64,000 bases of DNA, taken from Sulfitobacter pontiacus. Lineage in GTDB: Bacteria > Pseudomonadota > Alphaproteobacteria > Rhodobacterales > Rhodobacteraceae. Where the stretch lies: NCBI RefSeq assembly GCF_040790665.1, contig NZ_CP160849.1:2381501-2445500 (forward strand). The letters run 5' to 3'. Below, piece by piece: positions 1-64,000 of this stretch (its first letter is position 1; each line of letters opens with the position of its first letter). A program made the translations under genes and the position numbers. The notes below the pieces were generated by a model that did no database searches, was not told where the DNA came from, and was given only the letters and a program-made list of their open reading frames with translations.

Positions 1-1
1 C

Positions 2-226
2 TTGCTGGCGCAAGAACAACTGGCCATGATCGACATCGAAGAAGACGCCCCCGAGGCCGCGATCGAACGGTATCAGGGGATCCTGAACGACGCGGATGTG
101 ACCTCGGACTTGCAACAACGCGCCCTTCAGGTGATTGTCGCCTTGGGGGGGGATCCGCAAATGGGTACCGCAGCCCCCGCGCCGCAAACGGACACCGTGC
201 CGGCGCTGGATGCAGACAATAACTAA
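2..226 (+). CDS. TPR-type ancillary translocon protein, 3' end (partial)
   Basis: This is the last 74 codons of a gene whose start lies before the window. The visible part is acidic and helical and ends in an Ala/Pro-rich tail. Its position directly upstream of a BamB lipoprotein and Der is where alphaproteobacteria carry a YfgM-like tetratricopeptide protein that associates with SecYEG. That assignment rests on context and on the helix-turn-helix look of the segment around residues 10-50 of the fragment. No catalytic motif can be judged. The stop is followed by 54 bases and then bamB, so the two genes are probably co-transcribed. Confidence 0.6.
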   Translation: MLAQEQLAMIDIEEDAPEAAIERYQGILNDADVTSDLQQRALQVIVALGGDPQMGTAAPAPQTDTVPALDADNN

Positions 227-280
227 TCCTGCCTGAACCCTTCAGGTGACACGGACTTAAAGAGCAAAGCGAGCAGGGCC

Positions 281-1660
281 ATGACCATTCTCCACAGCAT
301 CTCCTTGAAACCCACGTCGACGCGCCGTGCCACACTTGGGATGGGGGCGGTGGTGGCATCGCTGCTGCTGTCAGCCTGCGCCGAACCAGAGGTGATCCTG
401 CCCGGCGTGCGCGAGGATGTGCGATCGGTCCTGCAAGGCAGCGACGGCTTTGCAGCCCCCGCCGATGCGCCGGTGCCAGCCAATACAACACGCGCGATTT
501 CGCTGCCTGCAGCGACCACTAACGCCAGCTGGTCGCAAAGCTCTGGCACGCCAAGCACACGCGTCAGCCACCCCGCGCTTGGTGCAGCGCCGCAGCTTGC
601 GTGGTCTGCCTCTATCGGGAAGGGCGACAGCCGCAAGCAACGCATCACCGCGACGCCTGTCGTGTCGGGCGGGCGCGTGTTCACCATCGATTCCGGTGCG
701 ACGGTCACCGCGACCTCTGCCACATCGGGAGCCACACTTTGGACGCGTGACCTGACGCCGCAAAGCGACGGGCAGGGCGATGCGACCGGTGGCGGCTTGG
801 CCGTCGATGGCAACACAGTCTACGTCTCGCTCGGCTTCGGGTCGGTCACGGCGCTGGATGTCGACAGTGGCGGCACGCGCTGGACGCAGGATATCGATGG
901 CACCGGATCGGGGGCCCCGACAGTCTTTGGCGATATGGTCTATTTCACCTCTGGCGACGACACCGGTTGGGCGCTGAACAAATCCAACGGCCGCGTGCAA
1001 TGGCAGACCGGGTCGACCAGCAGCATCAACAATGTGCTTGGCGCACCGGCCCCCGCCGTGGGGTCGCAGATCGCCGTGCTGGCCTTTGGCTCGGGCGAGG
1101 TGCAAGGGCTCTTCCGTCAGGGCGGGCTGGATCGTTGGAACACGTCTGTCGTGGGCAAACGCCCGGGGCGCGCGCTGGCCAATATCTCTGACGTGACAAG
1201 CGCGCCGGTGATCTCGGGCGATACCGTTTATGTGGGCAACCAGTCGGGCCGCCTGGCAGCACTGAGCCTTGGCGGCGGCGAACGCCAGTGGACCGCGCGC
1301 GAAGGCGCGATTGGCCCCGTTTGGCCCGCAGGCGACAGCGTCTTTGTCGTGACCGACCTGAACGAGCTGGTGCGTCTGGATGCCAGCACCGGCACCCGCA
1401 TCTGGGGCACACCGCTGCCGAATTTCGTCAAGGACAAGCCCAAGCGCCAGTCCGAGGTCTTTGGCAACTACGGCCCCATCCTTGCCGGTGGCCGCGTGAT
1501 CGTGGCCTCTAGCGATGGCACGCTGCGCAGCTTTGACCCTACCAATGGCGCGCTGGTTGCACAGGTGACGATCCCCGGCGGGGCGACCACTGCGCCGGTC
1601 GTGGCGGGGGGCGTTCTTTACGTCGTATCCGCGAAAGGGCAATTGCACGCTTTCCGTTAG
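281..1660 (+). CDS. bamB: Outer membrane protein assembly lipoprotein BamB-like
   Basis: 459-residue PQQ-type beta-propeller lipoprotein. BamB is the accessory lipoprotein of the BAM complex, which inserts outer-membrane beta-barrels. The N-terminus has a basic stretch, a hydrophobic core and a lipobox LSAC with the acylated cysteine at residue 33. From about residue 100 onward there are repeated blade signatures with Trp and Gly-Asp-x-Val-Tyr motifs (for example VDGNTVYVSL and SGDTVYVGNQ), the pattern expected of a PQQ-like repeat propeller. It sits between the TPR protein and der, the usual neighbourhood. The family is clear; a separate periplasmic PQQ dehydrogenase is unlikely because no catalytic residues or cytochrome are present. 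Confidence 0.85.
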   Translation: MTILHSISLKPTSTRRATLGMGAVVASLLLSACAEPEVILPGVREDVRSVLQGSDGFAAPADAPVPANTTRAISLPAATTNASWSQSSGTPSTRVSHPALGAAPQLAWSASIGKGDSRKQRITATPVVSGGRVFTIDSGATVTATSATSGATLWTRDLTPQSDGQGDATGGGLAVDGNTVYVSLGFGSVTALDVDSGGTRWTQDIDGTGSGAPTVFGDMVYFTSGDDTGWALNKSNGRVQWQTGSTSSINNVLGAPAPAVGSQIAVLAFGSGEVQGLFRQGGLDRWNTSVVGKRPGRALANISDVTSAPVISGDTVYVGNQSGRLAALSLGGGERQWTAREGAIGPVWPAGDSVFVVTDLNELVRLDASTGTRIWGTPLPNFVKDKPKRQSEVFGNYGPILAGGRVIVASSDGTLRSFDPTNGALVAQVTIPGGATTAPVVAGGVLYVVSAKGQLHAFR

Positions 1661-1710
1661 GCCGCAAATAGGCTAAGCGGCGGGCTTGACCTAGTCTTCG
1701 GAGCCGTTCC

Positions 1711-3186
1711 ATGTCTTTCACCCTCGCCATTGTGGGCCGTCCCAACGTCGGGAAATCCACGCTGTTCAACCGTCTGGTCGGTAAAAAGCTGGCGTTGGTC
1801 GATGATCAGCCCGGTGTGACGCGCGATCTGCGAGAAGGCGCGGCGCGGCTTGCCGACCTGCGATTCACCGTGGTGGATACCGCCGGGCTTGAAGAAGTCA
1901 CCGACGACAGCCTGCAGGGCCGGATGCGCCGCCTGACCGAACGTGCCGTGGATATGGCGGACATCTGCCTGTTCATGATCGACGCCCGCGTGGGGGTCAC
2001 GCCGTCTGATCTGGTCTTTGCCGATATCCTGCGCAAGAAATCCGCCCATGTTATTCTGGCCGCCAACAAGGCCGAAGGCAAAGCCGCCGACGCCGGTGTG
2101 ATCGAGGCCTACAGCCTTGGCCTTGGCGAACCGATCCGCCTGTCTGCCGAACACGGCGAGGGGCTGAACGATCTTTACACCCATCTGATGCCAATCGCCG
2201 ACAGTTTCGCCGAGCGGGCGCAAACCGATGCGCCGGAAACAGATGTGGACCTGACCGAGGAAGAAGCCGAACTGGGCGACGAAGAGGCACCCATGCCCGT
2301 CCCCACCAAGACCAAGCCCTTGCAGGTGGCCGTCGTAGGGCGTCCGAACGCGGGTAAATCCACCCTCATCAACCAGATTATGGGCGAGGATCGTCTGCTC
2401 ACCGGACCAGAGGCGGGGATCACCCGTGATGCGATTTCGCTGCAAACCGACTGGTTCGACGTGCCCATGCGGATCTTTGACACCGCCGGGATGCGCAAAC
2501 GCGCCAAGGTGCAGGAAAAGCTCGAAAAGCTGAGCGTCAGCGATGGTTTACGTGCGGTGAAATTCGCCGAGGTTATGGTGGTTCTGCTGGATGCGGATAT
2601 CCCCTTTGAACAGCAAGACCTGCGCATCGCCGATCTGGCCGAACGCGAAGGCCGCGCCGTTGTGGTTGCGGTGAACAAATGGGACCTTGAGACCGACAAA
2701 CAGGGCAAGTTGAAAGACCTGCGCGAAAGCTTTGAACGGCTTCTGCCGCAGCTCAAGGGCGCGCCTTTGGTGACCGTTTCGGCCAAGACCGGGCGCGGGA
2801 TGGACCGTTTGCACAACGCGATCATGCGCGCCTATGAGGTCTGGAACCGCCGTGTCACCACCGCACAGCTGAACCGCTGGCTGTCTGGCATGATGGAGGC
2901 GCACCCGCCCCCCGCGCCGCAGGGCAAGCGTATCAAGCTGCGCTATATGACCCAAGCCAAGACCCGCCCGCCGGGGTTCGTGGTCATGTGTAGCCACCCC
3001 GATAAGGTGCCGGAAAGCTATAACCGCTATCTTGTCAACGGGTTACGGCTGGACTTTGACATGCCGGGCACGCCGATCCGCCTGTGGATGCGCGGCCAGT
3101 CGGACGCCAACCCCTATAAGGGGCGCAAAAAGGCGAAACCGTCGAAGCTGCGCAAACATACCGACGGGCACCGCAAGGACCGCTAG
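1711..3186 (+). CDS. der: Ribosome-associated GTPase Der (EngA)
   Basis: 491-residue protein with two tandem GTPase domains, the hallmark of Der, which is needed for maturation of the 50S subunit. The first P-loop GRPNVGKS is at residues 9-16 and the second GRPNAGKS at about 210-217. Each domain has its DTAG switch motif (VVDTAGLEE and IFDTAGMRK), and NKWD is the second domain's G4. An acidic linker rich in Glu and Asp joins the domains, and a KH-like C-terminal domain ends in a basic tail. Length is normal for the family. It follows bamB by 50 bases, and a clear hairpin terminator lies downstream. Confidence 0.97.
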
Positions 3187-3212
3187 GGACTGTAGAGCTT
3201 TCGAAAGATCGG

Positions 3213-3240
3213 GACCGGAGTTTTCAGAACTCCGGTTCTT
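3213..3240. terminator. Intrinsic terminator between der and the convergent membrane gene
   Basis: Perfect 9-bp inverted repeat ACCGGAGTT / AACTCCGGT (3214-3222 and 3228-3236) with a 5-nt loop, followed by TCTTT on the plus strand. It lies between two convergent genes and can serve der directly. Confidence 0.8.
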
Positions 3241-3245
3241 TGCAT

Positions 3246-3953
3246 TTAGCCGCGCCGCCATGACCGGTAGGTGGGCAGGATCAAGGCAATCGCGCCCCCC
3301 GCGGCCAGCGCGGCAACGGTCGGGGCCGTCGCGACATTCGCCACCACCACAGCGACCAGCGCCCAGATCACCCCGATCCCATAGGTCGGCGCGCGCATCA
3401 GCGACGATTGCACCCCCGCTGCAATCACAATCGCCAGCCCGACAAAGACCAGCCCCGCGGTTGGCCCGCTCATCCAGCCATAGCCGGCCGCCAGCAGCCC
3501 CAGAGACACGCAGGAGGCCGCGCTTAGCCAGCCCGCATAAAGCCCCACGGGCAGGGCGGCAAAGCCGCGATCCTCACGCGGGGCGCGGAACAGCGCATAA
3601 AGCGCCGACACCAGCATCACCCATATCAGCACGGATGCCCAGATCGGGCTGGCCACGGCCACGGCAAGCCAGAAGCACCCGACAAACAGCGACGGCGCGA
3701 GCGGCAGACGCATGTCGTGCCAAAGGGTATCCTCGCGGCGTTTCCACAGGCCCCAGCCCATGCCGACGATCAACCAGACATAGATCAGCCCCCAGATCGA
3801 GAACGCGTAGCCCGCAGGCTGCACCGGCGGGTTGTCTTGGGGGATGGGGAATTGGTCCGGCGAAAAGCCGTTGAAGCCGGAGACAAAAAAAGGCGACACG
3901 GCAAAGCCGATCGCCAGCAGAAAGGTCAAAAGGGCAATAAGGGAACGGGACAT
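3246..3953 (-). CDS. TspO/MBR-related tryptophan-rich membrane protein
   Basis: 235-residue polytopic inner-membrane protein with about six or seven hydrophobic segments. It is rich in Trp and has motifs such as PVQPAGYAFSIWGLIYVW near residues 45-62 that recall TspO/MBR-like (tryptophan-rich sensory protein) relatives. TspO proteins bind porphyrins or tetrapyrroles, but this protein is longer than the roughly 160-residue canonical form, so no ligand is claimed. The start follows no strong ribosome-binding site, but the N-terminus reads as a normal first membrane helix. It is convergent with der and lies 59 bases downstream of serS on the same strand. Confidence 0.6.
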   Translation of the reverse strand: MSRSLIALLTFLLAIGFAVSPFFVSGFNGFSPDQFPIPQDNPPVQPAGYAFSIWGLIYVWLIVGMGWGLWKRREDTLWHDMRLPLAPSLFVGCFWLAVAVASPIWASVLIWVMLVSALYALFRAPREDRGFAALPVGLYAGWLSAASCVSLGLLAAGYGWMSGPTAGLVFVGLAIVIAAGVQSSLMRAPTYGIGVIWALVAVVVANVATAPTVAALAAGGAIALILPTYRSWRRG

Positions 3954-4012
3954 CGGGCTACCTTGCGAAAAGTGGTTCTCGCCTCAGATAGCCCGATGAT
4001 CCCGGCGTTCAA

Positions 4013-5305
4013 TCAGCTGAGCGTGCCGTCGATGCCCAAAGTGGTCTTGCCGCCCAGATAGGGGGTCAGCACGTCGGGCAGTTTGACCGACCCATCGGCC
4101 TGCTGGCCGTTTTCCAGCACCGCGATCAGGCAGCGCCCGACGGCCAGACCGGACCCGTTCAACGTGTGCACGAACTGCGGTTTGCCGCCATCTGCGGGTT
4201 TGAACCGTGCGTTCATCCGCCGCGCCTGAAAATCCCCCGTGGTCGAAACAGAGCTTATCTCGCGGTAGGCGTTCTGACCGGGGAGCCAGGCCTCGATGTC
4301 AAAGGTCCGGCGCGCGCCAAATCCCATGTCACCGGTGCACAGGATCACGGTGCGGTACGGCACGCCCAGACGTTCCAGCATGTCTTCGGCACAGCGCAGC
4401 ATACGCTTTTGTTCGTCATCCGATTGATCGGGGTGGGTGACCGATACCATCTCGACCTTCTCGAACTGGTGCTGGCGCAGCATGCCCGAGGTGTCGCGGC
4501 CCGCGCTGCCCGCCTCGGAGCGGAAGCACAGGGTGTGGGCGGTCATCCGGCGGGGCAGGGCGGCCTCTTCCAGCACGTCACCGGCGACCGAATAGGTCAG
4601 CGTCACTTCGGAGGTGGGGATCAGCCACCAGCCGTTTGTGGTCTGATAGCTGTCGTCGCCGAATTTGGGCAGCTTGTCGGTGCCATACATCGCCTCGTCG
4701 CGCACCAGCACGGGGGTCATATGTTCGGTCAGCCCGTTTTCATCGACATGGGTGTCGATCATGAATTGCGCCAGCGCACGGTGAATCCGCGCCACGGCCC
4801 CTTTAAGCATCACAAAGCGCGCGCCGGAAGTTTTGGCGGCGGTTTCGAAATCCATTGACGCCGCGACGCTGGCGATCTCGAAATGCTCTTTCGCCTTGAA
4901 ATCAAACGCCGGCACATCGCCCCAGCGGTTCACTTCGACATTGTCAGCCTCGTCCGCGCCATCTGGGGCATCATCGGCGGGCAGGTTGGGGATGCGCGCC
5001 AGCATGTCGGTCAACTGCGCGTCCAGATCCTTGGCCTCTGCCTGCATGGCGGTGACTTCGGCCTTCTTGTCGCTGACCAATGTGCGCAGACGTTCGAATT
5101 CGGCCTCGTCGCCCTTGGCCTTGGCCGCGCCCACCAGTTTGGAGGCTTTGTTCTGCTCGGCCTGCGCGGTTTCCGCTGCTGAAATCTTGGCCCGCCGTGC
5201 CTCGTCCAGTGCCAGTACCTGCGCGCTTACAGGGGTGTCGCCGCGCCGTGCGAGGGCGGCGTCGAAAGCATCGGGGTTTTCACGGATGGCTTTGATGTCG
5301 TGCAT
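4013..5305 (-). CDS. serS: Seryl-tRNA synthetase
   Basis: 430-residue class II aminoacyl-tRNA synthetase that charges tRNA-Ser (and tRNA-Sec where present). The start at 5305 ([10 protein letters not shown]) was preferred over a longer open frame because it has an AAAGGAAC ribosome-binding site and begins exactly as the family does. Residues 1-105 form the long antiparallel coiled-coil arm that reads the tRNA-Ser variable arm. Motif 2 ([17 protein letters not shown]) and motif 3 ([20 protein letters not shown]) build the ATP site. The gene is divergent from yajC across about 260 bases that show no other feature. Confidence 0.97.
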
Positions 5306-5568
5306 GGGCTGTTCCTTTGTCGTCCGAGTCGCATGATCTGCGTTGCGCGCGTTATGCCCGATTGTGGATCGCGGTGCCAGATGTGGATACGCGGGGGGGG
5401 ATCGCGCCCTTGGATGCTTGCCCAAACAGCTTATTGCAGGCTGCGACACCGGGCGGCGCCATTTCCCCCCGGAACCCACCTTGCAAAGCCCCGCGTCTGA
5501 CCATAGGTTCCGCCAAACTTAGACGGCAGGCCGTTTGCGGCATGCGCCCAACACAAAGGACGACCTCC

Positions 5569-5847
5569 ATGGAAGCCATTCAGCAATTTGTACCCCTGAT
5601 CCTGATCTTCGCGATCATGTATTTTCTGCTTATCCGCCCTCAGCAAAAGAAGGTGAAAGAGCATAAGGCAATGGTGGACGGTCTGCGTCGTGGCGATCAA
5701 GTGGTCACCGCTGGCGGTCTGATCGGCAAAGTCGTCAAAGTCAAAGATGACGGCGAGCTGGAAGTCGAACTGGCCGACAACGTCAAAGTGCGCGTTGTGC
5801 AATCGACCATCGCCACCGTCGTCTCCAAGACCGAACCAGCCAAGTAA
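5569..5847 (+). CDS. yajC: Sec translocon accessory protein YajC
   Basis: 92-residue single-span membrane protein of the SecDF-YajC complex. A hydrophobic segment at residues 8-24 ends in LLIRPQQKK, the family signature, and is followed by a small beta-rich cytoplasmic domain (GDQVVTAGGLIGKV). The ATG at 5569 has an AAAGGA ribosome-binding site; the frame is open further upstream but that extension has no signal and crosses the promoter region. It is followed by secD after 36 bases, so yajC-secD-secF form an operon. Confidence 0.95.
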   Translation: MEAIQQFVPLILIFAIMYFLLIRPQQKKVKEHKAMVDGLRRGDQVVTAGGLIGKVVKVKDDGELEVELADNVKVRVVQSTIATVVSKTEPAK

Positions 5848-5883
5848 GCGCCTCTTCGGGCGTGTCGAGAAAAGGGCAGTACC

Positions 5884-7533
5884 ATGCTTCAGATTGATCT
5901 GTGGAAACGGGTGTTGATCATCCTCACCTGTGCCGCTGGCCTGTGGCTGGCGCTGCCCAATGCGTTCTACGGACCCGTCGAACAGCACAATGATGCGGTC
6001 AAGGCGATCAGCGTTGCTGGCGCCACCCCCGAGCTTGAGGCGCAAAAGGCGCTTTGGCCCGAGTGGATGCCGGAACGTCTGGTCAACCTTGGCCTCGATC
6101 TGCGCGGCGGGGCCCATTTGCTGGCCGAAGTGAATGTCGAAGACGTTTACGCCAACCGGATGGAGGCCGCCTGGCCCGAGGTCCGCGATGCGTTACGCTC
6201 GATCACGCCGGTCCGCCGCGTTGACGCCCCCAAGGGCGAGCTGCGCGTGCGCATCAACGATGCCTCTGTCATGGCACAAGCTTTAGAGGCGACCCGTGCC
6301 TTGGCCCGCCCCGTGCAGTCGCTGACCGGCACAGGGCAGAACGACATCGTGGTAAACGGTGCCAATGACATCATCACCATCACGCTGACCGATGCCGAGA
6401 AACAGGCCACGGACGAGCGCACGATGCAGCAGTCGCTGGAAATCATCCGCCGCCGCATCGACGAGGTGGGCACACGCGAGCCCACGATCCAGCGTCAGGG
6501 TTCGGACCGTATCCTTATTCAGGTGCCCGGCATCGGGTCGGCCGCAGAGCTGAAAGCGATCATCGGGACCACGGCGCAGCTGACGTTTAACCCCGTGGTG
6601 AACCGTGGTGCCAACGAAAACGCGGCACCGGGTCTGGGCAATTCGCTTTTGCCCGACGCCGAAGCGCCCGGTGTCTTCTACATCATCGAAACCGCGCCCG
6701 TCGTGACCGGCGAACAGCTGGTCGATGCGCAGCCCAGCTTTGACCAGAACGGCCGCCCCGCTGTCAGCTTCCGCTTTGACACCACCGGCGCGCGCAAGTT
6801 CGGCACCTACACGGCAGAGAACATCGGCGCGCCTTTCGCCATTGTGCTGGATGACGAGGTCATCAGCGCCCCCACCATCCAAAGCGCGATCCCCGGCGGG
6901 TCGGGCATCATCACCGGTAACTTCACGGTCGAGGAATCCACCAATCTGGCCGTCTTGCTGCGGGCAGGGGCCTTGCCCGCGGGTCTGACCTTTGTCGAGG
7001 AACGCACCATCGGGCCGGAACTGGGGCAAGACAGCATTGACGCGGGCAAGATCGCGACCAGCGTCGCCTTTGGCGCGGTGCTGTTCTTTATGTGGGCCAG
7101 CTACGGGCTTTTCGGGCTGTTTGCCAATATCGCGCTGATCATCAACGTCGGCATGATCTTTGGCTTGCTGAGCCTGATTGGTGCCACGCTGACCCTGCCC
7201 GGTATCGCGGGGATCGTTCTGACAGTGGGTATGGCGGTGGACGCCAACGTGCTGATCTTTGAACGCATCCGCGAAGAGCTCAAGACCGCAAAGGGACCGG
7301 CCCGCGCCATCAGCCTTGGCTATGAACGCGCGCTTAGCGCCATTCTGGACGCCAACATCACCACCTTCATCATTGCAACGATCCTCTTTGTGCTTGGCTC
7401 CGGCCCTGTGCGCGGGTTCGCGGTGACGCTGGGGCTTGGCATCGTCACGTCGGTCTTTACGGCGTATTTCGTCACACGTCTGATCGTGGTGTTCTGGTTT
7501 GAACGCCGCCGTCCCAAGACAATCACGGTATAG
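5884..7533 (+). CDS. secD: Protein translocase subunit SecD
   Basis: 549-residue RND-type subunit that uses the proton gradient to pull proteins through SecYEG. One N-terminal membrane helix (residues 9-26) is followed by a large periplasmic region with the LGLDLRGGAHLL motif at about 71-82 and the RRRIDEVGTREPTIQRQG motif. The C-terminal half carries five membrane helices with GMAVDANVLIFERIREE, the conserved TM4 region. Length is close to other alphaproteobacterial SecD proteins. It overlaps no neighbour; secF begins 11 bases after the stop. Confidence 0.97.
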   Translation: MLQIDLWKRVLIILTCAAGLWLALPNAFYGPVEQHNDAVKAISVAGATPELEAQKALWPEWMPERLVNLGLDLRGGAHLLAEVNVEDVYANRMEAAWPEVRDALRSITPVRRVDAPKGELRVRINDASVMAQALEATRALARPVQSLTGTGQNDIVVNGANDIITITLTDAEKQATDERTMQQSLEIIRRRIDEVGTREPTIQRQGSDRILIQVPGIGSAAELKAIIGTTAQLTFNPVVNRGANENAAPGLGNSLLPDAEAPGVFYIIETAPVVTGEQLVDAQPSFDQNGRPAVSFRFDTTGARKFGTYTAENIGAPFAIVLDDEVISAPTIQSAIPGGSGIITGNFTVEESTNLAVLLRAGALPAGLTFVEERTIGPELGQDSIDAGKIATSVAFGAVLFFMWASYGLFGLFANIALIINVGMIFGLLSLIGATLTLPGIAGIVLTVGMAVDANVLIFERIREELKTAKGPARAISLGYERALSAILDANITTFIIATILFVLGSGPVRGFAVTLGLGIVTSVFTAYFVTRLIVVFWFERRRPKTITV

Positions 7534-7544
7534 GAACGCGCACC

Positions 7545-8513
7545 ATGCGGCTGAGACTGATCTCCGACGATACGAATATCGACTTCTTCAAACACGCCAA
7601 GCTGACCTTTGGGGCGTCCTGTGTGGCGGTGCTGCTGGCCTTGGCCGTGTGGTTCACCATGGGCCTGAACTACGGCATCGACTTCCGAGGCGGGACGACC
7701 CTGCGCACGCAAAGTGACGCAGCCGTGGACGTGGCGGCCTACCGCACGGCGCTGGATCCGCTAGAGCTTGGCGATGTGTCCATCTCAGAGGTGTTTGACC
7801 CTGCCAGCGACAGCACCAAACATGTCGCGATGGTCCGCATCCAGGCCCAGGAGGGCGAAGAGGCCGCATCCCCCGAGATGATCCAGAATGTCGAGGAAGC
7901 GTTGAAAACCGTGGCCCCGAACATCGTCTTCACCTCGGTCGAATCTGTTGGCCCCAAAGTGTCGGGCGAGCTGATCCAGACCGCGTTTCTGGCGGTTGCT
8001 GCCTCCCTCGGGGCGATCCTGATCTACATCTGGCTCAGGTTCGAATGGCAGTTCTCTGTCGGGGCGGTCGCGGCGCTGTTTCATGATGTGGTGCTGACCA
8101 TCGGCGTCTTCTCGGCCCTGCAGATCCGGTTCGATCTGGCGGTGATCGCGGCGATCCTGACCATCATCGGCTATTCGATCAACGACACCGTGGTGATCTT
8201 TGACCGCCTGCGTGAAAACCTGCGCAAATACAAGAAACGCGACCTGCGCGAGATCATGAACCTCAGCGTCAATGAGACCCTGAGCCGGACCTTGATGACA
8301 TCGGGCACCACCTTGCTCGCGCTCATCGCGCTGCTGGTTCTGGGCGGCGATGTGATCCGTGGCTTTGTCTTCGCGATCACATGGGGCGTTGTTGTGGGCA
8401 CCTATTCTTCGGTCTATGTGGCCAAGAACGTCGTGCTGTTTCTGGGCGTCAAACGCGACTGGTCCAAGAAAGACAACAACAATACCGGCCAATACGCCAA
8501 CATCGACGCGTAA
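7545..8513 (+). CDS. secF: Protein translocase subunit SecF
   Basis: 322-residue partner of SecD. The N-terminal helix is followed by GLNYGIDFRGGTTLRT, and the C-terminal half has five membrane helices with the family motif SINDTVVIFDRLRENLRK. SecD and SecF together form a proton-driven periplasmic chain-pulling machine. The gene ends about 165 bases before the next open frame, with a 10-bp hairpin immediately downstream, which makes it the natural end of the yajC-secDF unit. Confidence 0.97.
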   Translation: MRLRLISDDTNIDFFKHAKLTFGASCVAVLLALAVWFTMGLNYGIDFRGGTTLRTQSDAAVDVAAYRTALDPLELGDVSISEVFDPASDSTKHVAMVRIQAQEGEEAASPEMIQNVEEALKTVAPNIVFTSVESVGPKVSGELIQTAFLAVAASLGAILIYIWLRFEWQFSVGAVAALFHDVVLTIGVFSALQIRFDLAVIAAILTIIGYSINDTVVIFDRLRENLRKYKKRDLREIMNLSVNETLSRTLMTSGTTLLALIALLVLGGDVIRGFVFAITWGVVVGTYSSVYVAKNVVLFLGVKRDWSKKDNNNTGQYANIDA

Positions 8514-8521
8514 TATATTTC

Positions 8522-8551
8522 GCTGCCAGCAGGGCACCCCTTGCTGGCAGC
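8522..8551. terminator. Stem-loop after secF
   Basis: Perfect 10-bp inverted repeat GCTGCCAGCA / TGCTGGCAGC with a 10-nt loop. There is no following T-tract, so it is either a weak or Rho-assisted terminator or an mRNA 3'-end stabiliser. Confidence 0.5.
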
Positions 8552-8679
8552 ACCGTTCCGCGCCCGCCTCCGGCGCGACGCTTTGCCCATAGGGCGCGCC
8601 CCATTTCACCGCCAGTTGATCTGTATTGTCCGCGCGTGATCCGCTATGATCGCGCAGCCCCCGCGAGAAGGAGAACATC

Positions 8680-9033
8680 ATGCGTTTGAACGAGGTCGTG
8701 TATTCGGATGCCAAACCCGTCGAAGGCTATGGCCCTGGTTTCTTCCGCATTGGCGGCACGGTGTTCGAAGGGCCGGTGATCGCGGGCACCTCTGGGGTTT
8801 CTGCGTGGCAAGGCTTTGACGATCACGCACCGCTGCTGGCGCTGGCGGGCAAGATCGACATCCTGTTCATCGGCACCGGGGCCGAGATTGCGCATATCCC
8901 GGCCGACCTGCGCAGCACGCTTGAAGACGCGGGCATCGGGGTTGATGTCATGTCGTCCCCCGCCGCGGCGCGGACCTATAACGTCCTGCTCAGCGAAGGC
9001 CGTCGCATCGCCTTGGCGATGATCCCCGTCTGA
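8680..9033 (+). CDS. Mth938-like domain protein
   Basis: 117-residue protein of the Mth938-like (DUF498) fold, a small alpha/beta domain related to the human mitochondrial complex I assembly factor NDUFAF3. Visible family traits are the central [10 protein letters not shown] segment near residues 64-73 and the [20 protein letters not shown] region. The ATG has a good GAGAAGGAG ribosome-binding site. It ends one base before ccmA and is likely translated with it. Its molecular role in bacteria is not established; in Roseobacter-type genomes it commonly sits between secF and ccmA. Confidence 0.85.
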
Positions 9034-9034
9034 T

Positions 9035-9652
9035 ATGACCCTGCGTGTCACCGACCTTGCCGTCGCGCGCGGCGGTGTGCCCGTGCTGGACGGGGTGTCT
9101 TTTGCGATTGAACCGGGGGCTGCCTTGATCCTGCGAGGGCCGAACGGGGCGGGCAAGACCACGCTACTGCGCTGCATCGCGGGGCTGCAACCGCCCTTGT
9201 CGGGGCAGATCGACGGGGCAGAGGAAACCATCGCCTACGCCGGGCACGCCGACGGGCTGAAAGCGATGCTGAGCGTGCGCGAAAACCTCACATTCTGGGC
9301 ACAGGTCTTCGGGCAGCGCGATATCTCTGACGCATTGACCGCCTATGACCTCGAGCCGCTGCAAGACCGGCTGGCAGGCACCTTGTCGGCGGGGCAAAAG
9401 CGGCGCTTGGGGCTGGCGCGGTTGATGGTCACGGGGCGGCCCATCTGGGTGCTGGACGAGCCGACCGTGTCGCTGGACGCCGCCGCCGTTGGGCTTTTCG
9501 CCGCGGCGGTGACGGCGCATCTGGGGGCAGGCGGCATGGCGCTGATCGCCACCCATATCGACCTTGGCCTGAAAGCGCATAGCTTTGATATCACCCCGTT
9601 TCGCGCCAAACCATCACTGCGCAGCGGTGCCAGTGACGAGGCTTTCCTGTGA
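9035..9652 (+). CDS. ccmA: Cytochrome c maturation ATPase CcmA
   Basis: 205-residue ABC ATPase of the CcmABCD complex, which releases haem-loaded CcmE during c-type cytochrome assembly. The Walker A motif [12 protein letters not shown] is at about residues 36-47, the signature [14 protein letters not shown] at about 120-133, and Walker [12 protein letters not shown] follows. Length matches the family. It begins one base after the upstream gene's stop and overlaps ccmB by four bases, so the ccm genes are translationally coupled. Confidence 0.95.
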
Positions 9653-10305
9653 TCGCCTTGCTGCGCCGGGACCTGATGCTTGCCTTTCGGGCGGGCGGGG
9701 GCTTTGGCCTCGGGCTGGCGTTCTTCCTGATTGTCACCGTACTGGTGCCCTTCTCGGTCGGGCCGCACCCCGATCTGTTGGGGACCATCGCGCCCGGTGT
9801 GCTTTGGCTGGGGGCGCTGCTGGCCTGCCTGCTCTCGCTCGACCGGCTGCTTGCGCTGGATTACGAGGATGGCACGCTGGACCTGCTGGCCACGGCACCG
9901 CTGCCGCTTGAGGCGGCGTTGAGCGTCAAGGCACTGTCCCACTGGGTGACGACCGGGCTGCCGCTGGTGCTTGCAGCACCTGTGTTGGGGGTGATGCTGA
10001 ACCTCGCGCCCACGGGGTATCTGTGGCTGGTGGCCTCGCTGGGTCTGGGCACGCCCGCGCTGTCGGTGATCGGCACCTTTGGCGCGGCGCTGACCGTGGG
10101 CATTAAACGCGGCGGGCTGCTGATGTCGCTGCTGGTGCTGCCGCTATACGTGCCGACGCTGATCTTCGGGGCAGAGGCCGCGCGCCGCGGCGCAATGGGG
10201 CTGGATACCACGACCCCGCTGACCCTGCTGGCTGGCATCACCTTTGGCACCATCGCGCTCATGCCCTTCGCCTCTGCCGCGGTGCTGCGGATGACCTTAA
10301 GGTGA
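9649..10305 (+). CDS. ccmB: Haem exporter membrane subunit CcmB
   Basis: 218-residue integral membrane protein with six predicted helices, the permease-like partner of CcmA in system I cytochrome c maturation. It starts with a GTG that overlaps the ccmA stop by four bases. The N-terminal [16 protein letters not shown] and the region [11 protein letters not shown]-like [18 protein letters not shown] (about residues 66-83) are typical of CcmB. ccmC follows after about 50 bases. Confidence 0.93.
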
Positions 10306-10357
10306 GTGCGCGCTTTTGACCATTGAGTGCCAGGAAACGGAGCGATAGAACCCCGCC

Positions 10358-11092
10358 ATGTCTTTATGGGAATACGCCAATCCGGTGAAATTTTTAGGCC
10401 TCTCGGCCCGCGTACAACCCTATGTCTGGGGGGGGGCGGCGCTGTGTCTGATCGTCGGTCTGGGCTGGGGCTTTTTCGGCACGCCGGATGATTACCGTCA
10501 AGGATCGACGGTCAAGATCATCTACCTGCATGTACCCGCCGCGCTGATGGCGATCAACGCGTGGTTCATGATGCTGGTGGCCTCGCTGGTCTGGTTGATC
10601 CGGCGGCATCACGTCAGCGCCCTCGCGGCCAAGGCGGCGGCCCCTGTGGGCGTCACCATGACAGTGATCGCGCTGATCACCGGTGCGATCTGGGGGCAGC
10701 CCATGTGGGGAACCTGGTGGGCATGGGATCCACGGCTGACGTCCTTTCTGATCCTGTTCCTCTTCTACCTCGGCTATATCGCCCTGTGGGAAGCGGTCGA
10801 GGACCCCGATACCGCGGCAGACCTGACCTCGGTCCTGTGTCTGGTAGGCTCGGTCTTTGCGGTGCTGTCGCGCTATGCGGTCAAGTTCTGGAATCAGGGG
10901 CTGCATCAAGGCACCTCTGTCCCGCTGGCTACCGGCGGTCGTACCGTGTCGGATGTGTTTTTCTACCCGCTGCTGATCAGTATGGTCGGCTTTGGCCTGC
11001 TGTTTCTGGCGCTGGTCCTGTACCGCACAGGGACCGAAATCCGCCTGCGCCGCGCCCGCGCGCTGCTGGCGCGCAGCGAAAGGGGTGCATGA
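10358..11092 (+). CDS. ccmC: Haem-handling protein CcmC
   Basis: 244-residue member of the haem-handling protein family with six membrane helices. It attaches haem to the chaperone CcmE in the periplasm. The tryptophan-rich WWD domain is present as WGTWWAWDPRLTS near residues 120-132, and flanking His residues (for example YLHVP and the QGTSV region) are the usual haem ligands. The stop TGA overlaps the start of ccmD. Length and motifs are normal. Confidence 0.96.
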   Translation: MSLWEYANPVKFLGLSARVQPYVWGGAALCLIVGLGWGFFGTPDDYRQGSTVKIIYLHVPAALMAINAWFMMLVASLVWLIRRHHVSALAAKAAAPVGVTMTVIALITGAIWGQPMWGTWWAWDPRLTSFLILFLFYLGYIALWEAVEDPDTAADLTSVLCLVGSVFAVLSRYAVKFWNQGLHQGTSVPLATGGRTVSDVFFYPLLISMVGFGLLFLALVLYRTGTEIRLRRARALLARSERGA

Positions 11093-11241
11093 TGCCGGAA
11101 CTTGGGAAATACGCCGCCGAAGTACTGGCCGCCTATGGGGTGTCGCTGCTGCTGCTGGCGGGGCTGGTGGGGCTGAGCTTGAACAAAGGGCGCAAGGCCC
11201 GCGCCACACTTGCTGATATAGAGGCCCGTAAAGATGGCTAA
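11089..11241 (+). CDS. ccmD: Haem exporter protein CcmD
   Basis: A 50-residue single-helix protein. It starts at ATG 11089, inside the ccmC stop, or at the next in-frame ATG, 11092. After MMPELGKYAAEVLAAYG comes one membrane span (about residues 16-31), then a basic, Lys/Arg-rich cytoplasmic tail. This size, topology and location between ccmC and ccmG identify CcmD, the small subunit that stabilises CcmC and helps to release haem-CcmE. The stop overlaps the ccmG start by eight bases. Confidence 0.9.
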   Translation: MMPELGKYAAEVLAAYGVSLLLLAGLVGLSLNKGRKARATLADIEARKDG

Positions 11242-11773
11242 AATCTCTCCGCTCATGATCGCGCCACCGCTGGTCTTCGCCGGTTTCGTGGCGCTTGCCG
11301 CCTTTGGCATGTTCCGCCCCGATCCCGAAGGGCTGCCCTCGACGCTGGTGGGGCAGATGGCCCCCGCGCTGCCGGAAAAACCGCTGGAAGGGTTTCCCGC
11401 CGCGGCACCGGATGTGCTGACCAATGGCGAGGTGACGCTGGTCAACTTCTGGGCCAGCTGGTGCCCGCCCTGCCGCGCCGAACATCCGCAGCTGCTTGAT
11501 ATGCAGGCGCAGGGGCTGTCGATCATCGGGGTGAACTTCAAAGACACGATAGGCCCCGCAACCAGCTACCTGACCAATGATGGCAACCCCTTCGAAGGCG
11601 TCGCCTTTGACCCGCAGGGGCGCACCGCCATCAACTGGGGCGTCACCGCCCCGCCAGAGACGTTCATCATCGCGGGCGACGGCACGGTTCTGTTCCGCTA
11701 CGCCGGTCCACTGGTCGGCAGTGACTACGAACAACGCTTCCTGCCGGCGCTGCAAGACGCTCTGAAGAACTGA
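11234..11773 (+). CDS. ccmG: Thiol:disulfide interchange protein CcmG (DsbE)
   Basis: 179-residue membrane-anchored periplasmic thioredoxin that keeps apocytochrome c haem-binding cysteines reduced. An N-terminal signal-anchor covers about residues 8-25. The active site is WASWCPPCRAEHP (about residues 74-86), and the cis-Pro region APPETFIIAGDG and the central GVNFKDT are typical of DsbE/CcmG. The start overlaps ccmD. ccmE, F and H are not in this window, so the rest of system I must be encoded elsewhere. Confidence 0.95.
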   Translation: MAKISPLMIAPPLVFAGFVALAAFGMFRPDPEGLPSTLVGQMAPALPEKPLEGFPAAAPDVLTNGEVTLVNFWASWCPPCRAEHPQLLDMQAQGLSIIGVNFKDTIGPATSYLTNDGNPFEGVAFDPQGRTAINWGVTAPPETFIIAGDGTVLFRYAGPLVGSDYEQRFLPALQDALKN

Positions 11774-11778
11774 CAGCC

Positions 11779-11813
11779 GCTTCCAAATGGCCATAAATCC
11801 TCGCCGAAGGCAT
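11779..11813 (+). repeat. 35-nt repeat, left copy (inverted partner at 13311-13345)
   Basis: It starts GCTTCCAAATGG and ends CCTCGCCGAAGGCAT. The reverse complement of 13311-13345 matches it at 32 of 35 positions. The two copies bracket the DUF3445 and glyoxalase-like genes in opposite orientation. It lies 6 bases after the ccmG stop. Confidence 0.85.
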
Positions 11814-11925
11814 GGCCCTTAGCAGGCTGCGCCCCGGCAGCGGGCCTGTGCGCCACACCGCCGGCTTCGCACCGGGTGCCCCCCCCCCCGGCTGGCCCTC
11901 ATCCGCTGACCAAAAAGGAGACCTC

Positions 11926-12648
11926 ATGCCCGTGATATTGCAAACCAGACTACCGGATGCGCAGACCGGCACGCCCGGATTGCCGGGCACGGGGCCTTGC
12001 GGGGCGGAGGACTGGTTGCTGATGGACGAAGCCTACGCGCCGCAGATGGTCTACCGCGAAGCGCTGCTGGCGGACCGACCCGAGGCTGTTTTCTACCAAA
12101 GCGAGGTCGCCAGACCCGCCGCGGCAGAGCTGTTGTCAGAGGCGCTGGCCCTTCTGCCGCGTTTCGGTTTCACCCTCGGGGCTGATGCGGTGGTTTGCCC
12201 CGACGGGCGCAAGGTCACGCTGGACCGGTCGCAACCGCTGTGGACGCTGGCGCATCTGGTGCAAGAAGACCTCTGCATCCTGCAAAAGCGTGGCGATGAA
12301 CATGTGCTGACCGCTGCGGCACTGTGCTTTCCGGCGAATTGGCGTCTGGCGGATAAGATAGAGCAACCCCTGACGGGCATTCACGCCCCGGTCGAGGAAT
12401 ATGACGCCGATATCGCGCGGCGTGTGCAACGTCTGTTTGACGGCGTGCGGGCAGGGCGGCCCCTATGGCGGTTCAACAAGCTGCGCTATGCGGATGCGGA
12501 TCTGCACCAGCCGCGGCGGCGCGAGACAGGCAGCGACATGCCCTTTATCCGGTCAGAGCGGCAGTGCATCCTGCGTCTGCCCGAAAGCGACGCGGTGGTC
12601 TTTACGATCCACACCTATGTGGTGCGCGACGGAGATGCGCCTGCCTGA
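11926..12648 (+). CDS. DUF3445 family protein (haem-dependent N-demethylase alpha-like)
   Basis: 240-residue protein recognisable as DUF3445, the family that includes the alpha subunit of haem-dependent oxidative N-demethylase and DmmA of dimethylamine monooxygenase. Diagnostic stretches are LWTLAHLVQEDLCILQK, CFPANWRLADKI, the HAPVEEYD segment and WRFNKLRYADADLHQP in the middle, and FIRSERQCILRLPES near the end. The start at 11926 has a strong AAAAAGGAG site five bases upstream; a longer open frame exists but begins inside the repeat. No partner flavin or ferredoxin subunits are adjacent, so the substrate cannot be stated. Confidence 0.8.
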   Translation: MPVILQTRLPDAQTGTPGLPGTGPCGAEDWLLMDEAYAPQMVYREALLADRPEAVFYQSEVARPAAAELLSEALALLPRFGFTLGADAVVCPDGRKVTLDRSQPLWTLAHLVQEDLCILQKRGDEHVLTAAALCFPANWRLADKIEQPLTGIHAPVEEYDADIARRVQRLFDGVRAGRPLWRFNKLRYADADLHQPRRRETGSDMPFIRSERQCILRLPESDAVVFTIHTYVVRDGDAPA

Positions 12649-12687
12649 GCGGACCCGGACAGGCGCGATGGTTCGGGATTGATGACG

Positions 12688-13128
12688 CTAGGTCAGAACC
12701 AGATGCGGCTGCCCGTCAGAGGTCTTGCGCGGGGAGACCCCCTGCGCATCGACCACCGCATTGATCTGCCGCCGCATATTGCTGAACAGGGGCGAGGTCA
12801 CAACGTCAATGGCCGTGTCAAAGCGCAAGGTCAGCGACCACATGCCACTGCCCGATAGCCGCGCCGCCTTGACCACGCCGGTAAAGGGATGGCCTAGATA
12901 GCGGCCCTGCACGCGGTCCCCGGGCGTCCAGCCCTGCGCAGGGGCCGCGGCCTGGGCGCTCAGCGTGTTCCAGTCGCGCGCGCCCCATTGGTGGGCCACC
13001 ATTTCCAGCGTCGCCGCATGGGACATTGCTGTGCCTTGGGCTGCAAGGTCCGCGCGCAAGCGTTTGGCTTGGGATTTCAGCACATCAGCCGAAGGTACGG
13101 CGGTGGGATGGTTTTGGGTTGTCATCAT
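12688..13128 (-). CDS. Glyoxalase-superfamily-type small protein
   Basis: 146-residue protein. The N-terminal half (about residues 14-58) carries the pattern LKSQAKRLRADLA ... EMVAHQWGARDWNTLSA, which I recognise from proteins annotated as glyoxalase superfamily, where it forms a short helical domain, often C-terminal to a glyoxalase/bleomycin-resistance fold. Here the rest is a small beta-rich region (DRVQGRYLGHPFTGVVKAA) rather than a full glyoxalase domain, so catalysis is doubtful. It is convergent with the DUF3445 gene. The start is MM at 13128, preceded by AGGAGTGTTATG. Confidence 0.55.
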   Translation of the reverse strand: MMTTQNHPTAVPSADVLKSQAKRLRADLAAQGTAMSHAATLEMVAHQWGARDWNTLSAQAAAPAQGWTPGDRVQGRYLGHPFTGVVKAARLSGSGMWSLTLRFDTAIDVVTSPLFSNMRRQINAVVDAQGVSPRKTSDGQPHLVLT

Positions 13129-13310
13129 AACACTCCTGCTCTCGCAAAAGTCGAAGGGGGTCCGCGTTGCCCGTCAATCCGCGAGATTGAAGGTGTGTTC
13201 TTGATCAAGGACTTCACCGATATGCGGACGGCAGGGGCCTTTCCCTCTGGGGGCTATATGGCGCTTGGGTGCTGCAATTGCAATGGGGCGGTGCGGGTGG
13301 CAAGCCGCTA

Positions 13311-13345
13311 ATGCCTTCGGCGAGGATTTTCAGCCATTTGGAAGC
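13311..13345 (-). repeat. 35-nt repeat, right copy (inverted relative to 11779-11813)
   Basis: On the plus strand it reads ATGCCTTCGGCGAGG ... CCATTTGGAAGC; its reverse complement matches the left copy except for three central positions. It abuts the terminator of the lytic transglycosylase gene. Confidence 0.85.
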
Positions 13346-13378
13346 AAAACGCGCGCGTCGCAGAACCGGCGCGCGCGT
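13345..13378 (-). terminator. Terminator of the lytic transglycosylase gene
   Basis: On the minus strand, a 9-bp perfect stem ACGCGCGCG / CGCGCGCGT (13370-13378 and 13349-13357) with a 12-nt loop is followed by TTTT. It lies 27 bases after the stop at 13405. Confidence 0.75.
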
Positions 13379-13404
13379 GGCGGTTGTTTTTATTTTCGAG
13401 CGGG

Positions 13405-14208
13405 TTAGCCGTCGATGCGGGCGGCCATGATGGCGATGGCTTTCTGGTACACGCCGGCAGCGTTCCACTGTTTGATCACATTGAAGTTGGTTTGCCCTTC
13501 CTGATAGCCGGCACCGGGTTGCCAGCCTTTCTGACGCAGGAAGTTCGCGGTCGAGGCCAGCGCATCGGTCTGGTTGTAGAAATCAACGCGGCCGTCGCCG
13601 TTACCGTCCACCCCATAGCGCAGGGCATTGCCGGGCAGGAACTGAGTGTGGCCAAGCTCGCCATGTTTTGCGCCTTTGGTGCCGCCATTGATCGCGCCGG
13701 TATCAACCAGTTTCAGCGCGCCGATGGCGTGGGGGGCAAAGAAATCGGAGCGGCGGCAGTCATAGGTCAGCGTTGTGATTGCAGACACCACCGAGGTATC
13801 GCCCATGAAGCCACCAAAGGCGGTTTCCATCCCGTGGATCGCGATGATCACCCCCGCTGGCACGCCGTAGCGCGCTTCGAGTGACTGGTAGAAGCTTGCA
13901 TTGCGGGCCTTGCGCTTGCGGCCTTGGGCGACGATCGTATCGGCACCGCGCACCTGCATGAACTTATCGAGCGAATAGTTGAAGGATTTCTGGTTGCGGT
14001 CGGCGGCGATGGTGCTGCTGGCATAGCGCGCGTTGGCCAGTGCATCGAGCCCCCGTTGACCGACACCCGCGGCGGCGGCCTCTTTCGCGAAGGCGGGTTT
14101 CCAGGCGTCGAAGCCTCCCGCGTTGTTGCCACATTGGGCCGCTGCAACTGGGGCGGCGAAGCCCAAAGAAAGCATAAGTGCCGTGGCAAGACGTTTGGTG
14201 GGGCGCAT
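13405..14208 (-). CDS. Lytic murein transglycosylase, MltB-type
   Basis: 267-residue periplasmic peptidoglycan lytic transglycosylase. A signal peptide covers about residues 1-24 (cleavage near VAAAQ). The SLT_2/MltB catalytic region is seen as GVIIAIHGMETAFGGF (about 121-136), where Glu is the expected acid/base, followed by LTYDCRRSDFF and the GELGHTQFLPGNAL motif that binds glycan. The protein ends shortly after the catalytic domain and lacks the C-terminal peptidoglycan-binding domain found in longer homologues. Single-gene unit with its own terminator. Confidence 0.9.
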   Translation of the reverse strand: MRPTKRLATALMLSLGFAAPVAAAQCGNNAGGFDAWKPAFAKEAAAAGVGQRGLDALANARYASSTIAADRNQKSFNYSLDKFMQVRGADTIVAQGRKRKARNASFYQSLEARYGVPAGVIIAIHGMETAFGGFMGDTSVVSAITTLTYDCRRSDFFAPHAIGALKLVDTGAINGGTKGAKHGELGHTQFLPGNALRYGVDGNGDGRVDFYNQTDALASTANFLRQKGWQPGAGYQEGQTNFNVIKQWNAAGVYQKAIAIMAARIDG

Positions 14209-14291
14209 GAAATAACCTCTGACTATATTAAACTTCGGCTGACTCTAGCTCAGCTGTTTCGAACTTCAAATAGCAAGACGCATTCCAAGCG

Positions 14292-14319
14292 AAAGGGCGC
14301 CCCGATAGGGACGCCCTTT
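14292..14319 (-). terminator. Terminator of glnA
   Basis: 8-bp stem AAAGGGCG / CGCCCTTT with a 12-nt loop, about 40 bases downstream of the glnA stop on the minus strand. The T-run is short (TTT), so confidence is moderate. Confidence 0.6.
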
Positions 14320-14357
14320 GCTGTTGGTCTGGCCACCCGTCCGGGTGGGGACCGCGT

Positions 14358-15764
14358 TTAGCAGCTGTAGTACATGCCGAATTCAACAGGGTGGGGTGTG
14401 TGCTCGTATTTGTGCACTTCTTCCATCTTGAGTTCGATATAGCCTTCGATCTGGTCTTTGGTGAAGACGTCACCGGCCAGCAGGTAATCCATATCCGACT
14501 GCAGCTCTTCCAGCGCTTCGCGCAGGGAACCGGAAACGGTCGGGATATCGGCCAGTTCTTCGGCGGGCAGATCATACAGGTTCTTATCCATGGCTTCGCC
14601 CGGATCGATCTTGTTCTTGATCCCGTCAAGGCCGGCCATCAGCAGCGCGGCAAAGCACAGGTAGGGGTTTGCCGCCGGATCGGGGAAGCGGGCCTCTACG
14701 CGTTTTGCCTTGGGGGATTCGGTCCATGGGATACGGACACAGCCCGAGCGGTTGCGTGCGGAATAGGCGCGTAGAACGGGGGCTTCGAAACCGGGGATCA
14801 AACGCTTGTAGCTGTTGGTTGCCGGGTTGGTGAAGGCGTTCAGCGATTTCGCGTGGGACAGGATGCCGCCGATGAAATACAGCGCTTCCTGGCTCAGGTC
14901 GGCGTATTTGTCGCCTGCGAACAGGGGCTTGCCGTCTTTCCAGATCGACATGTTCACGTGCATGCCGGAGCCGTTGTCGCCATAGATCGGCTTGGGCATG
15001 AAGGTTGCGGATTTACCATAGGCGTGCGCCACGTTGTGGATCACGTATTTGTATTTCTGCAGCTCGTCCGCCTGTTCGGTCAGCGTGCCGAAGATCAGGC
15101 CCAGTTCGTGCTGGCAGGACGCCACTTCGTGGTGGTGTTTGTCGACCTTCATGCCAAGACGTTTCATGGTCGACAGCATTTCGGCGCGCAGGTCCTGTGC
15201 TTCGTCCGTGGGGTTCACGGGGAAGTAGCCGCCCTTGAGGCCCGGGCGGTGGCCCATGTTGCCCATTTCATAGTCGGTGTCGGTGTTCCAGGACGCGTCG
15301 GACGCATCAACTTCGTAGGATACCTTGTTGATCGAGTTCGAGAATTTGACGTTATCGAACAGGAAGAATTCGGCTTCCGGACCCATATAGGCCACATCAC
15401 CGATACCGGAGGCTTTCAGATAGGCTTCGGCTTTTTGCGCGGTGCCACGGGGGTCACGCTCGTAGGCTTCGCCTGTGTCGGGCTCTACAACAGAGCAGTG
15501 CACGCAGATGGTTTTTTCGGCATAGAACGGATCAACATAAGCGGTGTCCGTGTCGAGCATCAGCTTCATGTCGGAGGCTTCGATGCTTTTCCAACCCGCG
15601 ATGGAGGAGCCGTCAAACATGAACCCTTCTTCGACAAAATCTTCGTCAACAAGATCGGAGACGATTGTCACGTGCTGCAGTTTACCGCGTGTATCGGTGA
15701 AACGTACATCAACGTATTCGATGTCCTCGTCCTTGATCTTCTTCAGGAAGTCCTTGGTGCTCAT
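14358..15764 (-). CDS. glnA: Glutamine synthetase type I
   Basis: 468-residue GSI-beta type glutamine synthetase, which makes glutamine from glutamate, ammonia and ATP in a dodecamer. The N-terminal beta-grasp domain (VDVRFTDTRGKLQHV) and the catalytic domain with MGPEAEFFLFD, NGSGMHVNMSIWKDGKP and NRSGCVRIP are all present. The adenylylation site motif KNLYDLPAEE is near residues 395-404, so activity is probably controlled by GlnE. It is 36 bases downstream of glnB on the same strand, the classical glnBA operon. Confidence 0.98.
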   Translation of the reverse strand: MSTKDFLKKIKDEDIEYVDVRFTDTRGKLQHVTIVSDLVDEDFVEEGFMFDGSSIAGWKSIEASDMKLMLDTDTAYVDPFYAEKTICVHCSVVEPDTGEAYERDPRGTAQKAEAYLKASGIGDVAYMGPEAEFFLFDNVKFSNSINKVSYEVDASDASWNTDTDYEMGNMGHRPGLKGGYFPVNPTDEAQDLRAEMLSTMKRLGMKVDKHHHEVASCQHELGLIFGTLTEQADELQKYKYVIHNVAHAYGKSATFMPKPIYGDNGSGMHVNMSIWKDGKPLFAGDKYADLSQEALYFIGGILSHAKSLNAFTNPATNSYKRLIPGFEAPVLRAYSARNRSGCVRIPWTESPKAKRVEARFPDPAANPYLCFAALLMAGLDGIKNKIDPGEAMDKNLYDLPAEELADIPTVSGSLREALEELQSDMDYLLAGDVFTKDQIEGYIELKMEEVHKYEHTPHPVEFGMYYSC

Positions 15765-15800
15765 TGGATGATATCCTTTTCTTGAATCTCGTAAATTCGA

Positions 15801-16184
<384 letters not shown>

Positions 16185-16251
16185 TCATCTCACCGTGCGG
16201 GCCGACGGTCTACCAGACGCGCGATGGAGTCCACCGAAAGAGGCGAAAATT

Positions 16252-16297
16252 TGTGCGCATCGGCTGTTTTATGTGCGCTGCGATTAAAATATGTGCA
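16252..16297. promoter_or_regulatory. Three phased TGTGC direct repeats in the glnB/nnrD divergent region
   Basis: TGTGCGC at 16252, TGTGCGC at 16272 and TGTGCA at 16292 start exactly 20 bases apart, about two helical turns, between the divergent glnB and nnrD genes. The spacing suggests binding of a regulator to one face of the DNA. NtrC is a natural candidate from context, but the sequence is not a textbook NtrC palindrome. Confidence 0.4.
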
Positions 16298-16385
16298 GTT
16301 TGAAAATCCACGTGCTGGCAGCCTTGGCTATCGCTTGGGCAGGTGGTTTATCTTTGGGCAAAAGACGGACCAGAAAGGGGCTGCC

Positions 16386-17228
16386 ATGCAACCGACTGCC
16401 ATCACCGCAGACACGCTGGACTTTGATCAACTGGCCAAGGGGCAGGGGCATAAGTTCGACCACGGGCACGCGATTGTCGTGACCGGTGGGGCCGGGCGCA
16501 CAGGTGCGGCGCGGCTGTCCGGGCGTGCGGCGTTGCGGATGGGGGCGGGGCTGGTCACGCTGGCCGTACCACCCGCCGCGCAGATGGAGGTGGCGATGCA
16601 GATCACCGCCTTGATGCTGTCGCGCGTCACAGGCCCCGAGGATTTGGCAGAGCTGGCCGGTGACAAACGCGTGCGGGCAATGTGCATCGGGCCGGGCTTG
16701 GGGCTGAAACCGGCCCATGTGGCGCTGGTGCAGGCAGTGCTTGAATGCGGTAAGCCCTGCGTGCTGGACGCCGATGCGCTGACCCTGATCGCGCAGGAGC
16801 CCACCCTGTGGGAGCACCTTGGCCCGCACTGCGTGCTGACCCCTCATGGCGGAGAGTTCGCGCGCCTTTTCAAGCAGATATCCGAGGGTGACGCCGATAA
16901 GGCGCAGGCCTGTCTGATGGCAGCGCAAAAGGCGGGGGCGGTTGTTCTGTATAAGGGGGCGACCACGCTGATCGCGCATCCCGACGGCCGCGTCGTGGCG
17001 CATCACGGCACGGGCGATCGCGCGGCCCCGTGGCTTGCCACCGCAGGCGCGGGGGATGTGCTGTCGGGTATGATCACCGGTCTGCTGGCCCGCGGCATCG
17101 CGCCTTTCGAGGCGGCGCAATACGCGACCTGGCTGCATGTAGAGGCCGCGCGTCAGTTCGGACCGGGGCTGATCGCCGAAGATCTGGTCGAAGAAATCCC
17201 CCGCGTCTTCAAGGCGCTGGACCTCTAG
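16386..17228 (+). CDS. nnrD: ADP-dependent NAD(P)H-hydrate dehydratase (stand-alone)
   Basis: 280-residue ribokinase-like enzyme that dehydrates damaged NAD(P)HX back to NAD(P)H. Family motifs: GGAGRTGAARLSGRAALRMGAG near residues 34-55 (quoted part only), VLDADALTLIA, LTPHGGEFARLF, and the C-terminal ATAGAGDVLSGMITGLLARG with the catalytic Asp. The start at 16386 has an AGAAAGGGG site; the frame is open upstream, but only through antisense glnB sequence. In many bacteria this domain is fused to an N-terminal NnrE epimerase (YjeF_N); that part is missing here, and the protein starts where the interdomain linker would be. Confidence 0.85.
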   Translation: MQPTAITADTLDFDQLAKGQGHKFDHGHAIVVTGGAGRTGAARLSGRAALRMGAGLVTLAVPPAAQMEVAMQITALMLSRVTGPEDLAELAGDKRVRAMCIGPGLGLKPAHVALVQAVLECGKPCVLDADALTLIAQEPTLWEHLGPHCVLTPHGGEFARLFKQISEGDADKAQACLMAAQKAGAVVLYKGATTLIAHPDGRVVAHHGTGDRAAPWLATAGAGDVLSGMITGLLARGIAPFEAAQYATWLHVEAARQFGPGLIAEDLVEEIPRVFKALDL

Positions 17229-17331
17229 CGGCGGTCGGGTGCAGGCCCGCGTGGCAGGGGAGAAAAACTATACGTCATGCGCGTTTTTCCCCCTCGCCAC
17301 TGGGAAATTTCTTTGATAGTGAACGCGCAAT

Positions 17332-17415
17332 GCGGGTGTGGCGGAATTGGTAGACGCACCAGATTTAGGTTCTGGCGCCTATGGCGTGGGGGTTCGAGTC
17401 CCTTCACCCGCACCA
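17332..17415 (+). tRNA. tRNA-Leu(UAG)
   Basis: 84-nt cloverleaf with acceptor stem GCGGGTG / CACCCGC, discriminator A and encoded CCA. The anticodon loop TTTAGGT between CCAGA and TCTGG gives anticodon TAG. The extra nucleotides after the anticodon stem form the long class II variable arm expected for leucine. T-arm GGGGGTTCGAGTCCC is intact. Confidence 0.97.
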
Positions 17416-17494
17416 CTTCAACTTATTGATAATCATACATAATTCGCGCGCTTCAGTGCTTGCGTTTTGATGTCTGTCTTGGCAGTGAACTATG

Positions 17495-17525
17495 CGCCGC
17501 GCCCGAAGGGTGTTCGGGCGCGGCG
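17495..17525. terminator. GC-rich hairpin between tRNA-Leu and the Ala/Pro-rich gene
   Basis: Perfect 13-bp inverted repeat CGCCGCGCCCGAA / TTCGGGCGCGGCG with a 5-nt loop. It sits between a plus-strand tRNA and the end of a minus-strand gene. There is no T-tract on either side. Confidence 0.5.
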
Positions 17526-17537
17526 GGGCTGCGTGGG

Positions 17538-18050
17538 TTACGCGGCGGCTTTCAGCGCTTTGTCGGCCTTGTCGGCGACGGGCTCAGCGGCGGATTTGGC
17601 CGTTGATGCGGCCTCTGTTGGCGCGTTCGATTTCAGCAGGGCCGACAGGTAGGATTTGCTGGCCTGCTGGGGCGAGCTGCTGACCGGCGCGATCGAGTCG
17701 ATCAGGCTGCGGGCCTGTGCGGCTTCGATCCGGGCTTCGGCTGCGGCGCGGGCTTGCGCCTCGCTCATGCCGCTGTCTTCGGCGTCCGAGGTGGCAACCG
17801 GGGTTGGGGCGACGGGGGCCGGAGCCTCCGCAGCAGGGGCTTGCGCTTTCTGCGCAGGGGCGGCGGCCTGAGACGACTGCGCAGGGGCAGTTTCAGCGGT
17901 GGGCTGCGTCTCTTGCGCGGCCGGCTGTTCGTCTTTGGCTTTGGCGTTGTTCTTTTCGGTGTTACCGGTCTCGGACTTATCTTTCTGTTTCTCGGCCCCT
18001 TTGGGCTGAGACTGCTGGCTGCCGCCAGAGAAAAGTGAACTTACTAACAT
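17538..18050 (-). CDS. Ala/Pro/Gln-rich low-complexity protein of unknown function
   Basis: 170-residue protein with no recognised domain. Residues 10-100 are low-complexity, dominated by Ala, Gln, Pro, Lys and Glu, with repeated PAA/APA units. A short, better-ordered helix follows (SEAQARAAAEARIEAAQARS, about 95-114), then a Ser/Ala-rich tail ending DKADKALKAAA. There is no clear signal peptide or membrane span. An AAGG site lies 10 bases before ATG 18050. The coding sense is supported by strand-consistent codon use and the clean start, but nothing indicates a function. Confidence 0.6.
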   Translation of the reverse strand: MLVSSLFSGGSQQSQPKGAEKQKDKSETGNTEKNNAKAKDEQPAAQETQPTAETAPAQSSQAAAPAQKAQAPAAEAPAPVAPTPVATSDAEDSGMSEAQARAAAEARIEAAQARSLIDSIAPVSSSPQQASKSYLSALLKSNAPTEAASTAKSAAEPVADKADKALKAAA

Positions 18051-18148
18051 AGATGTGCCTTTTCAGTTGGTTACCTACATGACTGAAGCACCTGCCTGAC
18101 CGGTGTGGCGAAAAAATGGTCCAATTAAGGTTAATGCAAAGCTGAAAT

Positions 18149-18176
18149 ACCCGCGCAGATAGTATGCTGCGCGGGT
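18149..18176 (-). terminator. Terminator of the antiporter gene
   Basis: 10-bp perfect stem ACCCGCGCAG / CTGCGCGGGT with an 8-nt loop. On the minus strand it is followed by ATTTC. It lies 14 bases after the antiporter stop. Confidence 0.65.
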
Positions 18177-18189
18177 GGGTGTGGTCTGA

Positions 18190-19992
18190 TCACTCCTCCG
18201 GCGGGCGAAGAGCGATAACATGGATGCCATCGCCGCCCTTGAACTCTTCGTTCTTGCGCATGAACTTGATCTCGCCGCTGGTGGTGATCTGGGCGAGCAG
18301 CCGCGCCTCGGGGCTTTCGGCGCGCCAGTCTTCCAGCGTGAACTCCTCGGACAGACGCGTGCTGCGGAAGCGCCAGCCTTGGGCGATCAGATCACGCAGT
18401 TCCGCATGGGTCGCCTCTAGCCCCAAGGGCCGACCGCCAAGGGTGCGGGGCAGTTGGTGGCGGCTGCTTTCGGATTTCTCGCGCATCACCTGAAACACAT
18501 TCTCGCGGCCGAATTCCGGTGCCAGGTCGGTGGTGACCAGCGTGTTGTAAGCGTCGTTATCCGTGGCAGCGATCAGCGTGGCATAGCTGACGAGTTCGAC
18601 GCGCTGCTCTGCCGCCTCTGACAGAATATCGCCCGAAAATGTATCGATCCCCGCCGCACGCGCCTTGCGCAGGCGGATGAAGTTGGGGTCGGTCATCAGC
18701 ACCGGAATCTTCGCTTTCTTGAGCACTTCGGCCAGCTGCGTGGTCCAGTCCGAGCCGCCGATGATCACCACGCCGGGCGTGTCCGCACCGGTCAGCCCCA
18801 AAAGCCGTGCAAAGGGGGCGAGGGTGAAGCCGTTGACCACCACGGTCACCGCCACAAGCGCAAAGGCAAGCGGCGCGATCAGGGCGGCGTCCTCGAACCC
18901 GAGGCTGAGCAGGCGTTCGCCAAACAGACCTGCGACCGCGACCAGCACGACGCCGCGCGGTCCGGTCAGGGCCACCAGTAGTTTTTCTCGGAACGGGATG
19001 CCCGACCCGACGAGCGAGATAAACACCGTCACAGGCCGTGCGACAAGCACCACCACAGCAACAAAGGCTGCCGCGCGCCAGTCAAGATTGCCAAGCGCCT
19101 CTACATCCAGCCCTGCGGCCAGGAGGATGAACACGCCCGACACCAGCAGCACGGTGGCATGTTCCTTAAAGCGGCGCATTTCCTCGTAGCTGGGCAGTTT
19201 GGAGTTCGCGATCACGATCCCCATGATGGTCACCGCCAGCAGCCCGCTTTCATGCAGCACGGCATCGGACGCGGCAAAGACCCCCAGCAGCAGGGCAAAG
19301 AGCACGGGCACCTTCATATACTCGGGCACCCAGCCGCGTTTGAAGGCGCGCGACAGGCCGATCCCCGCAGCGACACCAGCGGCCGTGGCAACGGCGGCAC
19401 CGATAAACAGCTCCAGCATCGCCTCGGACGCGGTGGTGGCGGTGTTCAGCGCGATGACGACCTCGAAGGCCAGTACGGCGGCCAGCGCGCCAATGGGGTC
19501 GTTCAGGATCGCCTCCCATTGCAGCAGGGTGGCAGGGCGGCGCGACAGCCGCGCGGTGCGCAACAGCGGCGCGATCACCGTGGGGCCGGTCACGATCATG
19601 ATCCCGCCAAAGACGGCAGAGCTGGACCAGCTGAGCCCCGCCACATAATGCAGCGACAGCGCCGACATCAGCCAGCCAAGGGGCGCGCCGATATAGACCA
19701 GCCGGCGTACACCGCCGACCGCGTCCTGCAGCGTGTGAAAGTTCAGCGACAGACCGCCCTCGAACAGGATAATCGCCACGGCGATAGAGATCATCGGCCC
19801 CATCAACGGCCCGATATCCCGTGCGGGGTCGAAGATGCCCAGAACCGGCCCGATCAGGATGCCGGCCACCAGCATCAGCACGATGGCGGGCATCCGCAGC
19901 CGCCATGCGATCCATTGAGACCCCACCCCGATCGCGCCGACCAATGCGATCGCAGTTACAGGATTTAGCGCGCCGAGTGTTTCTGTTGCCAC
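18190..19992 (-). CDS. CPA1-type cation:proton antiporter with RCK-like C-terminus
   Basis: 600-residue membrane protein. About twelve or thirteen helices occupy residues 10-400, with the Na+/H+ exchanger signatures FEGGLSLNF (about 77-85), TGPTVIAPLL and EAILNDPIGA, the last carrying the Asn-Asp ion-binding pair. After the membrane domain a Rossmann-like TrkA_N/RCK segment begins (GVVIIGGSDWTTQLAEVLKK) and an RCK_C-like domain follows to the end. This architecture fits K+ or Na+/H+ antiporters gated by nucleotides. Specificity cannot be read from sequence. It is a single gene with its own terminator. Confidence 0.88.
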   Translation of the reverse strand: MATETLGALNPVTAIALVGAIGVGSQWIAWRLRMPAIVLMLVAGILIGPVLGIFDPARDIGPLMGPMISIAVAIILFEGGLSLNFHTLQDAVGGVRRLVYIGAPLGWLMSALSLHYVAGLSWSSSAVFGGIMIVTGPTVIAPLLRTARLSRRPATLLQWEAILNDPIGALAAVLAFEVVIALNTATTASEAMLELFIGAAVATAAGVAAGIGLSRAFKRGWVPEYMKVPVLFALLLGVFAASDAVLHESGLLAVTIMGIVIANSKLPSYEEMRRFKEHATVLLVSGVFILLAAGLDVEALGNLDWRAAAFVAVVVLVARPVTVFISLVGSGIPFREKLLVALTGPRGVVLVAVAGLFGERLLSLGFEDAALIAPLAFALVAVTVVVNGFTLAPFARLLGLTGADTPGVVIIGGSDWTTQLAEVLKKAKIPVLMTDPNFIRLRKARAAGIDTFSGDILSEAAEQRVELVSYATLIAATDNDAYNTLVTTDLAPEFGRENVFQVMREKSESSRHQLPRTLGGRPLGLEATHAELRDLIAQGWRFRSTRLSEEFTLEDWRAESPEARLLAQITTSGEIKFMRKNEEFKGGDGIHVIALRPPEE

Positions 19993-20112
19993 AATGTGAA
20001 CCCTTTATAATCAAAGCGATGACGTAACGCGGACCATCCCGCTGACAATGGCCGGTGTGAAATTTTAGGGGGTTTCCGTGTCGCAAGCCAGCGATCTGTC
20101 GTGTTCAACGAC

Positions 20113-20139
20113 AAAAGGCCCCGACGTCAGGGGCCTTTT
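20113..20139. terminator. Bidirectional intrinsic terminator
   Basis: Perfect 10-bp stem AAAAGGCCCC / GGGGCCTTTT with a 7-nt loop, a strong factor-independent terminator in both directions. It lies 39 bases beyond the serine hydrolase stop on the minus strand, between that gene and the antiporter. Confidence 0.85.
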
Positions 20140-20177
20140 GCGCGAGGGTATGGGGCAGGGCGCGTGGCCCCGCGAGG

Positions 20178-21461
20178 TCAGTCGTCGACGCGGCTGTCGG
20201 CCAGCGTGCTAAAGGCGAGGTTCTTGAAGATCAGCCGCAGCGGCCCACGATTGGCGGGCGACTGGATCATCAGCAGCGCGATCATATCTTCGGCAGGGTC
20301 CGCGTGATAGCCGGTGCCCGCTGCACCGCCCCAGTTGTATTCACCGGCGGAGCCCATTGACGGGGCGTTGCCGGTTTCAAGTCGCACAGCGTACCCCAGA
20401 CCAAAGCCGTAGCCGGGGCCAGGCAGGTAGTATTTGCCGGGTTTGATGCCCTCAAGGTGGTTCGAGGTCATCAGCTGCACCGACTTAGGCGACAGCAGCC
20501 GTGTGCCGTTCAGCTCTCCGCCATTCAGCATCATCTGCGCGAATTTGGCATAGTCATGCACGGTGGACATCAGCCCGCCGCCGCCCGACTGGTTCGGCTT
20601 GCGCACGCGCGGGTCAAAAACATCGCGGCTGCCCAGTTTGGCCTGATCGGCGAAGGGTTCGGCGATCCGCGGGAAATCCGCAGCGTCATCGATGTAGAAG
20701 GCCGTATCCTCCATCCCCAGCGGGTCGAAGATACGCGCCTTCATGAATTCTTCAAGCGTCTGGCCCGAGGCGACCTCTACCACCGCGCCCAGAACATCCG
20801 TCGCGCGGGAGTATTCCCATGTGGTGCCGGGGTCATGCTCCAGCGGCAGAGACGCCAGCAGATTGGCCTGTTCGATCGCCGTGTTCTCGGGCGAGGCGAC
20901 CTCGGCCGCGTTATAGGCCTCGCGCGCGGGACCGGCCCCGAAGAAGCCATAGGTCAGCCCCGAGGTATGGCGCATCAGGTCGCGGACGGTCATCACGCCT
21001 TTGGCGGGGCGGGTCACGGGCTTGCCCTCGGCGTCTTTCTCGCCGGTGACCACACTCAGGGTCTTATAGGCGGGCAGATAGGTCGAGACAGGCGCGTTGA
21101 GCAGCAGTTTGCCTTCTTCGACCAGCATCATCGCGGCGACGGATGTGATGGGTTTGGTCATGGAGTAGATGCGGAACAGTGTGTCTTCGGTCATCGGCTC
21201 CCCGTCGGGGGTGCGTTTGCCCATGGTGGACAGATGCGCGATCTGACCGTCGCGGATCAGCATCAGCACGGCCCCCGGCGTCATCCCCTTGTCCACCAGC
21301 GCGCCAAAGGTGGCATCCATCCGCGCCAGTCGGTCAGGGTCGAACCCCAAAGCGGTCGCATCGCCGCGCGGCAGCTCTTGGGCCCATGCGGGGGTTAGGG
21401 TGGCAAAGGCGGTGCCAAGGGCCAGCGCCCCGGCGACCAGACCTGATCTGAAATGTTTCAT
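20178..21461 (-). CDS. Secreted serine hydrolase, class C beta-lactamase / esterase family
   Basis: 427-residue exported protein of the penicillin-binding-protein-like beta-lactamase family (EstB/LovD/AmpC fold). A signal peptide covers residues 1-27. The nucleophile motif SMTK sits in RIYSMTKPITSVA near residue 98, the YSR element appears in TTWEYSRATDVLG, and the C-terminal YNWGGAAGTGYHADP corresponds to the KTG-like region. Such proteins are usually esterases or D-aminopeptidases rather than true beta-lactamases. The start at 21461 has a GGAGGAG site; an upstream in-frame start lacks one. Confidence 0.85.
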   Translation of the reverse strand: MKHFRSGLVAGALALGTAFATLTPAWAQELPRGDATALGFDPDRLARMDATFGALVDKGMTPGAVLMLIRDGQIAHLSTMGKRTPDGEPMTEDTLFRIYSMTKPITSVAAMMLVEEGKLLLNAPVSTYLPAYKTLSVVTGEKDAEGKPVTRPAKGVMTVRDLMRHTSGLTYGFFGAGPAREAYNAAEVASPENTAIEQANLLASLPLEHDPGTTWEYSRATDVLGAVVEVASGQTLEEFMKARIFDPLGMEDTAFYIDDAADFPRIAEPFADQAKLGSRDVFDPRVRKPNQSGGGGLMSTVHDYAKFAQMMLNGGELNGTRLLSPKSVQLMTSNHLEGIKPGKYYLPGPGYGFGLGYAVRLETGNAPSMGSAGEYNWGGAAGTGYHADPAEDMIALLMIQSPANRGPLRLIFKNLAFSTLADSRVDD

Positions 21462-21635
21462 TATATCTCCTCCCGGTTGTTGTGATCCGGTGGGATCACG
21501 ACCCAAGGTTAGGAGTGTGCACGCCGCTGTGGCAACCTGCCTGACGGCTGTCAGGGTGGCGGCGCGGCTTTGTGACGTAGGGTAACTTGTGCCGCGATGC
21601 AGCGTACGCGGGGGCGGGGCGAAGGGTTTGCCGGC

Positions 21636-22259
21636 CTAGGCAGGAAAGACCGTGGGCGCGTCGCCCTCTGCCCATTGCGGGTATTTATCCATCACGGCGG
21701 CAAAGGCCTGCGAGGTCAGGAACCGCTCCAACCACGCCTGCAACTGCGGCCAGGGCTGCGCGTCGAACCATGGTTTGTCGATGAAGGCGAACTGCCGCAC
21801 GAAGGGGGCAATGGCCATGTCGGCAAGGCTGGGGGTGTCGAAAATATAGGTGCCAATTTGCGCGTCCAGCGCCGCCAGATGGGCGGCGGCTTTGGCCCGC
21901 TCTGCCTCCGGATCGGCGTCGGGGTAGCGGGTGGCGTATTTCGTGCGGTCCAGTGCCTGTTTGAACGGCCCGTCGCAGCGGCTGATCCAGTCCCATCCGG
22001 CGTCAGGCATCTTCAGCAGCCCTTCGGGATCGTGTCGGCGCAGGGCCCAGATCATGATGTCGAGGCTTTCGTCAATGACCTCGCCCGTATCCAGCGCCAG
22101 ACAGGGCACTGTCCCACTGGGCGAGGTCGCCAGAAAGGCGGCGGGCTTGTCGCGCAGCACGACCTCGCGCAGCTGCACCTGCTGGCGGGCCGACCGCAGC
22201 GCCAGCCGCGCGCGCATGGCATAGGGGCAGCGCCGGAAAGAATAGAGCACGGGCCTCAT
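21636..22259 (-). CDS. Glutathione S-transferase family protein
   Basis: 207-residue GST-like protein. The thioredoxin-fold N-terminus contains YSFRRCPYAMRARLAL (about 5-20), where CPYA resembles the active-site motif of omega- and beta-like GSTs, followed by the glutathione-binding GTVPCLALDTGEVIDES with the cis-Pro. The C-terminal helical domain runs from about residue 85. The start at 22259 overlaps the stop of the AEC transporter by ATGA, so the two are co-translated; an eight-residue longer start is possible. Substrate unknown. Confidence 0.85.
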   Translation of the reverse strand: MRPVLYSFRRCPYAMRARLALRSARQQVQLREVVLRDKPAAFLATSPSGTVPCLALDTGEVIDESLDIMIWALRRHDPEGLLKMPDAGWDWISRCDGPFKQALDRTKYATRYPDADPEAERAKAAAHLAALDAQIGTYIFDTPSLADMAIAPFVRQFAFIDKPWFDAQPWPQLQAWLERFLTSQAFAAVMDKYPQWAEGDAPTVFPA

Positions 22260-23185
22260 GGCAGCACGCTGAGCCAGAGCCACGCGGTCAGCACCGACCC
22301 CACCGTCGCCACCAGCACCGAGCTTGCCGCGACCCGCCGCGCGCGGCCATACATATTGGCGAAGATATAGGCGTTGAACCCCGGTGCCATCGCTGCCGTC
22401 AGCACGCCCGAGCGGAACAGATCCTGCGGCAGGCCAAAGCCGCTGCCCATGAACCAGACAATCGCGGGATGCACGATCAGTGCCAAAAGGCAGACCATGG
22501 CGATGGTCTTGCTGTCACCCTCGGGGCGGTACTGGATCAACACGCCCCCCAAGGCGAACAAGGCCGCGGGCAACGCGGCGCGTACGATCAGCGACAGCGC
22601 GTCGTCGATCACACCGGGGATCGCCAGCCCGCTAAAGTTCACGGCAAAGCCCGCGAGGATGCCCAGAACCAGCGGATTGTGGAACATCGCCCGCGCCACA
22701 TTGCGCGCAAAGGCCGGACCGGATTGGCCCCGGTTGCGTACGAACTCCATCACCGTGATCCCCAGCCCGTAGCAAAAGGGCGAGTGGATGGCGATGATCG
22801 CAAAGTTCCCGATCAGCGCGTCCGGCCCATAGGCGCGTTCCGTGATGGGCAGCCCCAACAGGACCGAGTTGGAAAAGAGGCTGCAGAACCCGATGGCCAC
22901 ACAGTCTTCCCAGTCGCGTTTGAACAGGATGCGCGCGCCGAACAGCCCCAGCGTGAAGCAGACCGCCGCGCCGGTGTAGAAGCTGAACAGCAGTCGCGGG
23001 TCGAAAGAGGCGGAGAGATCCAGATGCGCGATTGATTGGAACAGCAGGCAGGGGATCGCGAAGCTTTGCGCGAACCGCATGACCCCGTCGATGCCCGAGA
23101 CCGGAAAATACCCTCGCCAGACAGAGACATAGCCAAAGCCGATGACAAGGAAGACGGGCAGGATGACTTCGAGAAGCGTTTGCAC
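22256..23185 (-). CDS. AEC family transporter
   Basis: 309-residue permease of the auxin efflux carrier family with about ten membrane helices arranged as two five-helix repeats. The pattern LFQSIAHLDLS, FCSLFSNSVLLGLPITERAYG (partly quoted) and the C-terminal GVLTAAMAPGFNAYIFANMY match bacterial AEC proteins such as YfdV and MdcF, which export or exchange carboxylates. It is coupled to the GST gene by a four-base overlap. A hairpin separates it from the upstream metallo-hydrolase gene, so it may have its own promoter. Confidence 0.88.
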   Translation of the reverse strand: MQTLLEVILPVFLVIGFGYVSVWRGYFPVSGIDGVMRFAQSFAIPCLLFQSIAHLDLSASFDPRLLFSFYTGAAVCFTLGLFGARILFKRDWEDCVAIGFCSLFSNSVLLGLPITERAYGPDALIGNFAIIAIHSPFCYGLGITVMEFVRNRGQSGPAFARNVARAMFHNPLVLGILAGFAVNFSGLAIPGVIDDALSLIVRAALPAALFALGGVLIQYRPEGDSKTIAMVCLLALIVHPAIVWFMGSGFGLPQDLFRSGVLTAAMAPGFNAYIFANMYGRARRVAASSVLVATVGSVLTAWLWLSVLP

Positions 23186-23222
23186 GAGAGATATGGCCTT
23201 GGGTGCGGGTGGCGCTGTCGGA

Positions 23223-23243
23223 GTGGGGGTTTCACACCCCCAC
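23223..23243. terminator. Hairpin between the metallo-hydrolase and AEC genes
   Basis: 7-bp GC stem GTGGGGG / CCCCCAC with a 7-nt loop. It lies between consecutive minus-strand genes, so it may end transcription from the metallo-hydrolase operon. Confidence 0.5.
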
Positions 23244-23295
23244 GCCCCCGTGGAGTTTATAGGGCAAAATGAAGTCCGGACCCCGCGGGCGGGGG

Positions 23296-24093
23296 CTAGA
23301 CCGGAAAGCTCAGGGTCATGCCATCAAAGGCGGGTTCGATATGGTCGGGGGTTTCCGCGGCCAGCGTGTCATAGTCGAGGTCGTTGTGCATATTGGTCAG
23401 CACAGCGGTTTGCGGTGCCATCTGGTCGATCCAGCCCAGGGTCTGGGCTAGGTGGCTGTGGGTCGGATGCGGGTCACGGCGCAGCGCGTCGACGATCCAG
23501 CAGCGCAGGCCCTTGAGGTGGGGCCAGATGTCATCGGGGATCTGCGCCACATCGGGCAGATAGGCCACATCATTGACGCGGAAGCCAAGCGCATCCATCC
23601 CGCCGTGGTTCACCAGAAAGGGCGTGAAGCAGAGCGTGCCACCGGGCCCGTCGATCGCCACGTCGCCGTCAATATGGTTCATCTCGAGGATCGGCGGGTA
23701 GGACGATCCGGGGGGCTGGATGAACACATAGCCGAAACGGTCCAGCAGCGCCTCGCGCGTGGGCGTGTCGGCCCAGACCGGCAGACGTTGGCGCATGTTG
23801 ATCACGATCATCCGCAGGTCATCCAGCCCGTGCACATGATCGGCGTGGGAGTGGGTATAAAGCACCGCGTCCAGCCGTCCGACGCCCGCATCCAGCAGTT
23901 GGCTGCGCATATCGGGGGAGGTGTCGATCAGCACCGATGTCGTGCCCGCATCCGTGATCCGCTCGACCAGGATGGAGCATCTGCGTCTGGCGTTCTTGGG
24001 GTTGGCCGGATCGCAGGCCCCCCAGTGACCGCCAAGGCGCGGCACCCCGCCAGACGAGCCGCAGCCCAGGATGGTGATCTTCATCTCGGCCAT
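23296..24093 (-). CDS. MBL-fold metallo-hydrolase (PhnP-like)
   Basis: 265-residue metallo-beta-lactamase-fold hydrolase. The N-terminus MKITILGCGSSGGVPRLGG and the metal motif THSHADHVHGLDD (HxHxDH, about residues 82-94) place it with the PhnP/RNase Z-like phosphodiesterase branch. FLVNHGG and THSHL provide further His ligands. The start at 24093 overlaps the tatD stop (ATGA). No phn C-P lyase genes are nearby, so PhnP function in phosphonate catabolism is not implied; this gene regularly travels with tatD, holB and tmk in the Roseobacter group. Confidence 0.88.
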   Translation of the reverse strand: MAEMKITILGCGSSGGVPRLGGHWGACDPANPKNARRRCSILVERITDAGTTSVLIDTSPDMRSQLLDAGVGRLDAVLYTHSHADHVHGLDDLRMIVINMRQRLPVWADTPTREALLDRFGYVFIQPPGSSYPPILEMNHIDGDVAIDGPGGTLCFTPFLVNHGGMDALGFRVNDVAYLPDVAQIPDDIWPHLKGLRCWIVDALRRDPHPTHSHLAQTLGWIDQMAPQTAVLTNMHNDLDYDTLAAETPDHIEPAFDGMTLSFPV

Positions 24094-24911
24094 CAGGCGG
24101 CGTCCTGATATTGGGCGGCCTTGGTAAACAGCCGGTCGAAATTCGCCTGCGTCTGCGCGGCAAAGCTGGCATAATCGATGCCGAAGGTTTCGGCCCCACG
24201 CCGCGCCGTATGGGCTGTAAAGGCGGGTTCGTTGCGTTTGCCGCGATGGGGCGGCGGGGCCAGATAGGGGCTGTCGGTTTCGACCAATATCCGGTCCAGG
24301 GGCGCGTCGGCAAAGATGTCGCGCAGGTCCTGGGATTTGGGGAAGGCGGTGATGCCCGACATCGACAGGTAGAACCCCAGATCCAGCGCCGCACGGCCAA
24401 GCGCCTGCGTCGAGGAGAAGCAGTGCATCACGCAAGGGTAGGCCCCGTTGGCATGTTCCTCTCTGAGGATGCGGGCCATATCGTCATCGGCGTCACGGGC
24501 GTGGATGATCAGGGGCAGGCCGCTGTCACGGGAGGCGGCGATATGGGTGCGCAGGCTGGCTTGCTGCGCCTCGGCGCTGTCAGCGGTGTAGTGGTAATCC
24601 AACCCCGTTTCGCCGATGCCCACCATCTTGGGGTGTTTGGTCAGCGCCATCAGGTCGTCAAAGCTGGCCATCGGCTCTGTCGCGACGCTCATCGGGTGGG
24701 TGCCGGCGGCATAGAAAACCGGGGCATGCGCCTCGGCAATGGCGCGCACGGCGGGTTCGTTCTTGAGCTTGGTGCAGATGGTGACCATGCGTGTCACCCC
24801 TGCGGCTTGGGCGCGGGCGATCACATCGGGCAGTTCACCGTCGAAATCGGGAAAGTCCAGGTGGCAGTGACTGTCGGTGATCGGGTGAATGTCGCGGGTG
24901 CTGTCTGTCAT
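24093..24911 (-). CDS. tatD: TatD family metal-dependent DNase
   Basis: 272-residue TIM-barrel metal-dependent hydrolase. Metal ligands are visible as DSHCHLDFPDFDGE near residues 13-26, the Glu in MVGIGETGLDYHY, HARDADDD, HCFSS and VETDSPYLAPPPHRGKRNEP, all canonical TatD motifs. TatD enzymes act as 3'-5' exonucleases or deoxyribonucleases in quality control and repair. It lies between holB (32 bases upstream) and the metallo-hydrolase (four-base overlap), in an operon with tmk and holB. Confidence 0.95.
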   Translation of the reverse strand: MTDSTRDIHPITDSHCHLDFPDFDGELPDVIARAQAAGVTRMVTICTKLKNEPAVRAIAEAHAPVFYAAGTHPMSVATEPMASFDDLMALTKHPKMVGIGETGLDYHYTADSAEAQQASLRTHIAASRDSGLPLIIHARDADDDMARILREEHANGAYPCVMHCFSSTQALGRAALDLGFYLSMSGITAFPKSQDLRDIFADAPLDRILVETDSPYLAPPPHRGKRNEPAFTAHTARRGAETFGIDYASFAAQTQANFDRLFTKAAQYQDAA

Positions 24912-24943
24912 GCCTGGGGTCCTGCCTGTTCGTCTTGCGTGGG

Positions 24944-26059
24944 CTAGCGCGGTGCGGCGTCGCCCATCTTGAACAGGGTATCTAGGACCAGTGCGGCAGG
25001 GTCAAGGTTGACCGCCATCCCGTGGCGCGCGCGGGTGCCGATGTCTTGCGCGGTCTCGGCCCAGACCCGTCCTTGGGCGGGGGTGGGCGACAGGCGGGTC
25101 AGCACCGCGGCTTCGTTCGGGGCGGCGGCGGTTTCGGGTGGGCGGCCAAGGGCACCGGTGCGGGCCAATCGCAGCATCAGCAGATCCACCAGCGTGAACA
25201 GCAGCGACAGTTTTTCTTCGGCCCCGCGGGCGGCGGCGGCCTCTGCCAGTTTGAGCGCGCGGGCGCGGTCCAGCCGCGGCATCGTATCCAGCAGGGCGAC
25301 CAGTTCGCCATACATCGCGAGCCCGCCCATCAGCGACAGGGACAGCGCGCCGCCGACAGACCCGCCGGAAAGCGCCGCGAGCGCTGCGGGATCGCCCTGA
25401 ATATCCACCTCGGACTGGCCGAGCGCCTGCGCCATATCGTCCGGCGTCAGGGTGCCAAGCCGCAGGGTCCGGCAGCGCGAGCGGATGGTGGGCAGCAGGC
25501 CGGAGGGGCGGTGGCTGATCAGCAGCATGATCGCGCGGGCGGGCGGCTCTTCCAGCATCTTGAGCAGCGCGTTCGCGGCATTGGGGTTCATCAGGTCGGC
25601 GTCATCGACGATCACGACACGGCGCCCGCCATCGGCAGCGGACATCTGGAAGAACCCGTTCAGCTTGCGGATGTCATCCACGACGATCTGCTTGCGCAGC
25701 CGTTTGGTTTTCTCATCAACAGAGCGCGTGATCGCCTTCAGCGCGCCTTCGCCCCCGGCCGCAATACGGCGGGCGACGGGGTGGTCGGGATCGATATCAA
25801 GGCTGGTGGGGGCGGGGGTGTCGAACATGCCACCGTCATCCGCATCGGGGGTGGCCAGCAAGAACCGCGCAATACGCCACGCCAGCGTTGCCTTGCCCAC
25901 GCCCCGCGGGCCGGTCAGCAGCCAGCCGTGGTGCAGCTTGCCCGAGTTGAAAGCATCGAGGAACGCGGCCTCTGCCGCCGACTGGCCGAAAAGCTGCGGC
26001 GTGTCGCGCGGGTGGCGCGCGCCGTCGATACGGTCGGGCTGGGGGGCGTCATCACTCAT
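24944..26059 (-). CDS. holB: DNA polymerase III subunit delta'
   Basis: 371-residue clamp-loader subunit. Residues 36-60 hold a P-loop-like GPRGVGKATLAW, and VVIVDDADLMNPNAANALLKMLEEPP with RPSGLLPTIRSRCR forms the sensor 1/SRC region shared by delta' and DnaX. The alphaproteobacterial form is longer than E. coli HolB. It is placed directly after tmk with 39 bases between, the common tmk-holB-tatD arrangement. Confidence 0.93.
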   Translation of the reverse strand: MSDDAPQPDRIDGARHPRDTPQLFGQSAAEAAFLDAFNSGKLHHGWLLTGPRGVGKATLAWRIARFLLATPDADDGGMFDTPAPTSLDIDPDHPVARRIAAGGEGALKAITRSVDEKTKRLRKQIVVDDIRKLNGFFQMSAADGGRRVVIVDDADLMNPNAANALLKMLEEPPARAIMLLISHRPSGLLPTIRSRCRTLRLGTLTPDDMAQALGQSEVDIQGDPAALAALSGGSVGGALSLSLMGGLAMYGELVALLDTMPRLDRARALKLAEAAAARGAEEKLSLLFTLVDLLMLRLARTGALGRPPETAAAPNEAAVLTRLSPTPAQGRVWAETAQDIGTRARHGMAVNLDPAALVLDTLFKMGDAAPR

Positions 26060-26098
26060 GTCACGTGGTCTAGCAGATTGCGGCGGCAGGAAAAGGGG

Positions 26099-26737
26099 TC
26101 AGCGCGCATCAAGACGCGGGCGCACCTGCGCGAAGACATCCGCCGCCACCGCATCGATGGATTGTGCGCCGTTGATGGTGACGAAACGGTCGGGGAATTC
26201 AGCGGCAAGCGACAGGAAGCCGGCGCGCATGGCGACCTGCAGGCTTTCGCCGAAATCCTCGAACCGTTCCTCGACCGTGTTGCGCGACAGGGCGCGGCTG
26301 AGCCCTTCGCCGGGGTCCATATCGATCAGGACGGTGACATCGGGCTCGACGCCGATCATCAGGCTGTGCAGCTGGTCCACGGCACCGCGCAGGTCACCCC
26401 GGCTGAGCCCCTGATACATCCGGGTGGAATCGGCAAAGCGGTCGCAGATCACGATCTTGCCCGCCTCAAGCGCAGGCAGGATCGTGCGTTCAAGGTGATC
26501 CCGACGGGCGGCGGTGAACAGCAAGATCTCGGTTCGGGCGGACCAGCGGTCGGGGTCGCCCTGCAAGACCAATGCGCGAATTTCCTCGGCCCCGGCGGAG
26601 CCGCCGGGTTCGCGGGTCAGCACGACCTGATGCCCGTCGGCCTCAAGCCGGTCTTTCAGTAATTTGGTCTGGGTCGATTTGCCCGAGCCGTCGATGCCTT
26701 CGAAGCTGATGAACAGGCCCTTGGCTGCGGTGCTCAC
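26099..26737 (-). CDS. tmk: Thymidylate kinase
   Basis: 212-residue dTMP kinase, which makes dTDP for DNA synthesis. The P-loop FEGIDGSGKSTQ is at residues 12-23, the DRx motif appears as VICDRFADSTRMYQG, and the LID region is near TVLIDMDPGEGLSRAL. REPGGSAGAEEIR is the thymidylate-binding segment. The start overlaps the stop of the upstream D,D-carboxypeptidase gene by four bases. Confidence 0.97.
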   Translation of the reverse strand: MSTAAKGLFISFEGIDGSGKSTQTKLLKDRLEADGHQVVLTREPGGSAGAEEIRALVLQGDPDRWSARTEILLFTAARRDHLERTILPALEAGKIVICDRFADSTRMYQGLSRGDLRGAVDQLHSLMIGVEPDVTVLIDMDPGEGLSRALSRNTVEERFEDFGESLQVAMRAGFLSLAAEFPDRFVTINGAQSIDAVAADVFAQVRPRLDAR

Positions 26738-27903
26738 GAAGCGGCCTCTGGCCCTTCGTTCAACCGGGTCAGCAGATGGCGGGCGGCGGCTTCAAGTTTG
26801 ACCATGAACCCCCCTGCGGCAACGCTGTCGCGGGCAACCAGCGGGGCACGTACCTCTGGCAGGTCACCGCGGGTCAGCACCAGTTCGCCGATGTTCTGGC
26901 CCTTGGTGATGGGCGCGCGCAGCGGGCCGGTATAAACCACCTCGGCCGAGACATCGCTGCCGCCGGACACAGGCACCAGCACCGACAGATCGCTTTCCAG
27001 TTCAAGGCCAACGGCACCCTGCGCCCCAAGCGCCACGGGGGCTTGCGCAATCATGGTGCCGGCTTTGCCCATGGACCGTTGCGAGAATTGGCGAAAGGCC
27101 CAGTTCACAATCGATTCCGATTCCTGCGCGCGGGCCGCGGCACTTTCGAGACCGGACAAAACAAACACAACGCGGCGGTCGCCCTGTTTGGCAGAGCCGA
27201 CAAGCCCGTAGCCCGCTTCTTCGGTGTGGCCGGTTTTCAGCCCGTCCGCGCCAATGCCAAGCCCCAGCAGCGGGTTGCGGTTGGTCTTGTTTTGCGGTGC
27301 GCGCCCGTCAAACAGGAATTCGCGCTGCGAGAACATCGGGTAGTACTGTGGGTAATCCTCGATCAGGCGGGTGGCCAGCAGCCCCAGATCGCGCAGCGAC
27401 ATGCGGTGACCGGCCGCAGGCCAGCCGTTGGAGTTCGCGAAGGTCGAGTTGGTCATGCCCATCTGCTGCGCCCGCTGGGTCATCAGGCGGGCAAAACCGG
27501 CCTCTGACCCATCGGGGCTCAGCGCTTCGGCGATCACGGCGCAGGCGTCATTGCCAGACAGCACGATGATGCCGCGCAGCAGGTCTTCGACCTTTACGCG
27601 GTCGGTGGTGTCGAGAAACATGGTCGACCCGCCGTAGGACATGGCGTGCTGCGACACGGGCAGTTCCTCTGTCAGGTCGAGCCCGCCATTGCTTTTGCCC
27701 CGCTCGATCGCTTCGAACGCCATATACAGCGTCATCAGTTTCGACATGGAGGCCGGCGGCAGGGGTTCATCCGCGTTCTTGGTCAGCAGCACGGTGCCGG
27801 TGGTCTGGTCGACCACATAGGCCGCGCGGGCCTGTGTCTCGAACGCCTGCGCGGGCAGGGCCAACAGAAGGGTCGCAATCGTGGCTGCAAAAATACGGAT
27901 CAT
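26734..27903 (-). CDS. D-alanyl-D-alanine carboxypeptidase (class C low-mass PBP)
   Basis: 389-residue serine-type peptidase of the DacA/DacC/DacF family that trims pentapeptide side chains of peptidoglycan. A signal peptide covers residues 1-20. The catalytic triad motifs are SMSK in PPASMSKLMTLYMAF (near residue 53), SGN in VLSGNDACAVIAE, and KTG in DGLKTGHTEEAGYGLVGS. A C-terminal beta-rich PBP5_C-like domain and an amphipathic end (VKLEAAARHLLTRLN) could anchor it to the membrane. It overlaps tmk and is preceded by the SPOR gene by 22 bases. Confidence 0.93.
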   Translation of the reverse strand: MIRIFAATIATLLLALPAQAFETQARAAYVVDQTTGTVLLTKNADEPLPPASMSKLMTLYMAFEAIERGKSNGGLDLTEELPVSQHAMSYGGSTMFLDTTDRVKVEDLLRGIIVLSGNDACAVIAEALSPDGSEAGFARLMTQRAQQMGMTNSTFANSNGWPAAGHRMSLRDLGLLATRLIEDYPQYYPMFSQREFLFDGRAPQNKTNRNPLLGLGIGADGLKTGHTEEAGYGLVGSAKQGDRRVVFVLSGLESAAARAQESESIVNWAFRQFSQRSMGKAGTMIAQAPVALGAQGAVGLELESDLSVLVPVSGGSDVSAEVVYTGPLRAPITKGQNIGELVLTRGDLPEVRAPLVARDSVAAGGFMVKLEAAARHLLTRLNEGPEAAS

Positions 27904-27925
27904 GGCAGTTTCCTTTGGCGGTGGG

Positions 27926-28798
27926 TCAGTTCGACACGGCGTAGGCGTCAGAGAACCCTTCGGTCTTGATGGATTTCAGCAAATTGGTCAGTTCGGATTT
28001 CGTCGCCGCAGGGCCGACGACCACGCGCCAGAACGGCTTGTCGTTGATCTCGCTCCGTTTGACGGTGGGCAACATGCCCGCGCTGCGCATCTGGTTGGCC
28101 GCGCGTTCGGCATTTGCCTCTACGCTGAAAATGCCGATCTGGACAAAGGGTTTGGCCAGCGAAGACGCAGGTTTGGGGGCCGCGGGTTTCGGGGCCGTAG
28201 GGGCAGCGGGTTTGGCCGCAGCGGGGGCAGCATCAATCGCGGCACCAGCCGTGACAGCGACCGGATCAAGCGTGGTTTCTGTCACTTCCGACGGGGTTTC
28301 GATCGTGCCTTCGGGGGCTGCATCGGGGGCAGGGGTGTCATCGACTTCCTGACGGCGTAGGGCAGTGACGTTCAATGGCGCAGGGGCACCGGCCAGAATA
28401 CCAAGGGCCGCCGCCGCATCAGAGGACATTTGCAGCTTGGGCCCGGGCAGATCGCGTTCACGGCGGAACAACGCGCCGATGACGAATTTGCCATTGGCCT
28501 CGTTGCGGATGATCACCCGTTCGGGATCTGTGACATCGGGATGCGCGACCCAGACACCGCCAAGGCTGGGGCGTCCGTCCCAAAGCCCCTGATCACTGAC
28601 CGAGAAGACCTCGGGCGCTTCGACGTCACGCTCCACCAGCTTGGTGGAGCTGGACGGTGCCGCAGCAGAGCCTTTCTGACCGCCGGTCAGATTGCCGACC
28701 GCATCGCAGCCCGCCAAAGTCGTCATCATCAGCAAAACCCCTACCGTGCACCGCAGCGGCCGGTTGCCAGAAAAAGGGTGTAGCCTGAGGCTGTTCAT
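27926..28798 (-). CDS. SPOR-domain lipoprotein
   Basis: 290-residue envelope protein. The lipobox TLAGC lies near residue 31 after a hydrophobic stretch, so it is probably a lipoprotein. The middle is Ala/Pro-rich (roughly residues 140-215), and the last 80 residues form a SPOR domain (FVQIGIFSVEANAERAANQM ... FWRVVVGPAATKSEL), which binds denuded peptidoglycan at division sites. The start at 28798 has AAGGAC upstream and avoids a 27-residue extension with no signal character. The pairing with a carboxypeptidase fits a wall-remodelling role. Confidence 0.88.
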   Translation of the reverse strand: MNSLRLHPFSGNRPLRCTVGVLLMMTTLAGCDAVGNLTGGQKGSAAAPSSSTKLVERDVEAPEVFSVSDQGLWDGRPSLGGVWVAHPDVTDPERVIIRNEANGKFVIGALFRRERDLPGPKLQMSSDAAAALGILAGAPAPLNVTALRRQEVDDTPAPDAAPEGTIETPSEVTETTLDPVAVTAGAAIDAAPAAAKPAAPTAPKPAAPKPASSLAKPFVQIGIFSVEANAERAANQMRSAGMLPTVKRSEINDKPFWRVVVGPAATKSELTNLLKSIKTEGFSDAYAVSN

Positions 28799-29073
28799 GT
28801 CCGTCGTCCTTGCCTGCTGGCGCGGCGTTGTCCGCCGCCGCCTGATCGCGCCGTCAATACGGCATGTTTGATGCCCCATTGCCGGGGTCTTTGCGCTACA
28901 CTAACGCGGGTACAGGGGTTTTGGAAAGGCTGACAGGACGGCATCGGCAAATTTCCCCACCCGGCCGGAACCCGCCCAACACGGGCTGCCGGTGCATTGC
29001 GTAACGGCGCCACGGTGCGCGTCATTTCCAGGTTTGCAGAATCGCTGACACCCCTCTATGCGGTGCTTGCTGC

Positions 29074-29163
29074 GGAGGAGTGGCAGAGTGGTCGAATGCA
29101 CTGGTCTTGAAAACCAGCGTGCGTGAGAGCGTACCGTGGGTTCGAATCCCACCTCCTCCGCCA
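29074..29163 (+). tRNA. tRNA-Ser(UGA)
   Basis: 90-nt class II tRNA with acceptor stem GGAGGAG / CTCCTCC, discriminator G and encoded CCA. The anticodon loop CTTGAAA gives anticodon TGA. A long variable arm (GCGTGCGTGAGAGCGTACC) confirms the serine type. Its 3' end (29150-29164) is the attachment core of the integrated element that follows, and the gene stays intact. Confidence 0.98.
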
Positions 29164-29164
29164 T
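29150..29164 (+). repeat. attL: left attachment repeat
   Basis: CACCTCCTCCGCCAT, the last 14 bases of tRNA-Ser plus one base; identical to 34859-34873. Confidence 0.88.
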
Positions 29165-29318
29165 CAAATCCTGAATTATTGATATAAATTAATGAGTTAG
29201 TGGGCGTATCGACTGTGGTGTCCCCCAATTTATCCGCCATATCTGGTTCGCGTGTCACTTCCTGTACTCAAAACTATCGGAGCGAAAGTCCGATGCAGGA
29301 AGCAATTTCGAAAGGTGG

Positions 29319-29504
29319 GTGAGGAAAGACGTGACTCAAGCGCAACTTGTTGAAAGGTTTGCCGGTATTGGAATCAATCGGAAAAAGGTGGGTGCCGTCG
29401 AAAAGCTATCCCTCGGTAGCTTTGCGGCAACGTTTATTTTGAAATGTCTAAGCGCTTTGAAAATGGCTATGTCGCACTCTTTGTCACTTGCATATTCTTA
29501 CTGA
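29319..29504 (+). CDS. Possible DUF6471-like small protein or remnant
   Basis: Open frame of 61 codons from GTG 29319 (or GTG 29331, which has the better-spaced GAGG). The stretch VTQAQLVERFAGIGINRKKV followed by KLSLGSFAATFILKCLSAL resembles, from memory, the pattern of DUF6471 proteins (L.RRL..IG......N...KLSRG.FSA.F..QCL). That family has about 70-80 residues and starts earlier, and here the frame is open further 5' without a usual start codon. It runs 61 bases into the next gene in a different frame. It could be a short functional gene, a 5'-truncated remnant or chance. Confidence 0.3.
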   Translation: MRKDVTQAQLVERFAGIGINRKKVGAVEKLSLGSFAATFILKCLSALKMAMSHSLSLAYSY

Positions 29505-30475
29505 CGTGCATTGGCTTTACTTCGGTATTCTTTGCTTTTTCAAAGGGCTACCAAAGCGCCGACCAAGAGCATTCCACTTACTACGCCGAGCGCGACGATG
29601 CAGAGATACGATACAGCAAATGTTTGAATGCCGCGACCGACCTCAACGGTGCGCGAGATTGCATAAACGATTCCAGCACAACTAGCCGCCAAGCCCAACG
29701 CGCCGAGCAGAATTTGAACACCCAACGGGAGATGGCGCAGTGGGCCGAGAGTATGGGTTGGGCCGCGTGGCTTATAGGTGCGTCTACCCTCATCGCTACT
29801 ATTGTAGGTGTTAGATATGTATTTTTGACACTGATAGCGACCCAAGTCATGGCAGATGACACGAGAGAAATTGGTGAGAAACAAGTTGCCGCCGCTTTCG
29901 CGGCTATAGACGTTGCTCAAGAAGCTAATAAAGCTGCCGCTCTTCAATTTCGTGCGGCATTCAAGCCTTGGATTAGTGTCGAATTGAAAGGCCCGTTCCT
30001 CTCCGAGACTGCTCAAATCAAAATGTTTGAAGTTGGGGAAGCGCAACGCATGGTTTCTCTCCATGCAAAAACCTTTATACACTGCATTGGCGAAATCCCT
30101 GTGACGATTGAAGATTTTGATTTGCGTTTGGGCGAAGGTGCTGATTGGCCCTATGTCCAAAACCCTCCGCCCGGGTTCGGTGCTGGTACCACCGACTTTT
30201 TTGCAATTTTGCCCAGCAAGAGCACAATCCAACTTGACCCAAGGCTGGGCATCACAGAGCATTCTATTTCCTTCAATTTCATCATGCTGACCCCAGAAAA
30301 TAGGTCTACCTTCATGTTGCAACCGCCACCCGTGTTGGGCAAGATTGTCTACTCCGACCCCATGGGGGTTAGGTATGAACACAGGTTCGCGTTTATTGCC
30401 TCCCCCGTTTGGGGCGATAGCTTCAAGCGCTACGGTGGGAGGCAACATAACTATGAGCGCGAGATGGATGATTAA
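29444..30475 (+). CDS. Two-TM membrane protein of unknown function (island cargo)
   Basis: 343-residue protein, visibly AT-richer than the chromosome. Two membrane helices lie at about residues 9-31 and 102-124, separated by a roughly 70-residue, probably periplasmic, region with two Cys (SKCLNAATDLNGARDC). After helix 2 comes a short coiled-coil-like stretch (EIGEKQVAAAFAAIDVAQEA), then a C-terminal beta-rich soluble domain from about 165 (FKPWISVELKGPF ... VSLHAKTFIHCIGEIPVTIED). The layout resembles widespread uncharacterised island proteins with paired helices and an immunoglobulin-like C-terminus. It is the only confident gene on its strand in the element and is next to attL, a typical cargo position. 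Confidence 0.6.
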   Translation: MSKRFENGYVALFVTCIFLLTCIGFTSVFFAFSKGYQSADQEHSTYYAERDDAEIRYSKCLNAATDLNGARDCINDSSTTSRQAQRAEQNLNTQREMAQWAESMGWAAWLIGASTLIATIVGVRYVFLTLIATQVMADDTREIGEKQVAAAFAAIDVAQEANKAAALQFRAAFKPWISVELKGPFLSETAQIKMFEVGEAQRMVSLHAKTFIHCIGEIPVTIEDFDLRLGEGADWPYVQNPPPGFGAGTTDFFAILPSKSTIQLDPRLGITEHSISFNFIMLTPENRSTFMLQPPPVLGKIVYSDPMGVRYEHRFAFIASPVWGDSFKRYGGRQHNYEREMDD

Positions 30476-30652
30476 CTGAATCATTATTCAACCTCTCCTT
30501 TTTTAGTTATATACGTATTTTTGAATGTGTTGTCCCAAAAATAGCTCAGCTTTATGATTGAGTTCAGATGTGGATTACGACGAAGCTAGCGGTTCACATG
30601 TTCAACCAAGAGCACTTGTTACGCTTTGATTGCGTGAAACCCGAAATTGCGC

Positions 30653-31291
30653 TCACCCAAAATACATATCGCGTTCCTCTGGGCTGAGAAGGTGCGCAAA
30701 TTTGCTGAGAAACAGTTGGTCTGCTTTGCCTTCGCACCACTCAATCTCAAACCGCTTTCTTTGATACGTCCGTTGCCACATGCCCTTTGGCTTAGGCGCT
30801 ATCCAGTGGGCAGTTCCGGGTTCGCCGCCCAGCGCGGTACGCAGTTTGTTCGCTCGCCGCAACATGCGGTCATAGCGCGGCTCTGACTGGCTGGAATAGG
30901 CGATGTTGTAGCAATGGCGGCAAAGGAAGTATCGGCCTCCAGCGAACACCTTGCCGACGCGACGAGTGCAGTGACGACCGCGCACAATACCGTTGCAGCG
31001 GAAATAGGGGCGGGTGCCGCCATAGTTGCAGTCTGCATAGGTCAGGGGGATTGATTGCGTGATGGTTTCCCAATCGCCGCCATAGACGCGCACCTTGTAG
31101 TCCAAGACGAAATGGCGCTCGGTCGCGTGATAGCTGATGCGTCCGGTTTCCGTGCCATCCCTTGACCAGACCCAATGCCCGCGCCTGCCGGGGCTTAGAC
31201 AGCCTTCACGGTGCAGACGGTTCACGTCCAGCGACTTGAGATGCTCTGCCTTCTGTTTGTAGCCGCTGCGTCCAGATCCATAACCGCCCAT
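30653..31291 (-). CDS. MGGxGSGR-type zinc-ribbon island protein
   Basis: 212-residue protein of a family I recognise from alphaproteobacterial islands, always beginning MGG(F/Y)GSGR and carrying LDVNRLHREGCLSPG. The middle has a zinc-ribbon pattern: CNYGG, FRCNGIVRGRHCTRRVGKV and FLCRHCYNIAY, giving up to six Cys. The C-terminal part (KPKGMWQRTYQRKRFEIEW) is also conserved in the family. No function is established. A TTGGAGGC ribosome-binding site precedes ATG 31291. Nucleic-acid binding is plausible from the ribbon but is only an inference. Confidence 0.65.
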   Translation of the reverse strand: MGGYGSGRSGYKQKAEHLKSLDVNRLHREGCLSPGRRGHWVWSRDGTETGRISYHATERHFVLDYKVRVYGGDWETITQSIPLTYADCNYGGTRPYFRCNGIVRGRHCTRRVGKVFAGGRYFLCRHCYNIAYSSQSEPRYDRMLRRANKLRTALGGEPGTAHWIAPKPKGMWQRTYQRKRFEIEWCEGKADQLFLSKFAHLLSPEERDMYFG

Positions 31292-31526
31292 GCGATGCCT
31301 CCAATATTTTTACGAAATCATAAGCCAAGTTCATGCTCTATCGGTGCGCTGAAACAGGATTGCCCAAACTGTGGATGTGCATTTTGTGCAGCTTGACCCG
31401 GTCCTGAAAGCATATAGTGCGGACAGTTTCTTACCCCCCGCCTTTCTGTTCTGCCTATGGCTAAATGTATATATGTCCTGTTCTTTGTGACGCTTTCCAA
31501 AGCCGCCATAAGGCAATCCGTCACAG

Positions 31527-31564
31527 ATTTTGTGCATGGGTTTCGCGGGGTGTTACCCATGCAC
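31527..31564 (-). terminator. Stem-loop at the end of the island operon
   Basis: 10-bp perfect stem GTGCATGGGT / ACCCATGCAC (31532-31541, 31555-31564) with a 13-nt loop. It begins inside the last codons of the HTH gene and is followed on the minus strand by AAAATCTG, with no T-tract. Confidence 0.4.
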
Positions 31565-31978
31565 TGTTTCCGTGAGTGCGATGCACTGATTTTGTGCGGG
31601 GCTTTTCCATTTCCTGAATGCCATAGTCGCTCTAGATCCATCCTTGGTTGGATATTCGGTCAAAGCCCATGTTGCGGCAATGCCGACGCCAGACGGGCCA
31701 AGATGCGGCCCCTTGGTCATCACGATGAAACCGCGTTCTTCGAGAACCTGAAACCACCCGCCCACGGTATTGCGGTGAACACTGCACGCTTTCGCTGCAT
31801 CGCGGTGGCTTAGGAATATCGTTCCGTTGTTGTGTCCGTTGTATCGTTTCTTGAGTTCGAGATAGAGCGTGCGAGGGCCAGGAGGCATGGTTTCCCATGC
31901 CTCCGTTGCCATCAACCAGTGGAAAAGTTGTACGAAGGGTGGCACGCCTTTCTTGTGATGCTTGTAGGTTTTCGCCAT
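31553..31978 (-). CDS. HTH-containing island protein, possible replication/regulatory factor
   Basis: 141-residue protein starting at ATG 31978. That start overlaps the previous stop in TGATG and is therefore preferred over a longer frame. The N-terminus GVPPFVQLFHWLMATEAWETM and YLELKKRYNGHNNGTIFLSHRDA introduce a winged-helix-like segment (AAKACSVHRNTVGGWFQVLEERGFI, about 65-90). This family is common beside AlpA and integrase genes in alphaproteobacterial islands. Similar N-termini occur in plasmid or phage replication-initiation and DNA-binding proteins, but no function is proven here. Confidence 0.6.
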   Translation of the reverse strand: MAKTYKHHKKGVPPFVQLFHWLMATEAWETMPPGPRTLYLELKKRYNGHNNGTIFLSHRDAAKACSVHRNTVGGWFQVLEERGFIVMTKGPHLGPSGVGIAATWALTEYPTKDGSRATMAFRKWKSPAQNQCIALTETVHG

Positions 31979-32106
31979 CAGCGATGCCCCCCGCGCAACT
32001 CGGTGTAGGTGCGCACCCAATGGTCTGGCAAATTGTGCCTGTGGATCAGGTGACGCTCAAAGGGCGTGGCGGGTGCTAGGCGGGGCGCTGGGCGCTCGGT
32101 TCTCAT
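31978..32106 (-). CDS. 42-residue coupled small protein in the island operon
   Basis: A short gene read by hand: ATG 32106, stop TGA 31978-31980, product beginning MRTERPAPRL and ending YTELRGGHR. The start overlaps the upstream winged-helix stop as ATGA, and the stop overlaps the next start as TGATG, so it is embedded in a fully translation-coupled three-gene array. The product is basic, with a central Phe-Glu-Arg-His and a Pro-Asp-His-Trp-Val motif. No domain is recognised. Double coupling is the evidence that it is a real gene rather than spacer. Confidence 0.6.
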   Translation of the reverse strand: MRTERPAPRLAPATPFERHLIHRHNLPDHWVRTYTELRGGHR

Positions 32107-32393
32107 GTCAACGCCTCTGTCCCTAGTGGCTGAACCTCTGCATCACAGGACAGCACATACCGGGCGTGTAGGCCGGGATAGTTGCCTTCGTGCGGTTCCA
32201 TGATGGTTTCGATAGGGATGCCAAGTTCTCTCAGGTCGAACACGTAGCCAGACCATCTTGGCGCGGGGCGTGAGATTGGGGTGACGCCTTTTGCGCCAGC
32301 TTCGACAAGTTGCACCATTGCCCAGCCTAAGCGGCCCTTGAAAACAAACGTGCGGGATTGTTCGCTCAGAAAGAGCGTTGCTCGGATTTTCAT
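32103..32393 (-). CDS. Winged-helix-type small island protein
   Basis: 96-residue protein. The pattern FVFKGRLGWAMVQLVEAG then PAPRWSGYVFDLRELGIPIE and HARYVLS matches a family of small winged-helix-domain proteins found in rhizobial and roseobacterial islands, here recalled from memory. It likely binds DNA. It is first in the coupled array with the 42-residue and HTH genes. AAGGA lies 11 bases before ATG 32393, and the AlpA gene ends 98 bases upstream on the same strand. Confidence 0.6.
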   Translation of the reverse strand: MKIRATLFLSEQSRTFVFKGRLGWAMVQLVEAGAKGVTPISRPAPRWSGYVFDLRELGIPIETIMEPHEGNYPGLHARYVLSCDAEVQPLGTEALT

Positions 32394-32491
32394 TCTACTG
32401 AATCCTTGTTTTGTGGATTGCAGCGCGGTATCTGGAGGTTGTTCAGACTACCCAGCGCCCGCGCCAGTTTTGTTACTGCGTGGGCGTTGCT

Positions 32492-32683
32492 TTACCCGAC
32501 ACGGTCAGCGGTAGGGCGGGATGCCAGCCAAGCGGTCACGGCGCTTTCAGGCCACGCCACGGCACGCTTGCCGATGCGGACGGGGCGGGGGAAGTCGCCT
32601 GTGTCCATCATCGCATATAGGCTGGATCGGCTAAGGCCAGTTGCCGCTTCAACAGCGGGTCGTCTGAGGTGGTGTTCGGTCAT
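32492..32683 (-). CDS. AlpA-family excisionase-like regulator
   Basis: 63-residue MerR-like DNA-binding protein: RRPAVEAATGLSRSSLYAMM, then GDFPRPVRIGKRAVAWPESAV and AWLASRP, the full AlpA signature. AlpA proteins activate integrase genes or act as excision factors in P4-like satellites and islands. GGAGTGCC precedes the ATG. It is the first gene of the minus-strand operon that runs toward the zinc-ribbon gene, and it is separated from the integrase by the AT-rich 241-residue gene. Confidence 0.85.
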   Translation of the reverse strand: MTEHHLRRPAVEAATGLSRSSLYAMMDTGDFPRPVRIGKRAVAWPESAVTAWLASRPTADRVG

Positions 32684-32792
32684 GTTGGCACTCCGTGATT
32701 TTCTTTGGAAGTACCGTCAGGCTTTCACCGTTGGTTTGTGTCACAAAATCAAAAGTGTTCCAAAACCATTTACAAATGGGTTCACAAATACG

Positions 32793-33518
32793 CTACGGCC
32801 TTTTCTTCGGGCCTCTCTTGGAGAGGCTGGGGACGGCGGTTGTCGCTTGTTTCCATACTGCACGCCAAGACTCGGTGTTTAGATCAGCTGCCAGTTCTCG
32901 TTTAACTTCATCGCGAACCACGGGCTCACCACTTTTCGCGCGCTTGATTATCTCTAAGACAATCTCGTTTGTATCAATTTCCATTTGCGGCGTCTCACGT
33001 CGCGATGCTGGAAAACTAATGATTGCGTCTAGTTCATCTTGGTTCTTTGGTCCGTCTTGCTCTTCGAAGGTGAGATAGCCTCCTTCTAAACATTGAAACT
33101 TGTCGGCAAGATTTCTTAGAAATCTATTGGGATAAACTGGACCATCTCCCGTTGGCCTTTCTCCTAGAACTCGCCCCAAAAGACCGTTCATTCGTCTGCG
33201 GTGGCGCTTGTATATTGATGGAACGATTTGACCCGTAGAAGGATTTACGAATGCAAATTTGCTGACCAGTCTTCTCTTAGTGGAATGGCCTTGGATGTAG
33301 ATACAAACATCAGGCGTAATTTTGAATAGCCTTCCATCAGGGAAAAACACTGAAAGCGACGGACAATCACGCAAAAACGCAGAGGTCTTCATCAGTGCGA
33401 AATTATGGGCCAAGTCACTACGCCTCTTTCGTAGATCATCGGACATTTGATCTGAGACGCGCGAAAAAATTTCAAATTGGAAATTGCTAACGACAACGTA
33501 ACCTTTGGGTGCAATCAT
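32793..33518 (-). CDS. Orphan protein of unknown function coupled to the integrase
   Basis: 241-residue protein with no recognised domain, AT-richer than the integrase before it. It starts at ATG 33518, overlapping the integrase stop as ATGA, so it is co-translated with the integrase. It is basic and has no membrane span; visible pieces are the LRKRRSDLAHNFALMKTSAF helix near residues 28-47, a beta-rich middle (VFFPDGRLFKITPDVCIYIQ), a Lys/Arg-rich PSIYKRHRRRMNGLLGRVLG and a basic C-terminus (SLSKRGPKKRP). It could be cargo or an accessory recombination factor; position alone does not decide. Confidence 0.55.
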   Translation of the reverse strand: MIAPKGYVVVSNFQFEIFSRVSDQMSDDLRKRRSDLAHNFALMKTSAFLRDCPSLSVFFPDGRLFKITPDVCIYIQGHSTKRRLVSKFAFVNPSTGQIVPSIYKRHRRRMNGLLGRVLGERPTGDGPVYPNRFLRNLADKFQCLEGGYLTFEEQDGPKNQDELDAIISFPASRRETPQMEIDTNEIVLEIIKRAKSGEPVVRDEVKRELAADLNTESWRAVWKQATTAVPSLSKRGPKKRP

Positions 33519-34738
33519 CGATTCAGCCTAATTAGATTCGAATTTTCAACGCCTAAAGTGATACTCCATCGTTCCATCAGCTTCCTGCGTTTGTCAAAGA
33601 AATCCGACCGCGCATAAGCCGCCTCCGCCTTGTCCTTAACCGTATGGGCCAGCGCCGCCTCTGCTACGTCGCGGGGCGTGTTGGTGCGTTCTTGGGTCCA
33701 TGTCTTGAACGAGGTGCGAAACCCATGCACGTCCACGTCGTAGCCCAGCGCCTTGGTCAGCTTCGATAGCGTCATGTCAGACAGCGGCTTGCCGTGTTTG
33801 GTGCCGGGGAACACCAGACCATCGCCTGACCCAAATTTGCGGGCCTGTGACAGCACCTCAACAGCGCGGGGCGACAAGGGGACGCGATGCTCTTTCTTGG
33901 CTTTCATGCGGTGCGCTGGGCGCGTCCAGATGGCTTGGTCCAGATCAAACTCAGACCATTCCGCCAAACGCACCTCACCAGACCGTGACGCTGTTAAAAT
34001 AACTAGTTCTAACGCCAGCTTGGTGACGTCCCCCGCGTCCGATGCTTTCAGAGCGTCGAGAAATTCTGGCACCTTGCCATAGGGCAGGGCTTTGCGATGC
34101 GCTTGCGTCTTGTCCTGTTTGGGCAGAGCTTGGGCGATAGCGTCCGCAGGGTTGTCTTGCCGCCATCCGTTTGCCACGGCCCATTTCATCACGGTGCCGA
34201 TGCGTTGGCGCACCCGCCGCGCCGTTTCGGGTTTTTCCAGCCATATGGGTTGTAACACGGCCAGCACGTCCGCCGTTGTGACTTCGGACACCTTCAACTT
34301 GCCGATGCGGGGGAAAGTGTAGGTTTCGAGCGTCGATATGAATTGCGCCGCGTGTTTCTTGTTGCGCCATGTCGGTTCGTGGATCTTGTGCACCTTGCGC
34401 GATGCCTCCTCAAACGTCAGCAAAGCCTCTGAGGTGCGTTTTGATTGCAGGGGGTCGCCACCCGCCCGCGCCAGCTTGCGGTTCTGCAAGGCGGCTTCCC
34501 GCGCCTCTGCCAAGGTGACAAGCGATGCGCTACCCATGCCTATCTCGGTGCGCTTGCCGCGTATCATGATGCGCTGCACCCAACGCTTCGCGCCTGAGGT
34601 ATCGACCTTAAGAAACAGGCCGTGGCCGTCGGTGTACTTACCGGGGGCGGTGACGGTGCGCACAAATGCAGCGGACAGCGCCTTCTCCGCCCGCTTGCTT
34701 GGTTCGGTTCGTTCGATTGCTCTTTTCACGTCCGCCAT
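33515..34738 (-). CDS. int: P4-type tyrosine integrase
   Basis: 407-residue site-specific recombinase. The N-terminal arm-binding domain has GKYTDGHGLFLKVDTSGAKR, the usual DUF4102 pattern. The catalytic residues are visible as Arg in ILTASRSGEVRLAEW, the HxxR box as HGFRTSFKTW, and the nucleophile Tyr in AEAAYARSDFFDKRRKLM. The start MADVKRAIER at 34738 has GGGGGA five bases upstream; ATG 34750 is possible. It lies 86-121 bases from attR and targets tRNA-Ser(UGA). A 10-bp inverted repeat overlaps the start region. Confidence 0.95.
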   Translation of the reverse strand: MADVKRAIERTEPSKRAEKALSAAFVRTVTAPGKYTDGHGLFLKVDTSGAKRWVQRIMIRGKRTEIGMGSASLVTLAEAREAALQNRKLARAGGDPLQSKRTSEALLTFEEASRKVHKIHEPTWRNKKHAAQFISTLETYTFPRIGKLKVSEVTTADVLAVLQPIWLEKPETARRVRQRIGTVMKWAVANGWRQDNPADAIAQALPKQDKTQAHRKALPYGKVPEFLDALKASDAGDVTKLALELVILTASRSGEVRLAEWSEFDLDQAIWTRPAHRMKAKKEHRVPLSPRAVEVLSQARKFGSGDGLVFPGTKHGKPLSDMTLSKLTKALGYDVDVHGFRTSFKTWTQERTNTPRDVAEAALAHTVKDKAEAAYARSDFFDKRRKLMERWSITLGVENSNLIRLNR

Positions 34739-34740
34739 TC

Positions 34741-34773
34741 CGTCCCCCATTATTATCTGGAATATGGGGGACG
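34741..34773. promoter_or_regulatory. 10-bp inverted repeat over the integrase translation start
   Basis: CGTCCCCCAT at 34741-34750 and ATGGGGGACG at 34764-34773, perfect arms, 13-nt spacer. In the mRNA this hairpin would pair the GGGGGA Shine-Dalgarno sequence and the ATG at 34750, so it could repress integrase translation. As DNA it could be an operator. The octamer GTCCCCCA is also found near attL, at about 29219. Confidence 0.45.
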
Positions 34774-34858
34774 ACAATGGAACAATCAAGACTTAGATGG
34801 GGTCTAAGTTACTGAATGTAGTAATTTACTGGAATGGGTTGGAATGCACGTCGGCGGA

Positions 34859-34873
34859 CACCTCCTCCGCCAT
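34859..34873 (+). repeat. attR: right attachment repeat
   Basis: CACCTCCTCCGCCAT, identical to the 3' end of tRNA-Ser at 29150-29164. It marks the right edge of the element; chromosomal sequence resumes with the phytase-like gene. Confidence 0.88.
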
Positions 34874-34912
34874 TATCCCACCTATCCATCGCGCCTCTCC
34901 CCAATTCCGCGC

Positions 34913-34952
34913 CTGTCGTGGAACCGTCACCTTTGCGTTACGCGGCTGTTAC
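34913..34952 (+). promoter_or_regulatory. Tandem Pho box upstream of the phytase-like gene
   Basis: Four PhoB-type half-sites in exact 11-bp phase: CTGTCGT (34913), CCGTCAC (34924), GCGTTAC (34935) and CTGTTAC (34946), each followed by four spacer bases. The consensus half-site is CTGTCAT. They end 41 bases before the start codon. Confidence 0.65.
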
Positions 34953-34993
34953 CAGAATCGCGGATCAGGGGCCGTCTTTAACGGAGAGCCCTT

Positions 34994-36337
34994 ATGAAAC
35001 ACCCTATTTTTCCCCTTGCCGTGTCCCTTCTTGCCGTCCCCGCTGCCGCGCAAGAGACGTTTGATGCCACGCTTGCGGGCCATGCCTACCTGCCTGCGCT
35101 GAGCCTTGTCGCGCCGCCTGCGGATGCGCCGAAGGATGCGTGGATCAGCGGTAAATTCACGGGTGGCGCGCGCAATGGCGTGCCGATGTCGGTGCCGGGC
35201 GATACGGGCGGGCTGCATGGTAAACGGCTGACGGGGCTGAACCTGCCCTTCATTGGCCAGCCGTTGCAGGGGTTTTCCGGTTTCGCGATGAACCGTGCCG
35301 AGGATGGGTCGGTCTATGTACTGACGGACAACGGCTTTGGCTCAAAGGCGAACAGCCCCGATACGCTGTTGTTCTTCAGCCGGATGGACGCTGATTTCGA
35401 CACAGGCGAGGTCGAGATCAAGGAAACCGTTTTTCTGCATGATCCCGATTTCAAAGTGCCCTTCCGCATTTCCTATGGCGGGACCGACAGCCGCTATCTG
35501 ACCGGCGCGGATTTCGATCTGGAGAGCATCCAGCGCGTTGGCGACAGCATCTGGATCGGCGAGGAGTTCGGCCCCTATCTGATCGAGGCCACATTGGACG
35601 GGCGGATCAAGGGCGTCTATCCGACGATGGTGGATGGTGTTCAACTGAAAGGGCCGGACACGCCCGGTATCTCGGCCACATCGGTGAAGGGGACGGATTG
35701 GACGGTGCCACGCTCGGGCGGGTACGAGGGCATGGCGCTGCAGCCTGAAACGGGTTTGCTGTGGGCCATGCTCGAGAAACCTCTGCTGGCTGCGAGCGGC
35801 GAGAACGAAGGTGATTTCCTGCGCGTCATGGCCTTTGACCCCGAGGCACGCGACTGGACGGGCGAGGGCTTCAAGTTCAAGCTGGCCGAAGGGGCCACGG
35901 CGATCGGTGACTTCAACTTCATCGACGAGACCCGCGCGCTGGTGATCGAGCGTGACAATGGCGAGGGCGAGCCTTCGTTGAAATGCGCCGGTGACCCGCA
36001 GGCAGATTGTTTCCCGAACCCCGCGATGGTCAAGCATGTGGTTCTGATCGATACCGCCGATGTGGATGCCGAGGGCTATGTGCGCCGCATTGGTCAGATC
36101 GACCTGATGAACATCGCCGACCCCGAGGGGAAGGCCCGCATCGAAACCGATGGCGGCGAGGCAGGGCGGTTCAGCCTGCCGTTCTTCACCATCGAGGACG
36201 TGATGCGGGTGGACGAGACGCACATCATGGTCGCCGTGGACAACAACCTGCCGTTCTCATCCGGGCGCAAGCTGGATGCCGCTGCGGATAACGAAGTGGT
36301 GCTGCTGAGCGTGCCCGAACTGCTGGCCGCGCAGTAA
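34994..36337 (+). CDS. Secreted esterase-like/phytase-like protein
   Basis: 447-residue exported protein of the phytase-like family (PF13449 type, a predicted beta-propeller). The signal peptide is residues 1-19 (VPAAAQE). Typical stretches are LPFIGQPLQGFSGFAMN, YVLTDNGFGSKANSPD, WIGEEFGPYLIEA, and GGYEGMALQPETGLLWAMLE. Members are annotated as esterase-like; some relatives act on phosphoesters, but activity is rarely tested. The tandem Pho box upstream suggests a role in phosphate scavenging from organic phosphate. A hairpin terminator follows the stop. Confidence 0.8.
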   Translation: MKHPIFPLAVSLLAVPAAAQETFDATLAGHAYLPALSLVAPPADAPKDAWISGKFTGGARNGVPMSVPGDTGGLHGKRLTGLNLPFIGQPLQGFSGFAMNRAEDGSVYVLTDNGFGSKANSPDTLLFFSRMDADFDTGEVEIKETVFLHDPDFKVPFRISYGGTDSRYLTGADFDLESIQRVGDSIWIGEEFGPYLIEATLDGRIKGVYPTMVDGVQLKGPDTPGISATSVKGTDWTVPRSGGYEGMALQPETGLLWAMLEKPLLAASGENEGDFLRVMAFDPEARDWTGEGFKFKLAEGATAIGDFNFIDETRALVIERDNGEGEPSLKCAGDPQADCFPNPAMVKHVVLIDTADVDAEGYVRRIGQIDLMNIADPEGKARIETDGGEAGRFSLPFFTIEDVMRVDETHIMVAVDNNLPFSSGRKLDAAADNEVVLLSVPELLAAQ

Positions 36338-36341
36338 CCTG

Positions 36342-36379
36342 ACGCGCCCCTGTCGGCAGAGCATGCCGAGGGGGCGTTT
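36342..36379 (+). terminator. Terminator after the phytase-like gene
   Basis: Stem of TCGGCA / TGCCGA extended by CCCC / GGGG, followed by CGTTTC. It lies immediately after the stop codon and has a small bulge. Confidence 0.55.
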
Positions 36380-36413
36380 CACACCCTAGACAGACCCTAG
36401 GCCCCGCCATTGC

Positions 36414-36458
36414 CCGCGCACCCCCAACCTTTGAGAGGATGCCGGTTGATGTGCGGGG
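36414..36458 (+). other. Two-tier RNA stem-loop of unknown role
   Basis: Outer helix CCCGCGCA / TGTGCGGG (36414-36421, 36451-36458) and inner helix CAACC / GGTTG (36426-36430, 36445-36449) are separated by an asymmetric internal loop, with a 14-nt apical loop containing GAGAGGA. It lies between the phytase-like terminator and the DmdA-like gene, 118 bases before that start. No known riboswitch fold is recognised. Confidence 0.3.
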
Positions 36459-36575
36459 CTTTGCCGTGTCAGAAAAAGCGAACGCCTGCCTGATGGCACC
36501 GATGGGCCCTGACCCCCGCGCCATGGGACAGGGCATAGGGGTGCTACGGTGGGCCTTGGCAAAAGGATCTTCCCC

Positions 36576-37691
36576 ATGACGTTTCAGATCGGCATTGGCC
36601 CGAATAATCGCAAATCCGCCTATTTCGATGCGACCGTCGCAGAGGGTGTGGCTTGTTTCTCGGTCTATAATCACATGTTCATACCAGCGCATTTCGGCGA
36701 CCCCGAGGGGGAATATGACGCGCTGATGAACGGGGTGGCCATGTGGGATGTCGCGGCGCAGCGGCAGGTCGAACTGTCCGGGCCGGATGCGGCGCGGCTG
36801 ATCCAGTATCTGACCACGCGCGATATGTCGAAAACCCGGATCGGGCAGGGGCGCTATGTGCCCATGTGTGACCATCAGGGGCGGCTTATCAACGACCCCG
36901 TGCTGCTCATGCTGGCGCAGGATCGCTATTGGCTGTCGATTGCGGACAGTGACATCGTTCTATGGGCCAGCGCCATCGGGGCAGAGCGCGGGTGGGACGT
37001 GACCGTGGCTGAGCCAGACGTCTCCCCGCTGGCGGTTCAGGGCCCCAAGGCCGAGGCGGTGATCACCGCGCTGTTCGGCGACTGGGTGCGTGATCTGAGG
37101 TATTTCGGCTTCAAGCAAACGCAGCTGGGGGATATCCCGCTGGTGCTGGCGCGGTCGGGCTGGTCGAAACAGGGCGGCTTCGAACTGTATCTCCAGGACA
37201 GCAGCCGCGGGGGGGAGCTATGGGCAAAGGTAAAGGCCGCAGGCGCGCCCTTTGGCATCCGCCCCGGTGCGCCCAATGACGTTGAACGGATCGAAAGCGG
37301 ACTGGTGTCCTATGGGGCGGATGGGCGTCTTCAGACCAACCCCTGCACCCCGTATGGCATCGGCCTGGGCAAGCTGGTCGATCTTGAGACCCCGGAGGAT
37401 TTTATCGGCAAAGAGGCGCTGCGCCGCATCGCCGATGAAGGCGCGCAACGGGAAAGGTCAGGCTTTGTCATCGCGGGCGCGCCACTGACGGGGGCGGGCC
37501 ATTCGATCCCCGTGCTGGACGATAAAGGCCAGCCGCGCGGTGTGCTTAGCGACTACGTCTATTCCAAACGTTTCAAGGCCAATATCGGCGTCGGGATGAT
37601 CGCATCGGATGCAAAGCAAGCGTCGCTCCACGTCGTCATCGGGGACGAGGCCCGCAACGTAACCCTGGGCAGCCTGCCATTTGACAGCTGA
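36576..37691 (+). CDS. DmdA-like GcvT-family tetrahydrofolate-dependent demethylase
   Basis: 371-residue aminomethyltransferase-fold protein. The pattern VYNHMFIP ... VAMWDVAAQRQVELSGPDA ... YVPMCDHQGRLINDPV ... YWLSIADSD ... PDVSPLAVQGPKAE ... VLARSGWSKQGGFELYLQ ... PNDVERIESGLLSYG-like is the arrangement I associate with dimethylsulfoniopropionate demethylase DmdA and its close paralogues rather than glycine-cleavage GcvT. No gcvH or gcvP is adjacent. DmdA moves a methyl group from DMSP to tetrahydrofolate. Paralogues of unknown substrate are common in the Roseobacter group, so the gene symbol is withheld. Start 36576 has AAAAGGATC upstream. Confidence 0.75.
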   Translation: MTFQIGIGPNNRKSAYFDATVAEGVACFSVYNHMFIPAHFGDPEGEYDALMNGVAMWDVAAQRQVELSGPDAARLIQYLTTRDMSKTRIGQGRYVPMCDHQGRLINDPVLLMLAQDRYWLSIADSDIVLWASAIGAERGWDVTVAEPDVSPLAVQGPKAEAVITALFGDWVRDLRYFGFKQTQLGDIPLVLARSGWSKQGGFELYLQDSSRGGELWAKVKAAGAPFGIRPGAPNDVERIESGLVSYGADGRLQTNPCTPYGIGLGKLVDLETPEDFIGKEALRRIADEGAQRERSGFVIAGAPLTGAGHSIPVLDDKGQPRGVLSDYVYSKRFKANIGVGMIASDAKQASLHVVIGDEARNVTLGSLPFDS

Positions 37692-37712
37692 CCTTAGGCG
37701 GTGATCCCGCCG

Positions 37713-38588
37713 CTATGGCAGGATGACCCGCACGCCGGGAATTTCCTGAATGCGCGCAACGTCTTCGTCGTAAACCTCGGTCATCTCTTCGACCAGTTCT
37801 TCGGTCCAGCTGGGCATGTCCAGCTCTTCCTCGAGCGCGTCGTCGATCACGTATTTGTCCAGAAACGCCGCGATCACACGCGGGTGCTCTGCCGTTGTCA
37901 TCTCGGGGTGGGAGGCGAGATAGGATTTGAACCGTTTCATGCCTTCGGGGCGCATGATCGTTTCCAGCAGGTCGAATTCCCCGTCCAACGGCGCCATCGT
38001 GGGCAGGCCCGCCATCTCGCGCATGATCTGCCCCCAGATCAGGGGGGCGTCTTCGTTGCACCATACGGTCACGGGAATCTCGGGCGCAGAATCACGTAGC
38101 AGCGCCAGCGTGTCGGACCAACGCACATCCAGCGGATCCTTGTCGCCCCAGAACTGTGGCGGAGATTTGTCGGCCGACACATCATAGAGCACCGGCAGCA
38201 GGGTCGCGGGATTGCGGATGCCCATGAAAATCTGCAGTTCATCCTCGGGGAAAAGCTGCGCCATGCGCATCATCCGCACAGGGGCGGCGGGATAAAGCAT
38301 CCCTTCAACAACCGCCGTCGCAGGGGTGCGAAAGAAGTTCGCGTCGGAAAAGATCACCCGATCCGCGTCAGAATCTCCCATGACCGCGTCCAGCAAGACA
38401 TCCCGCGCCCCGTCCGAGGCGGATGTTTTATACATCGCATTCAACGTATCGCGAAACAAACCACGATAGGTTGCGGGGCTCGGCACATGGGTGCCCGCCT
38501 GCGTCAAAAGATCGTGGTTCGACTGGAGGCTTTTCAGCAGCCTGTCTTCTTCGGTGTAATGGGCACCTGTGTGCAAAATCAACTGCAT
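37713..38588 (-). CDS. Unknown protein, sulfotransferase-like N-terminus
   Basis: 291-residue cytoplasmic protein. The N-terminus MQLILHTGAHYTEEDRLLKS mimics the first beta-strand and P-loop (LHxGxHKTGT) of PAPS-dependent sulfotransferases, but the Lys and Thr are replaced. Later segments such as IFSDANFFRTP and EDELQIFMGIRNPATLLPVLY also parallel the sulfotransferase core (including the IRNP box). The C-terminus is acidic. It may be an inactive or divergent member. The start at 38588 is preferred over a 23-residue extension. Convergent with the DmdA-like gene. Confidence 0.5.
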   Translation of the reverse strand: MQLILHTGAHYTEEDRLLKSLQSNHDLLTQAGTHVPSPATYRGLFRDTLNAMYKTSASDGARDVLLDAVMGDSDADRVIFSDANFFRTPATAVVEGMLYPAAPVRMMRMAQLFPEDELQIFMGIRNPATLLPVLYDVSADKSPPQFWGDKDPLDVRWSDTLALLRDSAPEIPVTVWCNEDAPLIWGQIMREMAGLPTMAPLDGEFDLLETIMRPEGMKRFKSYLASHPEMTTAEHPRVIAAFLDKYVIDDALEEELDMPSWTEELVEEMTEVYDEDVARIQEIPGVRVILP

Positions 38589-38715
38589 GAACGTCTTCTC
38601 ACCCTTACTGATACCGGCTTTCCAATAGCCTTTCCTGCGACTTGTGTAAAACTGCAAAAAATTGACATTTCCCCTCTTGCACGGCCCGCAGCAATCTCTT
38701 AAACGCTCCCTCAGT

Positions 38716-38791
38716 GCCCCTATAGCTCAGCTGGTAGAGCAACTGATTTGTAATCAGTAGGTCCGCGGTTCGAGTCCGTGTGGGGGCACCA
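38716..38791 (+). tRNA. tRNA-Thr(UGU)
   Basis: 76-nt cloverleaf with acceptor stem GCCCCTA / TGGGGGC (one G-U), D-arm AGCTCAGCTGGTAGAGC, anticodon loop TTTGTAA giving TGT, T-arm with GGTTCGAGTCC, discriminator A and encoded CCA. No integration repeat was found next to it. Confidence 0.97.
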
Positions 38792-38869
38792 CTTCTTCCC
38801 TGATTTCAATACATTGACAACTTTAGGCGTCGCCGCATCCGCGATGCATTTCCCACTTTTGTGCGTACC

Positions 38870-39436
38870 TCACTGCTTGGCGCGCGGTAGGGGGATGATG
38901 TTTGATTTTCGTTTCATCCGCGCAAACTCCACCTGGGCGGCGTCTTTGCAGGTGGGGCAGATAGAATAGCTTTTGGCGAAGTTATCCGCATCTGGCGGGG
39001 TGCGCAGATCGATCCATTTGTCGCCGATCTGGAATGCGCAGCAGACCGAACATCGCGTGGTATCGTAGTATTCCTCAAAGGCGCTGACCGTAGGGTGAGG
39101 GGGGCTGGTGATCGCATGGACAAGCATACTGCCGATGGTCAGGCTATCGTCGGGGGAGGGCCAGATCGTCAGCCGGTACAACCGCCGCACATCCGGCCCG
39201 TCACAGCGGTAAAGGATACTGAACAGTTGCTGTTCGATCCGGCAGGCCTGAAACACGCCGAACAGATAGGTACGCGTGTTGGCCCCTTCGACGAAATCCC
39301 AAATCTCCCGCCCCAGCACATGGGTAGAGGTCGCCCCCGGCGCGTCATTCTCTATGGCGAAGGCGTCCCATTCGGACCCGACAGAGATGATCCGATCCTT
39401 GCTGTCCACGACATAGCTGTTTGTCTTGAGGTCCAA
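38870..39436 (-). CDS. PAS-like hypothetical protein with paired CxxC motifs
   Basis: 188-residue soluble protein. Residues 1-110 read like a degenerate PAS domain (YVVDSKDRIISVGSEWDAFA ... HVLGREIWDFVEG ... YRCDGPDVRRLYRLTIWP). The C-terminal part has CSVCCAF and ICPTCKDAA, two CxxC pairs that could bind a metal or act as a redox switch, and ends in a basic tail. It lies 129 bases upstream of nothing co-directional except the histidine kinase gene further right, so a sensory partnership is only a guess. Function unknown. Confidence 0.5.
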   Translation of the reverse strand: MDLKTNSYVVDSKDRIISVGSEWDAFAIENDAPGATSTHVLGREIWDFVEGANTRTYLFGVFQACRIEQQLFSILYRCDGPDVRRLYRLTIWPSPDDSLTIGSMLVHAITSPPHPTVSAFEEYYDTTRCSVCCAFQIGDKWIDLRTPPDADNFAKSYSICPTCKDAAQVEFARMKRKSNIIPLPRAKQ

Positions 39437-39565
39437 TGAAAATGCCCTTGGAAAAATTTCAGGTCATAAACAGGATCATCGTTACGCTAGGTCATCATAA
39501 GCGCGAAACCGGTGCTTGCCCAAATATTTATCGTTAGAATTTAAAGTACCGCGCCCCTCTGCGCC

Positions 39566-41623
39566 TCAAGCCGTCTTCTGGATATCGGTCGCGCCGGTGC
39601 AGGGCAGCGTCAGACTAAAGGTGCTACCGACGCCCAGTTTGCTTTCCAGTGACAGCGATCCGCCGTGCAGCTCTGCCAGCTGCTCGGAGATGGCCAGCCC
39701 CAGCCCCAAACCGCCGTTTTGCCGTGTCATGGACCCGTCAACCTGTTGGAAACGCTGGAACACACGGCTCGCGTCCTCCTCTGCGATGCCGTTGCCGGTG
39801 TCAGTGACGCTGAACACGATCTCGTCGGTGGAATGTAGCATCGACAGGTGGATTTTGCCTTCGCTGGTGAATTTGATCGCATTTGTAATCAGATTGTACA
39901 GGATTTGTTTGACGCGCACCTTATCCGCTACGGTGGCAGCAGGGCCGTCGCCGGCATAGGTGAGGGTCAGCCCTTTTGCCTCTGCGGCGGGTCGCAGTTC
40001 TTGGGTGACGGTGCGGGCGATCTCGTCCAACTGGGTGGGGGCCATGTCCAGCTCTAGCTGGCCGCGGGATACTTTGGTCCAGTCCAGCAGATCTTCGACA
40101 AGGCGGATCATATGCTGCGATGATTCCGCGATTCCGGCACCCTGATCGGTGATGAACTTCTGATACTCTATCGCGGCGGCAGCCGATTTCGGACAGCCAC
40201 TGCCATCGGCGGTCAGCGCCGACATCAACCGCTGCGCCTGAGGCATCTTATCACTGTGCCGCATGAACGACGCACGGCCAAAGATCACGGTCAGCGGGGT
40301 GCGCAGCTCGTGCGATACGTTGTTCAGGAACTCGGTCTTCTCGCGGTCGGCGGCTTCAGCGGCTTCTTGCGCGCGCTTCTCGGCGGTCACATCCGTCCAG
40401 ATGCCGACGGTATAGCCGTGGGGGGTCTTTGCCTCTGTCACCTTGAGCCAGTTGTCGTTGCCGATGTCTTGCAAGAACGCCTGACCCGGATTGCGGAAAC
40501 GTTGCAGCCGCTCGCGTACCCAGGCCTGTTTGCTTTTCGATCCGCTGAGGCTTTCGGTGCGGTTGGCCCAGTTGACCACAAGCTCTCCCATGGTGGCACC
40601 GGGGACGATCAGGTCGGCAATCTGGGGGTGATAGTCGCGGTACTTCTGGTTCACCACCATCACCCGTTCTTTGTCGTCAAACGCGATAAAGCCTTCGTCG
40701 ATCGCGTCGATGGCCTCGGCCAGCAGGGCGTGGGCGTTGGTCTGGTTCAGCGCCAACCGGCGGAAAGCCAGCAGCACACCCAGCAGGAATATGGCGGAAA
40801 TGAGGGCGAAACCCACCAGGTTCCGGCTTTGTGGTGAATAGGCCGGCCATCCCGCGGCGGGGCGCACGGCGGCTTCCCATGTGGTGCCCAGAACGTTGAA
40901 CGTGGTCACGACGGGCTTGTCTTTGAGCGCGCTCAACCGGTGGTCGGGCAGGGCCTCTACCAGACCAGAGGCCTTAAGCGGGTGCAGCTCGAAACTATAT
41001 TGCGCGGGGTCCGAGAAATCATGTTGCGGGGCTTGCAGCAGACCTTCCTGATCCATCACGACAGAGATGACGCCCCAGAATTGATCGGTGTTCAGCTCGG
41101 CGTTCGGCAGGAACACAGGGTAGTGCATGATATAGCCGGTCCCGCCCTGCACAAGGTTCACACGGTCATCCACCACAGGCGCGCGGGTGCGGTAAGCTTG
41201 GGCCACGCTCGCCATCTGGGCGGGCAGTTGCCAGTATTTGACGCCGATCGTCTCGCGGTTATCCGTTTGTGGGAAACTGTGTGTAATCGACAGGTTAGGG
41301 GCCAAAGCGACGGCAATCTCGTCAGGGTTGTGGCGCTGCAGGTCGCTCACGGTGCGCGCGATCTGACGCTCGTTGATCTCACCCGCCACGGCAAGCGTAT
41401 TCTCGATGTTCTTGGCCACCAGCACGGCTTCGAAGAAACGCAGCTGGATCTGGTCGGCCACCGAATGCAGCGCCTGTTCCACCTCAAGGCGCAGCGCGGC
41501 GAGGTGATTGTCGCGGTCGAGCTTTACAATAGAATAGGCAATCCCGCCGATACTTGCGAGCAGGACAATCGTCAGAACGACGAATACCTTAGAGGCTAAA
41601 TACCCCGTGAACTTGTTGAGCAA
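39566..41623 (-). CDS. CHASE/PAS sensor histidine kinase
   Basis: 685-residue membrane kinase. Helix 1 spans about residues 9-30; a periplasmic CHASE-type domain (GVKYWQLPAQMASVAQAYRT ... GGTGYIMHYPVFLPN) ends at helix 2 near 265-285. A PAS domain (IDAIDEGFIAFDDKERVMVV) follows, then HisKA with phospho-acceptor His in NNVSHELRTPLTVI and a HATPase domain with DTGNGIAEED and GGLGLGLAISEQLAELHGG. I prefer the TTG start at 41623 (GAAGAGGG upstream) over GTG 41659, which has no ribosome-binding site. No response regulator is adjacent. Ligand unknown. Confidence 0.87.
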   Translation of the reverse strand: MLNKFTGYLASKVFVVLTIVLLASIGGIAYSIVKLDRDNHLAALRLEVEQALHSVADQIQLRFFEAVLVAKNIENTLAVAGEINERQIARTVSDLQRHNPDEIAVALAPNLSITHSFPQTDNRETIGVKYWQLPAQMASVAQAYRTRAPVVDDRVNLVQGGTGYIMHYPVFLPNAELNTDQFWGVISVVMDQEGLLQAPQHDFSDPAQYSFELHPLKASGLVEALPDHRLSALKDKPVVTTFNVLGTTWEAAVRPAAGWPAYSPQSRNLVGFALISAIFLLGVLLAFRRLALNQTNAHALLAEAIDAIDEGFIAFDDKERVMVVNQKYRDYHPQIADLIVPGATMGELVVNWANRTESLSGSKSKQAWVRERLQRFRNPGQAFLQDIGNDNWLKVTEAKTPHGYTVGIWTDVTAEKRAQEAAEAADREKTEFLNNVSHELRTPLTVIFGRASFMRHSDKMPQAQRLMSALTADGSGCPKSAAAAIEYQKFITDQGAGIAESSQHMIRLVEDLLDWTKVSRGQLELDMAPTQLDEIARTVTQELRPAAEAKGLTLTYAGDGPAATVADKVRVKQILYNLITNAIKFTSEGKIHLSMLHSTDEIVFSVTDTGNGIAEEDASRVFQRFQQVDGSMTRQNGGLGLGLAISEQLAELHGGSLSLESKLGVGSTFSLTLPCTGATDIQKTA

Positions 41624-41793
41624 AGTGCCACCCTCTTCCGTCCAGGTAGGCCGCCGCACGACTTTCTGTCGTTGCTGGTTTGCCTGCCTTTGTCCCCTTT
41701 ATTGACTGCATCATTGTTTATCGAACGGACAAAATACGGGCGCAATCGAGGCATTTTGTAGACTTTTGCGCAAAGCGGTCATGCCGGTTACTT

Positions 41794-42588
41794 TCAGGCG
41801 TTTTCGGGGGTGATCACGGGGGTGCGATGCTGTCGAAGCGCTAGGGCAAGCCCGTCGTTGGGGGCTGCATCGGTGATCAGATGGCCCAGATGCTCAAGCG
41901 GGGTTACCTGCGTCAGGTGACGTTTGCCGAACTTGCTGGCATCAATCAGGAAATGCGCGGCGCGGCTTTGGTCCAGCATGGCGCGTTTCACCTCGGCAAA
42001 GCCTGCGATGGCCTCGCTCACGCCTGTTTCATCCAGCGCGGAGGCCCCAAGAAAACACGCGTCGACATTGAAACCGCGCAGAAAGTCGCAGGTGGCAGTG
42101 CCGGTCAGCGCGGCCTCTGCATTCATATAGTCGCCGGGGGTCATGATCACCCGCACCCTGTCCGAGGCCCCCAAGATCATCGCCACCTGCAGGCTGTTGG
42201 TTAATACCGTCGCCGCCACGCCAGAAAGGGTCAGCGCCCGCGCGAATTCCATCATCGTGGCACCTGCGTCGATCATCAGCGTTTGCCCGTCTGTCACGCG
42301 TTTTGCGGCAAGCTGCGCCATCTGGCGACGTTCATCCACATGTTCGCGTTGACGTTCATCCAGCACGCTTTGCGCCCCCGGCGCGCGGGGGGAGGCCCCG
42401 CCGTAGGATTTTTGCAAAAGCCCCTGCGCGCTGAGCTCGGCAATATCGCGGCGGACGGTTTCGGTGGTCACATCAAAGCTGGCCGCAAGGTCCGATACAC
42501 GCACATGCGGGGCAAGGCGCAGTTCCAGCAAAATCTGTGCGTGGCGCTCTGCTTTGCGCAGGTTTCGGCGTTCCGTTCCGGTATCCAT
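41794..42588 (-). CDS. DeoR-family transcriptional regulator
   Basis: 264-residue repressor. The N-terminal HTH (RKAERHAQILLELRLAPHVR ... SDLAASFDVTTETVRRDIAEL) carries the DeoR signature, and the C-terminal domain has the phosphosugar-binding elements MIDAGATMMEFARAL, LTNSLQVAMIL and KFGKRHLTQVTPL. DeoR proteins usually sense phosphorylated sugars or polyols. It is divergent from a Phn-type transporter operon, and an 18-bp palindrome lies between them, so autoregulation and control of the transporter are likely. Start 42588 has AAAGGAAC upstream. Confidence 0.9.
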   Translation of the reverse strand: MDTGTERRNLRKAERHAQILLELRLAPHVRVSDLAASFDVTTETVRRDIAELSAQGLLQKSYGGASPRAPGAQSVLDERQREHVDERRQMAQLAAKRVTDGQTLMIDAGATMMEFARALTLSGVAATVLTNSLQVAMILGASDRVRVIMTPGDYMNAEAALTGTATCDFLRGFNVDACFLGASALDETGVSEAIAGFAEVKRAMLDQSRAAHFLIDASKFGKRHLTQVTPLEHLGHLITDAAPNDGLALALRQHRTPVITPENA

Positions 42589-42634
42589 TCTGCGGTTCCT
42601 TTCGGCGGTCGAGGCGATGCAACCGACCGTCAAT

Positions 42635-42652
42635 ATTTGGCACTTGCCAAAT
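42635..42652. promoter_or_regulatory. Palindromic operator candidate for the DeoR regulator
   Basis: ATTTGGCA-CT-TGCCAAAT, a perfect 8-bp inverted repeat with a 2-bp spacer, between the divergent deoR-type and phnD-type genes. No Pho box is visible in this region. Confidence 0.55.
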
Positions 42653-42754
42653 TACTAGGCGGAAAATGTTGCGAATCGAAAGCTTCAATGCTCGTATCGC
42701 GTAATTAATCGTGCAGCACACTCTGCGCGGGTATTCTCGGGGAGGAGAAACAAG

Positions 42755-43735
42755 ATGATCAAACGCAGCTTTATCACGGCGGGCCTGATGGCCGCTTTTG
42801 CCATGACCGGCACCACCGCATTGGCCGAAGAATGCGCCGAGCGCGGCGCGCTGGACGCGATGTTCTGTGACGCCAACGGCGATCTGGTGGCCGATGCGCC
42901 CACGGACGAAAGCATGCTCAAAGACCCGTCGACGCTGGTCTTTGCCTATACACCGGTCGAAGATCCCGCGATCTACGAAGACATCTGGACGCCCTTCATT
43001 GACCACCTGTCCGAGGTGACCGGCAAGAAGGTGCAGTTCTTTGCTGTGCAATCCAACTCTGCCGAGGTAGAGGCGATGCGCTCGGGCCGTCTGCATATCG
43101 CGGGCTTCTCGACCGGACCCACACCCTTTGCTGTGAACCTTGCGGGCGTTGAACCCTTCGCGATCATGGGCTCCGAAGACGGGCAGTTCGGCTACAAGCT
43201 GCAGGTCTACACCCAAGCCGACAGCGATATCAAAGAGATGGCCGACCTTGCTGGCAAACGCGTCGCGCATACATCGCCCACGTCGAACTCCGGCAATCAG
43301 GCACCGCGCGCGCTGTTCCCTGATCTGGGCGTCGTGCCGGATCAGGACTACGAAGTGACGTACTCGGGCAGCCACGATCAATCCATGCTGGGTGTGGTCG
43401 CGGGTGACTATGATGCGGCACCGGTTGCGTCCGAAGTGGTGGACCGCATGGCGGAACGCGGGCTTTATGACCCTGCCGAGGTGCGTATTGTCTGGGAAAG
43501 CGATCCGTTCCCCACGACATCCTACGGCGTGGCCCACGACCTGACGCCCGAGCTGAAGGACAAGATCAAGGAAGCCTTCTTTAGCTACGATTTCACCGGC
43601 ACCGCATTGGGCGAAGAGTTTTCGGGCGTGAGCAAATTCGTCCCGATCACCTATAAAGACCAATGGGCCGTCATTCGCCAGATCCAGTCCGCCAACGGTG
43701 TTGAGTACACGCCACAAGGCCTTGCTGCTGAATGA
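42755..43735 (+). CDS. PhnD-type substrate-binding protein
   Basis: 326-residue periplasmic binding protein of the phosphate/phosphonate family. The signal peptide ends near residue 24 (TTALA). Typical pieces are LVFAYTPVEDPAIYEDIWTP, the binding-loop SGRLHIAGFSTGPTPFAVN, DLAGKRVAHTSPTSNSGNQAP (partly quoted) and SGSHDQSMLGVVAGDYDAAP. The Ser/Thr-rich TSPTSNSG loop occupies the place where PhnD and PtxB hold a phosphonate or phosphite group. The ligand may instead be another phosphorus-containing organic compound, given the DeoR and HAD partners. A strong GGGGAGGAG site precedes the ATG. Confidence 0.85.
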   Translation: MIKRSFITAGLMAAFAMTGTTALAEECAERGALDAMFCDANGDLVADAPTDESMLKDPSTLVFAYTPVEDPAIYEDIWTPFIDHLSEVTGKKVQFFAVQSNSAEVEAMRSGRLHIAGFSTGPTPFAVNLAGVEPFAIMGSEDGQFGYKLQVYTQADSDIKEMADLAGKRVAHTSPTSNSGNQAPRALFPDLGVVPDQDYEVTYSGSHDQSMLGVVAGDYDAAPVASEVVDRMAERGLYDPAEVRIVWESDPFPTTSYGVAHDLTPELKDKIKEAFFSYDFTGTALGEEFSGVSKFVPITYKDQWAVIRQIQSANGVEYTPQGLAAE

Positions 43736-43745
43736 TTTTCCCGTC

Positions 43746-43771
43746 GAGGCCGGTCCCAATGGGCCGGCCTC
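43746..43771 (+). other. Intercistronic hairpin between phnD- and phnC-type genes
   Basis: 11-bp stem GAGGCCGGTCC / GGGCCGGCCTC (one G-U) closed by the tetraloop CAAT, 10 bases after the phnD-type stop. There is no T-tract. Such hairpins commonly protect the binding-protein mRNA and lower expression of downstream ABC genes. Confidence 0.6.
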
Positions 43772-43789
43772 ACGCATAAGGTATCCTAC

Positions 43790-44575
43790 ATGTTGAAAAT
43801 TACTGACCTCGTCAAACGCTACGGCTCTGGCGATCCGGTCCTCAAGAATCTTGACCTGACCATCGAGGGCGAAAGCGTCGTGTCGATCATCGGGTCTTCC
43901 GGTGCGGGCAAAAGCACGTTGCTGCGGTGCATCAACCGTTTGGTTGAACCCACCTCCGGCACGATCGAGCTGAACGGCACCGACCTGACCCGCTTGCGGG
44001 GCAAGAACCTGCGGGCCGCACGGCGCAAGATCGGGATGGTGTTTCAGGGGTTCAACCTTGTGGATCGTCTCACCGTGATGGAGAACGTCCAGTCGGGCCG
44101 TCTGGGGTATATTTCAACATGGTCCGCCATCACGCGGCGCTATCCCAAGCAAGACATCCGCCGCGCTTACGAGCTGATGGAACGGGTCGGCATCGCCCAT
44201 TACGCCGACACCCGCGCCGATCAGCTATCGGGCGGTGAACGTCAGCGTGTCGGCGTGGTCCGCGCCCTGATGCAAGAGCCCGATATCCTGCTGGCAGACG
44301 AGCCTACCGCATCGCTTGACCCCAAGACATCGGAACAGATCATGGGCCTGCTGCGCGACCTGTCGCGCGAGCTCAAGCTGCCGGTGTTGATCAACATCCA
44401 CAATGTGAACGAGGCCAAGGAATACACCGACCGCATCGTCGGCATGCGCTATGGCCGGATCATCTTTGACGACAAGCCCGACATGCTGGACCCCTCCGCG
44501 ATGGAGGCGATCTATGCGGGCAGCCCCCATGCCGACCGCAGCGGCGGTCCGGATGACAAGGCAGCCGCATCATGA
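43790..44575 (+). CDS. PhnC-type ABC transporter ATPase
   Basis: 261-residue ATPase with Walker A GSSGAGKSTLLRCINRL (about residues 38-54), Q-loop MVFQGFNLVDRLTVMENV, signature LSGGERQRVGVVRAL and Walker B DILLADEPTASLD. The INRLVEPTSG and LRGKNLRAARRKIGMVFQ stretches are specific to the PhnC subgroup. It overlaps the first permease gene by four bases. It energises the adjacent uptake system. Confidence 0.92.
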   Translation: MLKITDLVKRYGSGDPVLKNLDLTIEGESVVSIIGSSGAGKSTLLRCINRLVEPTSGTIELNGTDLTRLRGKNLRAARRKIGMVFQGFNLVDRLTVMENVQSGRLGYISTWSAITRRYPKQDIRRAYELMERVGIAHYADTRADQLSGGERQRVGVVRALMQEPDILLADEPTASLDPKTSEQIMGLLRDLSRELKLPVLINIHNVNEAKEYTDRIVGMRYGRIIFDDKPDMLDPSAMEAIYAGSPHADRSGGPDDKAAAS

Positions 44576-45366
44576 CCGCGCCGCGCGACACTTGGGTCAA
44601 GCCGCCCTTCATCGCCAATCCGGCGCTCCGCTGGGCCGTGTATCTGGGGGCCATCGCCTATTTCGGCTGGGTCGGGCTGACCATGCCCATCGACTGGGAC
44701 CGCGTCGCCGAAGGTATCGGCCGCGCGGGCAAGATCTTTGGCGGGGCCTTCCCCCCGAGCTTTGAACGCAGCGGTCTGCTGATCGACGGGTTTCTCGAAA
44801 GCCTCAAGATCGCGGTGCTGGCCACGGCGCTTGGCGTGCTGCTGTCGATCCCCATCGCCTTTATGTCCGCACGCAATGTGGCCCCCAAGCCCGTGTTCTA
44901 TCTGGGCCGCGCCCTTATCATCATCGCGCGCAGCTTCCATCCGGTCATTGTCGCGATCCTCTTCGTCAAGGCCGTCGGCTTCGGGCCGTTCGCCGGTGTG
45001 CTGACGCTGACCGTCTATTCCATCGGCTTTGTCGCCAAAATGCTGGCCGAGCGGATCGAGGAGATCGACTTTGGGCAGGTCGAGGCCATGCGCGCCGCCG
45101 GTGCGCCGTATTTCTCGACGCTGTCTTACGCGATCTTCCCGCAGATCATGCCGCGCCAGATCGGTCTGACCATCTACCAGCTTGATTCCAACCTGCGGGC
45201 CTCTGCCGTGGTGGGGATCGTGGGGGCAGGGGGCATCGGTGCGACGCTCGCCAATGCCTTCGGCCGCTATGACTATGACTTTGCCCTTGCCATCACCATG
45301 GTCATCGTCGGGGTGATCCTCTTTTCCGAGGCCGTCAGCGGCGTTATCCGAAAGCGTATCCAATGA
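44572..45366 (+). CDS. PhnE-type permease 1
   Basis: 264-residue membrane subunit with six predicted helices and the PhnE EAA-type loop EEIDFGQVEAMRAAGAPYFS (about 160-180). The C-terminus has VVGIVGAGGIGATLANAF, conserved in PhnE. It starts four bases inside the phnC-type stop and overlaps the second permease by four bases. Two different PhnE-like subunits usually form a heterodimeric channel. Confidence 0.9.
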   Translation: MTAPRDTWVKPPFIANPALRWAVYLGAIAYFGWVGLTMPIDWDRVAEGIGRAGKIFGGAFPPSFERSGLLIDGFLESLKIAVLATALGVLLSIPIAFMSARNVAPKPVFYLGRALIIIARSFHPVIVAILFVKAVGFGPFAGVLTLTVYSIGFVAKMLAERIEEIDFGQVEAMRAAGAPYFSTLSYAIFPQIMPRQIGLTIYQLDSNLRASAVVGIVGAGGIGATLANAFGRYDYDFALAITMVIVGVILFSEAVSGVIRKRIQ

Positions 45367-46172
45367 CCTCACTTTCTACGCAATTCGGGCGCGACGACTG
45401 GTCCCGCTTTACGTTCAAGCAACGTATGACGCGCTATGCCATCTTTCTGGGCTGTGCACTTGCCATCGCCTGGGCGCTCACCTCGATAGAGGTGATCTGG
45501 CCGTGGGTATGGGGTGCCCCTGAACAGATCGGCGATCTGTTTGGCCGGATGTACCCGCCGGACCCCAGTAATCTGGAAACCATCCTCAAGGTGTTGTGGG
45601 ACACGGTGAACATCGCGACATTCGCCACCACCTTTGCGGTGCTGCTGTCGCTGCCGGTCGCCTATATCTCGGCGCAGAACACCACGCCGAACCGTGTGAC
45701 CCTATGGCTGGGGCGGCTAATCCTCGTGACCTCTCGGTCGGTGAATACGATCATCTGGGCGCTGCTGTTTGTGGCGATCTTTGGGCCCGGTGTTGTGGCC
45801 GGCATCGTGGCGATCATGTTCCGCTCTATCGGGTTCATCGGTAAACTGCTGGGCGAGGCCATCGAGGAGATCGACACACGCCCCGTCGAAGCGCTTGAGG
45901 CGACGGGCGCGTCGCGCTTCAAGGTGATCGTCTATGCGATCGTGCCTCAGGTCATGCCGACCTTCTGGGCGGTGGCCATTCTGCGGTGGGATATCAACCT
46001 GCGCGAATCCACCGTGCTGGGTCTGGTGGGCGCTGGCGGCATCGGGATCATCCTGCAAGGTGCCATCGACACGTTCAACTGGCCCGAGGTCGCGACGATC
46101 CTGCTGGCGATCATCGCGCTGGTGGTGGTGGGGGAAGTCATCTCTGCCTATCTGCGCCGCCGTATCCTGTGA
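45363..46172 (+). CDS. PhnE-type permease 2
   Basis: 269-residue second permease with the same fold. The EAA loop reads EEIDTRPVEALEATGASRFK and the C-terminal signature TVLGLVGAGGIGIILQGAID. The N-terminus has a longer cytoplasmic lead (about 25 residues) before helix 1. It overlaps both permease 1 (ATGA) and the HAD gene (GTGA), so all five genes of the operon are closely coupled. Confidence 0.9.
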   Translation: MTSLSTQFGRDDWSRFTFKQRMTRYAIFLGCALAIAWALTSIEVIWPWVWGAPEQIGDLFGRMYPPDPSNLETILKVLWDTVNIATFATTFAVLLSLPVAYISAQNTTPNRVTLWLGRLILVTSRSVNTIIWALLFVAIFGPGVVAGIVAIMFRSIGFIGKLLGEAIEEIDTRPVEALEATGASRFKVIVYAIVPQVMPTFWAVAILRWDINLRESTVLGLVGAGGIGIILQGAIDTFNWPEVATILLAIIALVVVGEVISAYLRRRIL

Positions 46173-47080
46173 CCCGGAACATCGGCGTCGACCCGCAAAG
46201 CGCCTTTGCGCGCTATCTGCAAATTGCCGACCGTCTGCCGCGCACCGCGGCGGGCGGTCTGGCGGAAACCGGCGTGTTCACCGACCTTGCGGCGCGCTTC
46301 GATCTGATCCTGTTTGACGCCTATGGCGTGCTGAACGTCGGCGAAACCGCGATCCCCGGTGCGACCGATACCATCGCGGCGCTGCGCGCGGCGGGCAAGG
46401 CGGTTGGCGTGGTGTCAAACTCCGCTGCTTACCCCAAGACGCATATGATGGCGCGCTACGCCCGTCTGGGGTTCGATTTCTCCGCCCCCGAGGTGACCAC
46501 CAGCCGCGAGGCGCTGACCGCGCATATCGCGGGGCTGCCGCCGTGCCGATGGGGCCTGATGATCAACCCCGCCGTCGATCTGGGGGAACTGGCGACGCTG
46601 AACACGACTGTGCTGGGGGATGACGCCGAAAGCTACGATGCGCAGGACGGGTTCTTGCTGGTGGGCGCAGACGGCTGGACCGACCGTCGGCAGACATTGC
46701 TGGAGGCGTCACTGAAACGCGCGCCCCGTCCGGTGCTGGTGGGCAACCCCGATCTGGTGGCACCGCGTGAAACGGGCCTTTCGCGGGAACCGGGCTGGTT
46801 TGCGCACCGGCTGGCCGATCGCACCGGTGTGATGCCTGTGTTTCTGGGCAAGCCGTTCGGGCAGGTCTTTGACATCGCCCTCGGCCGGTTCAATCGCGCC
46901 CTTCCTCCCGAACGGGTGCTGATGGTCGGCGATACGCTGCATACCGATATTCTGGGCGGCGCGCAGGCGGGCTTTGCCACGGCGCTGGTCACGGGCTATG
47001 GCTCGCTCACGGGGCTGGATGTGACGGATGCCATTGCGCAGGCCGGTCTGTCGCCCGATTTCATCGTCCCCAACATCTGA
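46169..47080 (+). CDS. Class IIA HAD hydrolase (TIGR01459 type)
   Basis: 303-residue phosphatase of the HAD superfamily, class IIA (NagD-like cap). Motif I is LILFDAYGVLNVGE (about 40-53), where the nucleophile is Asp and the +2 residue is Tyr in place of the usual second Asp; motif II is VVSNSAAYPK; motif III is in GKPFGQVFD, and motif IV is MVGDTLHTDILGG. It starts at GTG 46169 within the permease stop. Its coupling with a PhnD-type importer suggests that the imported compound, or a product of it, is dephosphorylated in the cytoplasm. Confidence 0.85.
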   Translation: MTRNIGVDPQSAFARYLQIADRLPRTAAGGLAETGVFTDLAARFDLILFDAYGVLNVGETAIPGATDTIAALRAAGKAVGVVSNSAAYPKTHMMARYARLGFDFSAPEVTTSREALTAHIAGLPPCRWGLMINPAVDLGELATLNTTVLGDDAESYDAQDGFLLVGADGWTDRRQTLLEASLKRAPRPVLVGNPDLVAPRETGLSREPGWFAHRLADRTGVMPVFLGKPFGQVFDIALGRFNRALPPERVLMVGDTLHTDILGGAQAGFATALVTGYGSLTGLDVTDAIAQAGLSPDFIVPNI

Positions 47081-47195
47081 CGCCCGCGCCCCTGCGCATC
47101 GGCGGATCATGACCCTTTGCGCGATATCACGGTTTATTTTGTGGCCCCCACAGGCTACCACCGAACCCGAGGCTATCAGAACAAGGGCAAGAAAA

Positions 47196-47501
47196 ATGCG
47201 CAAAGCAGTGACCGCCGCCGTATCGGCAATCGTGATTGCGACCACCTTGGGGGCCACCCCCGCCACCGCAGGATCGCTGGGCCGTTTCGAGGTAACGGGC
47301 GTGGGTGAGGATGACATGCTCAAGATGCGGGCAGGGCCGGGGACGGGGTTCATCGTGCTGCTTGGCCTCCCCAACGGCACCATTTTGCAGGTGCATGATT
47401 GTCAGCAAACCGGCGGCACGCGCTGGTGCGACGTCTCGCTTGATCAGGCCCGCCGCGTGCGCGGTCATGTGTCCTGGGCCTATCTGCGCAAGCTTCGGTA
47501 A
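47196..47501 (+). CDS. Small secreted SH3-like protein
   Basis: 101-residue protein with a signal peptide (cleavage near TPATAG, residue 26) and a bacterial SH3-like domain: MLKMRAGPGTGFIVLLGLPN and DVSLDQARRVRGHVSWAYL. SH3_3 domains bind peptidoglycan or protein ligands in the periplasm. The ATG at 47196 has an AAGGGCAAG site; a longer open frame upstream has no signal peptide at its start. It stands alone between the HAD gene and the Exb cluster. Role unknown. Confidence 0.8.
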   Translation: MRKAVTAAVSAIVIATTLGATPATAGSLGRFEVTGVGEDDMLKMRAGPGTGFIVLLGLPNGTILQVHDCQQTGGTRWCDVSLDQARRVRGHVSWAYLRKLR

Positions 47502-47724
47502 TACGGGCGGCGCAGGCTACCTTTGCGGTTTGTCGCCGGCGCGCGCCTTCCTGAATAGTTGATCGTTAAAGTCAGGATTGCGCCTTGTCGTGATCTTTGC
47601 TAGGCACGGCGCAATCGCGCTGTGCCAAAAGGGCTGTTTGCCCGCTGCGCCGCGCCAGAGCCAAAGGTGCCCACAGCGCCTTAGCCAAAAATCTCATCGT
47701 TTCATCCCACGGTCAGGAGGTCCC

Positions 47725-48156
47725 ATGTCCCGTTTCCGTACCGCTATTCTGTCGCTGCCCCTTGTGATCGCAGCCCCGCTGGTCGCCGCGCAAGAGACTG
47801 ATATCAAGGATCAAATCTCGGTCGAGCTGAACGCGGCAGAGACCACCGAAGATGCCTGCAAGCTGACCTTCATGATCACCAATGGCTTGGAGACGCCGGT
47901 CGACAAGATCATCTACGAGGCGGTGCTGTTTGACACCGAAGGGAAGGTGGACCGGCTGACGCTGTTCGATTTCGGCACCCTGCCACCGGCCCGCCCGCGC
48001 GTGCGCCAGTTCGTCGTGCCGCAAACCACCTGCGAAGATTTGGGCCGCATCCTGTTCAACGGGGCCAACGCTTGCGAGACGGGCGGTAGTGCCAGCGGCG
48101 TCTGTGACACCGGCCTGCTGCCCACATCGCGCACATCAATCGAGGTTCTGGGCTGA
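47725..48156 (+). CDS. Periplasmic protein of the Exb/Ton cluster, unknown function
   Basis: 143-residue exported protein; the signal peptide ends near PLVAAQ (residue 22). The mature part is a single beta-rich domain containing three or four Cys (EDACKLTFMITNG, TTCEDLGRI, NACETGG, GVCDTG) that may form disulfides. It starts with a strong AGGAGG site at ATG 47725. The stop overlaps the ExbB-type start by one base (TGATG), so it belongs to the ExbB-ExbD-ExbD-TonB operon and may be a periplasmic accessory. Confidence 0.7.
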   Translation: MSRFRTAILSLPLVIAAPLVAAQETDIKDQISVELNAAETTEDACKLTFMITNGLETPVDKIIYEAVLFDTEGKVDRLTLFDFGTLPPARPRVRQFVVPQTTCEDLGRILFNGANACETGGSASGVCDTGLLPTSRTSIEVLG

Positions 48157-48848
48157 TGGATATGTTCTCTGCACTGATCGCGTCGTTTCGCCAGATCGCC
48201 GAGACCGGCGGGCCGGTTGTTGTTGTCCTGATGGGCGTCGCCGTGCTGACGCTGACGGTGGCGATCTATAAGGTCTGGCAGTTCTGGCGCTCTGCCGTGG
48301 GGCGGCACAAGGCGCTGACCGAAGCGGTAGAGGCATGGGACCGTGGCGACAAACCCGCCGCCCGCGAGGCTTTGGGCCGGTCGAAAAGCTACCTCGCCCC
48401 CGTGATAAAGATGGCGATGGTGTCGAACGGCACGCGTAGCGGCGCAGGCGCAGAGCGTTTGCAAGCCGAGGCAGAGACGCGTTTTGCCAAGCTCGAAACC
48501 GGTTTCCGCCTGCTCGATTCCGTGGCGCAGCTGGCCCCCTTATTGGGCCTGTTCGGTACGGTTCTGGGCATGATCGAGGCTTTCCGGTCGCTGCAAGCCG
48601 CCGGATCGCAGGTCGATCCGTCGATCCTTGCGGGGGGTATCTGGGTGGCGCTGCTGACCACGGCTGTCGGTCTGGTGGTGGCGATGCCCACGGCCCTGAT
48701 CCTCAGCTGGCTGGAACAGCGGATGGAGGCAGAGCGGGTGATCGCGGATAAGGCGATCCTCACGGTGCTGACCCCGTCCAACGATGTGCCAGCCCCTGCC
48801 GCCGCGGCGTCAGCGCCGACGCCTGAAATGGTCGCCGCACATGGCTAG
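48156..48848 (+). CDS. MotA/TolQ/ExbB proton channel family protein
   Basis: 230-residue energising subunit with three membrane helices (about residues 20-42, 125-148 and 165-187). The conserved block LDSVAQLAPLLGLFGTVLGM precedes GIWVALLTTAVGLVVAMPTA, diagnostic for ExbB/TolQ. With ExbD and TonB it couples proton flow to outer-membrane receptor function. It overlaps both neighbours, so the operon is tightly packed. Confidence 0.92.
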   Translation: MDMFSALIASFRQIAETGGPVVVVLMGVAVLTLTVAIYKVWQFWRSAVGRHKALTEAVEAWDRGDKPAAREALGRSKSYLAPVIKMAMVSNGTRSGAGAERLQAEAETRFAKLETGFRLLDSVAQLAPLLGLFGTVLGMIEAFRSLQAAGSQVDPSILAGGIWVALLTTAVGLVVAMPTALILSWLEQRMEAERVIADKAILTVLTPSNDVPAPAAAASAPTPEMVAAHG

Positions 48849-49221
48849 GCCGCGCACGCGCAGACGGCGGCTGTCGATGACCTCCTTGATTGATGTCATC
48901 TTTCTGCTGCTGCTGTTCTTTATGCTGACCTCGACCTTCTCGAAGTTCTCCGAGGTGCCGCTGGCCGCTGCCGGTTCGGGCGCGGTCGCGCAGGCCAGCA
49001 ATGCCAAGCCGGTGTTCTTGCAGCTTGGCCCCGATACCTTGCGTCTGAATGGCGACGAAATCGCATTGGACGCGCTGGCCGGATCATCCTTGGCCGAGGC
49101 CGAGACAGGCACCGTGCTGCTGGTCTCGCTCGGGGCGGATGTGGATGCGCAGCGGTTGACGGATGTGCTGGTCAAACTGCGCGAGATGCCTGCCTTGCAG
49201 GTGTCGGTATTAGGGGGCTGA
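48841..49221 (+). CDS. ExbD/TolR-type biopolymer transport protein 1
   Basis: 126-residue protein with a short basic N-terminus (RPRTRRRRLSM), the single helix with the functional Asp in TSLIDVIFLLLLFFML (about 13-28), and a periplasmic domain ending VLVKLREMPALQVSVLGG. ATG 48841 overlaps the exbB stop. A second ExbD-type gene follows immediately, as in many alphaproteobacterial Ton clusters. Confidence 0.92.
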   Translation: MARPRTRRRRLSMTSLIDVIFLLLLFFMLTSTFSKFSEVPLAAAGSGAVAQASNAKPVFLQLGPDTLRLNGDEIALDALAGSSLAEAETGTVLLVSLGADVDAQRLTDVLVKLREMPALQVSVLGG

Positions 49222-49224
49222 CAG

Positions 49225-49614
49225 ATGCGCCGATTTGCCAAATCCAAACCGCAGCGTGAACCGACCATCGCGTTGATCAATATCGTCTTTCTGATGCTCG
49301 TCTTCTTCATGGTCGCGGGCACGCTGGCGCAGCCGCTGGACCCCGATCTGAAACTGGTCGAGACCCGCGCGCTTGAAGGGCAGGCCCCGCCTGACGCTTT
49401 GGTGATCTACCCCGACGGGCGGTTGACCTATCAAGGCGCGGCGCAGGTGGATGCCGCGTCCTATGTCGCCAGCCTGTCTGACGAAGACCGCGAGATCATA
49501 CGCCTTGTGCCGGATCGCGCCTTGCCGGCCGAGACGCTGGTCGCGCTGACCCGCGACTTGCGCGCGGCGGGGGCGCAAAAGGTGATGCTCGTCACGCAAA
49601 GGGCACTGCAATGA
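49225..49614 (+). CDS. ExbD/TolR-type biopolymer transport protein 2
   Basis: 129-residue second ExbD homologue. The helix is PTIALINIVFLMLVFFMVAG (about 14-33), in which the position of the usual Asp is Asn (INIVF rather than IDVIF). The periplasmic part ends LRAAGAQKVMLVTQRALQ. It overlaps the TonB-like gene by four bases. If the missing Asp is real, this subunit may be structural while the first ExbD carries protons. Confidence 0.9.
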   Translation: MRRFAKSKPQREPTIALINIVFLMLVFFMVAGTLAQPLDPDLKLVETRALEGQAPPDALVIYPDGRLTYQGAAQVDAASYVASLSDEDREIIRLVPDRALPAETLVALTRDLRAAGAQKVMLVTQRALQ

Positions 49615-50597
49615 TTTCGCATTCTCCTACAGCCAAAGGGGTCTCTTTCGCCTTGGCGGTCGGGATCGTCGCGGGGGCGGTCACCATCGGGCTGCCGCAA
49701 GATGAGATCGCGATCGAAGGGGGCGGCGCGCCGGTCGAGGCGATGATGGGCAACAGTTTCGCGGATATGGCCGTGGGCACGCTCACGCCGGAACCGGCAG
49801 AACCGGCAGAGACGCCCGTGGCCGAGGCACCTACCGCCGCAGAACCCCTGCGCCCCACCACAGCAGAGCAAACCCCGCCCGAACAGGCCGAGCCGGTCAC
49901 CCCGCCCGAACAAGCGCAGCCCGTGACCCCGCCCGATGTGGCAGCGGTGACGCCTGCGGCCCCCGCAGCACCCGCCGCCTTGGCACCCACACCGCTGGCC
50001 GTGCCCCCCTCCGAGAGCGCGCAAGTCGCACCGCCGCCTGAAACCCTGCAGGCGCAAGACCCCGATAGCGACGCCCCCGTCCTGTCGCGCCGCCCCATGC
50101 GCAAGAATCCTGAAACCGCTGCCAAGATCGCCCAGGCCCGCGCCAAGCAAGAGCAGGCGGAGCGTGAACGCCGTCAGGCAGAGCAGCAAGCCGCCAAGAA
50201 GAAAGCAACGCAGCAAGCCACCGCACGTGGCAATGCGCAGCGCAATGCGACCAAAGGGTCTTCGTCGGGCCAAAGCGCATCGGCCAAATCCACCAGCACC
50301 GGCAAACGCCAAGCCGCGGCATCGGCGCAAGGCAATGCCGCCGCCAGCAATTACCCCGGTCAGGTCATGCGCCGCATCTCGCGGGCGGGCAAGCCGCGCG
50401 TTCGCACCACGGGCACCGCGACGATCGCTTTTGCCATCGCCAGCAATGGCGGGTTGGCCTCTGTGTCAGTCGCACGGGGGTCCGGCTCTGCCGCGCTGGA
50501 CCGGGCGGCGGTATCGGTGATCCGCAAGGCCGCCCCTTTCCCGCGTCCCCCCGCTGGCGCGCGGCGTCAGTATTCTATCAAGATCAAAGGGCAATAG
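49611..50597 (+). CDS. TonB family energy transducer
   Basis: 328-residue protein with an N-terminal hydrophobic segment (residues 10-27), a long Pro/Glu/Ala-rich periplasm-spanning region (about 60-150), a Lys/Arg/Gln-rich coiled section (RAKQEQAERERRQAEQQAA) and a C-terminal TonB domain (TGTATIAFAIASNGGLASVS ... VIRKAAPFPRPP). It should transmit energy from the ExbB-ExbD complex to TonB-dependent receptors. No receptor or iron-box is adjacent, so the transported substrate is unknown. Confidence 0.9.
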   Translation: MISHSPTAKGVSFALAVGIVAGAVTIGLPQDEIAIEGGGAPVEAMMGNSFADMAVGTLTPEPAEPAETPVAEAPTAAEPLRPTTAEQTPPEQAEPVTPPEQAQPVTPPDVAAVTPAAPAAPAALAPTPLAVPPSESAQVAPPPETLQAQDPDSDAPVLSRRPMRKNPETAAKIAQARAKQEQAERERRQAEQQAAKKKATQQATARGNAQRNATKGSSSGQSASAKSTSTGKRQAAASAQGNAAASNYPGQVMRRISRAGKPRVRTTGTATIAFAIASNGGLASVSVARGSGSAALDRAAVSVIRKAAPFPRPPAGARRQYSIKIKGQ

Positions 50598-50828
50598 GCG
50601 GGGCGTTCAGCCCCCTGCGCCTTGCTTGCAGTGCAGTCGTCGCGGCGGCATCAGCCCTTATATACTGGCCATTTCCGACGGATTGGCACCCTGGAAGCTG
50701 TTGTTTCCCATGGTAAAAAAGACCGGTAATTTTTCTTGGTTACCACCAGTATAACGTAAACACGCCTCAAATCTGCCGTTTTCTCCGCCGATTAACTGTC
50801 CGGTAATCAACAGGTAGAGTGCGCCGAC

Positions 50829-52376
50829 ATGCTCAAAGTAGCCCATACGATCCATCATGATCACGACCTTGGTCTCGTGCTTCTGGCGGGGCTGCTTTGC
50901 GCCTTTGGCTGCTGGGTGGTGTCGCGTTTGTATCAGCACGCCTTGGGGCGACCGCGCAGGCAGGCGCTGATCTGGTACTTCCTCACGGCGATCACGGCGG
51001 GCGTTGCGGTCTGGTGTACGCATTTTATCGCAATCCTCGCATATCAGCCTTCGGCACCGGTAACCTTTAACCTACAACTGACCTTTGTCTCGCTTTTGAT
51101 CGCGATTGCAGGGTCGACCGTGGGCATCATGGTGGCGGGCATGTTCCGGTCGCTCGCGAGCACGATCATCGGCGGCACGATCTTTGGCGTTGCGGTATCG
51201 GCGATGCACTACACCGGCATGGTGGCCTACCGCGTCGAAGGCGTGGTGACCTGGGACCGTGGCTACCTCATCGGGTCGGTTATTCTGGCGGTGGTCCTGT
51301 CGACTGCCGCGCTGTATCTGGGCAGCCGCAGCGCACGGTGGAGCGGGCTGCAAATGACGGGCGTCCTGACGCTCGCCATCATCGGGCTGCATTTCACCGG
51401 CATGGCCGCGTTCAGCGTGGACTGCATCGGGCTGAAACCCGGCTATACCAACCCCGAAGAATACAAGCTGCTGGCACTGGTGATCGCGGGCACGGCGACG
51501 ACAATCACCCTTGGCGGTCTGTTCACCTATTTCATCGAAAACCGGACCCGCATGGAAAGCATCGAGGAGTTGCGCAAGGCCCGCGACGCTGCCGAAGGGG
51601 CGAGCCGCGCGAAATCGGAATTCATGAGCGTTCTCAGCCACGAACTGCGCACGCCGCTGACGATTGTGATCGGCTATGCGGGCTTCCTGACCAAGCTCAA
51701 GACCACGACCACGGCCAAACTTTCGCCGGGTGAGCCGATCACCGAAAAACACTATAATATCATCGGGGATCAGGCAGAGCTTTACGGCCAGCGCGTCAAA
51801 TTCGCGGGCAACCACCTGCTGACGATCATCAACGATATTCTCGACTATACCAGCATCGAGCTGAACGACATCAAACTGGCCAAGACCACATTCCCTACAC
51901 GGGCGCTGCTGGCGCAGGTCGAGGACCAGTTTCAGGGCATGGCGCAGGGCAAGGATGTGACCCTTCATATCCCCGACGGCAGCCTTGACGTGATCGCCGA
52001 CCGTGGCCGCTGCTTGCAGATCCTGATCAATCTGGTGGGCAATGCGCTCAAGTTTTCCAAGGGCAAGGATATCTTCCTGCGGGCCGAAGTGGACGGCGGC
52101 GGCTTCCGCTTCGAGGTCGAAGACAATGGTGTCGGGATGGAACAGAAAGATCTGGAATCGATCTTCCAGGCCTTCACCCAGATCGAAAGCGCCGACAACC
52201 GGTCAGAAGGCGGTACAGGGCTCGGGCTGGCGATCTGTAAGAAACTGGCGCTAGCGCATGGGGGCGATATCTCGGTCTCTAGCACGGTGGGCAAGGGCAC
52301 CAAATTCTCGGTCTTCTTCCCGCATAGTCTGGTGAGCACCGGGCGTCCGTCGCAGTCTTTCGCGGCAGCCGCCTGA
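50829..52376 (+). CDS. MHYT-domain sensor histidine kinase
   Basis: 515-residue membrane kinase. The first 235 residues hold seven helices with three MHYT-type motifs: CTHFIAILAYQP, SAMHYTGMVAY and GLHFTGMAAFSVDC, thought to sense gases (O2, CO or NO) through a metal. A HisKA domain with LSHELRTPLTIVIGYAGF follows, then HATPase with EDNGVGMEQKDLESIF and GGTGLGLAICKKLALAHGG. No receiver domain is fused. The 231 bases upstream contain no other gene; a short GGGGC/GCCCC hairpin there may end the Ton operon. Confidence 0.9.
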   Translation: MLKVAHTIHHDHDLGLVLLAGLLCAFGCWVVSRLYQHALGRPRRQALIWYFLTAITAGVAVWCTHFIAILAYQPSAPVTFNLQLTFVSLLIAIAGSTVGIMVAGMFRSLASTIIGGTIFGVAVSAMHYTGMVAYRVEGVVTWDRGYLIGSVILAVVLSTAALYLGSRSARWSGLQMTGVLTLAIIGLHFTGMAAFSVDCIGLKPGYTNPEEYKLLALVIAGTATTITLGGLFTYFIENRTRMESIEELRKARDAAEGASRAKSEFMSVLSHELRTPLTIVIGYAGFLTKLKTTTTAKLSPGEPITEKHYNIIGDQAELYGQRVKFAGNHLLTIINDILDYTSIELNDIKLAKTTFPTRALLAQVEDQFQGMAQGKDVTLHIPDGSLDVIADRGRCLQILINLVGNALKFSKGKDIFLRAEVDGGGFRFEVEDNGVGMEQKDLESIFQAFTQIESADNRSEGGTGLGLAICKKLALAHGGDISVSSTVGKGTKFSVFFPHSLVSTGRPSQSFAAAA

Positions 52377-52398
52377 CCGAATAGGGCCACCCCCGAAA

Positions 52399-52435
52399 CA
52401 GCAAGGGCCGCAGCGTGATGCTGCGGCCCTTGCTG
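52399..52435. terminator. Strong bidirectional hairpin between the MHYT kinase and znuB
   Basis: 16-bp perfect inverted repeat, CAGCAAGGGCCGCAGC and its complement, with a 5-nt loop. It separates two convergent genes. Confidence 0.8.
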
Positions 52436-52452
52436 TATGTGCAGATCAGCGC

Positions 52453-53244
52453 CTAGCGTTTCAGCAACGGGGCCACGCCAGACGACAGCACGAACAGCAC
52501 CGCCGCGACGCTGACGATGCTAGGCCCCGTCGGCGTGTCGAGCGTGAAGGACGCGGCCAGCCCGCCCAAGGCGGCGATGATCCCGATGATGCAGGCCGCC
52601 ATCGCCATGACTTCGGGCGTGCGGGCAAAGGGGCGGGCGGCAGCGGCGGGGATGATCAGCATCGCCGCGATCAGCAGCGCGCCGACCACCTTAATCGCGA
52701 CCGCAACCGTCACTGCCAGCGCCAGCGTCAAAATCAGCTGTTCACGGCGCGGATTGACCCCGCTGGCCGTCGCCAGATCAGGGTTCAGCGTGGACGACAG
52801 CAATGCCTGCCAGCGCCAGACCAGCAGCGCGATCGACAGGACGGCGCCGCTCCAGATGATCGCAAGATCGGTCTTGGTCACGGCCAGGATCTCTCCGAAC
52901 AGATAGGCGCTGAGGTCGACACGCTGGTTCGGCAGCAGCGACACCGCCACAAGGCCGATGGCCAACGCACCGTGGGCCAGCACCCCCAGCAGCGTATCCG
53001 TGCCAAGGCTGCGCCCGTTCAGCGCCGTCACAATCAGCGCCATCGACAGGGCCACCAGCAGCACCCCCGCGAAAATCGGCAGCTCGAACGCCAAGGCCAG
53101 CGCGACCCCCAGCAAAGCCGCGTGCGAGGTCGCATCGCCGAAATAGGCCATGCGCCGCCAGACGACGAAACAGCCTAAAGGCGCGGCTGCAAAGGCCACA
53201 CCGATACCGGCAAGCCCGGCACGTATCAAAAAGTCATCAAGCAT
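52453..53244 (-). CDS. znuB: Zinc ABC transporter permease ZnuB
   Basis: 263-residue membrane subunit of the metal-type ABC-3 permease family, with about eight helices. The conserved cytoplasmic loop is TASGVNPRREQLILTLALA, and the start MLDDFLIRAGLAGIGVAFA is typical. The start at 53244 lies within the znuC 3' end (8-base overlap); the frame is open further upstream, but only through the shifted His-rich tail of znuC. Neighbours znuC, zur and znuA confirm zinc as the substrate. Confidence 0.93.
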   Translation of the reverse strand: MLDDFLIRAGLAGIGVAFAAAPLGCFVVWRRMAYFGDATSHAALLGVALALAFELPIFAGVLLVALSMALIVTALNGRSLGTDTLLGVLAHGALAIGLVAVSLLPNQRVDLSAYLFGEILAVTKTDLAIIWSGAVLSIALLVWRWQALLSSTLNPDLATASGVNPRREQLILTLALAVTVAVAIKVVGALLIAAMLIIPAAAARPFARTPEVMAMAACIIGIIAALGGLAASFTLDTPTGPSIVSVAAVLFVLSSGVAPLLKR

Positions 53245-54055
53245 CTTGGTCCCCATGTGCGTGGTTGCAGCCGGCACCATGGGTATGGCCCTGCGCATGG
53301 TCGTGGGTGTGGTCGTGGTCGTGGGTATGGCTAGGATCATGTGCATGATCATGCGAATGCGAATGTTCGTGCCGGTAAAGCGCCAGCGCCCCTTGGGTGC
53401 CAGTGCCGAACAACGCGCGGTATTCCGGTGCATCGGCGACAATCTCGGGGGTGCCTTCACAGCAGACATGACCGTTCAGGCACAGCACCCGATCCGAAGC
53501 CGCCATCACCACATGCAGATCATGGCTGACCATCAAGACGGCGCAGCCCATGTCGCGGCGGACCTCTTCGATCTGACGGTAAAACGCGGCAGAGCCGGGT
53601 TGATCCAGCCCCTGCGTCGCCTCGTCGAGGATCAGGATATGGGGTTTGTTCAGCAGGGCGCGTGCCAGCAACACGCGCTGGAACTGGCCGCCCGACAGGT
53701 CGGTCATCTGCTTTTTCGCCAGATCCGTGACCCCCGCCTGCAGCAGCGCCTGCGCGATGGTCTCGCGGGGCTGGCGGCGGGGCAGGTTCAAAAAGCCATG
53801 CACCGTCAGCGGCAGCGTCGCGTCGATTTGCAGCTTCTGCGGGACATAGCCGATGCGCAGGTCCGCAGCACGGGTGATCGTCCCCGACGCGGGTTTCAGC
53901 GCGCCGATCAACGCCCGCAGCAAGCTCGACTTGCCCGACCCGTTGGGGCCGACGATGGTCACGATCTCGCCGCGCTCAACGGCGATATCAACGTCGCGCA
54001 GCACCGTTTGCCCGCCAATGCGCAGGGTCAGATTCCGGGTGGCGATCAGGCTCAT
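53237..54055 (-). CDS. znuC: Zinc ABC transporter ATPase ZnuC
   Basis: 272-residue ATPase. Walker A GPNGSGKSSLLRAL is near residues 37-50, signature LSGGQFQRVLLARALL, Walker B ILILDEATQGLD, and H-loop LMVSHDLHVVM. The last 50 residues are extremely His-rich (HSHSHDHAHD, THDHDHTHDH, HGAGCNHAHG), which suggests zinc storage or sensing at the cytoplasmic face. It overlaps zur by four bases and znuB by eight. Confidence 0.95.
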   Translation of the reverse strand: MSLIATRNLTLRIGGQTVLRDVDIAVERGEIVTIVGPNGSGKSSLLRALIGALKPASGTITRAADLRIGYVPQKLQIDATLPLTVHGFLNLPRRQPRETIAQALLQAGVTDLAKKQMTDLSGGQFQRVLLARALLNKPHILILDEATQGLDQPGSAAFYRQIEEVRRDMGCAVLMVSHDLHVVMAASDRVLCLNGHVCCEGTPEIVADAPEYRALFGTGTQGALALYRHEHSHSHDHAHDPSHTHDHDHTHDHAQGHTHGAGCNHAHGDQDA

Positions 54056-54534
54056 GCGGTGGCTCCGTCCTGACAGGAGGGGCAGAGGCCCTGCGCCTCG
54101 ATCACCGTGCGTTCAATCTGGAACCCCGCCGCGCGGGCCGCATCGCCCAAACGCCCTTGGGTCAACGTCGTGTCGCTTTCGGCAACCGATTGGCAACTGC
54201 GGCAGATCAGGAAGGCAGGCGTGTGATCGGCACCAACGTGGCTGCAGGCGATATAGGCGTTCAACGCCTCGATCCGGTGGGCAAGCCCCGCTTTCACCAG
54301 AAAGTCCAGCGCGCGATAGGCGACGGGCGGCTGCGCCCCAAGCCCTTCGGCAGAGAGATGCCCCAGAATATCATAGGCCCCCAAGGCGCGGTGTTCGGCC
54401 AGCAGCAGTTCCAGCACGCGGCGACGTATCGGTGTCAACCGAAGGTCCGAGGCCGCGCAACGCGCCTCTGCGGCGGCCATCGCGTCGTCGACGCAGGCCC
54501 TATGATCATGCGTTTCAAATCCAATGGTCGACAT
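54052..54534 (-). CDS. zur: Zinc uptake regulator Zur (Fur family)
   Basis: 160-residue Fur-type repressor. The winged helix contains DLRLTPIRRRVLELLLAEHR and GAQPPVAYRALDFLVKAGL, and the metal/dimerisation domain has the CRSCQS and CPSCQD pairs for structural zinc plus the HVGADH and HRIEALN regions. ATG 54534 has GGAGGCG upstream. It is divergent from znuA, with two AT-rich palindromes between them, so it probably represses both arms when zinc is sufficient. Confidence 0.93.
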   Translation of the reverse strand: MSTIGFETHDHRACVDDAMAAAEARCAASDLRLTPIRRRVLELLLAEHRALGAYDILGHLSAEGLGAQPPVAYRALDFLVKAGLAHRIEALNAYIACSHVGADHTPAFLICRSCQSVAESDTTLTQGRLGDAARAAGFQIERTVIEAQGLCPSCQDGATA

Positions 54535-54566
54535 ATTTCGCCTCCGTAGCAGGGTTCGGTGTTGAT

Positions 54567-54606
54567 ATGTTATAACGTGTAATCTATCAAGGTTATAGTA
54601 TAACAT
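54567..54606. promoter_or_regulatory. Two Zur-box candidates between zur and znuA
   Basis: Palindromes GTTATAAC (54569-54576, inside ATGTTATAAC) and GTTATA-G-TATAAC (54592-54604, flanked by AAG and ATT). Both match the GTTATA-type half-sites of Gram-negative Zur operators, and both lie in the only divergent promoter of the zinc regulon. Confidence 0.7.
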
Positions 54607-54622
54607 TAATAGGAGCCCGCCA

Positions 54623-55666
54623 ATGCGCCGCCTGCTTTGCACAACCCTTCTTTTCTCTGCCGGTCTGGCCCATGCAGAGGTGCCCCGTGTCGCCACCGAT
54701 ATCGCGCCAATCCATTCGTTGGTGTCTATGGTCATGCAGGGTGCAGGCAGCCCCGATCTGATCATCCCGCCCGGCGCGTCACCCCACAGCTATGCCATGC
54801 GCCCCAGCGAGGCGCGCGCCGTGGCCAAGGCCGATCTGGTGGTCTGGGTCGGTCCGTCGCTGGCCCCGTGGCTCGAAGAGCCGATGAGCAGTCTGGCGCA
54901 GGGGGCCGAACGTCTGACCTTGCAAGACGTAGAGGGGATCCGCCTGCTGACCAACCGCAGCGGCGTTGCGTTCGAAGCCCATGATCACGGAGATCATGAA
55001 GGGCAGGACCATGCCGAGCATGACGATCACGGCGACCACGAAGGCCACGACGATCACAAAGGTCACGATGACCACGCAGATCATGACGACCACGACCATG
55101 ACGTACATGAAGAGGCAGACGCTCACGAAGGGCACAATCATGCACCCGGCGCTCTGGACCCGCATATCTGGCTAGATCCGCAGAACGCAATCGTCTGGCT
55201 GGATGCCATCGCTGCAAGCTTGTCCGCGCAAGACCCTGAAAACGCAGCGCTTTACGCAGATAACGCTGCGCAGGCCCAAGCGCAGCTGGTAGATCTTCAA
55301 GCCGATATTCAGGCCGAGCTGACGCCGCTTCGGGGGCAGAAGTTTGTCGTCTTCCACGACGCCTATCACTATTTCGAAGCCCGCTTTGACGTTGAGGCAA
55401 GCGCTGCGATCTCTCTTAGCGATGGGGCCGCCCCCAGTGCCGCGCGTCTGGCCGAGGTACGCGATGTGGTAAAGGACACGCAGGCCGCCTGCGTCTTTAC
55501 TGAGCCCCAGTTCAACGCCGGTCTGGTTGACGCACTCCAAGACGGCACGGCGCTGAAATCCGCCTCGCTTGATCCGATTGGTGCCGCGCTTGAGCCGGGG
55601 GTGGATATGTACCCTGCTTTGCTGCGCGATCTGGCCGCAGCCTTTAGCAGCTGTCTGGCAAAGTAA
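54623..55666 (+). CDS. znuA: Zinc-binding periplasmic protein ZnuA
   Basis: 347-residue cluster A-I binding protein. The signal peptide ends after LAHA (residue 18). Metal ligands are expected in APIHSLV, ASPHSYAMRPSE, FHDAYHYFE and the Asp/Glu near the end (SLDPIGA). Between about residues 119 and 173 lies a long His/Asp-rich loop with more than 20 His (HDHGDHEGQDHAEHDDHGD and more), a hallmark of zinc-specific ZnuA. Translation starts after AATAGGAG. It ends in a hairpin shared with the convergent permease gene. Confidence 0.95.
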   Translation: MRRLLCTTLLFSAGLAHAEVPRVATDIAPIHSLVSMVMQGAGSPDLIIPPGASPHSYAMRPSEARAVAKADLVVWVGPSLAPWLEEPMSSLAQGAERLTLQDVEGIRLLTNRSGVAFEAHDHGDHEGQDHAEHDDHGDHEGHDDHKGHDDHADHDDHDHDVHEEADAHEGHNHAPGALDPHIWLDPQNAIVWLDAIAASLSAQDPENAALYADNAAQAQAQLVDLQADIQAELTPLRGQKFVVFHDAYHYFEARFDVEASAAISLSDGAAPSAARLAEVRDVVKDTQAACVFTEPQFNAGLVDALQDGTALKSASLDPIGAALEPGVDMYPALLRDLAAAFSSCLAK

Positions 55667-55672
55667 GCCCCG

Positions 55673-55699
55673 CTTTGGGCGTCAAAGCGACGCCCAAAG
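55673..55699. terminator. Hairpin between znuA and the convergent permease gene
   Basis: Perfect 11-bp stem CTTTGGGCGTC / GACGCCCAAAG with a 5-nt loop. It overlaps the last codons of the minus-strand permease gene. Confidence 0.7.
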
Positions 55700-56734
55700 T
55701 TGAAACAGCAGCCCCGAGGCAAATGACCCTGTCAGTGCGATCCCGATATACAGCGCGAAGACAGGGCGTTTGACCAAGGCCCAGACGGCAATCGCCGCGG
55801 GCAGGGAGGTCACCCCGCCCGCGACCAGAAACGACAGACCCGCACCGGGGGCCATGCCCTGTCCGATCAGCCCGCCCACCAGCGGCAGCGCGGCATAGCC
55901 GTTCAGATAGGCCGGCACCCCCACCAAGGTCGCGATCCCGATCGGGGCCAGCCCGCTGCCGCCAAGGGCGCGGGTCACCGTCTCTGCGGGAATCCACGCC
56001 AGCATGAGGCTTTCCAGCAAGAACGCCAGCGTCAGCCATTTGGTCAGGAAGATCGTGGTCTTGGCGGCCTCGCGCAGGAATTTGGCGGATCGCGTCTTGT
56101 CGTGCCAGAAGGCCCAAACCACGGGTTGCGATGTGCGGACCTTCGACGCGCCACAGCCGCCATTGCCCACGCCGTCGCGCAGCGGGTCGGTCAAGCTACC
56201 CGCGCGGGACAGCAGATGCACAATGATCCCGCCAAACACCCCGAGCCCGACGGCCGCGATGGTCTTGGCCACCGCGAACTCCACCCCCAGAACGCCGGTG
56301 GTCAACACGAACATCGACGGATCCATGACGGGCGAGGCCAGCCAGAAGGCCATGACGGCGGACAGGGGCACCCCCATCGCCAGCAGCGCCGCGATCAAGG
56401 GGATCACCCCGCATGAACAGAAGGGCGACACCCCGCCGGCCAGTGCTGCAATGGCGATCATCACGGCGGGTGATCCGGTAAAGGCCCGCGCGATCAGCCC
56501 GTCGGCCCCCGTGGCACCGGCATAGGCCGCAACCGCGATGGACAGGATCAGAAACGGCGCGACATCCAGCAGGTTGGTCGCGGTAAATTGCACGCTGGTC
56601 ACGGCAAGCGGCGCCTCAACGGCTGCGACAGCGGTTAACACCGCGATACAGACCAGCCACACGCGTTCTTGCGTCCAGATGTGATGGGCCAGCGACCTGA
56701 GCGGGTTACGCGCAGGGTGGGACAGGTCGGTCAT
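55682..56734 (-). CDS. ArsP/DUF318-type permease
   Basis: 350-residue membrane protein of the DUF318 (ArsP_1) permease family, with about eight to ten helices. Family features are the GGVSPFCSCGVIPLIAALLA motif with the paired Cys (about 108-127), ASPVMDPSMFVLTTG, and in the second half GVPAYLNGYAALPLVGGLI. ArsP relatives export organoarsenicals or other metal-thiol species; substrate cannot be decided here. The start at 56734 overlaps the ArsR stop (ATGA), so expression is metal-controlled. The middle loop has GNGGCGASKVR, another Cys. Confidence 0.85.
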   Translation of the reverse strand: MTDLSHPARNPLRSLAHHIWTQERVWLVCIAVLTAVAAVEAPLAVTSVQFTATNLLDVAPFLILSIAVAAYAGATGADGLIARAFTGSPAVMIAIAALAGGVSPFCSCGVIPLIAALLAMGVPLSAVMAFWLASPVMDPSMFVLTTGVLGVEFAVAKTIAAVGLGVFGGIIVHLLSRAGSLTDPLRDGVGNGGCGASKVRTSQPVVWAFWHDKTRSAKFLREAAKTTIFLTKWLTLAFLLESLMLAWIPAETVTRALGGSGLAPIGIATLVGVPAYLNGYAALPLVGGLIGQGMAPGAGLSFLVAGGVTSLPAAIAVWALVKRPVFALYIGIALTGSFASGLLFQLWASL

Positions 56735-57045
56735 GCGGCGGTCTCCTTCAAAAGTGAAACACCGGTGCAGCATTCCGAGGTGAGAAATGAAAGCGTCGCC
56801 CGCATCACGTCGAAATCCACGCGGTTGACGATGTTGCGCCCGTCGCGGCGCTGGATGATCAGCCCCGCATCGACCAATGCCCCAAGGTGATGGGCAAGGG
56901 TGGAGGGGGCCGCATTGAGATGGGCACCGATCTCTCCGACGGTCAGCGCGTCTTCACCGGCGCGGACAAGCAGGCGAAAGATCGCGAGGCGGGTATCATG
57001 GCCAAGGGCGGCGAGGGCGCGGGCAGTTGATTGATGTTCTGTCAT
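56731..57045 (-). CDS. ArsR-family metal(loid)-responsive repressor
   Basis: 104-residue winged-helix repressor. The HTH is LTVGEIGAHLNAAPSTLAHHLGAL, followed by RRDGRNIVNRVDFDVM. The C-terminus has vicinal Cys (SECCTGVSLL), a likely binding site for As(III) or a soft metal and the signature of the ArsR type that precedes ArsP-like permeases. It is coupled to the permease gene by ATGA. A 12-bp palindrome lies 18 bases upstream. Confidence 0.88.
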   Translation of the reverse strand: MTEHQSTARALAALGHDTRLAIFRLLVRAGEDALTVGEIGAHLNAAPSTLAHHLGALVDAGLIIQRRDGRNIVNRVDFDVMRATLSFLTSECCTGVSLLKETAA

Positions 57046-57062
57046 AGCACGAAATAAAACTA

Positions 57063-57074
57063 TAAAACTAGTTT
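57063..57074. promoter_or_regulatory. ArsR operator candidate
   Basis: Perfect 12-bp palindrome AAAACTAGTTTT in an AT-rich stretch just upstream of the arsR-type start, where an autorepressor would act. Confidence 0.55.
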
Positions 57075-57113
57075 TGTAAAGATGATTCGCATTTACCGGA
57101 GCGACAAAGAAAT

Positions 57114-57140
57114 TGCGCCCAAGGGGGGGAACCCTTGGGC
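57114..57140 (-). terminator. Terminator of phoX
   Basis: 11-bp stem GCGCCCAAGGG / CCCTTGGGCGC with a 5-nt loop. On the minus strand it is followed by AATTTCTTTG. It lies about 45 bases after the phoX stop. Confidence 0.75.
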
Positions 57141-57183
57141 GCAGAGATTTTGAAATGAATTTGGTTGGAATAGGGTCGGGGCG

Positions 57184-59214
57184 TCAGGCGGCGATCTTGC
57201 CGCCGCCCTGTTTGGTGACCACAACCACCGCCGGGCGGGGGGGCATCTTGGGGTCAAAATCGGGCCAGCGCGTGGCGGGATCTTCAAAGGTGCTTTCACG
57301 CTCGAACCCGGGGATGTTCTTGGTCCCGTCCGTGCCGGGGTGTTGCACGGCGACAAACAGCGTCTCGCCGTCGTCGGTAAAGTAGGGGCCGCACATCTCT
57401 CCGCCGACGGGGCAGCGGAAGAACAGCTTGGACGTGCCGCGCGCCTCGCCTTCGGTTTCGACCGCATAGAGCCCGTCCGACTTGCCCGTCTTGGCCCAGT
57501 TGCTGCCCTGATCCGTGCTGACCCACAGGCGGCCATCGGCGTCGATGGCGCAGTTGTCGGGGCTGCCGAACCACCCGTTTTCAGAGGTTTCGGGGTTCCA
57601 TTGTGCGCCCACGTCCGACACCGACGGATCGCCGCATCTCACAAGGATCGACCAGCGCCCCTGCGTTGCCGCGTGGTTGCCGCCGTCTTCCTTGATCTCG
57701 ATGATGTGGCCAAAGCTGCTGTCGGCACGCGGGTTGGCGGCGTTCACCTCATCCTCTGTGCGTTTTGTGTTGTTTGTCAGCATGATATAGGCCGTGCCGT
57801 CGCCACGGGGCTGCGCGTCTTCGGGGCGGTCCATCGGGGTCGCGCCCAGCAGATCGGCCGCGATCCGCGTGTCGATCATCACGTCGCCTTGATCATTGAA
57901 GCCGTTTTCAGCCGTCAGCGGGCCTGTGCCGTGGGTCAGGGGCAGCCAGGTCACCGTGCCATCTTCGTCAAAGCGCGCGACATAAAGCGTGCCATCGCTC
58001 AGCAGTTTGGCGTTGGCCGCCCGGTCGTCCGAGACCTTGCCCCCCGAGACGTATTTATACTGGTAATCAAAGCGGTTGTCGTCGCCCATATAGATCACCA
58101 GACGCCCGTCACTGCTGACCGTGGTTTCCGCACCTTCGTGGCGGAAGCGGCCCAAAGCGGTGTGTTTGACGGGGGTAGAGGTCGGGTCCATCGGGTCCAC
58201 CTCGACCACCCAGCCGAATTTATTGGGGGCGAGGGGTTCTTTATCGATGTTGAAACGGTCGTATTGCGCGCCCCAGGCGTACCACATGCCCGGCACGCCA
58301 TAGCGTTTGTAGGACGCGGCTTCGGGATGGTCATCGGCGATCACGGGTTTGCCGTCGGCGTCGAGCTGGTCGCTCCAGAAATAGCCGTGGAAGTTCTCCT
58401 CGGCCATGAGCCACGTCCCCCAAGGGGTCAGCCCGCCCGCGCAGTTGTTCAGCGTGCCGATCACATTCACCCCGTCGGGGTCGTCGTTGGTCTTCATCCG
58501 CGCATGGCCCGCGGCGGGGCCGTCGATGGTCATCGCGGTGTCCAGCGGGGTGATGCGGCGGTTCATCTTGCCGTCGCGCACCACCTGCCATACCCCGGCG
58601 TCGTCCTTGGCGATTTCGACCACCGAACCACCGTGGGCGGCCATTTCAATGTCGATCAGCGCGGGCGTCATGCCGGAAAACTGGGCGCGGTCCTGACGGC
58701 CAAGTCCGGGGAACATCACCTCTTCGTTGGTGTATTCGTGGTTCACACAAAGTAAGCCACGGCTGCCATCGTCATTCAGCGGGACAAAGCCCACGTAGTC
58801 ATTGTTATAGCCGAACTGCTTGAGCTGCGCCGCCGCGGTCTGGTTCATCACGTCGAATTCGGGCGCGTCGGCGGTGATCGGATCGCCCCACCGCAGCAGC
58901 ACATTGGCGTCATAGCCATCGGCCACATGGTGGGTTTCGTCATTGCCCCATGCCAGTTCGTCAAAGACATAGCGGCTGTCAGCGGTGGCGGCACTTGCCT
59001 GACGCGGTGCGACCATCGCCGAGGTGCCGAACAATGCGGTTGTCGCCGTGACCCCCAGCATGCCGCGCAAGATGTCGCGGCGTCCGTAGCGCGCGTTGAT
59101 CACATCGCCGATGGTGCGCTGCAGATTGGGGTTGGTGGGGATGTCGTCGAAGGCTTCAAAGGCTTCGGCCTTGTTGCCGATTTCGGGATCATCGAGGATT
59201 TGGCGACGTGTCAT
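57184..59214 (-). CDS. phoX: PhoX family alkaline phosphatase
   Basis: 676-residue DUF839/PhoX phosphatase, a calcium- and iron-dependent phosphomonoesterase common in marine bacteria. A Tat signal is seen as GRRDILRGMLGVTATTALFG (about residues 44-63), placed after an unusually long N-terminal lead. Characteristic segments are LRWGDPI, FVPLNDDGSRGLLCVNHEYT (Glu/His metal ligands), NCAGGLTPWGTWLMAEENFH with the core Cys, and GRFRHEGAETTVSSDGRLVIYMGDD (partly quoted). A near-perfect Pho box lies about 110 bases upstream, so it should be induced by phosphate starvation. Confidence 0.93.
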   Translation of the reverse strand: MTRRQILDDPEIGNKAEAFEAFDDIPTNPNLQRTIGDVINARYGRRDILRGMLGVTATTALFGTSAMVAPRQASAATADSRYVFDELAWGNDETHHVADGYDANVLLRWGDPITADAPEFDVMNQTAAAQLKQFGYNNDYVGFVPLNDDGSRGLLCVNHEYTNEEVMFPGLGRQDRAQFSGMTPALIDIEMAAHGGSVVEIAKDDAGVWQVVRDGKMNRRITPLDTAMTIDGPAAGHARMKTNDDPDGVNVIGTLNNCAGGLTPWGTWLMAEENFHGYFWSDQLDADGKPVIADDHPEAASYKRYGVPGMWYAWGAQYDRFNIDKEPLAPNKFGWVVEVDPMDPTSTPVKHTALGRFRHEGAETTVSSDGRLVIYMGDDNRFDYQYKYVSGGKVSDDRAANAKLLSDGTLYVARFDEDGTVTWLPLTHGTGPLTAENGFNDQGDVMIDTRIAADLLGATPMDRPEDAQPRGDGTAYIMLTNNTKRTEDEVNAANPRADSSFGHIIEIKEDGGNHAATQGRWSILVRCGDPSVSDVGAQWNPETSENGWFGSPDNCAIDADGRLWVSTDQGSNWAKTGKSDGLYAVETEGEARGTSKLFFRCPVGGEMCGPYFTDDGETLFVAVQHPGTDGTKNIPGFERESTFEDPATRWPDFDPKMPPRPAVVVVTKQGGGKIAA

Positions 59215-59322
59215 GGCTATTCCTTTATTGTGTCGGGCATTGCCTCTGGCATTGCGTTTGGCGAGGTGACTCGCGGTTGCGCCTTATGTCGTCGCGATGT
59301 GCTACAAATGTGTTCCGCTTTG

Positions 59323-59340
59323 ATGACAGTTCTGTGACAG
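59323..59340 (-). promoter_or_regulatory. Pho box upstream of phoX
   Basis: On the minus strand, CTGTCAC-AGAA-CTGTCAT: two half-sites with 11-bp phase and only one mismatch to the CTGTCAT consensus. It is followed by CAAAG and sits about 110 bases before the phoX start. The rest of 59215-59581 shows no other gene and must also hold the clpP promoter. Confidence 0.8.
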
Positions 59341-59581
59341 GACGCGCGGCGGTGGGCTGTGTTGCGCGCCACCCTAGCGCAGGAACGGGCAGGATGTGGG
59401 CGAAAAACGGCTGCCGGTATCCGCGGCACAGATCAGCGGGGCAGGGCGGTGGCGCAGGGCCAAATCCAAAGCCAAGGGGATGATCGGTCCTGCCCCCCTT
59501 GAACCCCCTAGGTGGCGCGATTAATCTTAAGCCAAGGTTTCGCGGGTATGGTCCGGCGAACGGCAATATCAGGCAGGCTTT

Positions 59582-60241
59582 ATGAACGATCCACATGATA
59601 CATATATGAACACGCTGGTCCCTATGGTGGTTGAACAAACCAGCCGGGGCGAACGTGCGTACGACATCTTCTCGCGTCTGCTGAAAGAGCGGATCATTTT
59701 CCTCAACGGGCCTGTGCATGACGGCATGTCGTCGCTGATCGTGGCGCAGCTTCTGCACCTCGAGGCAGAGAACCCCTCTAAGGAAATTTCCATGTATATC
59801 AACAGCCCCGGCGGCGTTGTGACCTCTGGCCTGTCGATCTACGACACGATGCAGTACATCAAACCAAAGGTGTCCACGCTGGTCATCGGGCAGGCGGCAT
59901 CCATGGGGTCGCTGTTGCTGCAAGCGGGCGAAAAAGGCATGCGATTCTCGCTGCCCAACAGCCGCGTTATGGTCCACCAGCCCTCCGGCGGGTATCAGGG
60001 TCAGGCGACGGACATCATGATTCACGCGCAGGAAACGCAAAAGCTGAAAACGCGCCTGAACGAGATCTATGTCAAACACACCGGCCAGCCGCTGGAAAAA
60101 GTCGAAGCAGCGCTTGAGCGTGACAACTTCATGTCTCCCGAAGAAGCCAAAGACTGGGGCCTGATCGACGAGATCGTCGAGAACCGCGGCAAGATGGATG
60201 ATCCTGATGCGCCAAAAGATGGCGACAAAAAAGGCAAGTAA
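59582..60241 (+). CDS. clpP: ATP-dependent Clp protease proteolytic subunit
   Basis: 219-residue serine protease that forms the tetradecameric Clp chamber. Catalytic Ser is in [11 protein letters not shown] (about residue 108), His in [11 protein letters not shown] (about 133) and Asp in [11 protein letters not shown] (about 182). The N-terminus [20 protein letters not shown] is typical; the C-terminal tail is Lys/Asp-rich. It is followed by clpX after 134 bases, the usual pair. Confidence 0.97.
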
Positions 60242-60375
60242 ATAAGGCGTGCGTGGCCCGTTATTTTGCGATTGTGGACCACGCACCGCTGGCCTAAGCT
60301 GGCACCGAGCAAAAAAATATATAGATGGCTGCCCTACGGCGGACACGATCAAACGACAGACCTGAAAGGGTTGAA

Positions 60376-61641
60376 ATGGCTAATACTTCGAGCGGCGACA
60401 GCAAGAACACACTTTATTGCAGCTTTTGTGGCAAAAGTCAGCATGAGGTGCGCAAGCTGATTGCAGGTCCGACTGTCTTCATTTGTGACGAATGTGTCGA
60501 ACTTTGCATGGATATCATCCGCGAGGAAACCAAAGCCTCGGGGCTGAAAGCCACCGATGGTGTGCCGACCCCGAAAGACATCTGTGATGTTCTGGACGAT
60601 TATGTGATCGGGCAGGCGATGGCCAAACGGGTGCTGTCGGTTGCCGTGCACAACCACTACAAACGTCTCAACCACGCCCAGAAGGGTGGGGACATCGAGC
60701 TGGCGAAATCCAACATCCTGCTGATCGGGCCCACGGGCTGCGGTAAGACGCTGCTGGCGCAAACGCTGGCGCGTATTCTGGATGTGCCCTTTACCATGGC
60801 CGATGCGACGACACTGACCGAAGCGGGCTATGTAGGGGAAGATGTTGAAAACATTATCCTCAAGCTGTTGCAGGCGTCCGAATACAATGTCGAGCGTGCA
60901 CAGCGCGGCATCGTTTACATCGACGAAGTTGATAAAATCACGCGCAAATCCGAAAACCCCAGCATCACCCGTGATGTGAGCGGCGAAGGCGTGCAGCAAG
61001 CCTTGCTGAAACTGATGGAAGGCACCGTGGCCTCTGTCCCGCCGCAGGGCGGGCGCAAGCATCCGCAGCAGGAATTCCTGCAGGTGGATACGACGAACAT
61101 CTTGTTCATCTGCGGCGGCGCTTTCGCCGGTCTGGACCGGATCATTGCCGCGCGCGGTAAAGGGTCCGCTATGGGCTTTGGTGCCGATGTGCGCGATCAG
61201 GATGCCCGCGGCATTGGCGAGATTTTCACCGACCTCGAACCGGAAGATCTGCTGAAGTTCGGCCTCATCCCTGAATTCGTGGGCCGTCTGCCGGTTCTGG
61301 CGACGCTTGAGGATCTGGACGAGGACGCGCTGGTCACCATCCTGACCGAACCGAAAAACGCGTTGGTCAAACAGTACCAGCGCTTGTTCGAGATCGAGGA
61401 TACGCAGCTGACCTTTACCGATGACGCGCTGTTGGCGATCGCGAAACGCGCCATCGAACGCAAAACCGGTGCCCGTGGTCTGCGCTCCATCCTCGAAGAC
61501 ATCTTGCTGAACACGATGTTCGATCTGCCCGGCATGGACAGCGTCACCGAGGTGGTCGTGAACGAAGAGGCGGTGACCTCTGACGCGGCACCGCTGATGA
61601 TCCACGCCGACGCCGAGAAAGAGCCTGCAACCGCCGGCTAG
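60376..61641 (+). CDS. clpX: ClpX ATPase subunit
   Basis: 421-residue AAA+ unfoldase that feeds ClpP. The N-terminal zinc-binding domain has [11 protein letters not shown] and [10 protein letters not shown]; Walker A is [16 protein letters not shown], Walker B YIDEVDKI, and [14 protein letters not shown] includes the RKH loop. The IGF-type loop for ClpP docking is present as [10 protein letters not shown]-adjacent sequence but was not resolved exactly. ATG 60376 (AAAGGG upstream) is preferred over an in-frame upstream start. A terminator with a T-tract follows. Confidence 0.97.
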
Positions 61642-61665
61642 GCATCGCCTGCATGTTATCTGATC

Positions 61666-61694
61666 AAGGTGCGCCAGCGATGGTGCGCCTTTTT
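61666..61694 (+). terminator. Intrinsic terminator of clpX
   Basis: 11-bp stem AAGGTGCGCCA / TGGTGCGCCTT (two G-U pairs) with a 4-nt loop, followed by a further TTT. Confidence 0.8.
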
Positions 61695-61785
61695 CGTATC
61701 TGGCAGGGGGCCGCCGCTTTGTCGCTTGACCTTCGCAAGGGCAGGCGCTTTGACAGGGGCAGGCATGTCAGACAAGAGGCGCATC

Positions 61786-62145
61786 ATGACAAGACGTATT
61801 TTTTCCGGCGGTGAATTCGAAGCCAAGATCGGCTACTGCCGCGCCGTTGTGGCGGGGGGCTTTGTCCATGTGGCGGGCACCGTGGGGCAGGGCGATACCG
61901 TGACCGACCAGTGCCGCGCCGCCCTTGCGACCATCGAAGGCGCCCTGCGCGAGGCTGGCTGCACCATGGCGGATGTGGTGCGCGTGAACTATTATCTACC
62001 CGACCGCGCAGAGTTCGAACCCTGCTGGCCGATCCTGTCCGAGGTCTTTGGCGACGCGCCGCCTGCTGCGACAATGATCGAATGCGGGCTGATCGACGAC
62101 AAATACCGCATCGAAATCGAAGTCACCGCCTGCCTACCCGGCTGA
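61786..62145 (+). CDS. RidA/YjgF/Rid family protein
   Basis: 119-residue Rid-fold protein. RidA enzymes hydrolyse reactive enamine/imine intermediates from PLP enzymes. The motif FVHVAGTVGQ near residues 24-33 and NYYLPDRAEFE, with the final KYRIEIEVTACLP, follow the family. The catalytic Arg of RidA (in the R(V/L)N..(P) region) is at VRVNYYL, but the strict (A/S)xxR signature of the RidA subfamily is not clear, so a subfamily Rid1-7 is possible. ATG 61786 has AGAGGCG upstream; ATG 61765, with AGGGGC, is an alternative. Confidence 0.82.
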   Translation: MTRRIFSGGEFEAKIGYCRAVVAGGFVHVAGTVGQGDTVTDQCRAALATIEGALREAGCTMADVVRVNYYLPDRAEFEPCWPILSEVFGDAPPAATMIECGLIDDKYRIEIEVTACLPG

Positions 62146-62228
62146 AAACCGCGGCTATCTACCCCGAAGCCCGCTAGACCTTTGCGCGGCCTTGGTGCAT
62201 ATATCCATCAAAGCTTCAGGAGACCTCT

Positions 62229-62612
62229 ATGGGCATTCTCAACTCTCTTTTGCGCGGCGTGACCTGGTGGAACGGCCAGACGCTGAACACGCAACTGTTC
62301 ACGTGGCGCAAGGGCATCAAGGTCGGCGAAGACGCCGAGGGCAATGTGTACTACCGCAACGCGGACAGCAGCAAACGCTGGGTGATCTTCAACGGCGAGA
62401 TCGAGGCGACGCGCGTCAACGCGGATTGGCACGGCTGGCTGCACCATTCTTGGGATGAAACCCCCGAGGCGCGTCCGCTGGCGCATAAAACCTGGGAAAA
62501 GCCCCACCAAGAGAACCTGACCGGCACCGCCCTGGCCTATGCGCCAGCAGGATCGATCCGCCGCGAAAAGCCTGCGGACCGCGGTGACTACGAGGCGTGG
62601 CAGCCCGAATAA
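62229..62612 (+). CDS. NADH:ubiquinone oxidoreductase subunit NDUFA12-type
   Basis: 127-residue alphaproteobacterial homologue of the mitochondrial complex I accessory subunit NDUFA12 (B17.2). Motifs: [52 protein letters not shown] and the C-terminal YEAWQPE. It associates peripherally with complex I. AGGAGACC precedes the ATG. It is followed by a GC-rich hairpin and the DUF2155 gene on the same strand. Confidence 0.93.
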
Positions 62613-62619
62613 ACGCCAC

Positions 62620-62646
62620 GCGCGCGCCCCGTGATCGGGCGCGCGC
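62620..62646 (+). terminator. GC hairpin after the NDUFA12-type gene
   Basis: 10-bp stem GCGCGCGCCC / GGGCGCGCGC with a 7-nt loop, without a T-tract. Confidence 0.4.
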
Positions 62647-62703
62647 TGCTGCGGCGGCCCGGCTGTGCTGGCGACGCCCTTTGACGTTCAAGGAACCCAT
62701 GTG

Positions 62704-63057
62704 ATGCGCAAGATATTGATGATGCTCGCCATAATGGCCGCACCGGTGCAGGCACAGCAGGTGGCCAGCGCTGAAGGCGGAGTTTTGCGCGCGCTCGACA
62801 AGGTATCGGGTGTGTCGCGTGATGTTGAAATGCGCCGTGGCGAAACGGCGCGCGTGGGCAATCTGAATGTGACAATGAACGAATGTCGCTATCCGTCGGG
62901 CAACCCTGCGGGCGACGCCTATGCCGAGCTCGAGATCGTCGAGACGGGCGACGAGAACCGGCTTTTTGCAGGCTGGATGATCGCCTCTGCCCCCGCGTTG
63001 TCGGCGCTGGAGCATCCGCGCTATGACATCTGGGTCATCCGCTGCACTACGTCCTGA
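62704..63057 (+). CDS. DUF2155 periplasmic protein
   Basis: 117-residue exported protein of the DUF2155 family; the signal peptide ends near APVQAQ (residue 19). Typical elements are VLRALDKVSGVSRDVEMRRG, MNECRYPSGNP and LFAGWMIASAPALSALEHPRYDIWVIRC (first 20 residues relevant), with two Cys. It converges with aat and their 3' ends overlap by 37 bases. Function is unknown; in this group it lies next to NDUFA12 and aat and may serve complex I or the envelope. Confidence 0.85.
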   Translation: MRKILMMLAIMAAPVQAQQVASAEGGVLRALDKVSGVSRDVEMRRGETARVGNLNVTMNECRYPSGNPAGDAYAELEIVETGDENRLFAGWMIASAPALSALEHPRYDIWVIRCTTS

Positions 63058-63656
63058 GCGCTGGCCGCAGCGGGCGCTGTGAAATCTGCGGTTTTCATCA
63101 ACGCCATCTCTAGCCGTGCGTGATAGGCCGCGCGGGTGATCTCTTGCGCGCCAAGGGACGCCAGATGCGGGGTCAGGAACTGCGTGTCAAACAGGGTAAA
63201 CCCGCCGCGGTTCAGCCGGTCTACCAGACAGGCCAGCGCGATCTTGGACGCATTGTCGCGCCTTGAAAACATGCTTTCTCCAAAGAACGCACGCCCCAGC
63301 GTGACGCCATAGACCCCGCCCACCAGCATGTCATCCTCCCAGACCTCAAGGGCGTGGGCATGACCAAGCCTATGTAGCTGGGCGTAAAGGCTGAAAATCT
63401 CGGCGTTGATCCAGGTGTCGGCGCGGTCGGCGCAGCCGGTGACAACGTCGTTGAACGCGGTGTTGGTGGTGATGGTAAAGCGCGTGCGCCGCATCGCGCG
63501 CGCCAGAGACCGCGAGATATGGAACCCGTCGAGGGGAAATACGCCCCGACGCCGCGGATCGACCCAGAAAATCTCTGGGTCGTCGCGGTGTTCGGCCATG
63601 GGGAAAATCCCGATGGAATAGCCGTGTAATAACAGCTCGGGCGTGAGGTCAGGCAT
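63021..63656 (-). CDS. aat: Leucyl/phenylalanyl-tRNA--protein transferase
   Basis: 211-residue enzyme that adds Leu or Phe to N-terminal Lys/Arg of proteins, marking them for ClpAP degradation (N-degron). Motifs: LLLHGYSIGIFPMAEHRDDP near residues 8-27, WVDPRRRGVFPLD, VEVWEDDMLVGGVYGV-like EVWEDDMLVGGVYGV, and GRAFFGESMFSRRDNASK. MPDLTPELL at 63656 starts 8 bases inside the accC 3' end, a normal coupling. Length is slightly short but complete. Confidence 0.95.
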   Translation of the reverse strand: MPDLTPELLLHGYSIGIFPMAEHRDDPEIFWVDPRRRGVFPLDGFHISRSLARAMRRTRFTITTNTAFNDVVTGCADRADTWINAEIFSLYAQLHRLGHAHALEVWEDDMLVGGVYGVTLGRAFFGESMFSRRDNASKIALACLVDRLNRGGFTLFDTQFLTPHLASLGAQEITRAAYHARLEMALMKTADFTAPAAASAQDVVQRMTQMS

Positions 63657-64000
63657 TGCCCAGGTTGGTTTCAAGCCAATGCTCTAGCCAGTGGATGTTA
63701 TAGTCCCCTGTCAGCACGTCCTGTTCGTCCAGCAGCGCATGGAACAGCGGCACCGTGGTGTCGACCCCATCCACGATCAGCTCGCCCAAGGCGCGACGCA
63801 GACGCGCCAGCGCTTCGGGGCGGTCGCGCCCGTGGACGATGAGCTTGCCGATCAGGCTGTCGTAATAGGGCGGGATTTTATAGCCGTCATACAGCGCGCT
63901 ATCCATCCGCACACCAAGCCCGCCTGGGGCGTGATACTGCGTGATCTTGCCCGGGCAGGGCGAGAAGTTCGGCAGTTTCTCGGCGTTGATCCGGACCTCG
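63649..64000 (-). CDS. accC: Biotin carboxylase AccC, C-terminal part (partial)
   Basis: About 117 C-terminal codons of acetyl-CoA carboxylase biotin carboxylase; the start lies beyond the window. Visible family segments are RINAEKLPNFSPCPGKITQ, APGGLGVRMDSALYDGYKI, PYYDSLIGKLIVHG and ALGELIVDGVDTTVPLF, which match the C-terminal Biotin_carb_C domain. It provides carboxybiotin for malonyl-CoA synthesis. It overlaps aat by 8 bases. Confidence 0.95.
   Translation of the reverse strand, partial: EVRINAEKLPNFSPCPGKITQYHAPGGLGVRMDSALYDGYKIPPYYDSLIGKLIVHGRDRPEALARLRRALGELIVDGVDTTVPLFHALLDEQDVLTGDYNIHWLEHWLETNLGNA

Follow-up and report, generated by a model that had tools for sequence, protein, structure and literature searches.

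The locus analysed here raises the question of whether a gene for a secreted phytase-like protein in Sulfitobacter pontiacus takes part in the phosphate-starvation response, as the preliminary description of this DNA had proposed from four PhoB half-sites in exact 11-bp spacing upstream of it. In the window (the whole stretch of 64,000 nucleotides that was analysed), this gene occupies positions 34994..36337 on the + strand and encodes a protein of 447 aa, assigned by Pfam to PF13449 ('esterase-like activity of phytase'), a family with a vague name and mostly unassigned activity, and modelled as a beta-propeller. As set out below, control of this gene by PhoB is strongly supported by sequence, the proposed place in the phosphate-starvation response being supported by the conservation of the array in orthologs and by the recurrence of its motif upstream of phoX, pstS and phnC. 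Positions 34913-34952 are very probably a complete PhoB operator with the core promoter of the secreted PF13449 protein, which would serve phosphate scavenging.

Inspection of the sequence located the four half-sites at the positions previously given, namely CTGTCGT (34913-34919), CCGTCAC (34924-34930), GCGTTAC (34935-34941) and CTGTTAC (34946-34952), with a step of exactly 11 bases between successive units. This array, read on the + strand at 34913..34952 as a PhoB-type operator from the sequence, the ortholog motif and a pattern count, lies 41 bases before the PF13449 gene, the distance from the box end to the ATG being 40 or 41 depending on the end chosen. Head-to-tail repetition of TGTCA-like half-sites in steps of 11 bases is a mark of the Pho regulon, and the Pho boxes of Proteobacteria are described as direct repeat units of 11 bases, seven of which are conserved and the other four less so (PMC4415409). 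Proteobacterial Pho promoters share with the array the 11-base repeat unit and the TGTCA core, whereas the units found here, in a GC-rich group, are more mixed (about TGTYRY).

Whether four such units could have come together by chance in GC-rich DNA depends on how they are counted. A search with the paired consensus CTGTCATN4CTGTCAT, allowing at most three mismatches, found four matches in the window against 3.5 expected; this is the chance level, and the paired-half-site search was rejected as evidence. However, four YGTYRY units in 11-base phase occur once in 256,001 bases on both strands (the window and ten stretches of its own genome), against 2.6e-4 expected from the frequency of the single unit, a value that is optimistic as the pattern was written after the site had been seen. 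Because this pattern was shaped on the site, an independent test was sought in a motif learned de novo from orthologs with the window excluded. A matrix of textbook half-site frequencies had given suggestive but mixed ortholog scores and was superseded by the de novo motif; on this matrix the third half-site is weak (0.5 bits), and the third unit is poorly conserved in the ortholog motif as well.

As orthologs, the best 80 of 214 relatives from public genomes were taken (63 to 87% identical), and expectation maximisation with a width of 40 was run on the upstream regions of 77 of these, three near-duplicates being dropped and the window excluded. The motif obtained without any prior consensus consists of four TGTCAY units in 11-base phase, with a log-likelihood ratio of 866 as compared to 155, 160 and 157 in three dinucleotide-shuffled sets (40 random starts for the real set and 15 for each shuffled set). 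On both strands of the window its top site falls at 34914 (32.9 bits), and the second-best non-overlapping site, at 59339 on the - strand (22.7 bits), is the phoX promoter. In four-fold cross-validation over all 80 orthologs, the held-out site outscored every one of 20 mononucleotide shuffles in 79, and it scored at least 15 bits in 71 and at least 20 bits in 49; three orthologs stayed below 15 bits even with the motif that they had helped to train. Conservation of the half-sites in orthologous promoters, the check that the preliminary description had named, is hence borne out by the 79 promoters that beat their shuffles and the 71 that reach 15 bits. With position and sequence both conserved, a chance origin of the array is refuted by the de novo motif and the held-out scoring, and its probability is negligible.

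The array extends to homologs in Sinorhizobium meliloti and Paracoccus denitrificans (in strain PD1222, PDEN_RS23665, locus L197), both with four-site arrays upstream that none of 500 shuffles equalled. The PF13449 homolog of an S. meliloti strain is 48% identical to the window protein and, judged by gene order, may be SMc00620. For two more distant members of PF13449, one from an Escherichia plasmid and one from Gloeothece, an array was looked for upstream and none was found, so that a link to PhoB does not hold for the whole family. On an Escherichia coli plasmid carrying phage tail genes, a PF13449 gene (L196:5914-7257) lies between two IS1 transposase genes, and 14 of the 64 plasmid records with a match are from Escherichia. 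One locus (L026) is labelled Bacillus subtilis, yet it groups among Brucellaceae in a quick tree and points to a mixed or mislabelled assembly, and the 3.7-Mb record behind another (L195) is labelled pSymB and, from its size, looks chromosomal.

The motif is read as that of PhoB because it finds phoX, pstS and phnC, all of the same genome, such shared marking of phosphate genes being a further sign of a Pho regulon. The phoX alkaline phosphatase gene (57184..59214, - strand; PF05787, 542 bits) lies in the window itself, and its operator (59300..59340, - strand), found as the second-best non-overlapping match, serves as an internal positive control. When nine 20-kb stretches of the same genome were scanned (180 kb, 359,298 positions), only one match of at least 15 bits was found; it scores 20.7 bits (L167:3577) and starts 76 bases before phnC, which is followed by phnD, the products PhnC and PhnD both being above their curated cut-offs. 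In the pst stretch, read as phoR-pstSCAB-phoU-phoB, the best match (20.0 bits) lies at the pstS promoter. A second match (15.4 bits) lies near the pst locus at L161:948 on the - strand. The genome's PhoB is above its curated cut-off (343 against 296 bits), while the best family of PhoR is phoR_proteo at 309 bits, below the cut-off of 334, and PstS likewise has its own family as best match below the cut-off; pstC is above its cut-off, and pstA, pstB and phoU were identified by eye. On this basis both PhoB and PhoR were counted as present in the genome.

In E. coli, phoA, phoB, pstS, phoE and phnC are PhoB targets. Applied to the K-12 strain, the half-site model ranked the phoA promoter first and the phoB promoter second in 18 kb, pstS first in 6 kb and phoE third in its stretch, and it missed phnC. 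These targets bear on the reading that the array is used by another OmpR-family regulator, such as CenR, ChvI or a similar protein, in response to envelope or acid stress. OmpR-family regulators often bind direct repeats, and for CenR of Rhodobacter sphaeroides the cited passage gives TGA-N8-TGA, with a 10-bp step by the count of that paper (PMC9275681). The core found here is, however, TGTCAY and not TGA-N8-TGA, and the ortholog motif marks the canonical phosphate genes, phoX, pstS and phnC of the same genome as well as phoA, phoB and pstS of E. coli, which makes use by such a regulator very improbable as compared to use by PhoB.

Results from phoX promoters across the genus are mixed and count against the PhoB reading. 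Thirty loci were located by tblastn and fetched, the one of the window included, and two partial ones were dropped; 13 of the remaining 28 promoters exceed the 99% control level with a four-site model and 16 with two sites. It seems that many phoX promoters of the genus have a smaller number of units or have them in other places. In the upstream regions of L132-L153, many have only one good half-site pair, at about -63 to -69 and often ending in TGTGACA, in contrast to the four-unit form.

Upstream of the PF13449 gene, a consensus scan of the + strand detected no -35/-10 pair of the sigma-70 type. Of the orthologs (77, the three of 80 below 15 bits being excluded), 58 have the dinucleotide TA at an offset of exactly 10 nt from the last half-site, as compared to 0 to 3 at each of 39 other offsets, and in another 12 it is replaced by GA (four) or CA (eight, including Hoeflea, the nearest relative). 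TA occurs at the same 10-nt spacing upstream of the genome's own pstS and phnC and in E. coli phoA, and it was read from the sequence at 10 nt in the S. meliloti and P. denitrificans homologs. We take this TA as the likely -10, with the operator substituting for the -35 in such promoters. From the box end to the start codon, the orthologs have a median distance of 49 (quartiles 47-51, range 34-152, n=77), with start codons set by a rule of our own. In the window, the presumed -10 element GATCAG (34963..34968, + strand) begins exactly 10 nt beyond the last half-site, a spacing shared with E. coli phoA, and a probable ribosome-binding site read from the sequence, GGAG (34983..34986, + strand), lies 7 nt before the ATG.

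Unlike most orthologs and E. coli phoA, the window copy has GA and not TA at the start of the -10 element, which also counts against the PhoB reading. It would fit a real operator whose copy here is weak or silent, the -10 having drifted after transfer with poor expression in the present host, and such a history is in keeping with the lack of a match to the gene in all 35 other genomes of the genus that were searched. GA is nevertheless found in the phoX promoter of the same genome and in four of the 77 orthologs, CA takes its place in eight, the half-sites at 32.9 bits outscore those of the genome's own phoX, pstS and phnC, and the reading frame is intact, so that a weak or silent copy is rather unlikely. 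At the other end of the gene, a strong RNA hairpin (36340..36381, + strand; -29 kcal/mol, z -4.7) follows just after the stop codon; it is a possible end of a one-gene transcript with a weak T tail, and a terminator scan gave no terminator at this hairpin.

The product of the gene matches PF13449 at 168.7 bits against a gathering cut-off of 27.6 (residues 89-418), and a Sec-type signal peptide was called by eye. Within E values up to 0.001, no Pfam family besides PF13449 was found, and the model of Bacillus-type beta-propeller phytase was not matched. A good structure model was obtained (mean pLDDT 88.6, 35 sequences). The first fold search returned only a generic list of propellers, while a structural aligner gave as best folds the glutaminyl cyclase 3mbr (Z 20.4, rmsd 2.5, 220 residues aligned) and the YjiK domain 3qqz (Z 20.3). 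The Bacillus beta-propeller phytase 1poo shares the propeller fold (Z 14.1, rmsd 4.6, 248 aligned), but it is not the top match and is one among many propellers below 3mbr and 3qqz. The propeller of the modelled protein resembles glutaminyl cyclases more closely than it does the phytase of Bacillus. A search for sequence relatives with a solved structure gave none at E values up to 1, and invariant acidic, Arg and Lys residues are plentiful in the alignment. A phytase mechanism does not follow from these fold matches, and a shared propeller does not show function. PhoX, which resembles the phytase-like protein in having a PhoB-type operator within the same window, differs from it in showing no profile similarity (hhalign probability 0.3%, with shallow alignments). 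The caution voiced earlier about the enzyme activity is retained, since neither fold nor sequence comparison assigns a substrate.

Reports on proteins of similar description come from other groups, and the likeness rests on that description and, for Nodularia, on the family name. According to the passages cited, Nodularia nsp7010, which shares the family name, increases when phosphate is limiting (PMC9846622); in co-culture, a phytase-like protein of Synechococcus WH8102 is up 3.2-fold, alongside three alkaline phosphatases (PMC4949707); SMc00620 of S. meliloti, described as a 'phytase-type phosphodiesterase', has more connections than any other gene in a phosphate-stress network (PMC8829014); and the PhoB regulon of Caulobacter includes a phytase (PMC11208175). 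These passages give no operator for any of the four genes. On the other side, phytases of pseudomonads are reported, in the passage cited, not to be regulated by PhoBR (PMC5082522), which counts against a general link.

The position of the operator next to an integrated element raises the further question of where the gene came from. The element carries a tyrosine integrase gene (33515..34789, - strand, by profile match) and is bounded by a 15-base direct repeat, of which the left copy (attL, 29150..29164, + strand), found by tRNA and repeat search, is the 3' end of tRNA-Ser(TGA) at 29074-29163, and the right copy (attR, CACCTCCTCCGCCAT, 34859..34873, + strand) marks the right end. An integrase, together with flanking direct copies of the tRNA 3' end, identifies it as a tRNA-targeting integrative element. 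The operator starts 40 bases past 34873, with 39 bases between it and the right end of the element. The preliminary description had put this distance at about 40 bases and had held that insertion left the site intact, and both points agree with a repeat that ends at 34873 and with blastn homology to a sister genome (G012) that stops at 34875. This sister genome has a like element at the same tRNA-Ser, and its homology resumes at 37714; the phytase gene and its GcvT-like neighbour are missing at this place, where other DNA, probably integrated, is found. Beside tRNA-Ser(TGA), G012 (L118, L126) has several segments, as compared to the one element in the window. Integrase-like genes number at least two among these segments, of which one is homologous to that of the window and one was recognised by eye, and the site is an integration hotspot. 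The GcvT-like gene that adjoins the phytase gene (36576-37691) has DMSP demethylase as its best NCBIfam match (366 bits, below the cut-off of 410).

A search of 35 other genomes of the same genus, a few of them incomplete and the genus holding more, gave no match to the PF13449 gene, and in a family-wide sample a match at E 1e-60 or better was found in 20 of 295 genomes, the window's own included. The nearest protein relative, 87% identical, is encoded in a genome that bears the name Hoeflea marina (Rhizobiaceae); in a quick tree it is sister to the window protein with full support, and its upstream region also has an array (24.3 bits, held out). Because none of these 35 genomes has a match, gene and promoter were probably acquired together, as far as can be judged from sequence comparison. 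The element would later have inserted between the gene and tRNA-Ser, leaving the operator uncut.

A bolder reading joins the operator, the gene and the hairpin into a compact single-gene cassette for phosphate scavenging, about 1.5 kb long, which would move among alphaproteobacteria with its own PhoB switch and often settle beside tRNA genes. In this case the operator would, before the element came, have begun about 40 bases after tRNA-Ser. In three Paracoccus loci (L020:2292-4005, L031:2131-3947 and L034:2316-3957) a phytase-like gene lies between identical copies of tRNA-Gly(GCC) spaced about 1.6-1.7 kb apart, and in L034 the tRNA is close before the promoter, with only two of the four half-sites readable. 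Two further orthologs lie on the same strand a few hundred bases downstream of a tRNA-Glu gene (L036:2167-2241) and a tRNA-Val gene (L041:2066-2140). Orthologs beside a tRNA thus number five of 80 loci, leaving aside L008 with tRNA-His 1.2 kb upstream, by plain count. Both the cassette and the former closeness to tRNA-Ser are doubtful.

Taking the more firmly supported parts together, we infer that PhoB binds the array and induces the gene, and that the gene serves to scavenge phosphate. Under phosphate shortage, PhoB in its phosphorylated form would occupy all four half-sites of the 11-base array as two dimers placed head to tail, and PhoB on this array would replace the missing -35 box and bring RNA polymerase to the -10 element located 10 nt downstream. 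The protein would then be exported and would probably help to release phosphate from an organic phosphorus compound. A switch of this type is familiar, and the unusual part is modest, consisting in the placing, through a rigid promoter layout, of a vague protein family in the alphaproteobacterial Pho regulon, and in a PhoB switch that seems to travel with its gene. Yuan et al. in 2006 reportedly predicted PhoB sites for S. meliloti and twelve proteobacteria, and an operator of this kind may have been predicted there before; for Rhodobacterales, no report of a PhoB operator before a PF13449 gene was found in the open-licence literature searched. The architecture kept across orthologs of Rhodobacterales and Rhizobiales would make this clade of PF13449 a part of the response to phosphate starvation, and its substrate may be sought among extracellular organic phosphorus compounds. 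For S. pontiacus, the findings suggest that a PhoB switch travelled together with its gene into a genus without other carriers among the 35 genomes searched.
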